DNA of 64,000 bases from the NCBI GenBank assembly GCA_905614365.1, contig CAJQSO010000024.1, forward strand, positions 33,097 to 97,096. The letters are read 5' to 3'. A program made the position numbers and the translations under genes. The DNA is from an uncultured Candidatus Thioglobus sp. GTDB lineage: Bacteria > Pseudomonadota > Gammaproteobacteria > PS1 > Pseudothioglobaceae. Within the stretch, counting starts at the first letter, position 1. Every line of letters starts with the position of its first letter. This document shows, piece after piece, positions 1-64,000 of this stretch. The notes beneath the pieces were generated by a model, which saw only the letters and a list, made by a program, of their open reading frames with translations, was not told the origin of the DNA and made no database searches.

Positions 1-1528
<1,528 letters not shown>

Positions 1529-1729
1529 ATATAACCCCAAAGTATCTGGGTTAATGATTCTTTTTACACCGAGAAGTCACTAACTGTATCTTACGATACA
1601 ATCGGTGAATTCTATTTTTTCAATGATAGATAAATCTATCAATGAGAATCCATATTTTTTGAAATTGTTGTGTCAATGCAATACACCTTTTTACGTTGTA
1701 TTGTATTTAACAAACTTTACTTCATATCC

Positions 1730-1744
1730 AAATTGTTAAAGAGC
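1730..1744 (-). promoter_or_regulatory. boxA-like element in the 16S-23S spacer
   Basis: Reverse complement GCTCTTTAACAATTT, matching the classical boxA core. Confidence 0.75.
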
Positions 1745-1777
1745 TCCGAACCAAGGGTTAAACCAAGGCTTGGTATA

Positions 1778-1819
1778 AAAACTTAAATAAGACATATAAA
1801 TAAATCTTATTTAAGTTTT
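1778..1819. repeat. Perfect 15-bp inverted repeat in the tRNA-Ala/23S spacer
   Basis: AAAACTTAAATAAGA (1778-1792) and TCTTATTTAAGTTTT (1805-1819), 12-nt loop. Confidence 0.9.
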
Positions 1820-1832
1820 CATTCGAGAAAAA

Positions 1833-1908
1833 TGGTGGAGCTAAGCAGGATCGAACTGCTGACCTCCTGGATGCAAACCAGGCGCTCTCCCAGCTGAGCT
1901 ATAGCCCC
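1833..1908 (-). tRNA. tRNA-Ala (anticodon TGC)
   Basis: Reverse complement GGGGCTATAGCTCAGCTGGGAGAGCGCCTGGTTTGCATCCAGGAGGTCAGCAGTTCGATCCTGCTTAGCTCCACCA, 76 nt, with encoded CCA. Confidence 0.98.
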
Positions 1909-1935
1909 AATAGAAAACTAATAACCCAGAAAATA

Positions 1936-2012
<77 letters not shown>

Positions 2013-2103
2013 TTAATATCAATTAAATTGAATTTGGGTTATTGGTCTTTTTCTCTTTCTTTAATATTATCAAACAACTTGTGTGAACACTCGTACATTT
2101 CTT

Positions 2104-3644
<1,541 letters not shown>

Positions 3645-3770
3645 ATCTTTGACTTTTTAGAACACTTGGCATTTTATAACCAATAGTTCAATTTTTTAAA
3701 AAGCTTATCTGCTTTTGTTTTTTATGTGCACTGCACAATTTCTTGCACGAGTGCCCACACAAGTTGCTTG

Positions 3771-3787
3771 ATAAATTTTTAAAGAGC
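3771..3787 (-). promoter_or_regulatory. boxA-like antitermination element in the 16S leader
   Basis: Reverse complement GCTCTTTAAAAATTTAT resembles the rrn boxA TGCTCTTTAACAATTT. Confidence 0.65.
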
Positions 3788-3828
3788 TACCAACTAAAAA
3801 AGTTCTTTTTGGTCGGTGAAAGCGGGAA

Positions 3829-3856
3829 ATTATACATGCTCAAGTAGTATCGTCAA
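3829..3856 (-). promoter_or_regulatory. Probable sigma70 promoter of the rRNA operon
   Basis: Reverse strand TTGACG-N16-TATAAT followed by the GC-rich discriminator TTCCCGC, upstream of 16S. Confidence 0.75.
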
Positions 3857-4009
3857 GTGATATTACGAATATTTTTCAAATAAACTTTAATGGGTCTAAA
3901 TTGATAGGATAAATCACCTACAAATAGTCATTAAAATCAATTATTTAGAGACTTTTTTTGAACTTTCTAACTTCCTTTATTTTTTCTTACGAAAAGAAAT
4001 AATTGTACT

Positions 4010-5359
4010 CTATTTGCCAATACAAAATGAGGAGAAGATTTCACCCAATAAATCATCTGAAGAAAACTCCCCAGTAATTTGCCCAAGAGACATACCTGCC
4101 TGACGCAAATCTTCAGCTACTAACTCGCTTGCTCCGCCTTCTAATTGCTCCAGAGCACTATTTATATATATGAGCGTTTGATCAATTGAGTCAATATGTC
4201 GTTTTCGAGCTAGAAAAACGCCTTCACCGTCGGAGTTTAAGCCAGCAAATTCAGCTAGCGTCTTTCTTAACAAGTCAACTCCATCACCATTCTTAGCTGA
4301 AAGACTAACCTCTAATTGAGTATCTAGTTTAATAACTTCAGATTCAACATTTGAAAGATCGATCTTATTTCTTATACATATAATTGGTTTATTTTTAACC
4401 AAATCAGGCAATATTGAAAAGTCAGGCACATCGTCTTTTGTGTCAAATACGAGTAAGACTACGTCTGCATTATTAATTTCAGTATATGCTCTTTTAATGC
4501 CTTCTTGCTCAATAATATCATCACTATTGTGAAGTCCAGCTGTATCAATAATATGAAGGGGCATTCCATCGACATGAATTGTTTCTTTCAACACATCTCT
4601 TGTGGTTCCAGCAATATCTGTAACAATTGCACTAGGCAGTTTTGTAAGTGCATTAAGCAAGCTAGACTTTCCTGCATTCGGTTTTCCAGCAATTGCAACA
4701 TGAAGCCCATCTCTTAAAATTGCCCCTTGGTTGGCACTCTCAAGTATATTCTTAAGTAAGTCTTTTAAATTTTTAAGCTTAGTTGAGACTTGATGAGATT
4801 CAAGAAAATCTATCTCCTCATCAGAAAAATCAATAGTTGCCTCAACAAAAACTCTTAATGAAGTTAGCTCTAGAAGTAAATGATTAATCTTATCTGAGAA
4901 TTCACCCGTTAAGGATCTTACAGCGCTAAGGGCAGATTCTTCTGAGCTCGATTGAATTAAGTCTTGAACTGCCTCAGCCTGAACTAAGTCCATCTTGCCA
5001 TTTAGAAAGGCTCTTTTACTAAACTCTCCAGGCTCAGAAAGTCTTGCGCCTAAAAATAAAGCAATTTCTAAAATTTTTCTCATAACACTCATGCCGCCAT
5101 GGCCCTGGAATTCAACAACATCCTCGCCAGTATATGAGTTAGGCCCGGGGAAGTATATTGCTACCCCTTTATCAATAGTATTATCTTCATTGTCATAAAA
5201 AGCGCCATAAAAAGCATGCCTGGGCTTTAACTCCTTTTGAAGTATTTTTTTAGAGATAACTTTAGATAGTGGACCTGAAACTCGAACAACTCCAATTCCA
5301 CTTTGGCCTATAGCAGTTGCTAATGCACATATAGTCTCTATCTTAAGCGTCATCTTCAA
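4010..5359 (-). CDS. mnmE: tRNA modification GTPase MnmE
   Basis: 449 aa; GKPNAGKSSLLNAL P-loop, DTAGL, C-terminal FCIGK motif. Confidence 0.97.
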   Translation of the reverse strand: MKMTLKIETICALATAIGQSGIGVVRVSGPLSKVISKKILQKELKPRHAFYGAFYDNEDNTIDKGVAIYFPGPNSYTGEDVVEFQGHGGMSVMRKILEIALFLGARLSEPGEFSKRAFLNGKMDLVQAEAVQDLIQSSSEESALSAVRSLTGEFSDKINHLLLELTSLRVFVEATIDFSDEEIDFLESHQVSTKLKNLKDLLKNILESANQGAILRDGLHVAIAGKPNAGKSSLLNALTKLPSAIVTDIAGTTRDVLKETIHVDGMPLHIIDTAGLHNSDDIIEQEGIKRAYTEINNADVVLLVFDTKDDVPDFSILPDLVKNKPIICIRNKIDLSNVESEVIKLDTQLEVSLSAKNGDGVDLLRKTLAEFAGLNSDGEGVFLARKRHIDSIDQTLIYINSALEQLEGGASELVAEDLRQAGMSLGQITGEFSSDDLLGEIFSSFCIGK

Positions 5360-6902
5360 AATATTGTTCTAAAAATTGATCAAAATCTAAAACATCATTA
5401 GATTCAATCTCTAGCTGCTCTTTTATGGAGCTGATTGCAAGTTCATCTAATCTAAGAAAATAATCGTTATCAAAAGCTTTCTGTTGATTTTGTGTTTTAT
5501 ATTGACGACTATATTGATCAGTAAATTCAAAAAAGCCTTTCTCCTGATGCTTCATTTCATTAAGCATTATTGCTGATGGAGTTAAATCAGGATCTTTGAT
5601 TCGCATTGAAATACTTTCTACTGACTCTTGATGTGCATCACTTTGAAGCTTTGAGCATTGCTTTATTTTCTCAAAAAGAATCTCACCCCAATCAGCTAGA
5701 GTCACTTCCTCACCAACATGCCTAAGAATTAAACCAGGCTGTCTGCCTTGATGAGCAACTAAAAGAGCGTTAGAGTCAATATCTACTAACTCAGATGATG
5801 AAATAGCTGGAGAGTCCTCCAAAAGACAGAATAATAAGAATGCCTCTAAGAACTCAATTTGCTGCTTATCAATACCTACTTCAAGCAAAGGATTAATATC
5901 CAGTGATCGTATTTCAATATAACCTACGCCGTTATTATTAAGGGCTCTGAGGGGCTTATCATTTGCATATAAAATAGGCTTTGGACGAACTGATGAGTAA
6001 TACTCGTTTGCGATTTGAAGAATATTTGTATTGAGCTGTTGGTATTCTCCATTTTTCTTTAGGCCAATCTTTTCAAAATCCTCACAGTTGGTTTGCATTG
6101 CTGCACGAAGACTATATATATAGTGACATAAACTATTATAGTTAGCCTTAACTCCCTTCTCATCTTCTTGAGAATTCTGATAACCAATATCACCCATTCT
6201 TAGGGAAGTCGCGTAGGGTAGATACAACGTGTTATCGTCAAACTCTTCTAAATTATGCTCATGATAATCATGCATAAATGATTTACATACTGTTGCAGAA
6301 GCTCCAAATAAGTATGGAATTAACCAGCCATATCTCAAAACATTTCGTGTTAGCCCCATGTAGTGAATATCCATAAAGTCTTTGGAGTCAGTATCTGTTG
6401 GTGATATTAATCCACGGTATGACTGCCAGAACTCTAATGAAAATGAATAGTTAAAATGAATACCAGCGATTGCCTGCATTACGCTTCCATATCGATTAGC
6501 AAGGCCGCGTCTATAAACTGTTTTCATCATTCCTAAATTTGAACTGCCATAATTGGCAATAGGTATATTAGTTTGACCTCTTAATATACAAGGCATACTA
6601 GCAGGCCAAAATCGTTCATTTTCTGGCAAGTGATGATAAATATAATTATGGATTGTCGTCAGCTCATTTAGAACTTGATCAGCTCCCTTTAAAGGCTGAG
6701 TTACTAACTCAAGTAAAGCCTCACTAAAGTCTGTAGTGATTGCAGGGTTTTTTAGGGCAGAACCTAGCCCTTTTGGATGCGGGCTTTGGGCAATATTTCC
6801 ATCATCTGAAACTCGCAAACCCTCTTTTTCAATTCCTATAAGGTTAGCTTTAAGGCTATCCTTAAATGGCATGAGTGATTGAATTTTTTTATTAAGTTCC
6901 AC
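5343..6902 (-). CDS. gshA: Glutamate-cysteine ligase
   Basis: 519 aa; GshA family signatures (IGIEKEGLRV, PHPKGLGSAL, HFNYSF, YIEIRSLDINP). Confidence 0.95.
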   Translation of the reverse strand: MELNKKIQSLMPFKDSLKANLIGIEKEGLRVSDDGNIAQSPHPKGLGSALKNPAITTDFSEALLELVTQPLKGADQVLNELTTIHNYIYHHLPENERFWPASMPCILRGQTNIPIANYGSSNLGMMKTVYRRGLANRYGSVMQAIAGIHFNYSFSLEFWQSYRGLISPTDTDSKDFMDIHYMGLTRNVLRYGWLIPYLFGASATVCKSFMHDYHEHNLEEFDDNTLYLPYATSLRMGDIGYQNSQEDEKGVKANYNSLCHYIYSLRAAMQTNCEDFEKIGLKKNGEYQQLNTNILQIANEYYSSVRPKPILYANDKPLRALNNNGVGYIEIRSLDINPLLEVGIDKQQIEFLEAFLLFCLLEDSPAISSSELVDIDSNALLVAHQGRQPGLILRHVGEEVTLADWGEILFEKIKQCSKLQSDAHQESVESISMRIKDPDLTPSAIMLNEMKHQEKGFFEFTDQYSRQYKTQNQQKAFDNDYFLRLDELAISSIKEQLEIESNDVLDFDQFLEQYFEDDA

Positions 6903-7001
6903 AATATAATTTGAAATATTAAAGTCGTTATTTTACCTCGGACTTGTGTTAACGGTGATAATAGAAAATGTGTCCATTAAATACCTAGAATTTAAAAAAT
7001 T

Positions 7002-7931
7002 GTGCCTTATAAAAATACCAGTATTGAAGTAGTAGTTGGGATAATACACAATAGTAATAGTGAGGTATTTATTGCTAAGCGCCAAAAAAATCAATTTATG
7101 GCCGGCTTCTGGGAGCTTCCAGGTGGCAAAGTAGAGCCAGGTGAAGATCACATTAGCGCAATCATAAGAGAACTTTTTGAAGAAACGGGAATCACCGTAA
7201 AAGACTGTAAATTAGTTCAAAAGATTCAGCATATCTATCCTGAAAAAACTATCAATTTATCAGTTTATAGTATTGATGATTATTTAGGTGATCCGGTAGG
7301 ATTTGAAGGACAAGAAATTACTTGGAGTAGTGCAGATAACTTCAAAAATTTCAAATTACTCCCAACCATGTGGAGAATTATTCATAAATTTTCACTGCCA
7401 AAATTTTATTGGATTACACCTGATAATCATCAATCCGATATAGTCTTTAATGAATGTAAAAAACGACTGTCTAATGGAATTAAATTTATCCAGCTAAGAA
7501 GTAAAACCTCTCTTAATAATACTTACATAGAAAAAATATACAGGCTGTGTAAAGAAAATCAGGCAAAACTTATTTTAAATACACCAAATAAAACTTTTAA
7601 TGAACTTTGTGATGGCTGGCATCTAACTAGTTTAGAGCTTATGGCACTAAAAGAAAGGCCAGTTATTGAAGAAAAACTAATCGGTGCATCAACCCATAAC
7701 ATTGATGAGGCTCTGCATGCAGAAAATATTTCTGCTGATTACATCAGCTTGTCACCAATAGAAAAGACACTGACTCATCCAGACTCTATCCCCTTAGGGT
7801 GGGAAGGTGCTTCTGGGATTATTGAGAAGTGTAATTTGCCAGTTTTTTTACTTGGCGGAATGCAGAAAGAGCTAATTGAAAAAGCTTTGAGTATCGGAGC
7901 TCAAGGAGTTGCTGGAATTAGAGGTATTTAA
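7002..7931 (+). CDS. Nudix hydrolase (MutT-type) fused to a thiamine phosphate synthase-like domain
   Basis: GTG start; Nudix box GKVEPGEDHISAIIRELFEETGI, then a ThiE-like (beta/alpha)8 half (FIQLRSK, GASTHN, ISLSPIEKT, LLGGM). Confidence 0.9.
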   Translation: MPYKNTSIEVVVGIIHNSNSEVFIAKRQKNQFMAGFWELPGGKVEPGEDHISAIIRELFEETGITVKDCKLVQKIQHIYPEKTINLSVYSIDDYLGDPVGFEGQEITWSSADNFKNFKLLPTMWRIIHKFSLPKFYWITPDNHQSDIVFNECKKRLSNGIKFIQLRSKTSLNNTYIEKIYRLCKENQAKLILNTPNKTFNELCDGWHLTSLELMALKERPVIEEKLIGASTHNIDEALHAENISADYISLSPIEKTLTHPDSIPLGWEGASGIIEKCNLPVFLLGGMQKELIEKALSIGAQGVAGIRGI

Positions 7932-8194
7932 ATGCGTGAGCCAGTAATCTCAAAAACTTTATTATGAATATCTTCCTTACTCATTTGCGCTAATCCATCA
8001 GATCCACCTTCACATAAGAGCTTATCATTTACAAAAATTTGAGGGACTGATCTAAAGCCAGACTTAACAAAAAACTCTCTAGCGTCTTTATCATCTTGAA
8101 TGTTGAGCGTTTCATATTCAATATCAAGATCATCGAGATAGTTTTTTGCTCTTGTGCAGTAAAAGCATGAGTGCGATGTATATACTTTAATCAT
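7928..8194 (-). CDS. grxC: Glutaredoxin, Grx3-like
   Basis: 88 aa; CFYC active site, SVPQIFVN, GGSDGL. Confidence 0.93.
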   Translation of the reverse strand: MIKVYTSHSCFYCTRAKNYLDDLDIEYETLNIQDDKDAREFFVKSGFRSVPQIFVNDKLLCEGGSDGLAQMSKEDIHNKVFEITGSRI

Positions 8195-8282
8195 TAGTTG
8201 TTAGTACACAATAAAAGATTGCAAATAATACCAGTCAAAAGAATTCAGCGCATCTTAAATAGTTTCAAAAATATTGTGGATT

Positions 8283-9035
8283 TTAGCCTCTAAGGTAAAC
8301 CCAAGAAGACTCACTAGAAAGGTCTTTATTAAATCTATAGCCTTCGTCGGCAAAATCTTTTAAGTCCTCTGGGCTCTTCAATCTATTTCTTATAATGTAA
8401 TTCACCATTAAGCCTCTTGCACGCTTAGCATAAATACCTATAACTTTATATACTTCACCTTTTTTTTCCTTGAATACAATATCCAAAACTTTCGCATTAA
8501 GTGTTTTTTTATCTACAGCTTTAAAGTATTCATTGGATGACAAATTTACAATGAGTTCTGACTCATCCTCATTAAGAACGTCACTTATCTCAGTTCCCCA
8601 ATATTCATATAAGTCCTTACCTTTAGAGTTAGAAAGTTTGGTTCCCATCTCTAGACGATAAGGCTGAATTAGGTCAAGTGGTCTTATAACGCCATAAAGA
8701 CCAGAAAGCATTCGAACACTATCTTGCGCAAACTCAAGATCGTCAGTTGACAAAGCTGGGGCATCAATTCCGTTATAAACGTCTCCTTTAAAAGCAAGTA
8801 TTGCTTGCTTAGCATTATTTCGATTAAACGGCAGTTTAAACTTTTGAAAGCGATCAAAATTCAACTTAGATAATTTCTCACTCAATGACATGAGTTTAGA
8901 AATTTGAGATTGGCTTTTCTTTTTTAAAATGTTAACCAGCTCACTGGAGTTATCTAAGTGGCGAGTTTGAGAATAAAAATCAACATTACATTGAGAGAAA
9001 TCTTGCGTTTTTGAGGGTGAAATAATTGCTAACAT
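8283..9035 (-). CDS. yaaA: Peroxide stress protein YaaA (DUF328)
   Basis: MLAIISPSKTQDF start, FKGDVYNGIDA, LSGLYGVIRPLDLIQPYRLEMGTKL. Confidence 0.95.
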   Translation of the reverse strand: MLAIISPSKTQDFSQCNVDFYSQTRHLDNSSELVNILKKKSQSQISKLMSLSEKLSKLNFDRFQKFKLPFNRNNAKQAILAFKGDVYNGIDAPALSTDDLEFAQDSVRMLSGLYGVIRPLDLIQPYRLEMGTKLSNSKGKDLYEYWGTEISDVLNEDESELIVNLSSNEYFKAVDKKTLNAKVLDIVFKEKKGEVYKVIGIYAKRARGLMVNYIIRNRLKSPEDLKDFADEGYRFNKDLSSESSWVYLRG

Positions 9036-9162
9036 AATAGTAACAAAAATAAAAATATTCTACCTTAATATCCCCACTATAACAATATAAGTAGACAAAT
9101 TTGGAGTTTAAAAATCAGCTAAAATAAGGTATTATATATTTTCAGTTTTACATTCAGTTTTC

Positions 9163-12100
9163 ATGAAAAATAAACAATTACACCTACCAAAGGCTCGAGG
9201 ACTTTACCATCCTAATAATGAGAAGGAGAATTGTGGTGTTGGTTTTATTGCCAACGTCAAAAGCCATTCTTCTCATAAAATTACGAAAGATGCTCTAGAA
9301 ATGCTCTCTCGTATGGACCATCGTGGTGCCTGTGGCTGTGAGGCAAATACTGGTGATGGTGCTGGAATCTTAACCAATATACCTCACGAATTTTTTTCTG
9401 AGGAAATTAAAACGCTATTTGGTATTGAAGTAAATGCTGGAAGTTATGGTGTTGGAAATGTTTTTCTACCTCAAGATAAAAAAGAAAGTAAACATTGTAT
9501 TTCAGTCATTGAAAAAGTTATAAAGGATGAAGGGCAAACTTTAATTGGCTGGCGTGATGTCCCTGTTGACTCTGATAAAGCAAATGTTGGAGATACAGCT
9601 CGAGACTCACAGCCAGTAATGAAACAGCTTATTATTGGTAACTCAGAGAATATCGATACAGAGGCTTTTGAAGGAGTTCTTTATATCATTCGAAAAAATG
9701 TCTCGAAGATTATTCGAACTGATGAGTCACTTTCTCAAGCATTACTTTTTTATATTTGTAGCCTTTCTACTAGAGTAATTATTTATAAAGGTATGTTGAT
9801 GGGCTCGCAGCTATTAGACTTTTATCCAGATCTAAATGATAAGAAATTCAGCACCTATTTAGCAATGGTTCATTCACGCTTCTCAACCAATACATTCCCT
9901 TCATGGGATCGTGCGCAGCCTTGTAGATTTATGGCCCATAATGGTGAAATCAATACTCGCCAAGGTAACTTCAACTGGATGAGGGCTCGTGAAGGAGTCT
10001 TAGAAAGTGAGGTTTTTGGAGATAATTTATCAAAAACGTTACCCATAATTGAAACTGAAGTTTCTGACTCTGGTAGCTTCGACAATGTTCTAGAATTTCT
10101 ATTAATGAATGGAAGATCTCTTCAGGAAGCGGTATTAATGATGGTTCCAGAAGCTTGGCAAAATGATAAAGAAATGAGCAGTGAGAAAAAAGCTTTTTAT
10201 GAGTATTTCTCAAATGTAATGGAGCCTTGGGATGGACCGGCGTCTATTGCCTTTACTGATGGAAGATATATTGGAGCTGTTCTTGATAGAAATGGTCTTA
10301 GGCCGTCACGTTATTATCTAACACATGATGACCGTGTGATTATGGCATCTGAAGTAGGTGTTGTAGATGTTGCAACTAATAATGTTAAAACAAAGGGTCG
10401 CCTTAGACCTGGAAAAATGTTTCTTGTTGACTTTAAAAAAGGCAGGTTAGTTGATGATGATGAAATTAAAAGTAACTTTGCTTCTAAAAATCCCTATGGT
10501 GATTGGCTAAAAGAGCAACAAATATCTCTATCTGATTTAAAAACTAATACTAGTGAGAAAGGCTTTTTTCCAAAAACACTTATAAACCGCTTGCAAGCCT
10601 TTGGTTATAGCACTGAAACTCTAAAGTTTATGCTTCTCCCTCTTGTAACAGAACTGAGAGATCCAGTCGGATCTATGGGAAATGACTCTGCTTTAGCTTG
10701 CCTCTCTGATCAGTCAAGAATAATTTATGACTACTTCAAACAGCTTTTTGCTCAGGTTACTAATCCAGCTATTGACTCAATTCGTGAAGAAGTTGTGATG
10801 TCCTTAAGCTGCTCGATTGGTCCTGAAGGTAATTTACTTACTAATAAAGCTGAAAATGCAAACCGATTAATCATTGATCACCCAATTTTAACAAATGAAG
10901 AAATATCCTCACTTAAAGAGTGCAATCATCGAGGATGGACAAGTAAAACAATTGATATCACCTATGACATAAATGAGGGCCAGAGCCTAAGTAAAATGCT
11001 TGATTCAATTTGTGCACAAAGCACTCAAGCTATAAATGATGGCCATAGCCTTGTCATACTCTCTGATAGAAAAATTAACTCTCGCCGAAATGCAGTAAGC
11101 GCCCTCCTAGCATCTTCCGCAGTTCACCGACATTTAGTGGCCACTCATAAGAGAACTCAAGTTGGAATAATTGTTGAAACTGGTGAGGCTAGAGAAGTTC
11201 ATCACTTCTGCCTATTGACAGGGTTTGGTGCAGATGCTATTAATCCATACCTAGCTTTTGAAGCCTTATGGCAGGCAAGAAGAGATAACTTAGTAAATCT
11301 AGAAAATGATGAGGCTATAGTCAGTGCATATCGTAAAGCAATAGCAAAGGGAATGCTAAAAGTGATGGCTAAAATGGGTATTTCAACTCTTGCTTCATAT
11401 AAAGGCGCTCAAATCTTTGAGGCTGTTGGTTTGTCTGATGAAGTTATGTATAAATGCTTTTTTGAAACAGCGAGTCGCATTAGTGGTGTTGGATTTGACG
11501 TCATTCAAACTGAATCTGAACAGCAACATAAAAAAGCATTTCTCTCAAACTCACTCAATAACCTTGGACATTATGCTTGGCGAAGCGGTGGTGAAAAACA
11601 TATGTGGGAACCAGAAACTATTACAAGCTTGCAGCAGGCTGCTAGAAGTAATGATCAAAATGCATACTGGGAATTTGCTAAAAAATCTAATGATGAGGGC
11701 ACTAGAAATTGTACTCTTAGAGGTTTAATGTCATTTAAATCAGCAGCTTCAATTGATATTGATAAAGTTGAATCAGCAAAAGAGATTGTCAAAAGATTTG
11801 TTACTGGAGCAATGAGCCTGGGCTCAATATCACCAGAATCCCATGAATCTCTTGCAATTGCAATGAATCAAATAGGTGGTAAATCGAATACTGGTGAAGG
11901 CGGAGAGGATCCAAATCGCTGGACTCCAGATGCAAATGGAGACTCTAGGCGAAGCGCAATCAAGCAAGTGGCCTCAGGTCGGTTTGGCGTTACCATTGAC
12001 TACCTAAATAATGCTGATGAACTGCAAATCAAGGTTTCGCAGGGAGCTAAACCTGGTGAGGGTGGGGAACTTCCTGGTGGTAAGGTGGATGATTTTATTG

Positions 12101-13680
12101 CCAAAATACGCTGCTCAACTGCAGGTGTTGGTTTAATTAGCCCCCCACCGCATCATGATATTTATTCAATTGAGGATTTATCACAACTTATTTTTGATCT
12201 TAAAAGATCTAATCCTGCAGCTCGAATTAGTGTCAAGCTAGTTTCTGAAGTTGGTGTAGGAACTGTTGCTGCAGGCGTAACTAAAGCAAAATCAGATCAT
12301 ATTGTTATTGCTGGACATGATGGTGGTACTGGCGCCTCTCCATTAACCTCGATTAAACATGCAGGACTTCCTTGGGAGTTAGGTGTTGCTGAAACTCACC
12401 AAACATTAGTAATGAATGATTTGCGCTCAAGAGTAGTAATTCAAACTGATGGGCAACTTAAGACTGGTAGAGATGTTGCTATAGCTGCGTTATTAGGTGC
12501 TGAAGAGTTTGGTTTTTCTACAGCTCCACTTATTACATTAGGCTGCATTATGATGCGGAAATGTCATCTCAATACTTGTCCAGTTGGCATTGCAACACAA
12601 GACAAAGTTTTACGTAAAAAGTTTACTGGTAAGCCTGAACATGTTGTTAATTACTTATTTATGGTAGCGGAAGATTTGCGCATTATTATGGCAGAACTTG
12701 GATTTAAAAAACTGACTGATATGGTTGGCCGAGTTGATATGCTTGAGATGAACAAAGCAATAAATCATTGGAAACAAGACTCAATTGATCTCAGTAAGAT
12801 ATTAACGCCTGCGGATAATCAATATAGGAATGCTGGTACCTATCAAACAATAAAACAAGATCATCAACTCAGCGAACAACTTGATCATGATTTAATTGCT
12901 AAATCTAAAAAAGCTATTGAAGGAAATGGTAAGGTTAGATTTGAATCAAGCATTTCCAATATTGACAGAGCTGTTGGCGCTATGCTTTCCTCGCATATCG
13001 TTAAAACCAGAAATGGTAATAATCTAAAAGATGGCGCAATAAATATTGACTTTAAAGGCTCTGCAGGTCAGTCTTTTGGCGCATTTCTTGCAAATGGAAT
13101 TACCCTATCTATTGAGGGTGATGCAAATGATTATGTTGGTAAGGGCTTGTCTGGTGGTCGAATTGTTATTTATCCACCAAAAGATTCAACCTACCTAGCG
13201 CATAATGAAATCATTGCTGGAAATGTCTGTGGATATGGCGCTACTGGAGGCGAAATGTATTTATCAGGCCAAGTCTCAGAGCGTTTCTGCGTCAGAAACT
13301 CTGGGCTGATTGCCGTTGTTGAAGGAATTGGTGATCATGGCTGTGAGTATATGACAGGTGGGCGCGCAGTAATACTGGGTGAAGTTGGGCGTAACTTTGG
13401 CGCCGGGATGAGCGGTGGAATAGCCTTTGTATATAATCCTGACCTAACTCTTCAGGGGAGATCTAACTCATCTACAATAGATTTAGATCCAATGGACAGA
13501 GAATCTACTTCCGAGTTATTTGTGCTTATAACTGATCATTTCAAATTGACTGGCTCAAAAATAGCTGAAAAAATACTCAGTAATTGGAATGAAGAAATAA
13601 CTCATTTTGTAAAAGTGATGCCGAAAGCTCTAAAAGAAGTTCTTGCGGCCAAAAGCAAGCAATTACTTCAAGCGAGTTAA
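9163..13680 (+). CDS. gltB: Glutamate synthase, large subunit
   Basis: 1505 aa; CGVGFIANV N-terminal nucleophile, GGEDPNRW, HLNTCPVGIATQ, C-terminal GXGXG repeats. Confidence 0.97.
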   Translation: MKNKQLHLPKARGLYHPNNEKENCGVGFIANVKSHSSHKITKDALEMLSRMDHRGACGCEANTGDGAGILTNIPHEFFSEEIKTLFGIEVNAGSYGVGNVFLPQDKKESKHCISVIEKVIKDEGQTLIGWRDVPVDSDKANVGDTARDSQPVMKQLIIGNSENIDTEAFEGVLYIIRKNVSKIIRTDESLSQALLFYICSLSTRVIIYKGMLMGSQLLDFYPDLNDKKFSTYLAMVHSRFSTNTFPSWDRAQPCRFMAHNGEINTRQGNFNWMRAREGVLESEVFGDNLSKTLPIIETEVSDSGSFDNVLEFLLMNGRSLQEAVLMMVPEAWQNDKEMSSEKKAFYEYFSNVMEPWDGPASIAFTDGRYIGAVLDRNGLRPSRYYLTHDDRVIMASEVGVVDVATNNVKTKGRLRPGKMFLVDFKKGRLVDDDEIKSNFASKNPYGDWLKEQQISLSDLKTNTSEKGFFPKTLINRLQAFGYSTETLKFMLLPLVTELRDPVGSMGNDSALACLSDQSRIIYDYFKQLFAQVTNPAIDSIREEVVMSLSCSIGPEGNLLTNKAENANRLIIDHPILTNEEISSLKECNHRGWTSKTIDITYDINEGQSLSKMLDSICAQSTQAINDGHSLVILSDRKINSRRNAVSALLASSAVHRHLVATHKRTQVGIIVETGEAREVHHFCLLTGFGADAINPYLAFEALWQARRDNLVNLENDEAIVSAYRKAIAKGMLKVMAKMGISTLASYKGAQIFEAVGLSDEVMYKCFFETASRISGVGFDVIQTESEQQHKKAFLSNSLNNLGHYAWRSGGEKHMWEPETITSLQQAARSNDQNAYWEFAKKSNDEGTRNCTLRGLMSFKSAASIDIDKVESAKEIVKRFVTGAMSLGSISPESHESLAIAMNQIGGKSNTGEGGEDPNRWTPDANGDSRRSAIKQVASGRFGVTIDYLNNADELQIKVSQGAKPGEGGELPGGKVDDFIAKIRCSTAGVGLISPPPHHDIYSIEDLSQLIFDLKRSNPAARISVKLVSEVGVGTVAAGVTKAKSDHIVIAGHDGGTGASPLTSIKHAGLPWELGVAETHQTLVMNDLRSRVVIQTDGQLKTGRDVAIAALLGAEEFGFSTAPLITLGCIMMRKCHLNTCPVGIATQDKVLRKKFTGKPEHVVNYLFMVAEDLRIIMAELGFKKLTDMVGRVDMLEMNKAINHWKQDSIDLSKILTPADNQYRNAGTYQTIKQDHQLSEQLDHDLIAKSKKAIEGNGKVRFESSISNIDRAVGAMLSSHIVKTRNGNNLKDGAINIDFKGSAGQSFGAFLANGITLSIEGDANDYVGKGLSGGRIVIYPPKDSTYLAHNEIIAGNVCGYGATGGEMYLSGQVSERFCVRNSGLIAVVEGIGDHGCEYMTGGRAVILGEVGRNFGAGMSGGIAFVYNPDLTLQGRSNSSTIDLDPMDRESTSELFVLITDHFKLTGSKIAEKILSNWNEEITHFVKVMPKALKEVLAAKSKQLLQAS

Positions 13681-13859
13681 ATAGGTATCGCGTCGATTAC
13701 ATCTGCGCTTGCACCTAAGACACTATTAACTCCATCGCCAACAACAGGTATTACAGATATAACTGCCCCGGTAACCCTAATAGGAACAGTAATAACTTTA
13801 GTAAAGACGCAGCTTGATAAATACAAAGCGATCAAAGTGTATAAAATAAATTTTTTCAT
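13677..13859 (-). CDS. Small putative lipoprotein (60 aa)
   Basis: Signal peptide with lipobox-like LSSC, then a Val/Ile/Gly-rich conserved-looking body; in its own frame directly downstream of folA. Confidence 0.7.
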   Translation of the reverse strand: MKKFILYTLIALYLSSCVFTKVITVPIRVTGAVISVIPVVGDGVNSVLGASADVIDAIPI

Positions 13860-13861
13860 AA

Positions 13862-14344
13862 TTACCTCTCTAAGACGAGAAAGTGATAAGCATGTTGATT
13901 CGAATCATCCGGAAGATGTGATTCACAGCTAACCTGATGCCAATCAGACTCGTCATATTCAGGAAAATAGACATCGCCATCAAACTTACCTTCAATCTTA
14001 GTAATATAAAGTCTACTAACTTGGGGCAGTAATTGCTCACAAAGACTTGCTCCACCAATGATCATTACCTCATCTTCATCTTTAGTAGTTGAGAGAACCT
14101 CATCAATGCTAGTTAAAACTTCACAACCTGTAATTAAAGTTTTTGAGTTTCGAGAAATTACAATATTTCGACGATTTGGTAAAGGTCTACCAATAGAGTC
14201 ATACGTTTTTCGGCCCATTACAATTGACTTTCCAGTAGTAATTTTTTTAAAATAAGCAAGATCTGCAGGAAGATGCCATGGCAACTTATTGTCTTTACCA
14301 ATCAGACGATTTTCATCCATTGCGACTACTATTGATAAGCTCAT
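13862..14344 (-). CDS. folA: Dihydrofolate reductase
   Basis: 160 aa; VVAMDENRLIGKDNKLPWHLPADLAYFKKIT, GRKTYDSIGRPLPNRRN. Confidence 0.97.
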   Translation of the reverse strand: MSLSIVVAMDENRLIGKDNKLPWHLPADLAYFKKITTGKSIVMGRKTYDSIGRPLPNRRNIVISRNSKTLITGCEVLTSIDEVLSTTKDEDEVMIIGGASLCEQLLPQVSRLYITKIEGKFDGDVYFPEYDESDWHQVSCESHLPDDSNQHAYHFLVLER

Positions 14345-14400
14345 AAATTCTGCCTGATTGAAGTAAAATATTAGAATATTTTACAATTTTTAAACTTCTA

Positions 14401-14991
14401 GTGTCACTCATTCTAGCCTCATCGTCGCCATTTAGAAAAGCTATTTTAGAGAAGCTTCGTATTGACTTTAAAACAGCATCACCAGATATTAATGAAAGTA
14501 GAGAAAATGGAGAGTCTCCTTTCAACCTAGTTAATCGCCTGTCTAAAGAAAAGGCTCTAGAGGTAGCTAAGTCTCATTCAGGATTAATTATTGCTTCAGA
14601 TCAGGTAGCTACCCTTGGTAATGGAAATAATGAAGATGATGAAATATTTTCTAAGCCAGGAAGCCACGAGAATGCTTTTTTACAGCTAAAGAAAAGCTCT
14701 GGAAAAACGATTACATTTCTTACTGGATTGGTTCTCTTAAATACTGAAACCTTAAAAATTCAAACTCATGTTGAGCCCTACAAGGTAACCTTTAAAACAC
14801 TTTCTGATAATCAAATTTTGTCCTACTTAAATAAAGAAGATGTTCTTAATTGTGCTGGTAGTTTCAAGTCTGAAGGACTAGGAGTTGCATTATTTAGTAA
14901 TATGGAGGGTAGTGACCCTAACAGCCTAATTGGACTTCCAACAATCCAACTAATTAAAATGCTAGCCAAGGAAAATGTTCATATCTTATGA
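14401..14991 (+). CDS. maf: Maf family nucleotide pyrophosphatase
   Basis: LILASSSPFRKAIL, SDQVATL, GLPTIQLIKML; GTG start. Confidence 0.93.
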   Translation: MSLILASSSPFRKAILEKLRIDFKTASPDINESRENGESPFNLVNRLSKEKALEVAKSHSGLIIASDQVATLGNGNNEDDEIFSKPGSHENAFLQLKKSSGKTITFLTGLVLLNTETLKIQTHVEPYKVTFKTLSDNQILSYLNKEDVLNCAGSFKSEGLGVALFSNMEGSDPNSLIGLPTIQLIKMLAKENVHIL

Positions 14992-17900
14992 GCATTTTAT
15001 ATTCAGAAGAATTTAAGCCTTTCTCATCTGGCTTAAAAAATTATTGGGGATCTCTTTTTGGGTCTTCTGAAGCTCTAGCGCTTATTGAATTTGCTGAGTC
15101 TCAAAAGCAGGTAGTTCTATACATCGCAAAAGATATTAGCCATTATGATGAGGTTAGAAAGGCACTCAATTTTTTTAATACTTCTTTAGAAATATTAGAT
15201 TTTTCTAGTTGGGAGGTTTTAGCGTTTGACCATTTCTCACCCCATCCAGATATTGTCTCAACAAGACTAGAAACTCTCTCAAAACTTCCCTCTCTTAAAT
15301 CTGGCATCGTAATAACAACACTTGAAACTCTATCTCAAAGATTGTGTCCAAAGAATTATATTGAAATATATAGTCTTCACCTAAAAACTAACCAAAATCT
15401 CGAGATTGAACCTTTTTCTGAAAACCTTATAAAAATAGGCTATAGAAGGGTTAAAACTGTAATGGAGCAAGGCGAGTTTTGCGTTAAGGGCGCTCTAATT
15501 GATTTATATCCTATGGGTAGTAAAAATCCTTATCGAATCGACTTATTTGATAATGAGATAGATTCAATAAGGTCATTTGATTCATCTTCACAGCGGTCAA
15601 TTGATATTGTTAAGGAAATAAAGCTACTTCCTGCTAGGGAATTTGCAACTGACACTGACAGCATTTCAGTCTTTAAAGATAACTATTTATCTGAATTTGG
15701 AAATACTGATGGATTCATTTATAGCGAAGTTAGTGAGGGGCGTTATCCAGGTGGAATAGAATTTTACTTACCTTTATTTTTTAAAAAAACTGAAACCCTG
15801 TTTGATTATATTTCAGGTGAGCCTGTAATTGTTTATCAAAAAGGACTTGCTGAAGCCATGGTGATGCAAGCTAAAGAATTATTGGAGCGTTTTGAATATT
15901 GTAAAGGCTCACTAGAAAGACTCCCTCTAGAAATTAATAAAGTATTTTTAAGCACTGAAATATTTTTTAAAAAACTTTCAGATAAAAAACAAATACAAAT
16001 ACAGAGTTCCAAAATAGAAAAAAAAGAAGGTTATAACTTCCCATCTTCGATACTTCCCCCAGTTAAGATTGAAGCTCAAACAAAAAAACCACTTAATAAG
16101 TTAATTAATTTTATTGAAAATTTTGATGGACAAGTATTAATTGTTTGTGAATCAGAGGGTAGGCAGAGTGTTCTCACTGATCTGCTTTCAACTCATCAAC
16201 TTAAAGTAAATGATTGCTCTGACTGGAGTGATTTTCATAATCAAAATAATAGGCTCTGCATAACTAATGCAAGTTTGAGCGAAGGCGTTCTTTTTGAGAA
16301 GATTGCAATTATTACTGAAAATAATCTATTTGGAAAGGATGCTGTAAAACAGAGGAGAAGACGAAGAGCAAAACATAAAGACTTTGATGAAGCAATTAAA
16401 AGTCTTGTTGAGATTCAGTTAGGTGATCCTGTCGTTCATGAACATTATGGTGTTGGACGATATTTAGGACTTAAAAGTCGAAGTTTTGATGGGAATCAAC
16501 AAGATTTTCTGTCACTTGAGTATGCAAATGGCTCAGTACTAATGGTTCCTATTGCAGCGCTTAACCTAATCTCTAGATATTCTGGTGCAAGTTCAGATAA
16601 TGCCCCTCTTCATAAGTTAGGAAGTCAGCAATGGACTAAAGCAAAAAGAAAGGCAGCAGAAGCACTTTATGATGTTGCCGCTGAACTATTAGAAATTTAT
16701 GCAAAGCGTCAATCTCAAAAAGGATTTGCTTATCCAGCGCCAAATGACTCTTATAGTTCTTTTGTATCTAGCTTCCCATTTGAGGAAACTCCAGATCAAT
16801 TAAAAACAATGGATGATGTTCTTTTAGATATGCAATCTGAAAGACCAATGGATCGACTAGTGTGTGGTGATGTAGGGTTTGGCAAAACTGAAATTGCAAT
16901 GAGGGCTGCTTTTATAGCTGTTGAATCTGGCAAGCAAGTTGCAATTCTTGTTCCTACGACACTTTTAGCTAACCAGCATGACCAAACTTTTAATGACCGC
17001 TTCTCTAAATTTCCTATTGTAATTAAATCTCTTTCAAGGTTTCAAAATACCAAAGAACAAAATGAAATTAAATCTCATCTTAATGATGGAAAGATTGATA
17101 TTATTATTGGGACTCATAAACTGATTCAAGGAACTATTAAATATCATAACTTAGGTTTAATTATTATTGACGAAGAGCATCGATTTGGCGTAAAGCAAAA
17201 AGAGGCGCTTAAAAAAATTCGTGGTCAAAGTGATATATTAACTATGACTGCAACACCTATACCTAGATCGCTAAATATGGCGTTAGGTTCACTTCGAGAA
17301 ATGTCAATTATTGCTACTCCTCCAGCTAAAAGAACAGCAATACAGACCTTTGTTGATGAATGGGATAAAAATACTATCAAAGAAGCATGTTCTCGTGAAC
17401 TGCATCGAGGTGGGCAAATTTTTGTTGTTCATAATGATATTGACACAATTGATAATATGGCGGAATCTTTGAGCAATCTAATGCCAAATCTAAAAGTTCG
17501 AATTGCGCATGGTCAAATGCCAAGTAAAGAACTTGAGCAAATAATGGCTGATTTTTATCATCAGCGCTTTCAGCTTTTAGTTTGCACTACAATTATTGAA
17601 ACTGGAATTGATATTCCGAGTGCTAATACAATCATTATAAATAATGCACAAAATTTTGGACTTGCCCAACTTCACCAACTTCGAGGTAGGGTTGGCAGAT
17701 CTCATCATAAGGCATACGCTTATCTTATAATAAAGTCACACCAGTCAATTACAGCAAATGCAAGAAAACGACTAGATGCTATTGCCTCACTTGAGGAGCT
17801 TGGTGCAGGATTTATGCTAGCAAATCATGATCTTGAGATTAGAGGTGCTGGAGATCTTCTGGGAGAAAATCAAAGTGGAAAAATATCTGAAATTGGATTT

Positions 17901-18416
17901 AATTTATATCATGACTTATTAAAGCGCACTATTAAGGCAATACAAAATAATACTAAATTCGATATTAAAGATGCGTTAGTTGAAGAAGTTGAAATTAACT
18001 CAGGTATTGCTTGCATCATTCCTGATACTTACTTACCAGATGTTCATGAGAGATTAGTTCTCTATAAGCGTATTGCAAGTGCTGCAAATGATGATGAATT
18101 AAAAGAGCTAAAAATAGAAATGATTGATCGCTTTGGCCTTCTCCCAGATCAAACTAATAACTTGTTTGAATCAACTTCATTAAAAATACAATCTAAAGAA
18201 ATAGGGATACTCAAAATCAATATCTATGATGAGAAGCTAGAAATTACTTTAAATGAAAAAAATCTCATTGACACATCAAAGATTATTAATTTAATTCAAA
18301 CAAAACCCCAGCAATTTCAATTAAAAAATCAAAATACTCTAATTTCTAATGAAACTATGGAGGCTGATTATTCGCGCATTAGAGGTGCAAGTAAATTAAT
18401 AGATAGCCTAGTTTAA
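14988..18416 (+). CDS. mfd: Transcription-repair coupling factor Mfd
   Basis: 1142 aa; GDPVVHEHYGVGRYLGL (RID), GDVGFGKTEIAMRAAF, DEEHRFGVKQKE, QLRGRVGRS. Confidence 0.98.
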   Translation: MSILYSEEFKPFSSGLKNYWGSLFGSSEALALIEFAESQKQVVLYIAKDISHYDEVRKALNFFNTSLEILDFSSWEVLAFDHFSPHPDIVSTRLETLSKLPSLKSGIVITTLETLSQRLCPKNYIEIYSLHLKTNQNLEIEPFSENLIKIGYRRVKTVMEQGEFCVKGALIDLYPMGSKNPYRIDLFDNEIDSIRSFDSSSQRSIDIVKEIKLLPAREFATDTDSISVFKDNYLSEFGNTDGFIYSEVSEGRYPGGIEFYLPLFFKKTETLFDYISGEPVIVYQKGLAEAMVMQAKELLERFEYCKGSLERLPLEINKVFLSTEIFFKKLSDKKQIQIQSSKIEKKEGYNFPSSILPPVKIEAQTKKPLNKLINFIENFDGQVLIVCESEGRQSVLTDLLSTHQLKVNDCSDWSDFHNQNNRLCITNASLSEGVLFEKIAIITENNLFGKDAVKQRRRRRAKHKDFDEAIKSLVEIQLGDPVVHEHYGVGRYLGLKSRSFDGNQQDFLSLEYANGSVLMVPIAALNLISRYSGASSDNAPLHKLGSQQWTKAKRKAAEALYDVAAELLEIYAKRQSQKGFAYPAPNDSYSSFVSSFPFEETPDQLKTMDDVLLDMQSERPMDRLVCGDVGFGKTEIAMRAAFIAVESGKQVAILVPTTLLANQHDQTFNDRFSKFPIVIKSLSRFQNTKEQNEIKSHLNDGKIDIIIGTHKLIQGTIKYHNLGLIIIDEEHRFGVKQKEALKKIRGQSDILTMTATPIPRSLNMALGSLREMSIIATPPAKRTAIQTFVDEWDKNTIKEACSRELHRGGQIFVVHNDIDTIDNMAESLSNLMPNLKVRIAHGQMPSKELEQIMADFYHQRFQLLVCTTIIETGIDIPSANTIIINNAQNFGLAQLHQLRGRVGRSHHKAYAYLIIKSHQSITANARKRLDAIASLEELGAGFMLANHDLEIRGAGDLLGENQSGKISEIGFNLYHDLLKRTIKAIQNNTKFDIKDALVEEVEINSGIACIIPDTYLPDVHERLVLYKRIASAANDDELKELKIEMIDRFGLLPDQTNNLFESTSLKIQSKEIGILKINIYDEKLEITLNEKNLIDTSKIINLIQTKPQQFQLKNQNTLISNETMEADYSRIRGASKLIDSLV

Positions 18417-18447
18417 TTATTGCTTAAGATTAACTAAAAATTCTAAT

Positions 18448-19125
18448 CTATTTAACTTTATCTTGTGATGGAACAAGTTTAGGGGCAAAGTAGCGAATCC
18501 CAGGCACAACGACTAGTGCGGCAAAAAATAAAACAGCTAAACAACCAAGAATATCTCCAATCAAATAATTTGTTATGAAATTCATGGCATTAATTGGTAA
18601 GTCGTCTGGCTTACCTAATGAGAGATATGAATAAACAAAAAACTTCATAAGTGTATTATAAAGAGCAGTTAATATAGCTAAAAAAAGCAAATGTTGAAAA
18701 ACTACCCTCCCACCATCGAAAAAATTCGATAATTTAAAAAATTTCATACTAGCAATCGCTAATAGTGGTGAGAATGTGCCTACGAGATGCAAAAGATTTA
18801 TACCTGTAAAAGATGAGTCATGAAACCAAACAGATGACATTGTTATAGCTAGAAAAACCGCTATAAAAATATTAAAGCCAAATAAAAGATAGCATAAAGA
18901 TACTGCCCCAATAGGGAGCCAAATAATATTTCCACCAATGTATGCCTGGCCATTAATAAATGTTACAAATATAATAACTAGAAAAGCTATGATATTTTGA
19001 TATAGATACTCTTTCATTGTTTTATCCAAGTTTAGAGTCTGTAAGAAAACTACACCAGACTTATAAACTCTATGTATGTAATAAGATAGAGTGTTTAATA
19101 CCTTAACTTTATTCAACCAAAACAA
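18448..19125 (-). CDS. Integral membrane protein, possibly a stand-alone MASE1-like sensor domain; real start may be Met37 (~19017)
   Basis: Many hydrophobic helices; IGGNIIWLPIGAVSLCYLLFG resembles the MASE1 N-terminal signature; no catalytic output domain visible. Confidence 0.55.
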   Translation of the reverse strand: MFWLNKVKVLNTLSYYIHRVYKSGVVFLQTLNLDKTMKEYLYQNIIAFLVIIFVTFINGQAYIGGNIIWLPIGAVSLCYLLFGFNIFIAVFLAITMSSVWFHDSSFTGINLLHLVGTFSPLLAIASMKFFKLSNFFDGGRVVFQHLLFLAILTALYNTLMKFFVYSYLSLGKPDDLPINAMNFITNYLIGDILGCLAVLFFAALVVVPGIRYFAPKLVPSQDKVK

Positions 19126-19265
19126 GTGATTGTTACGAGTCTAAGGAAAATCTCGTGCTTAGTTTTTTAAAGAGACCTGTGCAAACTACCTTGCAAACTT
19201 AGCAATGCCTCTAAGAAAAATATTAGTTGGAAACTAACAAGTTCAATCTTATCATAACTTTCAAA

Positions 19266-19550
19266 CTACTGATCAAATATTAATATCATTTCACGCTTAT
19301 CAGCTGAAGACTGATTTGCACTAACTACGCCATTAGAAGTTAGAAATAGCACTGCACGTTTTATTGTTGATAATGAATACTTTGAGAAGTATGGATCATT
19401 TTTTATTGCAGTAATCGTTACATTAGAATTGGAAGTAATGAAAGAAAAAACCGCTCTTTCGACTTCTGAAAATTCACCTAAACCAAATTCTTTTTCACAC
19501 TCATCTAACGCTTTTCTTAACTGAAATAACCTGCTGACTGCTTTTTTCAT
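19266..19550 (-). CDS. Small winged-helix DNA-binding protein (MarR-like)
   Basis: 94 aa; helix-turn-helix-like SNVTITAIKNDPYFSKYSLSTIKRAVLFLTSNGVV followed by a wing-like RxxxLIFD. Confidence 0.6.
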   Translation of the reverse strand: MKKAVSRLFQLRKALDECEKEFGLGEFSEVERAVFSFITSNSNVTITAIKNDPYFSKYSLSTIKRAVLFLTSNGVVSANQSSADKREMILIFDQ

Positions 19551-19715
19551 TATGTATTCCTCAATTAACTTAGCCCCTCTGAGAAAATTATAGATTAATA
19601 TGAGTTATAAAATATCACATAATGGAACCAATAGACCAATATTTAATAGGCCAGAATTAAAGCTTAATTTGTTTAATTCTAAAATTTAATAACTCTAAAT
19701 CCTTTTCCTACTAAT

Positions 19716-20720
19716 TCATTCTTGAATATTAAATTGTTGCTTAAGGCTAATATATTCAATCACCTTTATTCTTGGGCCAAATTGACTAACCACTCTAGAC
19801 GAAGCAGCATTAGCAAAGTTAGCAGCCCAGGAAAAGTCCTTACCATGGCCTAAAGCATATAAGAAGGAACCAGCAAACATATCTCCCGCACCATTAGTAT
19901 CTACTGCACTTGCAAGGACTCCTGGAGTATGAATCATATTAGTTCCATCAAAAACTAATGATCCACCCGCACCTCTCGTAATAGCAAAGGTTTTGGCATA
20001 CTTTTTTAAAGCTTCGGCGGCAGCCTCTACTGTATGAGTTCCAGTAAAACTTCTAGCTTCATCACCATTACAAAAAATTAAATCCACTCCGTCATCACCA
20101 ATAATAGTTCTAATATTATCTGAAAAAACCTCGACAATAAATGGATCAGAAAGACTAAGTGAGGTTTTAACCCCATTCTTTTTCGCATATATCATGGCAT
20201 CTCTTGCAACAGCAGTTCTTTCATCATCAGTCACTAAGTAGCCTTCAATATATAGCCAATCAGATGCTGCTAAGGCCTCTTCATCAACTTCACGATAGGA
20301 TAGCTCTAGGCTTGCACCTAAATAAGTGTTCATAGTTCGCTCGGCATCAGGACTAATCATTACTAGGCATTTACCAGTAATACCTCTAGAAGAATCAACT
20401 TGATGAAAATCTACGCCTGCACGATTTAAATCTTTAACAAAAAAAATGCCTTCTTCATCATCTGCAACTTTGCCAGAAAAAAAAGCTGAGGATCCAAATC
20501 TACTAGCGGCTACAATCGTATTGCATGCAGATCCTCCACAACTCCTTTTAACAGCTACACGCTGACTAGTCAGCTCATCCATTAAGTATTTTTGACGTTT
20601 TTCATCAACAAGAGTCATTAAACCCTTGCCAATATCATTTTCACTTAAAAAAGAGTCACTAACAATAACTTCAGTATCAACTATTGCAGCGCCAATTCCA
20701 TAAATACCATATTTTTTCAT
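19716..20720 (-). CDS. PfkB-family carbohydrate/nucleoside kinase (adenosine kinase-like)
   Basis: 334 aa; GGSACNT, FSGKVADDEEG, C-terminal DTNGAGDMFAGSFLYAL PfkB signature. Confidence 0.9.
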   Translation of the reverse strand: MKKYGIYGIGAAIVDTEVIVSDSFLSENDIGKGLMTLVDEKRQKYLMDELTSQRVAVKRSCGGSACNTIVAASRFGSSAFFSGKVADDEEGIFFVKDLNRAGVDFHQVDSSRGITGKCLVMISPDAERTMNTYLGASLELSYREVDEEALAASDWLYIEGYLVTDDERTAVARDAMIYAKKNGVKTSLSLSDPFIVEVFSDNIRTIIGDDGVDLIFCNGDEARSFTGTHTVEAAAEALKKYAKTFAITRGAGGSLVFDGTNMIHTPGVLASAVDTNGAGDMFAGSFLYALGHGKDFSWAANFANAASSRVVSQFGPRIKVIEYISLKQQFNIQE

Positions 20721-20761
20721 AGCTTTTAATTCCTATATTTCTATTAATTTAATTAAGGTTT

Positions 20762-21691
20762 TTATACTCTCAGCGCCTCAGGAACTGGAAAATTTACAGA
20801 CTCTTTAGCGCCACTTACTTCAATAATCTCACTGCCACCATTCATCATCAAATAAGATACTACAGCCTGGACTAGAATCTCTGGTGCAGATGCGCCAGCT
20901 GTAACTCCTATAGAGTTGATATCATTCAGCCAAGCATTTTGAATATCAGTTGCTCCATCAATCAAATAAGCGGGCTTACCTTCATTTTCTGCAATCTCTT
21001 TGAGTCGATTTGAATTAGAAGAATTTTTTGAGCCAATAACAAGAAGTATTTCTGAATTTTTAATCATAGCTTTGACTGAATCTTGGCGATTTTGAGTTGC
21101 ATAACAAATATCACTTTTTTTAGGTGCTTGAATTTTTGGAAATTTAGTTTTAAGAGAGTCAACAATTTCTTGTGTATCATCAACTGACAAAGTAGTTTGT
21201 GTTGTATAAGAAATATCTAAATCTTCAGACAAGTCTAAATCTTTAATATCTTTAATTGACTCAACTAAAGTAATACGGCTAGATGATTTTGACTGCCCTA
21301 AGGTTCCCTCAACCTCTGGATGACCGGCATGACCAATCAGAATAACTTGATGATTTTGTTTTTGGCGTCTGATAACCTCTTTATGTACTTTTGTTACTAA
21401 AGGACAGGTTGCATCATAAATAATATCTGAAATCTCAGCGGCATCTTTTCTTACGGCTTGTGATACTCCGTGGGCACTAAAAATTACAACACTTCCTTTT
21501 GGAACTTCACTAACCTCTTCAACAAAGATTGCGCCCTTCTTTTTTAGGTTACTAACAACGAATTTATTATGAACGACCTCATGACGTACATAAATTGGCG
21601 CGCCATGTTTTGCAATTGCGCGCTCAACTATCTCTATAGCGCGATCAACACCAGCACAAAACCCTCTTGGATTGGCCAAAAATATCTTCAA
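20762..21691 (-). CDS. ispH: 4-hydroxy-3-methylbut-2-enyl diphosphate reductase
   Basis: 309 aa; [47 protein letters not shown]. Confidence 0.98.
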
Positions 21692-21727
21692 AATTTCGCA
21701 GCTTGATTCACGTTAAAAATATTATAA

Positions 21728-22579
21728 TTATTTTTGATTATTAAGATGAAGTGCAGAGAGAATCTGAAAGACTTTTTGACGTAAGTCTGATCTGTGAACT
21801 ATCATATCAATAGCGCCCTTCTCAAGTAAAAACTCACTTCTTTGAAATCCTTCTGGCAGCTCTTCTCGAACCGTTTGCTCTACAACTCTTGCTCCAGCAA
21901 ATCCTATTCTTGCATTGGGCTCAGCAATCTGGACATCGCCTAGCATTGCTAAACTTGCTGATACGCCACCCATTGTTGGATCAGTTAAGACTGAAATAAA
22001 TGGGATTTTATTATCAGCTAATAACTTAACAGCAAGTGAAGTTTTTGACATTTGCATTAGAGAAAAAAGTCCTTCCTGCATCCTAGCACCGCCACTTGCA
22101 GAAAAACAAACAAAAGGATTCTGATTTTCAATAGCAATATTAGCAGCTCTGACAAATTTTTCACCAACAACTGACCCCATTGATCCGCCCATAAAACTAA
22201 AATCAAAAGCTGCAACTACAATTGGCATACCTTTTAATAATCCCGTTTTAACAACTAACGCATCTTTTTCCTTGGTCTTTTTTTGGGCATCATGATAACG
22301 ATCTTTGTATTTTTTTTGATCTTTAAACTGAAGTGGATCTACCGACTGAATATTAGCAGCTATCTCAAGTTGATGCTCAATATCGAGAAATCTCTCTATA
22401 CGTTTTCTAGCAGAAATTCTTAAATGATGGTCGCACTTTGGACAAACATAATGAAGACGCTCAAGTTCTTCCTGATAAAGAACTCGGCTGCACTCTGGGC
22501 ATTTACTCCAAAGTCCTTCAGGAATATTTTTTTTAGTATTAATGCCAATAGATGGCATAATTTTTTCTAGCCAACTCAT
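21728..22579 (-). CDS. accD: Acetyl-CoA carboxylase carboxyltransferase beta subunit
   Basis: Zn ribbon [13 protein letters not shown]...[37 protein letters not shown]. Confidence 0.98.
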
Positions 22580-22591
22580 AGTATTTGTAAA

Positions 22592-23392
22592 TTAATTAAT
22601 TGCATTTGAGATTTCCTTTGCAAGGTTGCCAACCTTAGTAATCATTGTATCTTTGTCACTCGACAATTCTTCAACAATTGAAACTAGCGCACTACCAACA
22701 ATCACTGCATCAGCATTCTGGCCAACTTGTTTCGCAATTTCAGCATTACTTATTCCAAAACCAACTCCTAATGGTAGTTTAAAATACTTTCGCATTCTTT
22801 CCAAGTGATGGTTAACTGATTCAACATCTAGATTTCCTGCGCCTGTTACGCCCTTCAATGAAACAAAGTATATATAGCCAGTGGCCATTTCTGCAATGTA
22901 TTGTAATCGCTCATCGGTCGTTGTCGGGGCAACCAAAAAGATAAGATCAATCTCTAGTTTATCAAGTTCTTTCTTAAGATCATGGACCTCTTCTGGAGGC
23001 ATATCAACAACCAAGATTCCGTCTACACCTGCTTCATGAGCTCTAACTGCAAATTCTTTATAACCGAAAACTTCAATTGGATTTGTGTATCCCATTAAAA
23101 CGATACCAGTAGATTGGTTATGCTCCCTAAACCTCTCAACTATTGCAAAAACATCATGTAAATTAACACCATCTGCAACAGCTCTCTCATGTGATTTTGC
23201 AATTACTGGTCCATCAGCCATAGGATCTGAAAAAGGCATTCCTAGCTCTATAATATCTGCACCACTATCTGCCAAAGTAAAAACTAGGGCTTCTGAGTTA
23301 TCCAGGCCACTATCACCAGCAGTGATGAATGGAATAAAAGCAGTCTTGTTCTTAGCTTCGAGTTGTTTGAAAATATTTAAGATTCGTGACAT
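22592..23392 (-). CDS. trpA: Tryptophan synthase alpha subunit
   Basis: 266 aa; FIPFITAGD, IELGMPFSDPMADGPVI, GVGFGIS. Confidence 0.97.
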   Translation of the reverse strand: MSRILNIFKQLEAKNKTAFIPFITAGDSGLDNSEALVFTLADSGADIIELGMPFSDPMADGPVIAKSHERAVADGVNLHDVFAIVERFREHNQSTGIVLMGYTNPIEVFGYKEFAVRAHEAGVDGILVVDMPPEEVHDLKKELDKLEIDLIFLVAPTTTDERLQYIAEMATGYIYFVSLKGVTGAGNLDVESVNHHLERMRKYFKLPLGVGFGISNAEIAKQVGQNADAVIVGSALVSIVEELSSDKDTMITKVGNLAKEISNAIN

Positions 23393-23468
23393 AATTATTA
23401 ATACTATTTTTTAATTAAATTTTAACATAGACAAAGTTAAACTCAATTTAATGTCCATATGATTAGGA

Positions 23469-24518
23469 TTATTTTGTTTTGGTAGAGTATGAGTGAACTG
23501 CATCCACTAAAACTTTCATACTTTCTGGATTAACATCAGGAGTAATCCCATGCCCAAGATTAAACACATGTCCAGTTTTACCTTTGAACTGGTCAAGAAC
23601 TTTATAGGCTTCTGCCTTTATTACATCCGGCGATGCATAAAGTACTGATGGATCAAGATTGCCCTGTATTGCAACTTGTGCGCCCACTCTTCTTTCTGCC
23701 TCGGCAAGCTCAATTGTCCAATCAATACCCACTGCATCACATCCAGTTGCAGCAATTTGCTCGAGCCATGCCGCGCCGCCTTTAGTGAAAAGTGTCACTG
23801 GAATCGTTTTGCCTTCATAGCTACGATGAAGCCCATCTACAATTTTTGACATGTACCTTAGTGAGAAATTTTCATAACTGCCTTTACTTAAAAGCCCACC
23901 CCAAGTATCAAAAATCATTACTGAATCTGCTCCAGCCTCAATTTGAGAATTTAGGTAGTCTATAACAGTATCAGCGAGAACATCAAGAAGTTGATGCATA
24001 TGCTTTGGGTTCTCATACATCAAGCCCTTTACCTTTGAAAAGGTTTTACTAGTGCCGCCCTCAACCATATAAGTTGCTAGTGTCCATGGGCTTCCACTAA
24101 AGCCTATTAACGGAACCCTACCTTTAAGGTTTTTTTTAATTACACTTACCGCCTCACTAACGTAAGCAAGCTCAGTACCAACATCTGGTTTCGTTAAGTT
24201 TTCAATGCTGCTGAGCGTGTGAAGAGGATTAGTAAATTTTGGTCCCTCACCCTCAACAAAATGAAGCCCCAATCCCATAGCATCAGGAATAGTTAATATG
24301 TCAGAAAAAAGAATTGCCGCATCAAGATCAAATCGCTCAAGGGGCTGAAGAGTAACTTCACATGCAAGATCACTTGACTTACATAAAGTTAAAAAATCAC
24401 CAGCTATTTTTCTAGTAGCGCGATACTCGGGTAAGTATCTACCTGCTTGCCTCATCACCCAAATTGGAGTGCGAGATACTTCTTTCTTTAGAAGCGCATT
24501 AATGTAGTCGAATGCCAT
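23469..24518 (-). CDS. hemE: Uroporphyrinogen decarboxylase
   Basis: [48 protein letters not shown]. Confidence 0.98.
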
Positions 24519-24582
24519 TATTTTTTCTCAGTAAAAAGTTGATTATAATCATTATAAAACTTTATTTTGGTTTGCTTCTGAC

Positions 24583-24606
24583 ACAAAAAAAGCCACATTT
24601 GTGGCC
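24583..24606 (-). terminator. Rho-independent terminator after rpmE
   Basis: Minus strand GCCACAAATGTGGC hairpin followed by a run of 7 T, between rpmE and hemE. Confidence 0.8.
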
Positions 24607-24628
24607 TTTAGAGTGAATCAATTAGTAT

Positions 24629-24841
24629 TTAACGCTTGAATGCGCCGTAACGTGACTTAAATTTTTCAACACGTCCAGCAGTATCCATAATTTTTTGCTT
24701 ACCTGTATAAAAAGGATGGCAACTTGAACAAACATCAAGATGAAGTTCGTCTTTACCCGAAGTTGAGCGCGTTTCAAATGCGTTGCCACAACTGCACACA
24801 ACTTTAACAGTATCGTAAGAAGGATGAATGTCTGTTTGCAT
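24629..24841 (-). CDS. rpmE: 50S ribosomal protein L31 (zinc-type)
   Basis: 70 aa; CSCGNAF...[14 protein letters not shown]. Confidence 0.97.
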
Positions 24842-24881
24842 AACTTTATATCTTCAAATTTGAAAGAACGTGAATTATATA

Positions 24882-25109
24882 CTATCTCTCTGCAGGGGTA
24901 AATGTTTTAACGCTTAATGCATGAAGTTCACCACTCTTTATCTCTTCTTTAACAACTCCTAAAACTGCCCTCTGCCTTTGCAATAAAGATAGACCTTCAA
25001 AAATAGGTGAAACAATTACTGCAGAGCAATTACAACCATCACCTTCCATAGTCACTTCAGATTGCTCTATTCCTAATTCAAGTTTTTTCTGCACCTCTTC
25101 TAAAGTCAT
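24882..25109 (-). CDS. ibaG: BolA/IbaG family protein
   Basis: 75 aa; BolA-like fold sequence, VSPIFEGLSLLQRQRAV, C-terminal HALSVKTFTP. Confidence 0.88.
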   Translation of the reverse strand: MTLEEVQKKLELGIEQSEVTMEGDGCNCSAVIVSPIFEGLSLLQRQRAVLGVVKEEIKSGELHALSVKTFTPAER

Positions 25110-25163
25110 AATAAATCTCTAGTTATAGTTTTAATAGTAATCATTTTACTAAATTTAATTAGC

Positions 25164-26432
25164 TCACGCGCCAAAGACGCCTTTTAATGTGAAGAAAAAT
25201 AAAATCGACATTAATGCGCCTGCCGGTAATGTCACTATCCACGATAAAAATATCTTATTAATAACTCGCGTATCTAGTGCAGCCATTCCTCGTGCAAGCC
25301 CAACTCCTAATACTGCTCCAACTAATACTTGTGTTGTTGAAACTGGAATTCCTGTTCCTGATGCTATAACAACTGTTGCTGCAGCTGCTAAAGTGGCAGC
25401 AAATCCACGAGATGGAGTTAGTTGGGTGATACGAGTACCAATAGTAGCAATGACCTTATGTCCATAGGTTATAAGCCCAACAACAATGCCAGCACCACCA
25501 ACTAATAAAATCCATACTGGAAGAGCACTTTTAGATCCAATAGACCCACCACTTTCAATAACGCTGTAAATTGCTGCCAGTGGCCCAATTGCATTTGCAA
25601 CATCATTAGAGCCATGAGCAAAAGCCATTGCAGCTGCGGTAATAATCATGAGCACACCGAAAACTCTCTCCATTGAAGCAAAGTGAAAATCCTTATTTTC
25701 ATCAGGATCAAGGTGTATTCTTCGAATCACGAGTGTGCCAAAAAGCGCAACAATTAAACCACATCCTACAGACAATGAGTAACTTGTAAATAAGTCAAAA
25801 CTCAAGCCAACATGTTTTAATCCTTTCAATATAGTAACCAAAGAAACAATAAAACCTACTAAAAACATATAATAAGGAACGTATTTTTTTGCATTGTCAA
25901 AAGGATCATTTGTATCAATAATTAAATTTTGTAGACTCCTAAACAGCATAAAAGAAATTATTCCCGCCAATACTGGTGAGGCTACCCAGCTTAATACAAT
26001 TTTAACTACTTGATTCCAATCAACAGCATCCACACCAACCCCGACAGCTCCAAATCCTACAATTGCCCCCACAATAGAGTGTGTTGTTGAAACTGGCCAT
26101 CCAAATGATGAAGCAATTAATAGCCAAGTGCCTGCGGCCAATAATGATGCCAACATACCATATACCAATAAATGCGGCTCATTAGTAAATAATGCTGCAT
26201 CTAAAATACCTTTACGAATTGTGGCTGTAACTTCACCTCCAGCTAAAATTGCACCAGCAAATTCAAAAATAACTGCAATAATAATTGCTTGTTTAATAGT
26301 AACAGCACCAGAACCAACAGATGTGCCCATTGCATTAGCAACATCGTTTGCACCTATACCCCAGGCCATAAAAACACCAAATACAATAGCCAGTATTATT
26401 AATACATTACCGTAATTTGCAATAATTTCCAT
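25164..26432 (-). CDS. Inorganic phosphate transporter, Pit family
   Basis: GANDVANAMGTSVGSGAVT and AHGSNDVANAIGPLAAI duplicated PiT signatures; VSTTHSIVGAI and VSTTQVLVGAV. Confidence 0.95.
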   Translation of the reverse strand: MEIIANYGNVLIILAIVFGVFMAWGIGANDVANAMGTSVGSGAVTIKQAIIIAVIFEFAGAILAGGEVTATIRKGILDAALFTNEPHLLVYGMLASLLAAGTWLLIASSFGWPVSTTHSIVGAIVGFGAVGVGVDAVDWNQVVKIVLSWVASPVLAGIISFMLFRSLQNLIIDTNDPFDNAKKYVPYYMFLVGFIVSLVTILKGLKHVGLSFDLFTSYSLSVGCGLIVALFGTLVIRRIHLDPDENKDFHFASMERVFGVLMIITAAAMAFAHGSNDVANAIGPLAAIYSVIESGGSIGSKSALPVWILLVGGAGIVVGLITYGHKVIATIGTRITQLTPSRGFAATLAAAATVVIASGTGIPVSTTQVLVGAVLGVGLARGMAALDTRVINKIFLSWIVTLPAGALMSILFFFTLKGVFGA

Positions 26433-26444
26433 TATGAACTCCGG

Positions 26445-27125
26445 TTATTTGGTAAGCATTACTTCAAAACGTGAACCTACCTTCTGAGCAGCATCAGCAG
26501 TCTCACCAAGCCACTCAATAGCTCGGTAATAAAACATCACATCTACAGGTGGCAAGTTGGATTCAAGCAAAAATAATTTATTACGTATATCATTCTGCGC
26601 TGTATCAGTCTCATGCTCTAGTTCATTAATTTTCTTAACCATCTCGCTCACAATTTTGCGCTCACGCTTACTAAAGGCAGTTTCTAACAACTCATCAAGT
26701 TCATTAATTGCTACCAGTGCAGCTCCTGAGGTTTTAATACAAAGATCGGCAAGTTTTATGAAATCCTCCGCAAACTCTTTAGGAAAGACCATATGACGAG
26801 TCATCATTAAGCCCGCAAGATCTTTAGTAATGTTAGCAATAGAATCTTGGATTAAAAGAACATCAAGCAAATCTCTACGAGAAAAAGGCATCATAAAAGT
26901 ACTAGGCAAGTTCATCCTTAATTTTTTCTTTAGCTTATCAGCCTTTTGCTCTTTATTTCCAATTGAAACTTGAGCTTCTTGAGCTTTATCCCAGTCCTCT
27001 GATTTAGCTGCTCGAGCAAAAACTCCAAACTCTTTAATACAGGAATGAACCTGCTTCATGTGCTGTTGCAAAGGGTTTATTGGTGAATTTCCAAATAAAC
27101 TAGTGATATTTCCTGATTTAGTCAT
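26445..27125 (-). CDS. DUF47/PhoU-like phosphate transport regulator
   Basis: 226 aa, all-helical DUF47-type sequence immediately upstream of, and co-oriented with, pit. Confidence 0.9.
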   Translation of the reverse strand: MTKSGNITSLFGNSPINPLQQHMKQVHSCIKEFGVFARAAKSEDWDKAQEAQVSIGNKEQKADKLKKKLRMNLPSTFMMPFSRRDLLDVLLIQDSIANITKDLAGLMMTRHMVFPKEFAEDFIKLADLCIKTSGAALVAINELDELLETAFSKRERKIVSEMVKKINELEHETDTAQNDIRNKLFLLESNLPPVDVMFYYRAIEWLGETADAAQKVGSRFEVMLTK

Positions 27126-27447
27126 AACTATTTTATCTCCATAAAAAGATTTATTTTCTATCTACTAAGCACACATCTAAAAAAGCAAATTTTAAAACAA
27201 AGTTAAAAAAAAAGGGGTACTAATTTAAATAATATTTTACCAGTGGAATTAGTCTTGATTTGAACTGCTCATCATCCACTTAAAACTCCTTAAATTCTTT
27301 AAAAACTGACTCATTAAAGCCTAAATACATTATCTCTAGATTTCCCTCAAATACAGGGTAAGTAATTTTTTACGCATTTTCACTTAGCTTAATTTCTAAA
27401 GTGTAACATTATATAAAATATTTTTTCCATCTAACCCTATACTCTTA

Positions 27448-28827
27448 ATGCCAAACCAATCAACTACTAATGACGTTAATGTAATCATTTTAGCTGCAGG
27501 TCAAGGCAAAAGAATGCATTCTAGTATATCCAAAGTGCTTCATGAAGTTGGTAATAAGACTTTAATTCAGCATGTCTTAGATGCTGCGACTCCTTTAGCA
27601 AGTTCGATTAACGTAATCATTGGTCATAATTCAGAATCAGTGAAGAAATCAGTATCAAGTAATCTTATTACATGGGTTTTGCAAAAAAATCAACTTGGAA
27701 CGGGTCATGCGGTAATGCAGGCAATCCCAAATATTCAAGAAAACTCAATGTGCCTTATTCTATACGGTGATGTGCCTCTAATTCAAACTCACACATTATT
27801 AAAGTTACTTGAAAAAGCAAATAAAACTGGCTTTTCTCTTCTAACAGTAATTCAAGATGACCCTTCAGGATATGGTCGAATCATAAGAGATTCTTCAAAT
27901 TCTATCCAATCCATTATTGAGCACAAAGATGCAAATACTGAGGAACTTAAAATTGATGAAATCAATACTGGCATTATGGCTATTACCGGCGCCTTATTAA
28001 CAAAATACTTAAATCAGCTTGAGCCAAATAATTCACAAGGCGAACTATATCTTACTGATATTGTTGAAAAAGCAGTCAGAGATAATGTTAATATTGCTTC
28101 ATTTATATGTGAGAATTCAGCAGAAGTAATGGGTATAAACGATAAAAATAACTTAGCGGGGGCTGAAAGAGCTTACCAGTTAAAAATTGCAGACGAGCTA
28201 ATGACAAATGGCCTTACCATAAAAGATCCTAGTCGTTTCGATTGTCGAGGTAATCTAAGTTTTGGAAGTGACTGTATTATTGATGTAAATGTTATTTTTG
28301 AAGGTGAAGTTAAGCTAGGTAAAAATGTTCAAATTTCTCCGAACTGTATTATAAAAAACTCTAAGATCGGTGATAATTCTCACGTCATGCCAAATTCGAT
28401 TATTGAAGACTCAGTTATTGGAAGTCATACTAGTATTGGGCCTTTTGCCCGAATTCGTCCTGAAACCAAAATAGGTAGTCATGCAAAGATTGGTAATTTT
28501 GTTGAAGTGAAAAAATCAATAATTGATGACAACTCAAAGGTATCTCATTTAAGTTATGTTGGAGATAGTCAAGTTGGCAAGGCTGTCAATATTGGTGCTG
28601 GAGTAATAACCTGTAATTATGATGGTGTAAATAAAAGCCAAACAACTATTGGAGATGGAGCATTTATTGGTTCAAATAGTCAACTAATCGCACCAGTCTC
28701 GATTGGGAAAAATGCAACCATTGGAGCGGGATCAACTATCACTCAAGATGCTCCCGATGAAAAACTTACGTTGAGTCGAAATAAACAATCAACGATAAGC
28801 AAATGGAAGCGGCCTCAAAAGAAATAA
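27448..28827 (+). CDS. glmU: Bifunctional UDP-GlcNAc pyrophosphorylase / GlcN-1-P acetyltransferase
   Basis: LAAGQGKRMHSSISKVLHEV; C-terminal left-handed beta-helix, CNYDGVNKSQTTIGDGAFIGSN. Confidence 0.98.
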   Translation: MPNQSTTNDVNVIILAAGQGKRMHSSISKVLHEVGNKTLIQHVLDAATPLASSINVIIGHNSESVKKSVSSNLITWVLQKNQLGTGHAVMQAIPNIQENSMCLILYGDVPLIQTHTLLKLLEKANKTGFSLLTVIQDDPSGYGRIIRDSSNSIQSIIEHKDANTEELKIDEINTGIMAITGALLTKYLNQLEPNNSQGELYLTDIVEKAVRDNVNIASFICENSAEVMGINDKNNLAGAERAYQLKIADELMTNGLTIKDPSRFDCRGNLSFGSDCIIDVNVIFEGEVKLGKNVQISPNCIIKNSKIGDNSHVMPNSIIEDSVIGSHTSIGPFARIRPETKIGSHAKIGNFVEVKKSIIDDNSKVSHLSYVGDSQVGKAVNIGAGVITCNYDGVNKSQTTIGDGAFIGSNSQLIAPVSIGKNATIGAGSTITQDAPDEKLTLSRNKQSTISKWKRPQKK

Positions 28828-28855
28828 AATTTCTATCTTATAGGATAACCACTCA

Positions 28856-30022
28856 ATGTTAAATCTTCCTAGGAATGTCTGGATATTAACTGTCTGTCTA
28901 GCACTTTTTATGTCACTTAGTGTTTTTATGGTATTTGTGGCAGGCATTATTGGAAGCACCCTGGCACCTTTAAAAAGCCTAGCAACCCTGCCTGTAGCAA
29001 CTATTGTAGTAGGAACTGCAGTCACTGTTATTCCAGCTATTCGGTTGATGTCAATTTTTGGTCGTAAGAAAGTGTTTTTGAGTTCATGCGTTTATACAAT
29101 ATTACTCATTGGCTTGTGTATTTTCTCAATCATTAATAAATCATTTTATTTATTTTGTTTTGCATCCTTCTGCTTAGGTGGAAGCGTTGCTGTTATGCAG
29201 CAATTTAGGTTTGCCGCAATTGAAAGCGTGGAGCCCGAACTAAGACCAAAAGCAACTGCAGTTGTTCTTCTTGGAGGGATAGTTTCGGCTTTTCTTGGTA
29301 CTGAAATTGCAACTTTAGGCAAAGATTACTTTGATACCGATTTTGTTGGATCTTTCATCATTCTTTCCCTTTTATTTATTATTGCATTTATATTATTGTG
29401 CTTCTTTAAGCCAGCTGAAAAGTTTAAACAACAAATTGATAATTCTAAAAGGTCTTTAATTGAAATTATAAAACAAGGCTCTTTTATAGTTGCCGTATGC
29501 GCCGCGATAACTGGCTATGTTGTTATGAGTTTTGTAATGACTGCAACCCCTGTGAGCATGCATATAATGGATGGTTTTTCCCTTCATCATACAAAATCAG
29601 TCCTACAAGCTCACGTCATTGCGATGTTTCTCCCTTCACTATTTACAGCTTTGATTGTTAAATATTTAGGTCTTACTCGTATGATGCTCCTTGGAGTTAT
29701 ATTTTTCTTTGCTTCTGTCTTCATTGCATACAGTAGTCATGCTCTTAGCAGCTATTGGTGGTCTTTAGTTCTTCTTGGCCTTGGATGGAATTTTTTATTT
29801 ATAGGAGGAACTAACCTACTTCCAAAATCCTATAATGAAAATGAAAAATTTAAAGTTCAGTCAATTAATGATTTTTTAGTTTTTGGTCTTCAAGCTATTG
29901 CAGCTCTATCAGCAGGCTGGTTTGTTTTTAATTTTAGCTGGGAGGTAGTTCTTTTATCAGTCATACCATTATTATTTTTTCAATTATTTATTCTATTATG
30001 GTGGTTAAAAAATAATAATTAA
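28856..30022 (+). CDS. MFS transporter
   Basis: 388 aa, ~12 hydrophobic segments, RLMSIFGRKKVFLSSC loop motif. Confidence 0.85.
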   Translation: MLNLPRNVWILTVCLALFMSLSVFMVFVAGIIGSTLAPLKSLATLPVATIVVGTAVTVIPAIRLMSIFGRKKVFLSSCVYTILLIGLCIFSIINKSFYLFCFASFCLGGSVAVMQQFRFAAIESVEPELRPKATAVVLLGGIVSAFLGTEIATLGKDYFDTDFVGSFIILSLLFIIAFILLCFFKPAEKFKQQIDNSKRSLIEIIKQGSFIVAVCAAITGYVVMSFVMTATPVSMHIMDGFSLHHTKSVLQAHVIAMFLPSLFTALIVKYLGLTRMMLLGVIFFFASVFIAYSSHALSSYWWSLVLLGLGWNFLFIGGTNLLPKSYNENEKFKVQSINDFLVFGLQAIAALSAGWFVFNFSWEVVLLSVIPLLFFQLFILLWWLKNNN

Positions 30023-30064
30023 TACTTATTAATTATTTTTGTAATAAAATTCTTTAAAACTCTA

Positions 30065-30907
30065 TTGGATCTAATGATGTTAAAAGTCACGCCACTAACC
30101 CCTTCAATTGGAGCAATAATCTCAGAAGTTTCGCTGAATAAGGATTTAAATAGTGAAACTATTGAACAAATATACAGTGCACTTATTAGGTATCAGGTTA
30201 TTTTTTTTAGAGACCAAAATATCTCTCCAGAATCACATCTGAAATTAGCAGAAAGTCTTGGTGAAATTGATCCAGGCCATCCTGTCTACCCACATGTTGA
30301 GGGGCATCAAAGTATTGTATTACTGAAAAATGATGCAAATAATAGGCCAGATACAAATGACTGGCATAAAGATCTTACTTTTAAACCAAACCCTCCCTTT
30401 GCAAGTATATTACATAGCGTTAAGGTTCCTAAAGTCGGTGGTGATACCCTTTGGGCAAGTATGAGTGCAGCATATGATAAGCTTCCAAATGGATGGAAAG
30501 CCCACCTAGAAGAACTTGAAGCAATTCACGATATGGGTACATTTAGAAACGACTTTTACAAAGAAGGTGGTATCGATTCGGTTAATAATGCTCTAAAGAA
30601 AGTTGGCTCAGCGGTTCATAAAGTTATTGAGACTCACCCCATTTCAGGCCTCAAATATTTAAATGTAAATCAATCCTTTACTCGCAACATTGTGAATGAA
30701 AGCCAAGGTCCAAGTGATCATATACTGCAATTCTTATTTCAGCATATTTCAAAACCTGAATTCCAAGTTAGATTTCACTGGGAAGATAATTCTGTTGCTA
30801 TTTGGGATAATAGAATTACTCAACATTATGCAGTTTTTGACTATTTACCAGAGTTCAGACATATGCAGCGAGTTACAGTTATAAATGATAAAAGGGATAA
30901 ATCTTAA
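30065..30907 (+). CDS. TauD/TfdA family Fe(II)/2-oxoglutarate dioxygenase (likely start at an internal Met, ~30074-30077)
   Basis: IFFRDQNISPESHL, NDWHKDLTF (HxD), GGDTLWASM, SVAIWDNRITQHYAVFDY (distal His). Confidence 0.9.
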   Translation: MDLMMLKVTPLTPSIGAIISEVSLNKDLNSETIEQIYSALIRYQVIFFRDQNISPESHLKLAESLGEIDPGHPVYPHVEGHQSIVLLKNDANNRPDTNDWHKDLTFKPNPPFASILHSVKVPKVGGDTLWASMSAAYDKLPNGWKAHLEELEAIHDMGTFRNDFYKEGGIDSVNNALKKVGSAVHKVIETHPISGLKYLNVNQSFTRNIVNESQGPSDHILQFLFQHISKPEFQVRFHWEDNSVAIWDNRITQHYAVFDYLPEFRHMQRVTVINDKRDKS

Positions 30908-30910
30908 TTA

Positions 30911-32077
30911 CTACTCAAGTATGCTAAAGCCTTGCTCAAGGTCTTCAATTAACTCACTTGAGTCTTCAAGCCCTATACTTAATCGTACTAAATGTTTTCC
31001 ATCATGTACCCATTCTCCATCTCTCTTGTAAGGCCTAGCAGTTAAAAGGCTTTTATAGCCACCCCAACTAAAACCAAGGGCAAATGCTTCAAGTGAATTA
31101 GCAAATAATGCAATTTTTTCTGCTGAATATGACTTTTTGAATGTGAAAGCAAACAATCCTGATGCGCCGCTAAAATCTCTCTTCCATAAGTCATGCTGAG
31201 GGTGTGATTCAAGACCTGGATGAATTACAGTTTCAACAATATCATTACTCTCAAGCCATCTTGCAACTTCAAAGGCTGTTTTTTGGTGCGCCTCTAGACG
31301 TACCTTTAGTGATCTTAGCCCCCTTAAAGCTTGGTAACAATCCTGAGGGTTGGCGTAGTTTTCAACAGTTTCAAAATATTTAGAAAACTCGTCAGCATAT
31401 TTTTGATTTACTGTTACGCAGCCCAATAAGATGTCAGAGTGGCCACAAATATACTTGGTAACAGATTGAATCGTGATGTCAATACCGAGATCCAAAGGCT
31501 TTAAAAAAAGAGGTGTAGCCCATGAATTATCTAAAATTGATAGTACATTTGCTTTTTTTACCTCTTTAACAATTGCAGAAATATCTTGTATTTCAAATGT
31601 ATTAGAGCCAGGAGATTCCAAAAAAATTAATTTTGTTTTATCGTTGATATAGTGGCTAATTTCAGCGCCTATATTCGATTCTACATGAGTTATTTTAACA
31701 TTATATTTTTCAAGAATATTATGACAAAAACTCGCAGTGGGGCTATAAACATTATCACATAATAAGACTTCATCTCCACTTTTAGTAAAGGCCATAAGGG
31801 TATTTGTAATAGCACTAATGCCAGATGGAAATGCATAAGAAGCGTGGCCATTTTCAAGCTTACACATCGCCTCTTCAAAGGCCTTCTGAGTAGATAGCCC
31901 ATGTGTTCCATAGTCAACTCCAGGATAATTATTATCCATTGCTAACTGCATATCTTCAAAATCATTAAATAGAACCGTTGAGCCGCTCTGGACATCAGGA
32001 TTAATGGTTCTTATTTTTCTATCGCCATATTTCTGGGTGTAGTCAATCCATCCAACGCTATCATTTTTCTTAGTCAT
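30911..32077 (-). CDS. metC: PLP-dependent cystathionine beta-lyase-like enzyme
   Basis: 388 aa; YGTHGLSTQKAFEEAMCKLENG, LDNSWATPLFLKPLDLGIDITIQSVTKYICGHSD, GFSWGGYKSL. Confidence 0.88.
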   Translation of the reverse strand: MTKKNDSVGWIDYTQKYGDRKIRTINPDVQSGSTVLFNDFEDMQLAMDNNYPGVDYGTHGLSTQKAFEEAMCKLENGHASYAFPSGISAITNTLMAFTKSGDEVLLCDNVYSPTASFCHNILEKYNVKITHVESNIGAEISHYINDKTKLIFLESPGSNTFEIQDISAIVKEVKKANVLSILDNSWATPLFLKPLDLGIDITIQSVTKYICGHSDILLGCVTVNQKYADEFSKYFETVENYANPQDCYQALRGLRSLKVRLEAHQKTAFEVARWLESNDIVETVIHPGLESHPQHDLWKRDFSGASGLFAFTFKKSYSAEKIALFANSLEAFALGFSWGGYKSLLTARPYKRDGEWVHDGKHLVRLSIGLEDSSELIEDLEQGFSILE

Positions 32078-32158
32078 ATATTTACAGATTTAACAAATTG
32101 GAAATCATCATAAGTACAATTACAACATTTGTCCAGCAATTTTTAAATACAAGAAAAA

Positions 32159-35100
32159 TTAAATTAATATCAACTGACTAACAGCTGGGCAGTATAGGGC
32201 AACTTTGGAAGGGAGCTTAAAAAAATCTTCAAGAACCTCTTGATATGTTTTGATTTGTTTTTGATGTGACAGTTTTTGACGTTCAATAAATGAGCCCATA
32301 GATTCGCCCTCATTAAGTGATGCTGTCTTAAAATCTATAATCCATAGAGTGGCATCTTCAACAAATAATCTATCAATTATTACTGTTCTGGTTGAATTAC
32401 TATACTCAGATTCGACTTCGGTAGAGTTTCGATATTTAAATAGCCATTCAAAATCTTTATCACGCCTTGTATTAAGAAGCAAAAGTGAGGCAGTTTTAGA
32501 ATATGATTGAATTAGTTTCGGGGGCAATCCAAACTCTCTAAATCTTGCCTCAATGCTTTCAATTGATGGTTCAAATAAATTATGCTCTAAAAAGTAATGA
32601 ACTATAGAGCCTAATGCACTCTGATAAATTAAATCAATATTGCTGGGCATATTTTTAGATTGCATAGCATCATTAATACCTCTATTAGTTAAAGCTGAGA
32701 GTGTTTTATTACGCTGAAATATTGGTAAGGAAGTCTCTACTGGAACGGTTGAACCTTGAATCGGAATGTCATCAATAGATTTTTGAAAATAATCACTTAA
32801 AAATGATAGTAGTGAGCCACTAATAGCCTTACCAGTTTTTGAAATGCCGCCTAACAAATGAATCTTATGTTTTGCTCGACTCATTGCTACATACAGCACC
32901 CTCATTAATTCAAAGTGTGTCTGTTGTTTTTGTAAATACTGTAAATAAAGATATGTTTTGCTCTCAGAGTCTTCATAAGAAGACTTTATAGGTGCTAGCA
33001 AAATATTTTTATTTGAGAACTCTTGAATTTGCATTAAAGGAAGTGTGTCACTTTTTCCTTTTTTACCAAGGCCAGGAATGATTACAGTGTCAAACTCTAG
33101 GCCTTTGGCCTGATGAATTGTCATTAACTTAACAGAGGCATGGTGGGAGGGGGCATATAAATCTTTAACCATCAACTCAATTGTCTTGATATCTAAACTT
33201 TGGTTTAGTTCACAATAATTTAGTAATGAGAGAAATTGAGATCTAATACTTTTCTCTTGCTCATTTAATTCAATCTCATTACATAACTGACTTAAGGAAT
33301 AAGAAAAACGCTCTACAAAAGAGAACTTACCTTCACTATAAATAGCTTCTTCAGTCGCTAGGAATAAATGCCTAGAACGGACAGCACCATCCTCACTCAA
33401 CTCTTGGACTATACCATCATCAATTAACTGACTGAAAATTGTCTTATCTGTTGACTCACCAAAAGCTAACAAATCTTCTAACTTTAAGCCACACCATGGG
33501 GCTCTGAGAAGAGAAAGCCAAGCCAGGCGATCAGCCAAGCTAAGTAATGCTCTAGTTAGACTTAAAAGGTCTCTTGTAAAAAGGTTAGACCTTAATGGCT
33601 CGGTTTTTAAGGCCTCAAAATTGATACTGCTATCCTGCAGTAACAATGTAATAGCCTTTAAATGTGATCTAGACCTTACAAGGACTGCAGTCTCATGATT
33701 TGGATTATTTGAGATGGAGTTTTTAATAATTTTAACTACCATTTCAGCTTCTTCAAAATCTTGATCTGCGCTAAATGGATAAAAAGTAACCGCATCATCT
33801 TGCTCAACTTGTGAAGCAGAATTAGATTCAGAATAATGAATGGCACCCAGCAGTAAATTATCTTGATTTGGAAATATTTGAGAAAAAATCTTATTATTTT
33901 TCTCAACAATACTTTTATTTGACCTAAAGTTAGAGTTTAATGTTAATGAATTAATTTTGAGGCTTCCTATACCACTTTTCATTATCTCAAGAAATATTCC
34001 AACTTGAGATTCACGAAATTTATAAATTGATTGCATCGGATCACCTACAAAAAAGATTGACTTTCCATCTCCTTTTTGCCAACCATCAACAAGCTTCTCT
34101 ATTAAGCTTAATTGTGAATATGAAGTGTCTTGAAACTCATCAATTAATAGATGCTTAATCTGATAGTCTAATAATAGGGCAATATCACTTACCTCTTCAC
34201 GGCTATCAAGTGCATTAATAGCCTGCATACCGACTTCTGAAAAATCTTGTAAACCTTTTTCTTTAAAGATCATCTTCAATTCTGCAACACTTAACTTTAA
34301 AACTTGAGCAATATCATTGATCTCTTTACTCGTTGATTCTGGAAAATATGCACTCGGTAAGTTGGCTAAATTATTAAGTATTTTTTTGAATTCAACTTCA
34401 GAGTCTAAGCCCACTAATATTTCTTTAAATACTAACTTTTCTTCCTTAAGTTCAGCTGGAAATCCAATGCTGGAATCAATTTTCTTTCTCCAGTTTCCAG
34501 TACTTTTAGTTAACAGTAACTCAGAAATAATTTGCCAATCTCCCAAATCTTCGATGGTTGAGCCTGGTAATTTATTAATCTTAGAAATATCATCCCTAGT
34601 ATTAATTTCTAATAAATTAAAAAAAGATTTTCCTAATATTTCAGATGCTGCGTTTCTTAAGGTTTCAAGATATTCAACAATTAATTCTTGCGCTAGTACT
34701 TCTAATAAACTAATATCAAGAGCGCCCTTTATATAAAGTTTTGGTAGCCATTGCTCTCGCTTTGAGAGCATCTGTACTATGAGCCGATAGAACCTATCTA
34801 CATGATTATCAAGATATAACAAAACAGATGTAATGCTAGCTTGATACTCATCCTCCTCAATAAGCAATAGTGTATTTTCAGCTGCTTCTTGATAAATTTG
34901 CTCATACTCATAAGTATTGATCATTGTTTGAGGAGGAATCAATTGATCAATAGATGGATACCTTGAAACAATTAAACTTGAAAGCGAATCAATAGTAATT
35001 ATTTTTATTCGTGAGGGATGATTAAGTAAATCCCACTCTTTCAGATTGGATTGTTCTAATACTTTACTGGCAAGATCAAAGGTTTTGCGCTTATGTGGCT

Positions 35101-35335
35101 CCTCAGGTGGATGCAATCTTGCTCGATTAAGTGAGCTAATTATTCGATGCTTTAACTCATCTACCGCCCTGTTCGTAAATGTCATAACTAAAATATTTTC
35201 CGGCACATCTGCAGTACCAAGTAATTTTAAATATCGCTGTGTTATTAGTTCAGTTTTTCCTGAACCAGCAGGAGCCTGAACAATGAAAGAATCACTTATA
35301 TTTAGTGATTGATCTCTTTGCTTCTGATCATTCAC
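32159..35335 (-). CDS. UvrD/RecB-type helicase-nuclease (AddA-like)
   Basis: 1058 aa; Walker [46 protein letters not shown]-terminal GSIVHYFLE and LWIIDFKTA nuclease-type motifs; GTG start overlaps the argS stop. Confidence 0.88.
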
Positions 35336-37080
35336 ATTGACTCTGGCGAACTAACCCCTAGAATAGAAAGCCCATTATAGAGAACTTGTTTGGTTGCATG
35401 GATTACTGTCAATCTAGCTTGCGTAAGTTCTTGATCATCTAATATGAAAGGACAGGCATTGTAGTAACTGTGAAATTGAGAGGCCAATTCACGTAAATAG
35501 TATGCAAGCTGGTGAGGTTCATACTGCATTGCAGAGGATTCTATGACGCCTTTATAACGGCTTAACTCTCTTAGCATTGTTTTTTCACTTTCTTCTGTTA
35601 GTAACCCTAAATCAGCATCTTTATAATTAAACACTACGCCCTTTTCTTGTGCTTGCTTGAAAACAGAGTTAATACGTGCATAAGCATATTGAATATAGAA
35701 AACTGGATTCTCATTTGTCTTTGATTTTGCTAGGTCTAGATCAAAATCCATATGCTGTTCTGACTTTCTAAGGATATAAAAGAAACGTGCAGCATCATTT
35801 CCTACCTCATTTCTTAAATCCTCTAGGGTCACAAAAGACCCACTTCTTGTAGACATTTGTACTTTTTTTCCACCTCTATAAAGGTTGGCAAATTGAACCA
35901 AAAGGATTTCTAATTTTTCAGGATTATGATCAAATGCAGCAATCGAAGCCTTAACTCTCGCAATATAGCCATGATGGTCAGCCCCCCAAACATTAATTAC
36001 TTTATCATATCCTCGCTCAAATTTTTCAAGGTGGTAGGCAATATCAGAAGCAAAATAAGTATGATTTCCATTATCACGGACTACAACACGATCTTTTTCA
36101 TCCCCATAATCTGTTGTTTTAAACCAAAGAGCGCCATCTTTTTTATAAACGTGCTTACTTTCTTGAAGTCGTTTAATACTAGCCTCTGAAAGTCCGTTAT
36201 CAATTAATGATTGCTCTGAAAACCATTTTTCAAAAACAACTCCAAACTCAGCTAGATCTTTTTTGATACCACTTAGAATACTTTCAATCCCTACTGTAAA
36301 GATAGATTTAAAGCCTTCACCTAACAACTCTTTTGATCGTGAAATTAACTCATCAATATGAGACTCTTTGTTACCTCCTTCAAGCTCATCTTTGCAGATT
36401 CCCTCAAAAACTAAGGCTGATTCTTTATGAAAAATGACGCCATGTATCTCCATAATATTACTGGCAATATCCTTAATATACTTTCCCTGATAGCCGTTAT
36501 CAGGAAACCTTATTATTTCTCCACAAAGCGTCAAATATCTCAGGAAAATACTTACAGATAAGATATCCATCTGCCTCCCTGCATCATTTACATAGTACTC
36601 ATTATCAACTTTATAACCTAAAGATCTTAGTAGGTTAGAAACAGTTGCCCCATAAGCAGCCCCTCTTCCATGTCCAACATGAAGAGGGCCAGTTGGATTC
36701 GCTGAAACATACTCCAAAAGAATACTTTGACCTGCTCCTATATTAGATGTCCCGTAACCATTACCACCTTCAATAATTTCATTTATCACCGCAGCACTTG
36801 ACTTATCTGAAAGAAAGAAATTAATAAATCCTGGGCCAGCAATTTCTGTTTTTTCAATAAAATCAGCGCCATCTAATTGGTCAATAATAGTTTGCGCTAA
36901 GATAAGTGGATTAGTTTTAGCCTGTTTTGCTAAAATCAAAGCTATATTTGTCGCATAATCACCATGACTTTTATCTTTGGTATGATCTAAACGAACTTTT
37001 AAAGGCATCTCACTAAGCAATCCTTGATCTATTAAATCATGGATACATTTAGTCAATAGATTTTGCAGTTGCTCTTTCAT
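35332..37080 (-). CDS. argS: Arginine--tRNA ligase
   Basis: 582 aa; [19 protein letters not shown] (HIGH), [11 protein letters not shown] (KMSKS-like). Confidence 0.97.
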
Positions 37081-37169
37081 ATAATTAACTCGTTATTACT
37101 TTTTTGATTTTAGAATCTATTTTAATTTAACACACTTACAAACTCGTGCTCAAATTCTACACTTAAGAT

Positions 37170-39902
37170 TTAGTGTGCCTCTTGCCAGTTTAAGCCAATT
37201 CCTACATCAACCTCTAAAGGAATACTTAACTTCAAAGTATCTGACATCATAGTCCTTATAATTTCACCATACTCTTTAGCTTTATCGGCTTGAAGTTCAA
37301 ATACAAGCTCGTCATGAACTTGCATAATCATCTTAACTCCATTTTTTTCTCTATCAATCCAGGACTGAATATCAAGCATAGCCTTTTTTATGATATCTGC
37401 TGATGAGCCTTGCATAGGAGCGTTAATTGCAGTTCTTAGTGCATGTTGTTGTAACATTTTATTTTTAGCATTGATTTGAGGCAAATAAAGCCTTCTGCCT
37501 AGAATTGTTTCTACAAATCCCTGCTCTTTAGCTCTTTCTTTAGTTTCGTCCATAAATCTTAAGACTCCAGGATAGTTCTCAAAATAACCATCAATATATT
37601 GCTTAGCTTCAGTCCTTGAGACATCTATTTGTTTTGCCAAACCAAACGCACTCATCCCATAAATTAAGCCAAAGTTTATTGCCTTAGCCTTTCGTCGTTG
37701 ATCTTTAGTAACATTTGAAAGTTCAGTATCAAAAACTTGAGAGGCCGTTGCACTATGAACATCAACATTATTATTAAAAGCCTCAATTAAGCTCTTATCC
37801 TGTGAAATATGCGCCATTATCCTGAGCTCAATTTGAGAATAATCAGCAGCAAGTATTGCATTATCTTTATTTGCAATAAATGCTGATCTAATCTGAGCGC
37901 CTCGCTCTGTTCTAATTGGAATATTTTGAAAATTAGGTTTTGAAGAAGAAAGCCTTCCAGTTGCAGTTACTGCTTGATGGTATGAAGTGTGAAGTCGACC
38001 AGTCTTTCTATTAATTTGTTTTGGCAGCGCCTCTAAATAAGTAGAATTTAGTTTTGTTAAAGTTCGATAAGACATTATTAAATCAACTAACGGATGATCA
38101 AGCAACTTTAGAGCTTCTTCATTTGTTGATGGCTGACCCTTTGCTGTTTTCTTCTTTGGCTCTAAGCCAAAACCTTCCTCACTAAATAAAATTTGTTGAA
38201 TTTGCTTTGGAGATTCAAGATTAAATTCATCGCCTGCAACTTCAAATGCTTGGGTCTGAATCTTCATCATTTCAGCTTTAACTTCAATCTGTTGATTAAA
38301 GAGTGATGTTTCATCTACAAATGCACCATTTCTTTCTAATTTCAACATAATTTTTATTAATGGAACCTCTATACTTTTATAAAGCAGCATCAATTTAGGA
38401 TAGTCTTGAAGCTTTGATTCCAGAACATTATTTAGCTCATTTGTTACAATGACATCCTCACATGCATAAGGCATTGCTTCATCAATATTAACCTGGTTAA
38501 AGGTTAATTGTTTTTTTCCGCTGCCAGCAACATCTGCGTAATGAATTGTTTTGTACCCCAAATAATGTAAGGCTAAATCATCCATATTATGGCGACTTGC
38601 GACTGAATTCAAACAATATGATTTCAACATGGTGTCATCAATAATGCCATTTAGACTAATATCAATATTAGCAAGCACATGAGCGTCGTATTTTAAGTTT
38701 TGCCCAACTTTGCCTATAGTTTGGTTCTCAAGTAAGGGCTTTAAAGATGACATTACATGATGTCTAGATAACTGAGTTGGGGCATCTAAGTAGTCATGAG
38801 CAACTGGTAAATAATAACTATCTTTCTCAATAAGAAAAACAAGACCAACAATCTCAGCCTGCATATAATCAAGACTATTCGTCTCTAAATCAAATACAAA
38901 AGATTTACTATTAGACAGCTTAGTAAGCAATCCAGAAAAATCTTCTTCTGAGAGTATAAGATTTTGAGAATATCCTTCAAGAGAGATACTAGCAATAGGG
39001 CTTGGAATTTCATCAGTCACTTGCTCTTCACTCTCAGAAACTTTAGGCGATGTCTTTTCACCTAACTGCTTAAGCCACATTGAAAAACCGTACTCTCTAA
39101 AAAGCTCTAGTAATTCCTCTTTATTTTCTCCAGGTTCTTCTAATAGAATATTTAAAGGAAGTTTGACATCAAACTTAAGCTGAACTAATTTATAAGAAAG
39201 ATCCAATATCTCAAAAGATTCCCTTAGTTTTTCACCAACCTTACCCCCAATCTTTTCTGCATTAGCCTTCACACCTTCAATATCTTCGTAAAGTTCAAGC
39301 CACTTTGACGCAGTTTTTGGTCCGACACTAGGTACTCCAGGTATATTGTCAGCTGAGTCACCCGTTAAAGCCAGAAGATCCAATATTTGGTGAGGATTAA
39401 CTCCCATCTTCTCTTTAACCTCTTCTTCACCATAGAGCTTACCCTTCATATCAAGCTGCTTAATATTACCACCGACTAGTTGGAAAAGGTCTTTGTCGCC
39501 ACTAGCAATAATTGTTTCAATACCTTCTTCACGAGCAAGTTTTGCTAGCGTTGCAATAACATCGTCTGCTTCGACTCCTTTTTCACATAAAAAATGAAAG
39601 CCCATTGCTCTAACTATTTTATAAAGGGGCTCAATCTGAATAACTAAATCATCCTCTGCTGGGCTCCTATTTGCTTTGTAGTCTGGAAACATTTCATGAC
39701 GAAAATTTGAACCTTTTGCATCAAAAATCATAATAATCTTTGCGCCCTGATACTTTCTTTGTAAATGTTTTATCGCATTTACAACACCAAACATAGCTCC
39801 AGTAGGGAAGCCACTTTCGTTTGTCAAGTTTTGAGATAGCGTTGAGAAATATGAGCGAAATAAAAACGCTGAGCCATCTACTAAAATGAGTTGCTGATTC
39901 AT
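37170..39902 (-). CDS. polA: DNA polymerase I
   Basis: 910 aa; 5' nuclease domain, DLETNSLD proofreading motif, DYSQIELRIMAHIS, QVHDELVFE. Confidence 0.98.
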   Translation of the reverse strand: MNQQLILVDGSAFLFRSYFSTLSQNLTNESGFPTGAMFGVVNAIKHLQRKYQGAKIIMIFDAKGSNFRHEMFPDYKANRSPAEDDLVIQIEPLYKIVRAMGFHFLCEKGVEADDVIATLAKLAREEGIETIIASGDKDLFQLVGGNIKQLDMKGKLYGEEEVKEKMGVNPHQILDLLALTGDSADNIPGVPSVGPKTASKWLELYEDIEGVKANAEKIGGKVGEKLRESFEILDLSYKLVQLKFDVKLPLNILLEEPGENKEELLELFREYGFSMWLKQLGEKTSPKVSESEEQVTDEIPSPIASISLEGYSQNLILSEEDFSGLLTKLSNSKSFVFDLETNSLDYMQAEIVGLVFLIEKDSYYLPVAHDYLDAPTQLSRHHVMSSLKPLLENQTIGKVGQNLKYDAHVLANIDISLNGIIDDTMLKSYCLNSVASRHNMDDLALHYLGYKTIHYADVAGSGKKQLTFNQVNIDEAMPYACEDVIVTNELNNVLESKLQDYPKLMLLYKSIEVPLIKIMLKLERNGAFVDETSLFNQQIEVKAEMMKIQTQAFEVAGDEFNLESPKQIQQILFSEEGFGLEPKKKTAKGQPSTNEEALKLLDHPLVDLIMSYRTLTKLNSTYLEALPKQINRKTGRLHTSYHQAVTATGRLSSSKPNFQNIPIRTERGAQIRSAFIANKDNAILAADYSQIELRIMAHISQDKSLIEAFNNNVDVHSATASQVFDTELSNVTKDQRRKAKAINFGLIYGMSAFGLAKQIDVSRTEAKQYIDGYFENYPGVLRFMDETKERAKEQGFVETILGRRLYLPQINAKNKMLQQHALRTAINAPMQGSSADIIKKAMLDIQSWIDREKNGVKMIMQVHDELVFELQADKAKEYGEIIRTMMSDTLKLSIPLEVDVGIGLNWQEAH

Positions 39903-40014
39903 TCCTAAATTTTACCTCTAAACCAAGTTTTTTTATTGGAAACTACTTGAGGAATTTAAACTTTCAAACATTATATTTTGAGCTTAGGCATGAATTGTTA
40001 GATAAAATATACTA

Positions 40015-40734
40015 ATGTCAGACGCCCTCATAACTCTAAACAATATTAGCCTTAGTCATAATGGAAAAAATATTCTTGATGATGTCAGCTTTAAACTTCA
40101 TCCAGGTGAATTTATTACTTTAATAGGACCTAATGGTGCTGGAAAAAGTTCATTAATTAAGATTCTTTTAGGGATTATTAAGCAGGATACTGGAGAAATT
40201 ATTCATAGTGGAGATTTAAAACTTGGATACACACCTCAATCATTTACAGCAAATCCGTACATTCCAATATCTGTTATAGATTTTTTGACTTTAAATCAGA
40301 AATTAGATCATGATTTTACGAGTCAAACATGCGAGCTTACTGGCATTAAAGATTTACTTGAAATGCCACTCAAAAATCTCTCAGGCGGCGAGTTGCAAAA
40401 AATCTTATTAACGAGAGCGCTTCTAAATAAACCTAATGTGTTGATTTTGGATGAGCCAGCACAAAATCTTGATGTTGATGGTCAAATGCAGCTTTATAAA
40501 TTAATTCAGGATATTCATCAAAAACAAAACTGTGCTGTACTTATGGTGTCTCATGATCTTCATAGAGTAATGAAAGAATCAACTCAAGTTCTATGTCTTT
40601 ACCATCACATCTGCTGCGAAGGACTTCCTGAATCCATATTAAAAGATGCTCAATTCAATGACTTATTTGCTGATCAAATCCATGAATTGATGGCTACTTA
40701 TGAGCATCATCATAACCACCAGCACGAACATTAG
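40015..40734 (+). CDS. znuC: Zinc ABC transporter ATP-binding protein (ZnuC-like) with His-rich tail
   Basis: GPNGAGKSSLIKILLGI, LSGGELQKILLTRALL, LILDEPAQNLDVDGQ; C-terminus YEHHHNHQHEH. Confidence 0.85.
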   Translation: MSDALITLNNISLSHNGKNILDDVSFKLHPGEFITLIGPNGAGKSSLIKILLGIIKQDTGEIIHSGDLKLGYTPQSFTANPYIPISVIDFLTLNQKLDHDFTSQTCELTGIKDLLEMPLKNLSGGELQKILLTRALLNKPNVLILDEPAQNLDVDGQMQLYKLIQDIHQKQNCAVLMVSHDLHRVMKESTQVLCLYHHICCEGLPESILKDAQFNDLFADQIHELMATYEHHHNHQHEH

Positions 40735-40789
40735 AGGAGTCCAAATGGACTCTAAATGATATAATCACTTTTTTTTTATTATTACAATT

Positions 40790-41605
40790 ATGAAAGATAT
40801 TATTGAAGCCGCATTCGAAGATCGAGCGCATATTACTCCTGACTCTGTAAGTAAAGAAATTAAACAGGCTGTTGATGAGGCAATCCATCTCCTCGACTCA
40901 GGAAAAGCTAGAGTTGCAGAGCAAAGAGGGATTGGTGACTGGCATGTTAATGAATGGCTAAAGAAAGCGGTATTGCTTTCATTTAGACTTGCAGATAACG
41001 TCCCTATGCAATCTGGCTTTACGCAGTACTATGACAAAGTGCCATCCAAATATGCAAATACCACAGCTGAAGAGTTTCAAGCATCAGGTGTGAGAGTAGT
41101 TCCTCCAGCAACTGCTAGAAGAGGATCTTATATAGCCTCAAATACTGTTTTAATGCCATCTTATGTAAATATTGGCGCCTATGTTGATTCTGGAACAATG
41201 GTCGATACATGGGCTACTGTAGGTTCTTGTGCTCAAATTGGCAAAAATGTTCACCTTTCAGGTGGTGTAGGCATTGGTGGAGTACTTGAGCCATTGCAAG
41301 CGAGCCCAACAATCATAGAGGATAACTGCTTTATTGGAGCTAGATCAGAAGTAGTTGAAGGCGTTATCGTTGAAGAAGGTGCTGTTATTTCAATGGGCGT
41401 TTATATCGGTCAATCAACGAAAATTTTTAATAGAATGACAGGTGAAGTAACATATGGCCGCATACCTGCAGGCTCTGTAGTAGTTTCTGGCAACCTTCCG
41501 TCAGCAGATGGAAGCTATTCACTATATTGCGCCGTTATAGTTAAACAAGTTGATGCCAAAACAAGATCTAAGGTTGGCATTAATGAACTTCTTCGAGGGA
41601 TTTAA
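40790..41605 (+). CDS. dapD: 2,3,4,5-tetrahydropyridine-2,6-dicarboxylate N-succinyltransferase
   Basis: 271 aa; [49 protein letters not shown]. Confidence 0.98.
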
Positions 41606-41630
41606 TTTAACCCAGTCTTTTTCAAATAAT

Positions 41631-41658
41631 AAAAAACCCGCCTAATGGCGGGTTTTTT
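41631..41658. terminator. Strong, potentially bidirectional intrinsic terminator between dapD and small gene A
   Basis: AAAAAACCCGCC-TAAT-GGCGGGTTTTTT perfect inverted repeat. Confidence 0.93.
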
Positions 41659-41674
41659 ATTGAGTTAATATGTG

Positions 41675-41893
41675 TTACTTAGTAAAGATTTTGTAGAGCA
41701 AACCAACGGCAATTAAACCGACCAAATTTGCAGCTCCAAGGCCAACAATAATATCTGTAAGTCTAGCGATAATATCGCCAGGTAGGAATGCAGCTTGACT
41801 TCCAAAAATTATTTGAACAACGACTGCAAGCGCAATAATACTTACACCTACTTCAGTTAATTTTTTTACCCATCCAATTACATTATCTAACAT
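41675..41893 (-). CDS. Small hydrophobic membrane protein A (72 aa), unknown function
   Basis: Amphipathic N-terminus (MLDNVIGWVKKLTE) plus two hydrophobic segments; clear SD (GGAGAGAG), own promoter and terminator, close paralogue at 42101-42319. Confidence 0.85.
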   Translation of the reverse strand: MLDNVIGWVKKLTEVGVSIIALAVVVQIIFGSQAAFLPGDIIARLTDIIVGLGAANLVGLIAVGLLYKIFTK

Positions 41894-41947
41894 ACTCTCT
41901 CTCCATTTGTTTTAAGACAACCAGATTCTCAGCTGATTGATAAACTT

Positions 41948-41974
41948 TTTATAGTATCAAAATGACTGTGTCAA
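41948..41974 (-). promoter_or_regulatory. Predicted promoter of small gene A
   Basis: Minus strand TTGACA-N15-TATAAA, same arrangement in copy B. Confidence 0.7.
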
Positions 41975-42056
41975 GTTTAATAGCTATATAGTAACTTAAT
42001 TTAGCGAACTCTATCATGAGGAATTTTAATGTTTATTGATATTTCGTTCAGCTAAT

Positions 42057-42084
42057 AAAAAACCCGCCTAATGGCGGGTTTTTT
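42057..42084 (-). terminator. Intrinsic terminator of small gene B
   Basis: AAAAAACCCGCC-TAAT-GGCGGGTTTTTT, identical to the copy A terminator. Confidence 0.93.
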
Positions 42085-42100
42085 ATTGAGTTAATATGTA

Positions 42101-42319
42101 TTACTTAGAAAAGATCGTATACAACAATCCTGCTGTAATTAAACCAACTAAGCCAGCACCACCTAGAGCACCGATCATATCCGTAAGCCTAGCGACTACA
42201 TCACCAGGTAGGAATGAAACACTTGAACCAAATATTACTTGAACAACAACTGCAAGTGCTACAAGACCAACACCAGCTTCAGTTAATTTTTTTATCCAAC
42301 CAGTTACATTACTTAACAT
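42101..42319 (-). CDS. Small hydrophobic membrane protein B (72 aa), paralogue of 41675-41893
   Basis: Co-linear with copy A (shared W-KKLTE-GV...ALAVVVQ-IFGS...FLPGD..ARLTD...GL..LVGLI..GLLY.IF.K). Confidence 0.85.
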   Translation of the reverse strand: MLSNVTGWIKKLTEAGVGLVALAVVVQVIFGSSVSFLPGDVVARLTDMIGALGGAGLVGLITAGLLYTIFSK

Positions 42320-42374
42320 ATTTTCTCTCCATTTGTTTTTAAGATAACCAACATTTTTGCTGATTGATGGACTT

Positions 42375-42401
42375 TTTATAGTAACAAAAACAGAGTGTCA
42401 A
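42375..42401 (-). promoter_or_regulatory. Predicted promoter of small gene B
   Basis: Minus strand TTGACA-N15-TATAAA, same spacing as copy A. Confidence 0.7.
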
Positions 42402-42479
42402 GTTTTCTTGATGAAATAAAGCCAAAAAAGAGGCCAAAATGACGTAAATTTGCTCAAATGTTGCAAAAAAACAACAGAA

Positions 42480-43328
42480 TTAAAGCTTGGTTACTACCGA
42501 AAGAAAAATTCCTAAGAATACAGTCATACCAATGAAATTATTATTAATAAATGCCTTAAAATATTCTTCTTTTTGGCGTTTTTTCAGTAAAAATTGATGG
42601 TAAATCATAAAAAATGCAATAATAACTAAAGAAAAGTCATAAATTAACCCTAAATCGAAAGTATTGCCAATTAATATAAACACAATAATTAGTAAAATTT
42701 GCAATAAAGTGATAATAATTTGATCGTATTTTGCAAAAAGAATTGCCGTTGACTTTACTCCAATCTTTAAATCCTCATCGCGATCAGCCATCGCATAAAA
42801 AGTATCATAAATCAACGTCCAAACTACAGTTGCAATAAAAACTAGCCAAGCAGTTAAAGGTATCACTCCAGTTTGAGCACTAAAAGCCATAGGTACGCTC
42901 ATTCCAAATGCTGCGCCTAAAACTAGTTGTGGGAAATTAGTCCAGCGCTTTGTAAAAGGATATAAAGTTGCCAGTAAAAGCGCGATTAAAGACAATTTAA
43001 TAGTTAAGAGATTAGTTTGCAGAACTAGGCCTAATGCAATCAGTAATAATAGGCCAAATAATACTAATGCAGAATTGGATGAAATTTCTCCAGTAGCAAG
43101 AGGTCTTTTATGAGTTCTTACTATATGTTTATCAATTTTTCGATCAGCAAAATCATTAACAACGCACCCAGCAGTTCTCATTATAAAAACTCCCAAAGTG
43201 AAAATAATTAATATATCTAAATCAGGCCATCCATCTGCACTTAGAAATAAAGCCCAATAAGTCGGCCATAAAAGTAATAATGACCCAATAGGCTTATCGA
43301 GCCTCATTAAGCGAATATATGCATTCAT
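42480..43328 (-). CDS. ubiA: 4-hydroxybenzoate polyprenyltransferase
   Basis: RLDKPIGSLLLLWPTYWALFL, GCVVNDFADRKIDKHIVRTHKRPLATG, YDTFYAMADRDEDLKIGVKS. Confidence 0.97.
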   Translation of the reverse strand: MNAYIRLMRLDKPIGSLLLLWPTYWALFLSADGWPDLDILIIFTLGVFIMRTAGCVVNDFADRKIDKHIVRTHKRPLATGEISSNSALVLFGLLLLIALGLVLQTNLLTIKLSLIALLLATLYPFTKRWTNFPQLVLGAAFGMSVPMAFSAQTGVIPLTAWLVFIATVVWTLIYDTFYAMADRDEDLKIGVKSTAILFAKYDQIIITLLQILLIIVFILIGNTFDLGLIYDFSLVIIAFFMIYHQFLLKKRQKEEYFKAFINNNFIGMTVFLGIFLSVVTKL

Positions 43329-44248
43329 AGTTTATTTAAAAATTCTTCAAGATCATTAGGCAAGGGGGCTGTTACCTTTTGTATCTCATTAGTAATAGGG
43401 TTTGTAAAAATAATTGATTTAGCATGTAAAAAAAGTCGATTCAATCCTTTCTTTTTCATTAATTGATCAAAACTATTATCACCATACTTATCATCTTGGG
43501 CTACTGGATGACCAGCATACTTTGCATGGACTCTAATTTGATGAGTCCTTCCAGTTTCTATAGCCACTTCAACTAGTGAAGCGCTTTCATCATCCATAAG
43601 AAAATTTTTGATTGGATGGAAATGACTCACTGCGTCTTTTCCTTTTGAATCAATAACACTATTCCTTGAGTTTTGATAAATCGGAGCATCAATAGTATGC
43701 TTTTTCTTACTCCAGCTATTTTTAACAAGTGCAATGTAACGCTTTTCCACTTGATGATTGACTAACTGCTCATGTAATGATTTTAATACTGATCGTTTTT
43801 TAGCAAGAACTAAACATCCTGATGTTCCTCTATCAAGTCGATGGACAAGTTCAATCGGCTCTTTGTATTGGCTTTTGAGTGCTTCAATAATTCCAATAGT
43901 GACTCCACTTCCGCCGTGAACTGCCATTCCATGTATCTTATTAAGTACTAATAAGCCTTTATCCTCATAAAGAATTGAAGAATTAAGCAATTTAAGAAGT
44001 CCATCAGATGGATTGATATCCTTTTCAGTAGCAGTTCTAATAGGTGGAATTCGAATAATATCTTCAGAAACAAGCTTATAGTCTGCTTTTTTTCTACCTT
44101 TATTAACGCGGACTTCACCTTTTCTAATAATTCGATAAATACGGGACTTTGGCACCCCTTTAAGCTGCTTAATTAGATAATTATCAAGTCGCTGCCCAAT
44201 TGAAAACTCATCAACAGTTATAAACCTTGGAGCATCATGAGTAGTCAT
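43325..44248 (-). CDS. rluC: Ribosomal large subunit pseudouridine synthase, RluC-type
   Basis: S4 domain RLDNYLIKQLKGVPKSRIYRIIRKGEVRVNKGRKK; ELVHRLDRGTSGCLVLAK. Start re-assigned to MTTHDAPRF (44248) instead of 44332. Confidence 0.92.
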   Translation of the reverse strand: MTTHDAPRFITVDEFSIGQRLDNYLIKQLKGVPKSRIYRIIRKGEVRVNKGRKKADYKLVSEDIIRIPPIRTATEKDINPSDGLLKLLNSSILYEDKGLLVLNKIHGMAVHGGSGVTIGIIEALKSQYKEPIELVHRLDRGTSGCLVLAKKRSVLKSLHEQLVNHQVEKRYIALVKNSWSKKKHTIDAPIYQNSRNSVIDSKGKDAVSHFHPIKNFLMDDESASLVEVAIETGRTHQIRVHAKYAGHPVAQDDKYGDNSFDQLMKKKGLNRLFLHAKSIIFTNPITNEIQKVTAPLPNDLEEFLNKL

Positions 44249-44252
44249 AAGA

Positions 44253-45029
44253 TCACGAAAAAAATAGCCGATTAAAGTTCTCAGTGGTGGTTTTAGCAAT
44301 CTCAGAAATACTCGTATTACGAATTTCTGCAAGCTTCTCTGCTACATAGTATGTATAGGCTGGACTATTAGGCCTTCCTCTATTAGGAACAGGGGTTAAA
44401 TATGGTGAATCTGTTTCAACTAAAAGGCGATCAGCAGGTATTTTTTTTGCAACATCACGCAAGGATTGAGCACTTTTAAACGTCAAAATACCCGAAAAAG
44501 AAATGTAATAACCAAGATCCAATGCTGCTTTGGCAGTTTCCCAGTCCTCAGAAAAGCAGTGCATAACGGCTGACTCAGCCCTCTCTTCAGAGAGAATTTT
44601 GATAGTGTCAGATTTAGCTTCTCTAGTATGAATAATCAGAGGCTTTCCACAAATATTGGATGCCTTGATATGTCGACGGAAGCGATCTCTTTGCCAGTCA
44701 GCCTGATCTTCCTTAACATGAAAATAATCCAAACCAGTCTCACCAATTGCAATTATTCTGTCACTTTTTGCATATACTAGTAATTCTTCTGTAGTTGGGT
44801 CTTTACAATTAGTTTCTGTTGGATGAACGCCAACTGACGAATAAATATTAGAATGGGCTAATGCAAGATCATGAACTTGATCAAAATGTTCCAAATCGAT
44901 ACAGACGCATAGGAACTTCGTTACAGAAAGCTCACTGGCGTGCTTGAGCATTGACTCAATACTTCCTCCAAAAGCATCTAAGTCAACTCGGTCTATGTGG
45001 CAATGAGAGTCTATTATTTCCATAATCAA
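44253..45029 (-). CDS. tatD: TatD family metal-dependent hydrolase
   Basis: DSHCHID, GETGLDYFH, HTREAKSDTIKIL, VETDSPYLTPVPNRGRPN. Confidence 0.95.
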   Translation of the reverse strand: MIMEIIDSHCHIDRVDLDAFGGSIESMLKHASELSVTKFLCVCIDLEHFDQVHDLALAHSNIYSSVGVHPTETNCKDPTTEELLVYAKSDRIIAIGETGLDYFHVKEDQADWQRDRFRRHIKASNICGKPLIIHTREAKSDTIKILSEERAESAVMHCFSEDWETAKAALDLGYYISFSGILTFKSAQSLRDVAKKIPADRLLVETDSPYLTPVPNRGRPNSPAYTYYVAEKLAEIRNTSISEIAKTTTENFNRLFFS

Positions 45030-45032
45030 AAA

Positions 45033-45644
45033 TTATAGCTGAATTTCTAAAAGTGAACGATTATCTGAAACAAATGGAACTTTTAAAATATGTACTTTTG
45101 ACTTCATTTTCTGCATCTTTTCTTCATTAATATTGTCGCCCTTCATCATTAAGTAACGCCCATCAGCTGCTATTAAATGCTTCACTTTTTCAATAGTAGT
45201 AGCTACATCTGAAAATGCTCGAGAAGTTACTTGAGGAAAAGACTGATGGTAATTAAATAACTCCACCCTACTATTAACTACAGTTAAATTAGTCAAAGAC
45301 AGTTCTGTTTTTACAGTTTGCATAAATCGGCATTTTTTACCAACACTATCAATGACAAAAACGCTAGTTTTAGGCATCATAATTGCAATGATGATGCCAG
45401 GTAGACCAGCTCCAGAACCAACATCTAGTAATAATCCAGGCTTTATAAAACTTAGAATTGAAAGACTATCCAAAAAGTGTTTTTTAATTGATTCTAAGGG
45501 GTCGCGTATGGCACTTAAATTGTATACCTTATTCCATTTAATAATTAATCCATGAAACTTAAGGAGTTGATGCAATTGAAACTCTGAGAGAACAATATTC
45601 ATTAACTCTGCCCCTTCGCAGAGCAGCCTCTCATTTTCATTCAT
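45033..45644 (-). CDS. rsmG: 16S rRNA (guanine527-N7)-methyltransferase
   Basis: [50 protein letters not shown]; overlaps the mnmG stop by 4 nt. Confidence 0.95.
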
Positions 45645-47512
45645 GACAGGGCTTTGTAAGTTTTTAAAAAAACCAATAATATAGAAATTGATGCTGGAGT
45701 TACGCCTTGAATTCTACTAGCTTGACCAATTGTTTCAGGCTTGTATTCATTAAGCTTTTGCCTAACCTCATTTGATAGGGCTTTAATCTCACTGTAATCG
45801 ATATCGGATGAAAGTTTGGTATTCTCATTTTTACGATATTTTTCAATTTCATCTAATTGTCGTTTTATATATCCCTCATATTTAATTTGATTTTCTACTT
45901 GCTCAATAATCATCCTATCTTCCAGAAAAGGTTTTGCATTTTCAATTTTACTAAGCAATTTATAGTCGATATTTGGTCTTTTTAGTAAGGCTTCTAAACT
46001 ATATTCATGACTAAGCTTTATCCCCAAAACTTCTTCGGCTTGGACATCTCCTGATTGAACCCAAAAAGACTTTAAACGTTTTTTTTCATTCGCCACTTGC
46101 TCATATTTTCCATTAAAAGAAAGCCAGCGAAGATCATCAACAAGTCCCATTTCTCTAGCTTGTGGGGTTAATCTTTCATCAGCATTATCTTCTCGAAGTA
46201 AAAGTCGATATTCAGCTCGAGAGGTAAACATTCGATAAGGCTCTGATGCTCCTTTGGTCGTCAAATCATCAACCATAACGCCTATATAAGACTCATCCCT
46301 TTTAGGCGTCCAAGGATCCTTCTCTTGAACCTGTAATGCAGCGTTAATACCAGCTAGCAAACCTTGTGCAGCTGCTTCTTCATAACCAGTAGTTCCATTA
46401 ATTTGTCCTGCAAAGAAAAGACCTGATATTTTCTTAACTTCCAATGTTTGTTTCAACCCTCTAGGATCAAAAAAATCGTATTCAATAGCGTAGCCTGGAC
46501 GAATGATCTTTGCATCTTCAAAGCCTTTTATAGAGTTGACAAAATCCTCTTGCACTTCATATGCTAGCGATGTTGAGATACCATTTGGATATACTTCGTG
46601 AGTTGTAAGACCTTCTGGTTCAACGAATATTTGATGTGAATCTCTTTCTGCAAATCTAACAACCTTATCCTCAATTGAAGGACAATATCGAGGGCCAACA
46701 CCTTCGATTTTTCCACTATAAAGTGGTGAATCTTTTAGGCCATTAGTAATATATTCATGAGTTTTTGCGTTCGTATGAGTAATAAAACATGGAATTTGTT
46801 GTGGGTGATCAGCTAACCTTCCCATAAATGAAAAGGTTGGTAATGGAGTATCGCCCTCTTGTTTTTGTAAGATGTTATAGTTAATTGTTCTCCCATCAAG
46901 GCGAGGCGGTGTTCCTGTTTTTAGTCTTCCTACACCTAAATCATAAGAGCGTAATCGTTCAGATAAAACATTAGCTGGGGCATCACCAGCCCTTCCTCCT
47001 TGATAATTTTGTTTTCCAATATGTATAATTCCACCTAAAAAAGTGCCTGAAGTTAAGATGACTTTATCTGCAAAGAATTCCAAACCCATTTGTGTTATAA
47101 CGCCTTTAACTCTGTTATTTTCAATAATTAAATCATCAACTGGCTGCTGAAATAAACTTAGATTCTCTTGATTTTCAATTTTACTTCTGATTGCTGCTTT
47201 ATATAATATTCTATCTGCTTGAGCTCTAGTTGCCCTAACAGCTGGACCTTTGGATGCGTTGAGTGTTCTAAACTGAATACCTGACACATCAATAGCTTTT
47301 GCCATTATGCCGCCCATTGCATCGATCTCTTTTACGAGATGACCCTTACCAATGCCGCCAATCGCAGGATTACAGCTCATCTGGCCTAGTGTCTCAACAT
47401 TATGAGTTATTAGCAATGTATCAACGCCCATTCTAGCTGATGCAAGAGCTGCCTCTGTGCCAGCATGGCCTCCACCAACAACAATTACAGGATAATATTT
47501 ACTTTTATTCAT
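45641..47512 (-). CDS. mnmG: tRNA uridine 5-carboxymethylaminomethyl modification enzyme MnmG
   Basis: 623 aa; [53 protein letters not shown]. Confidence 0.98.
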
Positions 47513-47529
47513 TTTTTTGTTTTCAATAC

Positions 47530-47557
47530 AAAAGGCCCGAAATAATTCGGGCCTTTT
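47530..47557 (-). terminator. Intrinsic terminator at the end of the tkt-gap-pgk-pyk-fba operon
   Basis: AAAAGGCCCGAA-ATAA-TTCGGGCCTTTT perfect hairpin with T tract. Confidence 0.9.
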
Positions 47558-47615
47558 ATTATACTCTCTAAGCTTTAGACTAAATTCTTAAGTCTAAACC
47601 CGATAAAAGCAAAGA

Positions 47616-48686
47616 TTAATACTTATAACCAGCCTCAAATAAAGTCTCTTGAGAAGAAGGCTGAGAGCCAGCAACATAATCCCCAGTAGAAGACTCTGAA
47701 TTAGCTTGGCATCTTGCCATTAATGCCTTTTGGCCTGCTTCAATATCACTACCTTTCCAGGCTTGTAAACATGATTGCTGCAAAGCTCTTCCATAAGAAA
47801 ATGTCAAACTTGTTGCGCTCTTATGTTCGATACTATTCATAGTATTAAGATAAACAGAGGCATCTTCTTCAGTTAACCCGCCTGACAGAAACATAATTCC
47901 TGGAACTGCTGCTGGTACGCAACGATTCATTGTGCGAACTGTCATCTTAGCAACCTCTTCTGAACCAGCTTTATTTGAATTATCGGCGCCAGAAACAGTC
48001 ATTGAAGGCTTTAATAGTGTTCCCTCTAAGAAAACGTTATTTTCTGAGCAAGCTTTGTAGACTTCAACTAAGACTTTCTCTTGCACTTCTGCTGTCTTCT
48101 CAATAGTATGATCTCCATCCATTAAAATTTCAGGCTCAATAATGGGGACAAGTCCTGACTCTTGACAAATTTTTGCGTATCTTGCAAGACCCCAAGCATT
48201 CTCTTTAATTGCAAGATCTGTAGGGCATCCATCAGCAGTAATTTGTAACACAGCGCGCCATTTTGCAAAACGTGCTCCTTGTTTATAATACTCAGCAGTT
48301 CTCTCAGCAAGACCTTCTAAACCCTTACACCATGTCTCTACTTCATGCCCACCAGCTAATGGACTTAAGCCTTTATCTACCTTAATACCTGGAATTATTC
48401 CCAGCTTATTAATTTTTGAAACCATAGTTTCACCATCAAGGTGGTTTTGATAAAGTGTTTCTTCGAAAAGGATGATTCCACTAATATATTCACCAATACC
48501 TTCTGCAGTAAAGAGCATTCCACGATAGGCTTGACGATTTTCTTCTGTGTTCTCAATATTAATACCAGCAAGACGTTTGCCTATTGTTGGAGTAGACTCA
48601 TCTACTGCAAGAAGACCTTTGCCTCTAGCAGCCAATTGATTTGCGGTTTGTCTTAATTCTTCTTGATTATTTATCATAATTTTCAC
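47616..48686 (-). CDS. Class I fructose-bisphosphate aldolase (eukaryotic-like)
   Basis: 356 aa; GKGLLAVDESTPTIGKRL, GIKVDKGLSPLAG, VPIIEPEIL, LEGTLLKPSM, C-terminal Tyr. Confidence 0.95.
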   Translation of the reverse strand: MKIMINNQEELRQTANQLAARGKGLLAVDESTPTIGKRLAGINIENTEENRQAYRGMLFTAEGIGEYISGIILFEETLYQNHLDGETMVSKINKLGIIPGIKVDKGLSPLAGGHEVETWCKGLEGLAERTAEYYKQGARFAKWRAVLQITADGCPTDLAIKENAWGLARYAKICQESGLVPIIEPEILMDGDHTIEKTAEVQEKVLVEVYKACSENNVFLEGTLLKPSMTVSGADNSNKAGSEEVAKMTVRTMNRCVPAAVPGIMFLSGGLTEEDASVYLNTMNSIEHKSATSLTFSYGRALQQSCLQAWKGSDIEAGQKALMARCQANSESSTGDYVAGSQPSSQETLFEAGYKY

Positions 48687-48700
48687 CTTTGTATTTACTT

Positions 48701-50146
48701 TTAATAATTTCCATCACCGACACGCAAAATTTTCATCAGATTTGTGCCGCCCGATTTATCTTTATGCATCCCCTTTGTAATAATAACAATATCACCTTTT
48801 TCAACTTGAGATTTATTTTCTAAATTTTCGATAACATGGGTATTGACATGATTCCAGTCATCCGCACTTGTTTTATCTATATAGCAAGGATAGACTCCTC
48901 TATAAATAGTAACTTTTTTTAAAGTTTTGTAATTATCAGACATTGCAAAAATTGCGATATTTGAACTAATTCTTGACATCCAAAGTGCTGTTTTTCCGGT
49001 TTGAGTTAAGGTTGCCACTACCTTTGCACCCAAATGATTAGCAGCGTACATAGAACTCATAGCGATTGTTTCATCAATACCTTCAAAATGTTCATGAAGC
49101 CTATGATGAGATACTTTTGCTGTTGGGCTTTTCTCAGTTTCCAAACAGACATCATTCATTGTTTTTACTGCTTCTATAGGATGAGCACCTACTGCAGTTT
49201 CTGCAGAAAGCATTACTGCATCAGTGCCATCTAAAACTGCGTTTGCAACATCAAAAACCTCTGCTCTAGTTGGTATAGGACTAGTGATCATTGATTCCAA
49301 CATTTGAGTTGCTGTAATAACAAATCTATCATTCGCCCTAGCCAATAAGATTAGGCGTTTTTGTTGGGCAGGTAACTGAGGATCTCCAATTTCAACACCT
49401 AAGTCTCCCCGTGCAACCATAATTCCTGCAGATTCTTGAATAATCTCATTAATCACATCCTCTTGCAGTGCTTCAGCTCGCTCAATTTTTGCAATAACAC
49501 TAGCGTTCGATCCAGCCTCCTTAAGGAGCCTCTTGGTTTCACGAATATCGTCTGCATGGATAGGAAAAGAAATAGCTACATAATCAGCATCTGCCTTAGC
49601 TGCAATCAGAATATCTTGCTTATCTTTTTCAGTTAAGGCACTGGCACTTAAGCCACCACCTCGTAAATTTATTCCTTTATTATTATATAAAATTCCGCCC
49701 TGTAAAACTTCAGTTAAAATTTTTGGACCCTTAATATGTAAAACTTTGAGAATAATTTTTCCATCATCTAACAGCAAGGTGTTTCCAGCAATTAAGTCAT
49801 TTGGGAGCTGTTTATAAGCTACTCCAACAGTACTCTGGTTGCCTTCAGATGTTGCCATTTCAGCATCAAGAGTAAATTGGTCTCCATTTTTAAGCTCTAT
49901 CTTATTATCTATAAAAGAAGAAATTCTAATCTTTGGGCCTTGGAGGTCCATCAAGATTCCAATAAAGACATCGTTTTCTTTTTCATACTTTCTGACTTGA
50001 GCAATTCGCTCAAAATGTTCTTTTTCATTATTATGCGAAAAATTAATTCGAATAACGTTTACGCCAGCGTCTAAAATTCCTTTTAAAACTTGGGGGTCAT
50101 CAGTTGATGGTCCGAGGGTAGCTAAAATTTTTGTTCTTCTATTAAT
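48701..50146 (-). CDS. pyk: Pyruvate kinase, extended upstream of the ATG/GTG/TTG-called ORF (49954) to a probable ATT start
   Basis: The ORF track starts at [10 protein letters not shown]; in-frame upstream codons encode [39 protein letters not shown], the conserved Pyk N-terminus. Confidence 0.9.
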
Positions 50147-51314
50147 TATTTTTCTCCTGCATTCTTTTCTCTAAAACTTCCACAACTGGAAGTGTTTTTC
50201 CTTCTAGGAACTCTAAAAATGCACCTCCACCAGTTGAAATATAGGATATTTTATCTCCAATATTAAATTTACTAATAGCTGCTAAGGTGTCACCGCCTCC
50301 CGCAATTGAAAAAGCGTCTGAATCTGCAATTGCATGCGCTATTTTCTCAGTGCCATTTGCAAATTGCTCAAATTCAAATACGCCCACAGGCCCATTCCAT
50401 ACTATTGTTTCAGCATTTTTCATAATTTCACATAACTCATCAATAGAGTTAGGTCCAATATCAAAAATCATATCATCAGAACTAACGCTACTTGAATTTT
50501 TACTTTCTGCAGTTGCAAACTCAGAGAATTCTTTTCCACAAACTACGTCACCAGGGATAGGGATTTGGCAATGCTCCATTAATGCTTGAGCTGTAGGGAT
50601 AAGATCATGCTCACACAAAGACTGTCCAACACTATGGCCCTGAGCAGCAATGAATGTATTGGCAATACCTCCACCAACTACTAACTGATCAACAATTTTA
50701 GAAAGTGCATCAAGAACTGTTAATTTAGTTGATACTTTTGATCCTCCAACAATCGCAACCATTGGTCTTTTTGGATTTTCCAGCGCCTTCCCAAGAGATT
50801 CAAGTTCGCCAATGAGTAGGGGTCCAGCACAGGCAATAGGCGCAAACTCAGTAACACCATAAGTTGAAGCATGGGCTCTATGGGCAGTCCCAAAAGCATC
50901 TTGCACGCAAACATCACACAAAGATGCTATTTGTCTTGATAAGGCTTCATCGTTTTCTTTTTCACCTTCATTAAATCTGACATTTTCGCAAAGCACAACC
51001 TCACCAAAATTCATTTCAACACCATCAAGCCAGTTTGATACAAGGGTTACTGGTTGTCCGAGTAAATCAGAGAGATGCTTAGCTACTGGTTTAAGCGAAT
51101 ATTTGTCATCAAACTCACCAGCGTTTGGCCTTCCAAGGTGCGACATTATCATTACCTTAGCGCCAGCTTTAAGTGCATGAGTAATAGTTGGCAATGAAGC
51201 TACAATACGGGTATCACTAGTGATCTCACCATTTTTTATTGGGACATTTAAATCTTGTCTAATTAAAACTCTCTTTCCACTTAAATCAAGATCAGTCATC
51301 TTAAGTAAATTCAT
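50142..51314 (-). CDS. pgk: Phosphoglycerate kinase (likely start [11 protein letters not shown]; the ORF extends to 51326)
   Basis: [53 protein letters not shown]. Confidence 0.97.
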
Positions 51315-51338
51315 CAAACACCCCAAGTCAAATTAAAA

Positions 51339-52337
51339 CTACTTTGAAATGTGTCCAGCTAAACGCAACAGGTTGCACGTATAACTATATTCATTATCAT
51401 ACCAAGAGACTATTTTAACAAATGTTGAGTCCATTGACATGCCTGCCTCAGCATCAAATATTGAAGCAAAAGTACTTCCAACAAAGTCTGTCGAAACAAC
51501 TTTTTCATCTGTATAGCCTAAAACGCCTTTCATTGGGCCCTCAGAAGCTGACTTCATTGCAGCACAAATAGCCTCATAATCAGACTCATCATTCAACTCA
51601 GCAGTTAAGTCAACAACTGAAACATCTGAAGTTGGCACTCTAAAAGCCATCCCAGTTAATTTACCATTAAGTTCAGGTAGAACTTTACCCACCGCTTTTG
51701 CAGCACCTGTTGATGATGGAATAATATTTTCTAATATACCTCGGCCACCACGCCAGTCTTTCAAAGAAGGACTATCAACAACTTTTTGAGATGCTGTTGC
51801 AGCATGAACTGTAGTCATCAAACCACGCTTAATACCCCATCCATCATTAAGTACTTTGGCAATTGGAGCCAAACAATTTGTAGTGCATGAAGCAGCTGAT
51901 ATTATCGACTGACCATCATATGAATCATGGTTAACACCATAGACAAACATTGGCGTGTGGTCTTTAGAAGGCGCTGATTGCATTACTTTTTTAGCACCAG
52001 CATCAATATGTGCCTGACAAAGTTCTTCTGTTAAGAAAAAACCAGTACAGTCAATCACCAAATCTGCACCAACGTCTCCCCACTTTAAATCCGCAGGATT
52101 TCGCTCAGCAGTTAAGCGAATCTTTTTCCCATCAATGACAAAATTATTTCCTTCTACTGTGACATCTTTACCGAACCTTCCATGCACTGAATCATATTTG
52201 AGCATATAAGATAGATAATCATTATCAAGTAGGTCATTAATTCCAACTACTTCTAAATTATCAAAATCTTTATCGATTGCACGAAAAACCATTCTACCAA
52301 TTCGACCAAAACCATTAATTCCAACTTTTATTGTCAT
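51339..52337 (-). CDS. gap: Glyceraldehyde-3-phosphate dehydrogenase, type I
   Basis: 332 aa; [44 protein letters not shown]. Confidence 0.98.
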
Positions 52338-52356
52338 CTTAAACTCCTATTAAAAA

Positions 52357-54345
52357 TTAACTTAAAACTCTGTTAACAGTGGAAATTACGTTATCTACTG
52401 TAAACCCAAAATGTTTAAATAGCTCTCCTGCTGGCGCTGATTCACCATATGTGGTCATTGAAACTATCCCTCCTTCAAGACCTACATATTTATACCAAGA
52501 CTCTGCAACGCCAGCTTCTATAGCAACGCGCTTAACTCCAGGTATTAATACGGAATCCTTATATGCTTGATTTTGCTCATCAAAAACATTTGTGGAGGGC
52601 ATTGATACAACACGAACCTTCCTATCACTCATCATTTTTGCAGCATCAACTGCCAATGAAACTTCTGAGCCAGTAGCAATTAAAATTATGTCAGCATCGC
52701 CGCTACAATCTTTAAGAGTGTATCCACCTTTCTCAATGTTATTCACTTGCTCAATGGTTCGCTCCATTGGAGTCAAGTTTTGTCTAGAGAAAATTAATGC
52801 AGTTGGGGCGTCACCTCTTAACATAGCTATTTTCCAAGAAACTGCAGACTCAATAGCATCACAAGCTCGCCAAGTTTGAAAGTTAGGTATGACTCTCATA
52901 GTTGCTATCTGCTCAACAGCCTGATGAGTTGGACCATCTTCACCAAGACCAATTGAATCATGTGTATACACAAAAATTGTTCCAATCTTCATCATTGCAG
53001 ACATTCGAAGAGCATTTCTCATATATTCCATGAACATAAGAAATGTTGCTCCATAAACTTTAAAGCCACCATGCAGAACCATACCGTTCATCATTGCCGC
53101 CATACCAAATTCACGCACTCCCCATGAAATATAGTTTCCATTTGCATTTTCAGCATTGACTACAACACTTCCAGACCAATTAGTCAAATTTGAACCAGTT
53201 AAATCCGCAGATCCACCAAATAATTCAGGAACTATTGGGCCCATAGCTTCGATTGTATTTTGTGAAGCTTTTCGTGAAGCTATATTAGGCATGTCTTGTT
53301 GCGTTTTAGCAATAAAATCATCCATTTTCGAGGCAAAATTATCTGGTAAGCTTCCAGAAATTCGACGCAGAAATTCAGCAGCTTCGCTTGGAAAGCTAAC
53401 ACTATAAGCTTTAAATTTTTCATTCCATTCATCTTCTACTTCAGCACCTTCAGCCTTATGATCCCAACCCTCATAAATCTCTTCAGGAATTTCAAATGGC
53501 CCATAATTCCAACCAAGTTTTTCTCGTGTTTTTGCAATTTCCTCATCACCTAAAGGTGCGCCATGACAGTTATGAGAACCTGCTAGATTAGGGGAGCCAA
53601 AACCAATTACAGTACGAGTGCATATTAAAGTTGGTCTATCATTCATTGCTTTAGCTTCAACTATAGCAGCATTAATGGCTTCAGGATCATGGCCATCAAC
53701 ATCAGATAAAACATGCCAATTGTAAGATTTAAAGCGGCCAGGGACACCTTTTTCCATCCAATCTCCAATATGTCCATCAATTGAAATATCATTATCATCC
53801 CAAAATGCTATTAATTTCCCTAGTCCAAGAGTTCCAGCCATTGCGCAAGACTCATGCGAAAGTCCCTCCATAAGACAACCATCGCCCATAAAAGCATACG
53901 TATGATGATCTACAATAGAATGGCCTGGCTTATTAAATTGAGCAGCAAGAGTTCTTTCCGCAATAGCCATGCCAACTGCATTACAAATACCTTGACCTAG
54001 TGGGCCTGTCGTTGTCTCAACGCCATCAGCATAACCATATTCTGGATGTCCAGGTGTTTTGGAGTGAAGTTGACGAAAATCTTTTAGATCATTGATACTT
54101 AAATCGAAACCAGCCAAATGTAGTAATGAGTATATAAGCATTGATCCATGACCATTTGATAGAACAAATCGATCTCTATTTGACCAATTTGAGTTTGACG
54201 GATTGAACTTTAAGTGTTTATTCCATAAAACTTCTGCAATATCGGCCATTCCCATTGGGGCGCCAGGGTGTCCAGAGTTTGCTTTTTGCACGGCATCCAT
54301 ACTCAAGGCGCGGATTGCATTTGCTAGTTCAATTTGTGTCGCCAT
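52357..54345 (-). CDS. tkt: Transketolase
   Basis: 662 aa; [47 protein letters not shown]. Confidence 0.98.
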
Positions 54346-54625
54346 TATTTAAACCCCTGAAAATATTGTGAACTGTAAATTATACATTTTTTTATACTTT
54401 TCTATCGTCAAAAAGCCCATATAAAAGCAAATATTGGGAATAATATTCAATTGTAGTATAGTATCTTTATCAAATTATGAAATACTTTGTAATCTATAAT
54501 TCACTTCATTTTTAATGTATTAAAATTATAATTTTGATGAAAAACTTTTGTATTACATTTTGTGTCAAAATGAGTGCTACTTTATCAAATCTTGAACTAA
54601 TAAATATATATATATAAGGATTTTC

Positions 54626-56989
54626 ATGTTTGAAAATGTAATCTGGCTAGATGATGTTGGCATGTCTGATGTTGAAAAAGTTGGCGGCAAAAATGCTTCT
54701 CTAGGTGAAATGATTAGTGGGCTGAGCTCTCAAGGTGTTAGGGTTCCTGGAGGCTTTGCAACAACAGCTGAAGCGTTTGAATCTTTTTTACATCATTCAA
54801 ATTTGAAAATTAAGATTAATGATCTTCTGGTGTCACTTGATATTACTGATATTAAAGAACTCACCAAAACTGGTGCATTAATTCGTCAGTGGGTTGAAGA
54901 GGCTTCATTTCCAGAAGATCTTCATAAATCTATTGTTGAAAGTTACCAAAAATTAACTGAAAAATATGGCTCTTCTGTAACTTTTGCGGTTCGCTCATCA
55001 GCTACTGCAGAAGACTTACCTGAAGCATCATTCGCTGGTCAGCAGGAAACTTATCTTAATGTTAGCGGTATAGATAATATTTTGACTTCTATTAAAAAAG
55101 TATTCGCATCACTCTATAACGATAGAGCAATTTCATATCGAGTTCACCAGGGCTTTGAACATGAAATGGTATCTCTTTCTGCAGGAGTCCAGCAGATGGT
55201 TAGGAGTGATATTGGAGCAAGTGGAGTAATGTTTACCCTAGACACTGAATCTGGATTTGATGAAGTTGTATTTATTACCTCTGCTTATGGATTAGGTGAA
55301 ACTGTCGTACAAGGCTCTGTGAATCCAGATGAATTTTATGTTCATAAACCAACACTAAAATCAGGAAAGCCAGCAATTTTATCTAAAAGCCTTGGCTCTA
55401 AGTCAATAAAAATGATTTATTCGGATGCAAAATCAAGCTCATCAGTTACAACTACTGAAGTTGATCCACAAGAGCGACTAAGATTTAGTTTAAATGATGC
55501 TCAAATTGAAGAGCTGGCTGAATATGCAATGAAAATTGAGAGGCACTATGGAAGAGCTATGGATATTGAGTGGGCTCTTGATGGATCTGATGGAAAAATC
55601 TACATTGTTCAAGCAAGGCCTGAAACTGTAAAAAGTCGACAAAGCATTCAGAGAATTGAGCGTTATAAGCTCCTTGAAACCTCTGAAGTTCTTATAGAAG
55701 GTCGTGCAATTGGACAAAAAATTGGAACTGGCCAAATTAGAATAATCAAAAGCTTATCAGAAATGGATCTAGTTAATAAGGGTGATGTTCTAGTAACTGA
55801 TATGACTGACCCTGATTGGGAGCCTGTCATGAAACTTGCATCTGCAATTATTACAAACCGTGGTGGCAGAACCTGTCATGCAGCAATTATAGCTAGAGAA
55901 CTTGGTGTGCCGGCAATTGTTGGGACGGGCAATGCAACTGAAATACTTAAAGACTCTAAAGTCATTACAGCATCTTGCGCTGAAGGGGATACAGGAAAAG
56001 TCTATAAAGGAATTTTAAAATTTGAGCATACATTCTCTGAAGTAAGTAACCTGCCAGAAATTCCTGTAAAAATTATGATGAATGTAGGCAATCCTTCTAG
56101 GGCATTTGATTTTTCAAGCATTCCAAATGCAGGAGTAGGTCTTGCTAGACTCGAATTTATTATTAATAATACAATTGGTATTCATCCTAAAGCCTTACTT
56201 GATTTTGACAACCTTCCAAAAGATCTCAAAGATGAAATTAGAAAAAGAACCTCATGCTATAAATCTCCTATAGATTTTTATATTCAAAAATTAACTGAAG
56301 GCATTTCAACAATTGCTGCAAGCTTTTCCAAATCACCAGTGATTATTAGAATGTCTGATTTTAAATCTAATGAATATTCAAATTTATTTGCAGGTGAGCT
56401 CTACGAGCCACATGAAGAAAATCCAATGATTGGCTTTCGAGGTGCATCACGATATATCTCTTCAGATTTTAGAGAGTGCTTTGAACTAGAATGTCTTGCA
56501 ATTAAAAATGTTAGAAATGAAATGGGTTTTAAAAATGTTGAAATAATGATTCCTTTCGTTCGAACGATCACTGAAGCTTCAAAAGTAATCGAACTCTTAA
56601 AAGAAAATGGGCTGGAGCGAGGAAAAGATGGTTTAAGAATAATCATGATGTGTGAACTTCCATCAAATGCTATTATAGCCGATGATTTTTTACAATATTT
56701 TGATGGCTTTTCTATTGGCTCAAATGATTTGACACAATTAACACTTGGCATGGATAGAGACTCTGGTCTAATAGCTGAAGGATTTGATGAGAGGAATGAT
56801 GCAGTTAAAAAATTGATTACCATGGCTATTGAGGCATGTCATCGTCAGGGAAAATATATTGGTATATGCGGTCAAGGGCCTTCAGACCATATTGATTTTG
56901 CAGAGTGGTTACTAGAACAAGAGATAACTAGCATCTCACTTAACCCTGATACTGTAATTGAAACCTGGAATAAACTTGGAAAACTATAA
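54626..56989 (+). CDS. ppsA: Phosphoenolpyruvate synthase
   Basis: 787 aa; [43 protein letters not shown]. Confidence 0.98.
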
Positions 56990-56998
56990 AACATCACT

Positions 56999-57811
56999 AT
57001 GAGAACTGTATTCTTTATTTCAGATAGAACGGGTATTACAGCTGAAGCACTTGGTAACAGTCTTCTTACACAATTCCCTGAAATAAATTTTAAGCGGGTT
57101 AATCTAGCATTTATAGATACGCAAAAAAAAGCTCAGTCAGCTGCCTTGTTAATTAAAGAGGCCTCAGAAACTGATGGCGAGCCTGCTTTGATTTTCAGCA
57201 CCCAAGTATCCGCTGAATATGCTCATCTGCTTGAAAATAGTGGCGGGATTATTTTTGATTTTTTTGAAACTTTTATTTCAAAAATGGAAAATACTTTAGA
57301 AACTAAATCATCTCATGAAATGGGACTTTCCCATGGAGTAGGAAATAAAAATACGTACTCAGGTCGAATTGATAGCATAAATTTTGCACTCAATAACGAT
57401 GATGGTTTATCTACCAAGAACTATGAGCATGCGGACATAATTCTTACTGGCGTATCAAGATCAGGAAAGACGCCTACCTGTCTTTTTTTAGCCCTTCAAT
57501 ACGGAATATATGCTGCTAATTACCCATTAATAGATGAGGACTTAGATTCAGTTAAACTTCCGAGTGTTTTAAAGCCATTTAAAAATAAACTTTATGGGTT
57601 AAGCATTAATCCTGTTCGACTTCAGAATATAAGAGATGAGAGGAGATCTAATAGTGGCTATGCCTCTATTGAACAGTGTCAAAAGGAAGTTAGAAGAGCA
57701 GAAGATATGTATGTTCAAAATGATGTGCCTTTTATAGATACAAGTCACATCTCAATTGAAGAAATCGCGGGCCGAATACTACAAAAAAGTAAGCTAGAAA
57801 GGCGCTATTAA
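56999..57811 (+). CDS. ppsR: PEP synthase regulatory protein (DUF299; kinase/pyrophosphorylase)
   Basis: FFISDRTGITAEALGNSLLTQFP, ILTGVSRSGKTPTCLFLA P-loop; 3' of ppsA. Confidence 0.97.
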   Translation: MRTVFFISDRTGITAEALGNSLLTQFPEINFKRVNLAFIDTQKKAQSAALLIKEASETDGEPALIFSTQVSAEYAHLLENSGGIIFDFFETFISKMENTLETKSSHEMGLSHGVGNKNTYSGRIDSINFALNNDDGLSTKNYEHADIILTGVSRSGKTPTCLFLALQYGIYAANYPLIDEDLDSVKLPSVLKPFKNKLYGLSINPVRLQNIRDERRSNSGYASIEQCQKEVRRAEDMYVQNDVPFIDTSHISIEEIAGRILQKSKLERRY

Positions 57812-57819
57812 GTTATATA

Positions 57820-57847
57820 AGTGAGCCATAAAGGCTCACTTTATTTA
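57820..57847. terminator. Intrinsic terminator between the convergent ppsR and formate dehydrogenase genes
   Basis: AGTGAGCC-ATAAA-GGCTCACT followed by TTTATTT. Confidence 0.75.
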
Positions 57848-57852
57848 AGTTA

Positions 57853-60567
57853 CTAAGAAGCTTTTAAGATGTCTACAGCTACAATTTTATATTCTGGACA
57901 CTTAGTCTCTTCATCAGTAACAGCACTTGTTACTTCATTAATTAATACTTCAGGGAAATGAAAAGTAGTTCTTATAACGCCTCTTTTGACCCGATCTGTA
58001 ACTTCAACATCAAGAGTAATTTCACCTCTATCAGACTTCAAAGTTGCACGATCACCAGTTGTAAGATCTTTCGCTCTTGCATCTTTTGGGTTTAGCATAA
58101 TCACATCTTTTGTCAAGATTTTTACGTTAGATGTTCGCCTAGTCATAGTTGCGCAGTTGTAGTGTTGAAGCTCACGACTGGTAGTAAGAATAAATGGATA
58201 CTCATTCTTATGCTTAGTAAGTTCTTCACTTTCCTTCCAATCATGATAATGAAACTTACCCTTACCTCGCTTAAATTCACCAATATGTAGTATTTGAGTG
58301 TCTTCACCTTTTTTATTAACAGGCCACTGCAAGCCCATTGGACTAGCACGCAGACCCTCCCAAGTTACGCCCTCAAAAAATGAAACCACACTGGCTATTT
58401 CTTTCAAAACAATCTCAGCATTAAAATCAGGCTGCTCAAAGCCCAATTTACGCATCATTTCTACAATAATCTGACCATCCGTTTTTGTTCCTGGAAGTGG
58501 CTTAACTGCAGCATTAACCTGCTGAATTCGTCTCTCAGTATTTGTAAACGTACCACTCTTTTCAAGAAATGTTGTGCCTGGCAAAACTACGTCAGCCATT
58601 TTAGCTGTTTCACTCATAAAGATTTCTTGTACAACAAGTAAGTCAAGGCCTTGCATAGCCTTCACAACATGATGTGTATTTGGGTCTGTTTGAACAACGT
58701 CTTCAGCAAAAATCCATAACGCTTTAAGGGACCCATCTACTGCACCATCAAACATTTCAGGAATCTTTCTACCTGCAGTTGTGGGCGAAGGAAGTCCTAA
58801 CTTATCTTCATAGAAATCTTGAACTTCTTTTTGATCCATCCATAAGTATCCTGGACCATGATGAGGTTGACAGCCCATATCTGCTGCACCTTGCACGTTA
58901 TTCTGGCCACGAAGTGGGTTAACACCAACACCAGGACGACCAAGATTACCTGTCATCATTGCCAGATTTGAAATTAACATAACTGTCTTTGTACCCTGAG
59001 AATGCTCAGTTACACCTAGGCCATGAAACTCCATTGCACTTTTTGCAGAAGCATATGCAATCGCTGCTGCTTTAACATCATCTTTATCAAGCTGACTAAT
59101 TTGAGCCATTGCATCAACATCTAGCTTTTTAATTTGTTCAATAAACTCTTCACCACCCTCACATCTTTCTTTAATAAAGTCCTGATCTAGAAGGCCAGCC
59201 TCCACTATGTAGTACTGAAACATATTTAATACCGCAACATTTGTTCCAGGTTTAAGTTGTAAGTGGTGATCAGCCATCCGAGCCAATTCAGTACGAATTG
59301 GGTCAATGACGATAAGGGTAGCTCCAGACATGGCTTGCTGCTTAATTTTTGCACCAGTTACAGGATGTGCAGAAGTTGGATTTGCACCAATAACCATCAT
59401 GCAATCGGCTAAAGGAATATCTGCAGTTGAATTAGTACCAGCACCTGTTCCAAAACTTTGTTGCATTCCCCAAGCAGTAGGTGAATGGCAAACACGGGCA
59501 CAACAGTCAATATTATTAGTGCCTACTATTTGACGAATCATTTTTTGAAACATATAGTTTTCTTCATTAGTACAACGTGCAGAAGAAATACCAGCTATTG
59601 CATCTGGACCATGATTCTCTTTGATTGATTCAAATTTACCTTTAATAAAATCTAAAGCTTCATCCCAAGAACAAGGAACCAACTCTCCATTTTTTCTAAT
59701 AAGTGGTGATGTTAGTCTGTCTTCGTGGTTATAAAATTTAAATGCATAGCGCCCCTTTAAGCACGTATGTCCTGCATTAACAGCATCTTGAGGTGCTCGG
59801 ATTGATAACACTTCATCATTTTTTACCGCAACTTCTAGATTACAACCTACTCCACAGTATGAGCATGTCGTTCTAACTGTTTTGTCAGCTTCAACTGATT
59901 TTGACTGAAATACATCAGATATTGCTGATGTTGGGCAAGTTTGTGCACAGGCACCACAAGAGACACATGAAGAGTCTCCAAAAAGCATGTCATTATCTGT
60001 TGTAATACGAGACTCAAAACCTCTTCCTGTCATCGTCAACGTAAATTGACCTTGAACTTCATCACAAGCACGAACACATCTTGAACAGTTAATACATTTC
60101 GACAGGTCCATTCTCATATAAGCATGAGACAAGTCTTTTTCACGATCACAATGGTTTTCACCTTTTGCATAACGTATTTGTCGAACACCTACACTTGCCG
60201 CTACATCTTGTAATTCACAGTTACCATTTACCTCACAAGTCAGACAATCAGGTGGATGATCACTTAAAACTAGCTCAACAATATTCTTACGCAGTTTTTT
60301 AATACTAGTAGAATTTGTATGAATTCGCATACCTGGAACAATCGGCGTATGACATGATGCTACTGTTCTCTTTGGCCCATCTTCTGATTGTTGAACTTCA
60401 ACAGAACAAACCCTACACGCTCCATATGGCTGAAGATTATCGTCGTTACAAAGGGTTGGAATAATTTTGTCTCCAAGAGCCTTATCAGTAAACGCTAGAA
60501 TAGATGATGAGTCATCAAACGGGAACTCAACATCATCAATAAATACACCTTGCGGGTTTTCTGACAT
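57853..60567 (-). CDS. fdsA: NAD-dependent formate dehydrogenase catalytic subunit (FdsA-like, Mo/W-bisPGD)
   Basis: 904 aa; N-terminal NuoG-like 2Fe-2S/4Fe-4S region, CINCSRCVRACDEV, CVSCGACAQTCPTSAI, TCSYCGVGCNLEV, DCCARVCHSPTAWGM with Cys at the Sec/Cys position. Confidence 0.93.
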   Translation of the reverse strand: MSENPQGVFIDDVEFPFDDSSSILAFTDKALGDKIIPTLCNDDNLQPYGACRVCSVEVQQSEDGPKRTVASCHTPIVPGMRIHTNSTSIKKLRKNIVELVLSDHPPDCLTCEVNGNCELQDVAASVGVRQIRYAKGENHCDREKDLSHAYMRMDLSKCINCSRCVRACDEVQGQFTLTMTGRGFESRITTDNDMLFGDSSCVSCGACAQTCPTSAISDVFQSKSVEADKTVRTTCSYCGVGCNLEVAVKNDEVLSIRAPQDAVNAGHTCLKGRYAFKFYNHEDRLTSPLIRKNGELVPCSWDEALDFIKGKFESIKENHGPDAIAGISSARCTNEENYMFQKMIRQIVGTNNIDCCARVCHSPTAWGMQQSFGTGAGTNSTADIPLADCMMVIGANPTSAHPVTGAKIKQQAMSGATLIVIDPIRTELARMADHHLQLKPGTNVAVLNMFQYYIVEAGLLDQDFIKERCEGGEEFIEQIKKLDVDAMAQISQLDKDDVKAAAIAYASAKSAMEFHGLGVTEHSQGTKTVMLISNLAMMTGNLGRPGVGVNPLRGQNNVQGAADMGCQPHHGPGYLWMDQKEVQDFYEDKLGLPSPTTAGRKIPEMFDGAVDGSLKALWIFAEDVVQTDPNTHHVVKAMQGLDLLVVQEIFMSETAKMADVVLPGTTFLEKSGTFTNTERRIQQVNAAVKPLPGTKTDGQIIVEMMRKLGFEQPDFNAEIVLKEIASVVSFFEGVTWEGLRASPMGLQWPVNKKGEDTQILHIGEFKRGKGKFHYHDWKESEELTKHKNEYPFILTTSRELQHYNCATMTRRTSNVKILTKDVIMLNPKDARAKDLTTGDRATLKSDRGEITLDVEVTDRVKRGVIRTTFHFPEVLINEVTSAVTDEETKCPEYKIVAVDILKAS

Positions 60568-60568
60568 A

Positions 60569-62209
60569 CTATTTCTCCATCATAGGTTGGAACTCGTCAC
60601 CGCAGTGTTCGAGTAAATTTTTAATTGCAAGAGGAAGACCGCCGCCTAATGCGCATAACGATCCTACTTCCATTGTCTCTAATAAATCATAAATCAATTC
60701 TTCAGAAAATTTTTGTTTACCTTCTATAGCTGATTCTAGCATTTCTTTGCCTCGAGTAGAGCCCAATCTACAAGGGAAGCATTTACCGCATGACTCATGC
60801 GCAGTAAAAGCAAATAAGTGTTTCGCATACTCGACTGCAGAGAATGACTTAGGAATACATACGAAACTAGCGTGTCCAAGTAAGAATCCACCCTCAGAGA
60901 AAGCTTCAAAATCTAACGTTAAAGTTTTTAAGATATCCACTGGAACAATGCCACCTAGTGGTCCACCAATCTGTAAAGCCTTGATATCATCATTGAAACC
61001 ACCACCAATCTCGTCAATAATAAAGCTAATTGGCGTTCCCAAGTCGACTTCATAAAGGCCTGGATTGTTGAAATAACCATCCAGAGAGATTAATTTGGTA
61101 CCTAATGATCTTCCGTTTCCAATAGTTTTATAAGCCTCACTTCCAAGTTTAAATATTGCAGCAACCGCTGCTAAGCTTTCAACATTATTAACTACAGTTG
61201 GCTTTTTATATAAACCTTCGACAACTGGAAAAGGAGGTCGCACATCAACTTCTGCACGACGGCCTTCTATAGATGCAATAAGTGCAGTTTCTTCACCGCA
61301 AATATAAGCGCCTTGACCTTCAACAACATTCATATCAAAGTCAAAACCTGTACCTAAAATATTATTTCCCAGTAATCCTAATTCACGAAGCCTTAATAAT
61401 GAATCATTGGTAATAGTAATAGACTCTGGGTACTCACCCCGAATGTATAAAAAACCTTGTTTTGAACCAATAATATAAGCGCAAATTACCATACCAAATA
61501 AAACTTTAAGTGGCTGCTCTTCCATCAAATATCTATCAGAGAATGCTCCAGGATCTCCTTCATCTGCATTACAGACAACATACTTCGTTGAAACTTCTTG
61601 ATCTTTGCAAAACTCCCATTTCATTCCAGTTGGAAACCCTGCACCTCCTCGTCCACGAAGACCTGAATCTTTCAAAGATGCTATTAAATCATCTTTTTCA
61701 GTTGCAAAACATACCTCAAGTAAATCTTTAAAGTCTTCATACGTAGAAAAAACACTTTCCTCCACTAAGAATGGGGTTTTTGAAAATGATTTCATTGTGT
61801 AAGCTGGGCTAGAATGCTTTCCAGCAATAATTTGATCTAATTTATTGATGTCATCGCCTGAATAGTTTTCACCGTTATAGTTAAATGCACTATTTTCATA
61901 ACACCTTCCAAGGCAGATCATCTCACCAACGTTCTCCTCACCAAATTTTTGATTCAGCTTATCTGAGACAACATCTTGAGTACCCCTACAAAGGCATGCA
62001 CTTCCAGTACATAGATAGGCTTTTTTACTTTTAAAGTCTTCATTAAGAAAGTCATAAAAGCTCTTAGCACTATGAACCGTAGAAACACCTAGGTTATATT
62101 CAGCTGCTAGCTTTGAATCACTAGCATCTGTTGGGCTAACCGAAATCTTTCCAAATAAGCTATTTTTATCGTCCTTTTTTCCTGACAATAAACTAATATT
62201 TCTAGACAT
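60569..62209 (-). CDS. fdsB: Formate dehydrogenase diaphorase subunit, fused NuoE-like (FdsG) + NuoF-like (FdsB)
   Basis: 546 aa; N-terminal CTGSACLC...CLGRC thioredoxin-like 2Fe-2S; then GLRGRGGAGFPTGMKW, CNADEGDPGAFSDRY, ESCGKCFPCRLG. Confidence 0.92.
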   Translation of the reverse strand: MSRNISLLSGKKDDKNSLFGKISVSPTDASDSKLAAEYNLGVSTVHSAKSFYDFLNEDFKSKKAYLCTGSACLCRGTQDVVSDKLNQKFGEENVGEMICLGRCYENSAFNYNGENYSGDDINKLDQIIAGKHSSPAYTMKSFSKTPFLVEESVFSTYEDFKDLLEVCFATEKDDLIASLKDSGLRGRGGAGFPTGMKWEFCKDQEVSTKYVVCNADEGDPGAFSDRYLMEEQPLKVLFGMVICAYIIGSKQGFLYIRGEYPESITITNDSLLRLRELGLLGNNILGTGFDFDMNVVEGQGAYICGEETALIASIEGRRAEVDVRPPFPVVEGLYKKPTVVNNVESLAAVAAIFKLGSEAYKTIGNGRSLGTKLISLDGYFNNPGLYEVDLGTPISFIIDEIGGGFNDDIKALQIGGPLGGIVPVDILKTLTLDFEAFSEGGFLLGHASFVCIPKSFSAVEYAKHLFAFTAHESCGKCFPCRLGSTRGKEMLESAIEGKQKFSEELIYDLLETMEVGSLCALGGGLPLAIKNLLEHCGDEFQPMMEK

Positions 62210-62226
62210 TTAATCTCCTAAGATCT

Positions 62227-63072
62227 TTAACTAATGCGCCAAGCACCAGTGTATATATTATATTTATTTTTTTTAATGAAACCTATCAAAGTAATATCAA
62301 ATTTTTCTGCTAGATCAAGTGCTAATGAAGTTGGAGCTCCGATACCAACAATCATTCCTATTCTAGACATTACTGCTTTTTGTATAATGTCGAATCCCAA
62401 TCGACCAGAACACATAACAAATTGCTCAATCGGCCTCAACATATCATTACATCTTACATGGCCTATCAGCTTATCAAGCGCATTATGTCTACCTACATCT
62501 TCTGCCAAATGCAGAACCTTACCACTCTCAGTCAACAATGCACTGGCATGTACTCCTCCAGTATTAGCAAATTGCTCCTGTCTTGCTCTTAATATATCAG
62601 GCAGCTCAGTGATCAAATCAATATTTACAATTGGACCAGCTTTATCAATGTTTGGCTCATAGGCAATTTCAATAGCATTTAAAGTGCCTTTCCCACAAAC
62701 TCCACAACTCGAATTAACCATAAAATGACGCTGTAAATTCTTCAAATCTAATTTGTTACCTTTTGCTAAAGTAACAATTAGTGAGTTATCAACATCATAT
62801 TTACCCTTATTTTCACCATTGACATCTATCGTATCTATAGCATCTTTATCTTGGATAATTCCTTCAGAAAACAGTAACCCACTTACCAAGGCATTATCAT
62901 CCCCTGGCGTTCTCATTGTAACCATAAGCGGATCTGTAATCCACTCATCGTTCTTAAAATAACGAATAGCAATTTCTAGTGGCTCTTCAATAGCAATGCA
63001 GTCACTTGACTCCTGTAGAGTTGAATTCTCAACCCTGTGAATGTCATAGTCAACTGTATCACTAATAGTCAT
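62227..63072 (-). CDS. fdhD: Formate dehydrogenase sulfurtransferase FdhD
   Basis: 281 aa; SSCGVCGKGTLN, GGVHASALL, EDVGRHNALDKLIG. Confidence 0.96.
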   Translation of the reverse strand: MTISDTVDYDIHRVENSTLQESSDCIAIEEPLEIAIRYFKNDEWITDPLMVTMRTPGDDNALVSGLLFSEGIIQDKDAIDTIDVNGENKGKYDVDNSLIVTLAKGNKLDLKNLQRHFMVNSSCGVCGKGTLNAIEIAYEPNIDKAGPIVNIDLITELPDILRARQEQFANTGGVHASALLTESGKVLHLAEDVGRHNALDKLIGHVRCNDMLRPIEQFVMCSGRLGFDIIQKAVMSRIGMIVGIGAPTSLALDLAEKFDITLIGFIKKNKYNIYTGAWRIS

Positions 63073-63075
63073 AGT

Positions 63076-64000
63076 TTAAAAAAGTCCTTGCACTAGTCCA
63101 TTCTCATCTAATTTAATCTTATCTGCAGCTGGAACTCTTGGTAATCCAGGCATAGTCATAATTGCACCACAAACCACTACAACAAACTCAGCACCTGCTG
63201 AAAGTCGAACTTCTCGGATCGACATTGAGTGCCCAGTAGGAGCACCTAATAATTGTGGATCGGTGGAAAAACTATATTGCGTCTTAGCTATACAAACTGG
63301 TAGATGACCAAACCCGTTATCTTGATACCTATTAAGCTCTGCTCTAATAACTTTATCAGCTAAAACCTCATCCGCACCATAGAGTTTTTTGGCAATGGTT
63401 TCTACTTTCTCAAGAAGAGAAAGCTCATCATCATATAATGTTTTGAATTGTGCGGTGCCTGAGTCAGCCAACCTAACCACCTTTTCTGCTAGGTCAATTG
63501 CACCATCACCACCATGTTCCCAGTGACTAGTAACACTAACTTCTACATTAAACTGCTCACAATAATCTCTGATTACTTGAAATTCAGCTTCTGTATCAGA
63601 TACAAACTTATTAATACCAACTACAAGTGGAACACCAAATTGACTCAGGTTACGAATATGTCTTCCAAGATTCACGCAGCCTTTACCAAGCGCATCAGTA
63701 TTTTCATTATTTAGATCTGCTTTAGCAACGCCGCCTTGATGCTTAAGAGCCCTAACTGTTGCGACTAAAACAACTGCATCTGGAGCAAGGCCCGCTTTAC
63801 GGCATTTAATATCAAAGAATTTTTCTGCGCCTAAATCAGCTCCAAATCCAGCTTCTGTTACAACATAATCTGATAATTTCAGCGCTGTTTTTGTAGCAAT
63901 AACTGAATTACAACCGTGAGCAATATTTGCAAATGGACCGCCATGAATCAGTGCAGGATTGCCCTCTAAAGTTTGCACTAAGTTTGGTCTAAATGCGTCC
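63076..64000 (-). CDS. fhs: Formate--tetrahydrofolate ligase, C-terminal part (5' end outside window)
   Basis: Frame is open to the window edge: [34 protein letters not shown]-terminal [11 protein letters not shown]-like region. Confidence 0.97.

Follow-up and report, generated by a model that had tools for sequence, protein, structure and literature searches.

Comparison of start regions in the genus of Ca. Thioglobus singularis PS1, within the SUP05 clade, leads us to propose a near-cognate AUU codon as the translation start of pyruvate kinase (Pyk) in several lineages of this genus. In the window, by which we mean the whole 64,000-nucleotide stretch of DNA analysed, pyk is likely (with a probability of roughly 0.8) to start at AUU 50146-50144, by means of a Shine-Dalgarno (SD) sequence embedded in pgk and an overlapping pgk stop codon, with ribosomes re-initiating there and producing well under one Pyk per Pgk. 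The ATT start codon is very rare, AUU-started bacterial genes forming a tiny class in which infC (IF3) is the textbook case in E. coli and other bacteria, and the host group comprises abundant marine sulfur bacteria.

RESULTS

The pyk reading frame continues upstream of its first canonical start codon

The genome from which the window derives is a fragmented draft (1.14 Mb). Within it, the genes for transketolase, GAPDH, PGK, Pyk and class I aldolase share one direction, and the features relevant to the pyk start are as follows.

47616..48686, minus strand: fba, class I fructose-bisphosphate aldolase, directly downstream of pyk (domain match)
48701..50146, minus strand: pyk, pyruvate kinase, 481 aa from ATT (translation; Pfam PK 363 bits and PK_C 106 bits; full-length orthologues)
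48701..49954, minus strand: canonical-start ORF (TTG 49954), without the first 64 residues (ORF list)
50142..50144, minus strand: pgk stop TAA, one T in common with the ATT start
50144..50146, minus strand: ATT, proposed pyk initiation codon (ATT/ATC in 9/9 genomes without a canonical start)
50147..50149, minus strand: ATA, the other near-cognate candidate (G006, taken as PS1, has its ATG here)
50154..50158, minus strand: AGGAG Shine-Dalgarno sequence, inside pgk codons (Gln-Glu), 7 nt before ATT
50171..50173, minus strand: in-frame TAG, upstream end of the pyk frame
50142..51326, minus strand: pgk, phosphoglycerate kinase, upstream of pyk (longest ORF)
51339..52337, minus strand: gap, glyceraldehyde-3-phosphate dehydrogenase, same gene string (domain match)
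52357..54345, minus strand: tkt, transketolase, same gene string (domain match)

The listed pgk ORF opens at TTG (51270-51326, minus strand), a later ATG (MNLLKM or MTDLDL) being the likelier true start.

The preliminary description of this DNA had reported a pyk frame without a canonical start, and its coordinates were confirmed base by base. The minus strand of the window reads TAG AGA AAA GAA TGC AGG AGA AAA ATA ATT AAT AGA AGA ACA AAA ATT TTA GCT ACC, and the pyk frame contains no ATG, GTG or TTG between the TAG at 50173-50171 and the TTG at 49954. The 64 codons in between are conserved pyruvate kinase sequence under purifying selection. PF00224 (PK) matches residues 3-327 counted from the ATT and PF02887 (PK_C) is also matched, the barrel and C-terminal domains both being complete, and solved PykA-type pyruvate kinases align with the window Pyk from residue 3. 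Moreover, pairwise dN/dS between the window and ATG-started congeners, where computable, amounts to ~0.03-0.16 in the 62 codons that begin at RRTKI, similar to the remainder of the gene. The identification of the upstream frame as the canonical Pyk N-terminus is borne out by both the domain match and these low dN/dS values.

The same data weigh upon the possibility that the real start is TTG 49954, which is the first canonical codon in frame, or that the gene is decaying. A start at 49954 would drop 64 conserved residues including RINFSHN, which in this family carries a catalytic arginine and cation ligands. Purifying selection acts on the first 62 codons just as it does further along the gene. 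As the first canonical codon also sits elsewhere in the congener G028, we reject this explanation as highly improbable.

ATT or ATC occupies the same codon in nine genomes of the genus

A pyk match was present in 25 of the 29 species genomes of the genus. Among readable junctions, those of the window genome (G000), G016, G024, G002, G010, G028, G018, G022 and G027 lack a canonical start before RRTKI. The codon two before RRTKI is ATT in eight of these nine genomes and ATC in the other (G010), and the codon preceding it is ATA, CTA (as in G002), AAT (as in G028) or ATT. Because this preceding codon varies, ATA is not the conserved feature. The preference for ATT over ATA voiced at the outset is upheld by this comparison of pgk-pyk junctions in relatives, which had itself been suggested there: the putative ATT start is the better supported, and ATA as a candidate start in the window's own genome is demoted to a less supported alternative.

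In the other congeners whose junction is readable, ATG stands at the codon two before RRTKI or at the one preceding it. In G006, taken as PS1, the sequence is ATG ATT AAT AGA, as against ATA ATT AAT AGA in the window, a single transition apart at the ATG. The existence of relatives with ATG at the homologous position, raised beforehand as an argument against the unusual start, was thus confirmed for some congeners but does not refute it, given that nine species are without a canonical start. As many congeners have ATG, the genus can do without the predicted near-cognate start.

The G010 junction is informative in a different way. Here, one T to C difference changes ATT to ATC and at the same time TAA to CAA, shifting the pgk stop three bases on, and this double effect is a direct sign of the base shared by the pyk start and the pgk stop.

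G028, which also has the ATT junction, is a closed genome (single 1.69 Mb contig, 99% complete), and this rules out an assembly error. An assembly or base-calling error that deleted an ATG might be suspected in a fragmented draft such as the source of the window, but the junction is repeated in eight other independently assembled genomes, and we reject such an error as extremely improbable.

A connection between the unusual start and autotrophy, also put forward in the preliminary description, was not supported: the closed ATT genome G028 is without a RuBisCO large-chain match and the ATG-bearing G006 has one, and a PF00016 search of the genus returned a match in most genomes of either start type. 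The matches fall into two score classes, of about 460 and 410 bits, and carbon-fixation potential is, as predicted from these matches, patchy within the genus.

Near-cognate genomes fall into three groups

Trees were constructed from pyk alone and from pgk-pyk-fba DNA with the start region excluded. The near-cognate genomes form three groups in these trees, namely the window clade, G028, and G018/G022/G027. A single clade for all nine was rejected (p 4e-77), as was a single clade for the window group and G028 (p 0.003). The minimum number of changes is three on the pyk tree and four on the longer alignment, where one open fork places G015 differently; the trees would allow ATT to have been gained several times as well as ATG to have been regained several times. 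Among 61,358 ancestral AUG starts in 36 genome groups, a single switch to AUU has been recorded (PMC5622118), a count that may be too low because annotated starts were its basis.

A weak start at this position extends across the family

When 82 genomes of the family were searched by pattern, 50 of them, from nine other genera, had TTG precisely at the minus-two codon. In this search ATH at the minus-two codon was confined to the window's genus, where the matches include ATG-started genes with ATT as second codon. ATG, TTG and ATT/ATC alternate at this position, or one codon away, across the family. The TTG in 50 genomes of other genera indicates an old, family-wide non-AUG start at this position, of which the window's ATT is the extreme form. 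A weak start has long been kept by pyk, probably for low or adjustable output.

In one family genome (G095), two near-identical pyk start regions occur on contigs C30 and C66, possibly through strain mixing or duplication. In a scan of named genomes, of which one is a close relative and the rest are distant, 53 of the 55 pyk loci have ATG or GTG near the N-terminus and two have ATG slightly further up.

Start codon turnover was gauged from two congeners, G028 and G006. Using crude start calls, 609 orthologue pairs have a common canonical start, with TTG on both sides in 29 and TTG facing ATG in 13; ATG stands opposite TTG in 13 of the 45 TTG-bearing pairs. These figures bear upon the idea that the ATT is the product of tolerated drift, whereby mutation in an AT-rich genome destroyed an ATG, the strong SD and coupling sufficed, and the ATT came to be used without selection for low output. 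The single transition that separates the window ATA from the ATG of G006 is in keeping with drift, and SD compensation of weak starts is known (PMC5622118). Conversely, drift sits uneasily with AUU switches at 1 of 61,358 in that study when set against three groups for one gene in one genus, and with the retention of TTG in 50 family genomes when set against the 13 of 45 pairs with ATG opposite. We regard drift as a tentative but real possibility.

A strong Shine-Dalgarno sequence and the pgk stop codon lie at the proposed start

Duplex energies were calculated for the 20 bases upstream of each start against the 16S tail (...GGATCACCTCCTTA), values of -6.0 kcal/mol or below being considered strong. 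The AGGAG (50158-50154) first noted in the window, 7 nt before the ATT, is a strong SD by this calculation, with a duplex energy of -7.4 kcal/mol. All nine near-cognate junctions fall between -6.0 and -8.9 kcal/mol. Likewise, all seven TTG junctions are at or below -6.0 kcal/mol, the best match in G029 and G034 being farther from the start than usual, whereas only 3 of the 15 ATG junctions reach that value. Genome-wide, ATG genes of G028 have a mean of -3.0 kcal/mol and 23% reach -6.0. The association of SD strength with start type comprises three supported independent pairs only (sign test p 0.25), and the pattern fits, in its direction, a putative compensation for weak codons, with pairs too few for significance. 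Belinky et al. 2017 (PMC5622118) described weaker starts accompanied by stronger SD sequences, and the same pairing is seen in pyk of the window's genus. However, their compensation covers GUG and UUG, with AUU switches almost absent, whereas the pyk start would be AUU.

The ATTAA overlap reported for the window was also verified, the first T of the pgk TAA (50144-50142) being the last base of the ATT (50146-50144). In all nine near-cognate genomes the pgk stop lies -5 to +5 nt from the pyk start codon, at +2 or +5 nt in the window clade and at -5 in G028 and the G018 clade. Overlapping gene pairs that re-initiate (ATGA/TGATG; PMC6728339) similarly have an SD inside the upstream gene and a base shared between stop and start, and removal of the SD usually lowers their re-initiation. 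Those pairs start with ATG, whereas pgk-pyk has an ATTAA overlap and an ATT start, and its coupling is putative.

Overlapping frames, with the pyk frame open back into pgk for some codons, would also be compatible with a programmed frameshift, in which a Pgk-Pyk fusion is made and pyk needs no start codon. The relative frame of pgk and pyk nevertheless differs between clades (+2/+5 as opposed to -5), and no conserved slippery site was seen at the junctions; what is conserved there is an SD and a start-like codon. We therefore reject a frameshift as having very little probability.

pyk stands alone in a survey of orthologous genes

In 798 non-overlapping orthologue pairs from G028 and 914 kb of G006 (about half of G006, whose assembly is one contig of 1,714,148 bases), only the pyk pair showed, at a plausible gene start, clear conservation of coding sequence 5' of the first canonical codon. 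The survey used overlap and codon position as filters against shadow ORFs, extensions of fewer than 10 codons being invisible to it. Among 56 pairs for the window itself, pyk again was alone.

A separate stretch, at G028:C1:1421122-1421611 and its G006 orthologue, has 20 codons upstream of the first canonical start that are 95% identical. The downstream gene is probably of the ratA type, and third-position changes are almost absent, which suggests a DNA element that is overlapping or structured, and not an extension of the coding sequence. Our search for literature that combines pyruvate kinase with AUU or UUG starts found no paper.

infC starts with ATT throughout the genus

ATT precedes the conserved N-terminus in each of the 23 infC genes found in the genus, none of which offers a canonical start as an alternative; infC was absent from the matches in the window's own incomplete assembly. 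A typical start is AGGAGTAATTATTAAA, and almost every gene has GGAGTAATTATTAAA or a sequence close to it. Most have a tandem ATT ATT, whereas G014 has ACT ATT and G017 has GTT ATT, and the retention of only the second ATT in these two genomes supports it as the real start. An altered initiator tRNA was considered and discarded, G028 having ordinary CAT-anticodon tRNAs only, with no odd Met tRNA seen. The ATT starts of infC throughout the genus, together with these ordinary tRNAs, lead us to expect AUU initiation with the standard tRNA-fMet. Furthermore, a 13-base string, GGAGTAATTATTA, is common to the pyk start region of G022 and G027 and the infC start region of the genus. An AUU start and a strong SD are thus features that infC has in common with pyk of the window's genus, but infC is autoregulated by its own product, IF3, whereas Pyk is a metabolic enzyme and its control by IF3 is putative.

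DISCUSSION

The comparative evidence argues that the pyk start is real, and the regulatory reading remains a proposal. In our proposed mechanism, the initiator tRNA (CAU anticodon) would read the near-cognate AUU as fMet. The SD, located in the final codons of pgk, would retain ribosomes that finish pgk and let them re-initiate at the pyk AUU, with the strong SD and the pgk stop atop the start making a weak codon usable. This would result in a Pyk:Pgk ratio well below one and tied to pgk translation.

A functional addition to this mechanism, using the same start, is that Pyk output senses IF3, with translation going down at high IF3 and up at low IF3, so that carbon flux is tied to the translation machinery. 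IF3 represses non-canonical starts elsewhere, such as the GTC start of sigR in Streptomyces (PMC5472188), and high IF3 lowers re-initiation (PMC2268962); from these reports we infer that Pyk output may respond to IF3. The ATT starts of both infC and pyk, the string common to infC and the G022/G027 pyk, and the occurrence of near-cognate starts in three separate groups all point in this direction. However, such control would be patchy, as IF3 strongly rejects neither the ATG of most congeners nor the TTG of other genera, and the shared 13-base string is partly explained by the pgk Glu-stop codons (GAG TAA). We consider IF3 sensing to be on the unlikely side. The parallel with sigR is instructive in other respects, its non-canonical start being conserved in the genus and missed by gene callers restricted to ATG, GTG and TTG (PMC5472188), as with pyk. 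Conversely, sigR is a regulatory gene with an experimentally proven GTC start, whereas the start proposed for pyk is ATT/ATC, on comparative evidence.

A broader proposal is that the SUP05 family keeps pyk under a deliberately weak, non-AUG start at one fixed position, TTG in other genera and ATT/ATC in three lineages of one genus, with Pyk in the ATT lineages set by IF3 and pgk termination together as a translational valve. We consider this unlikely; were it true, the valve would act as a gate on carbon leaving the lower glycolytic/Calvin-type pathway.

Returning to the AUU start itself, pyk appears to be a new, unusually well-conserved entry in the small class of AUU-started bacterial genes. 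In an abundant marine lineage, pipelines confined to ATG, GTG and TTG would cut 64 residues off Pyk. The ATG, TTG, ATT and ATC versions of one gene amount to a natural experiment on IF3 discrimination and termination coupling. A conserved AUU start on a central metabolic enzyme in three lineages would show near-cognate starts setting enzyme dosage in evolution.
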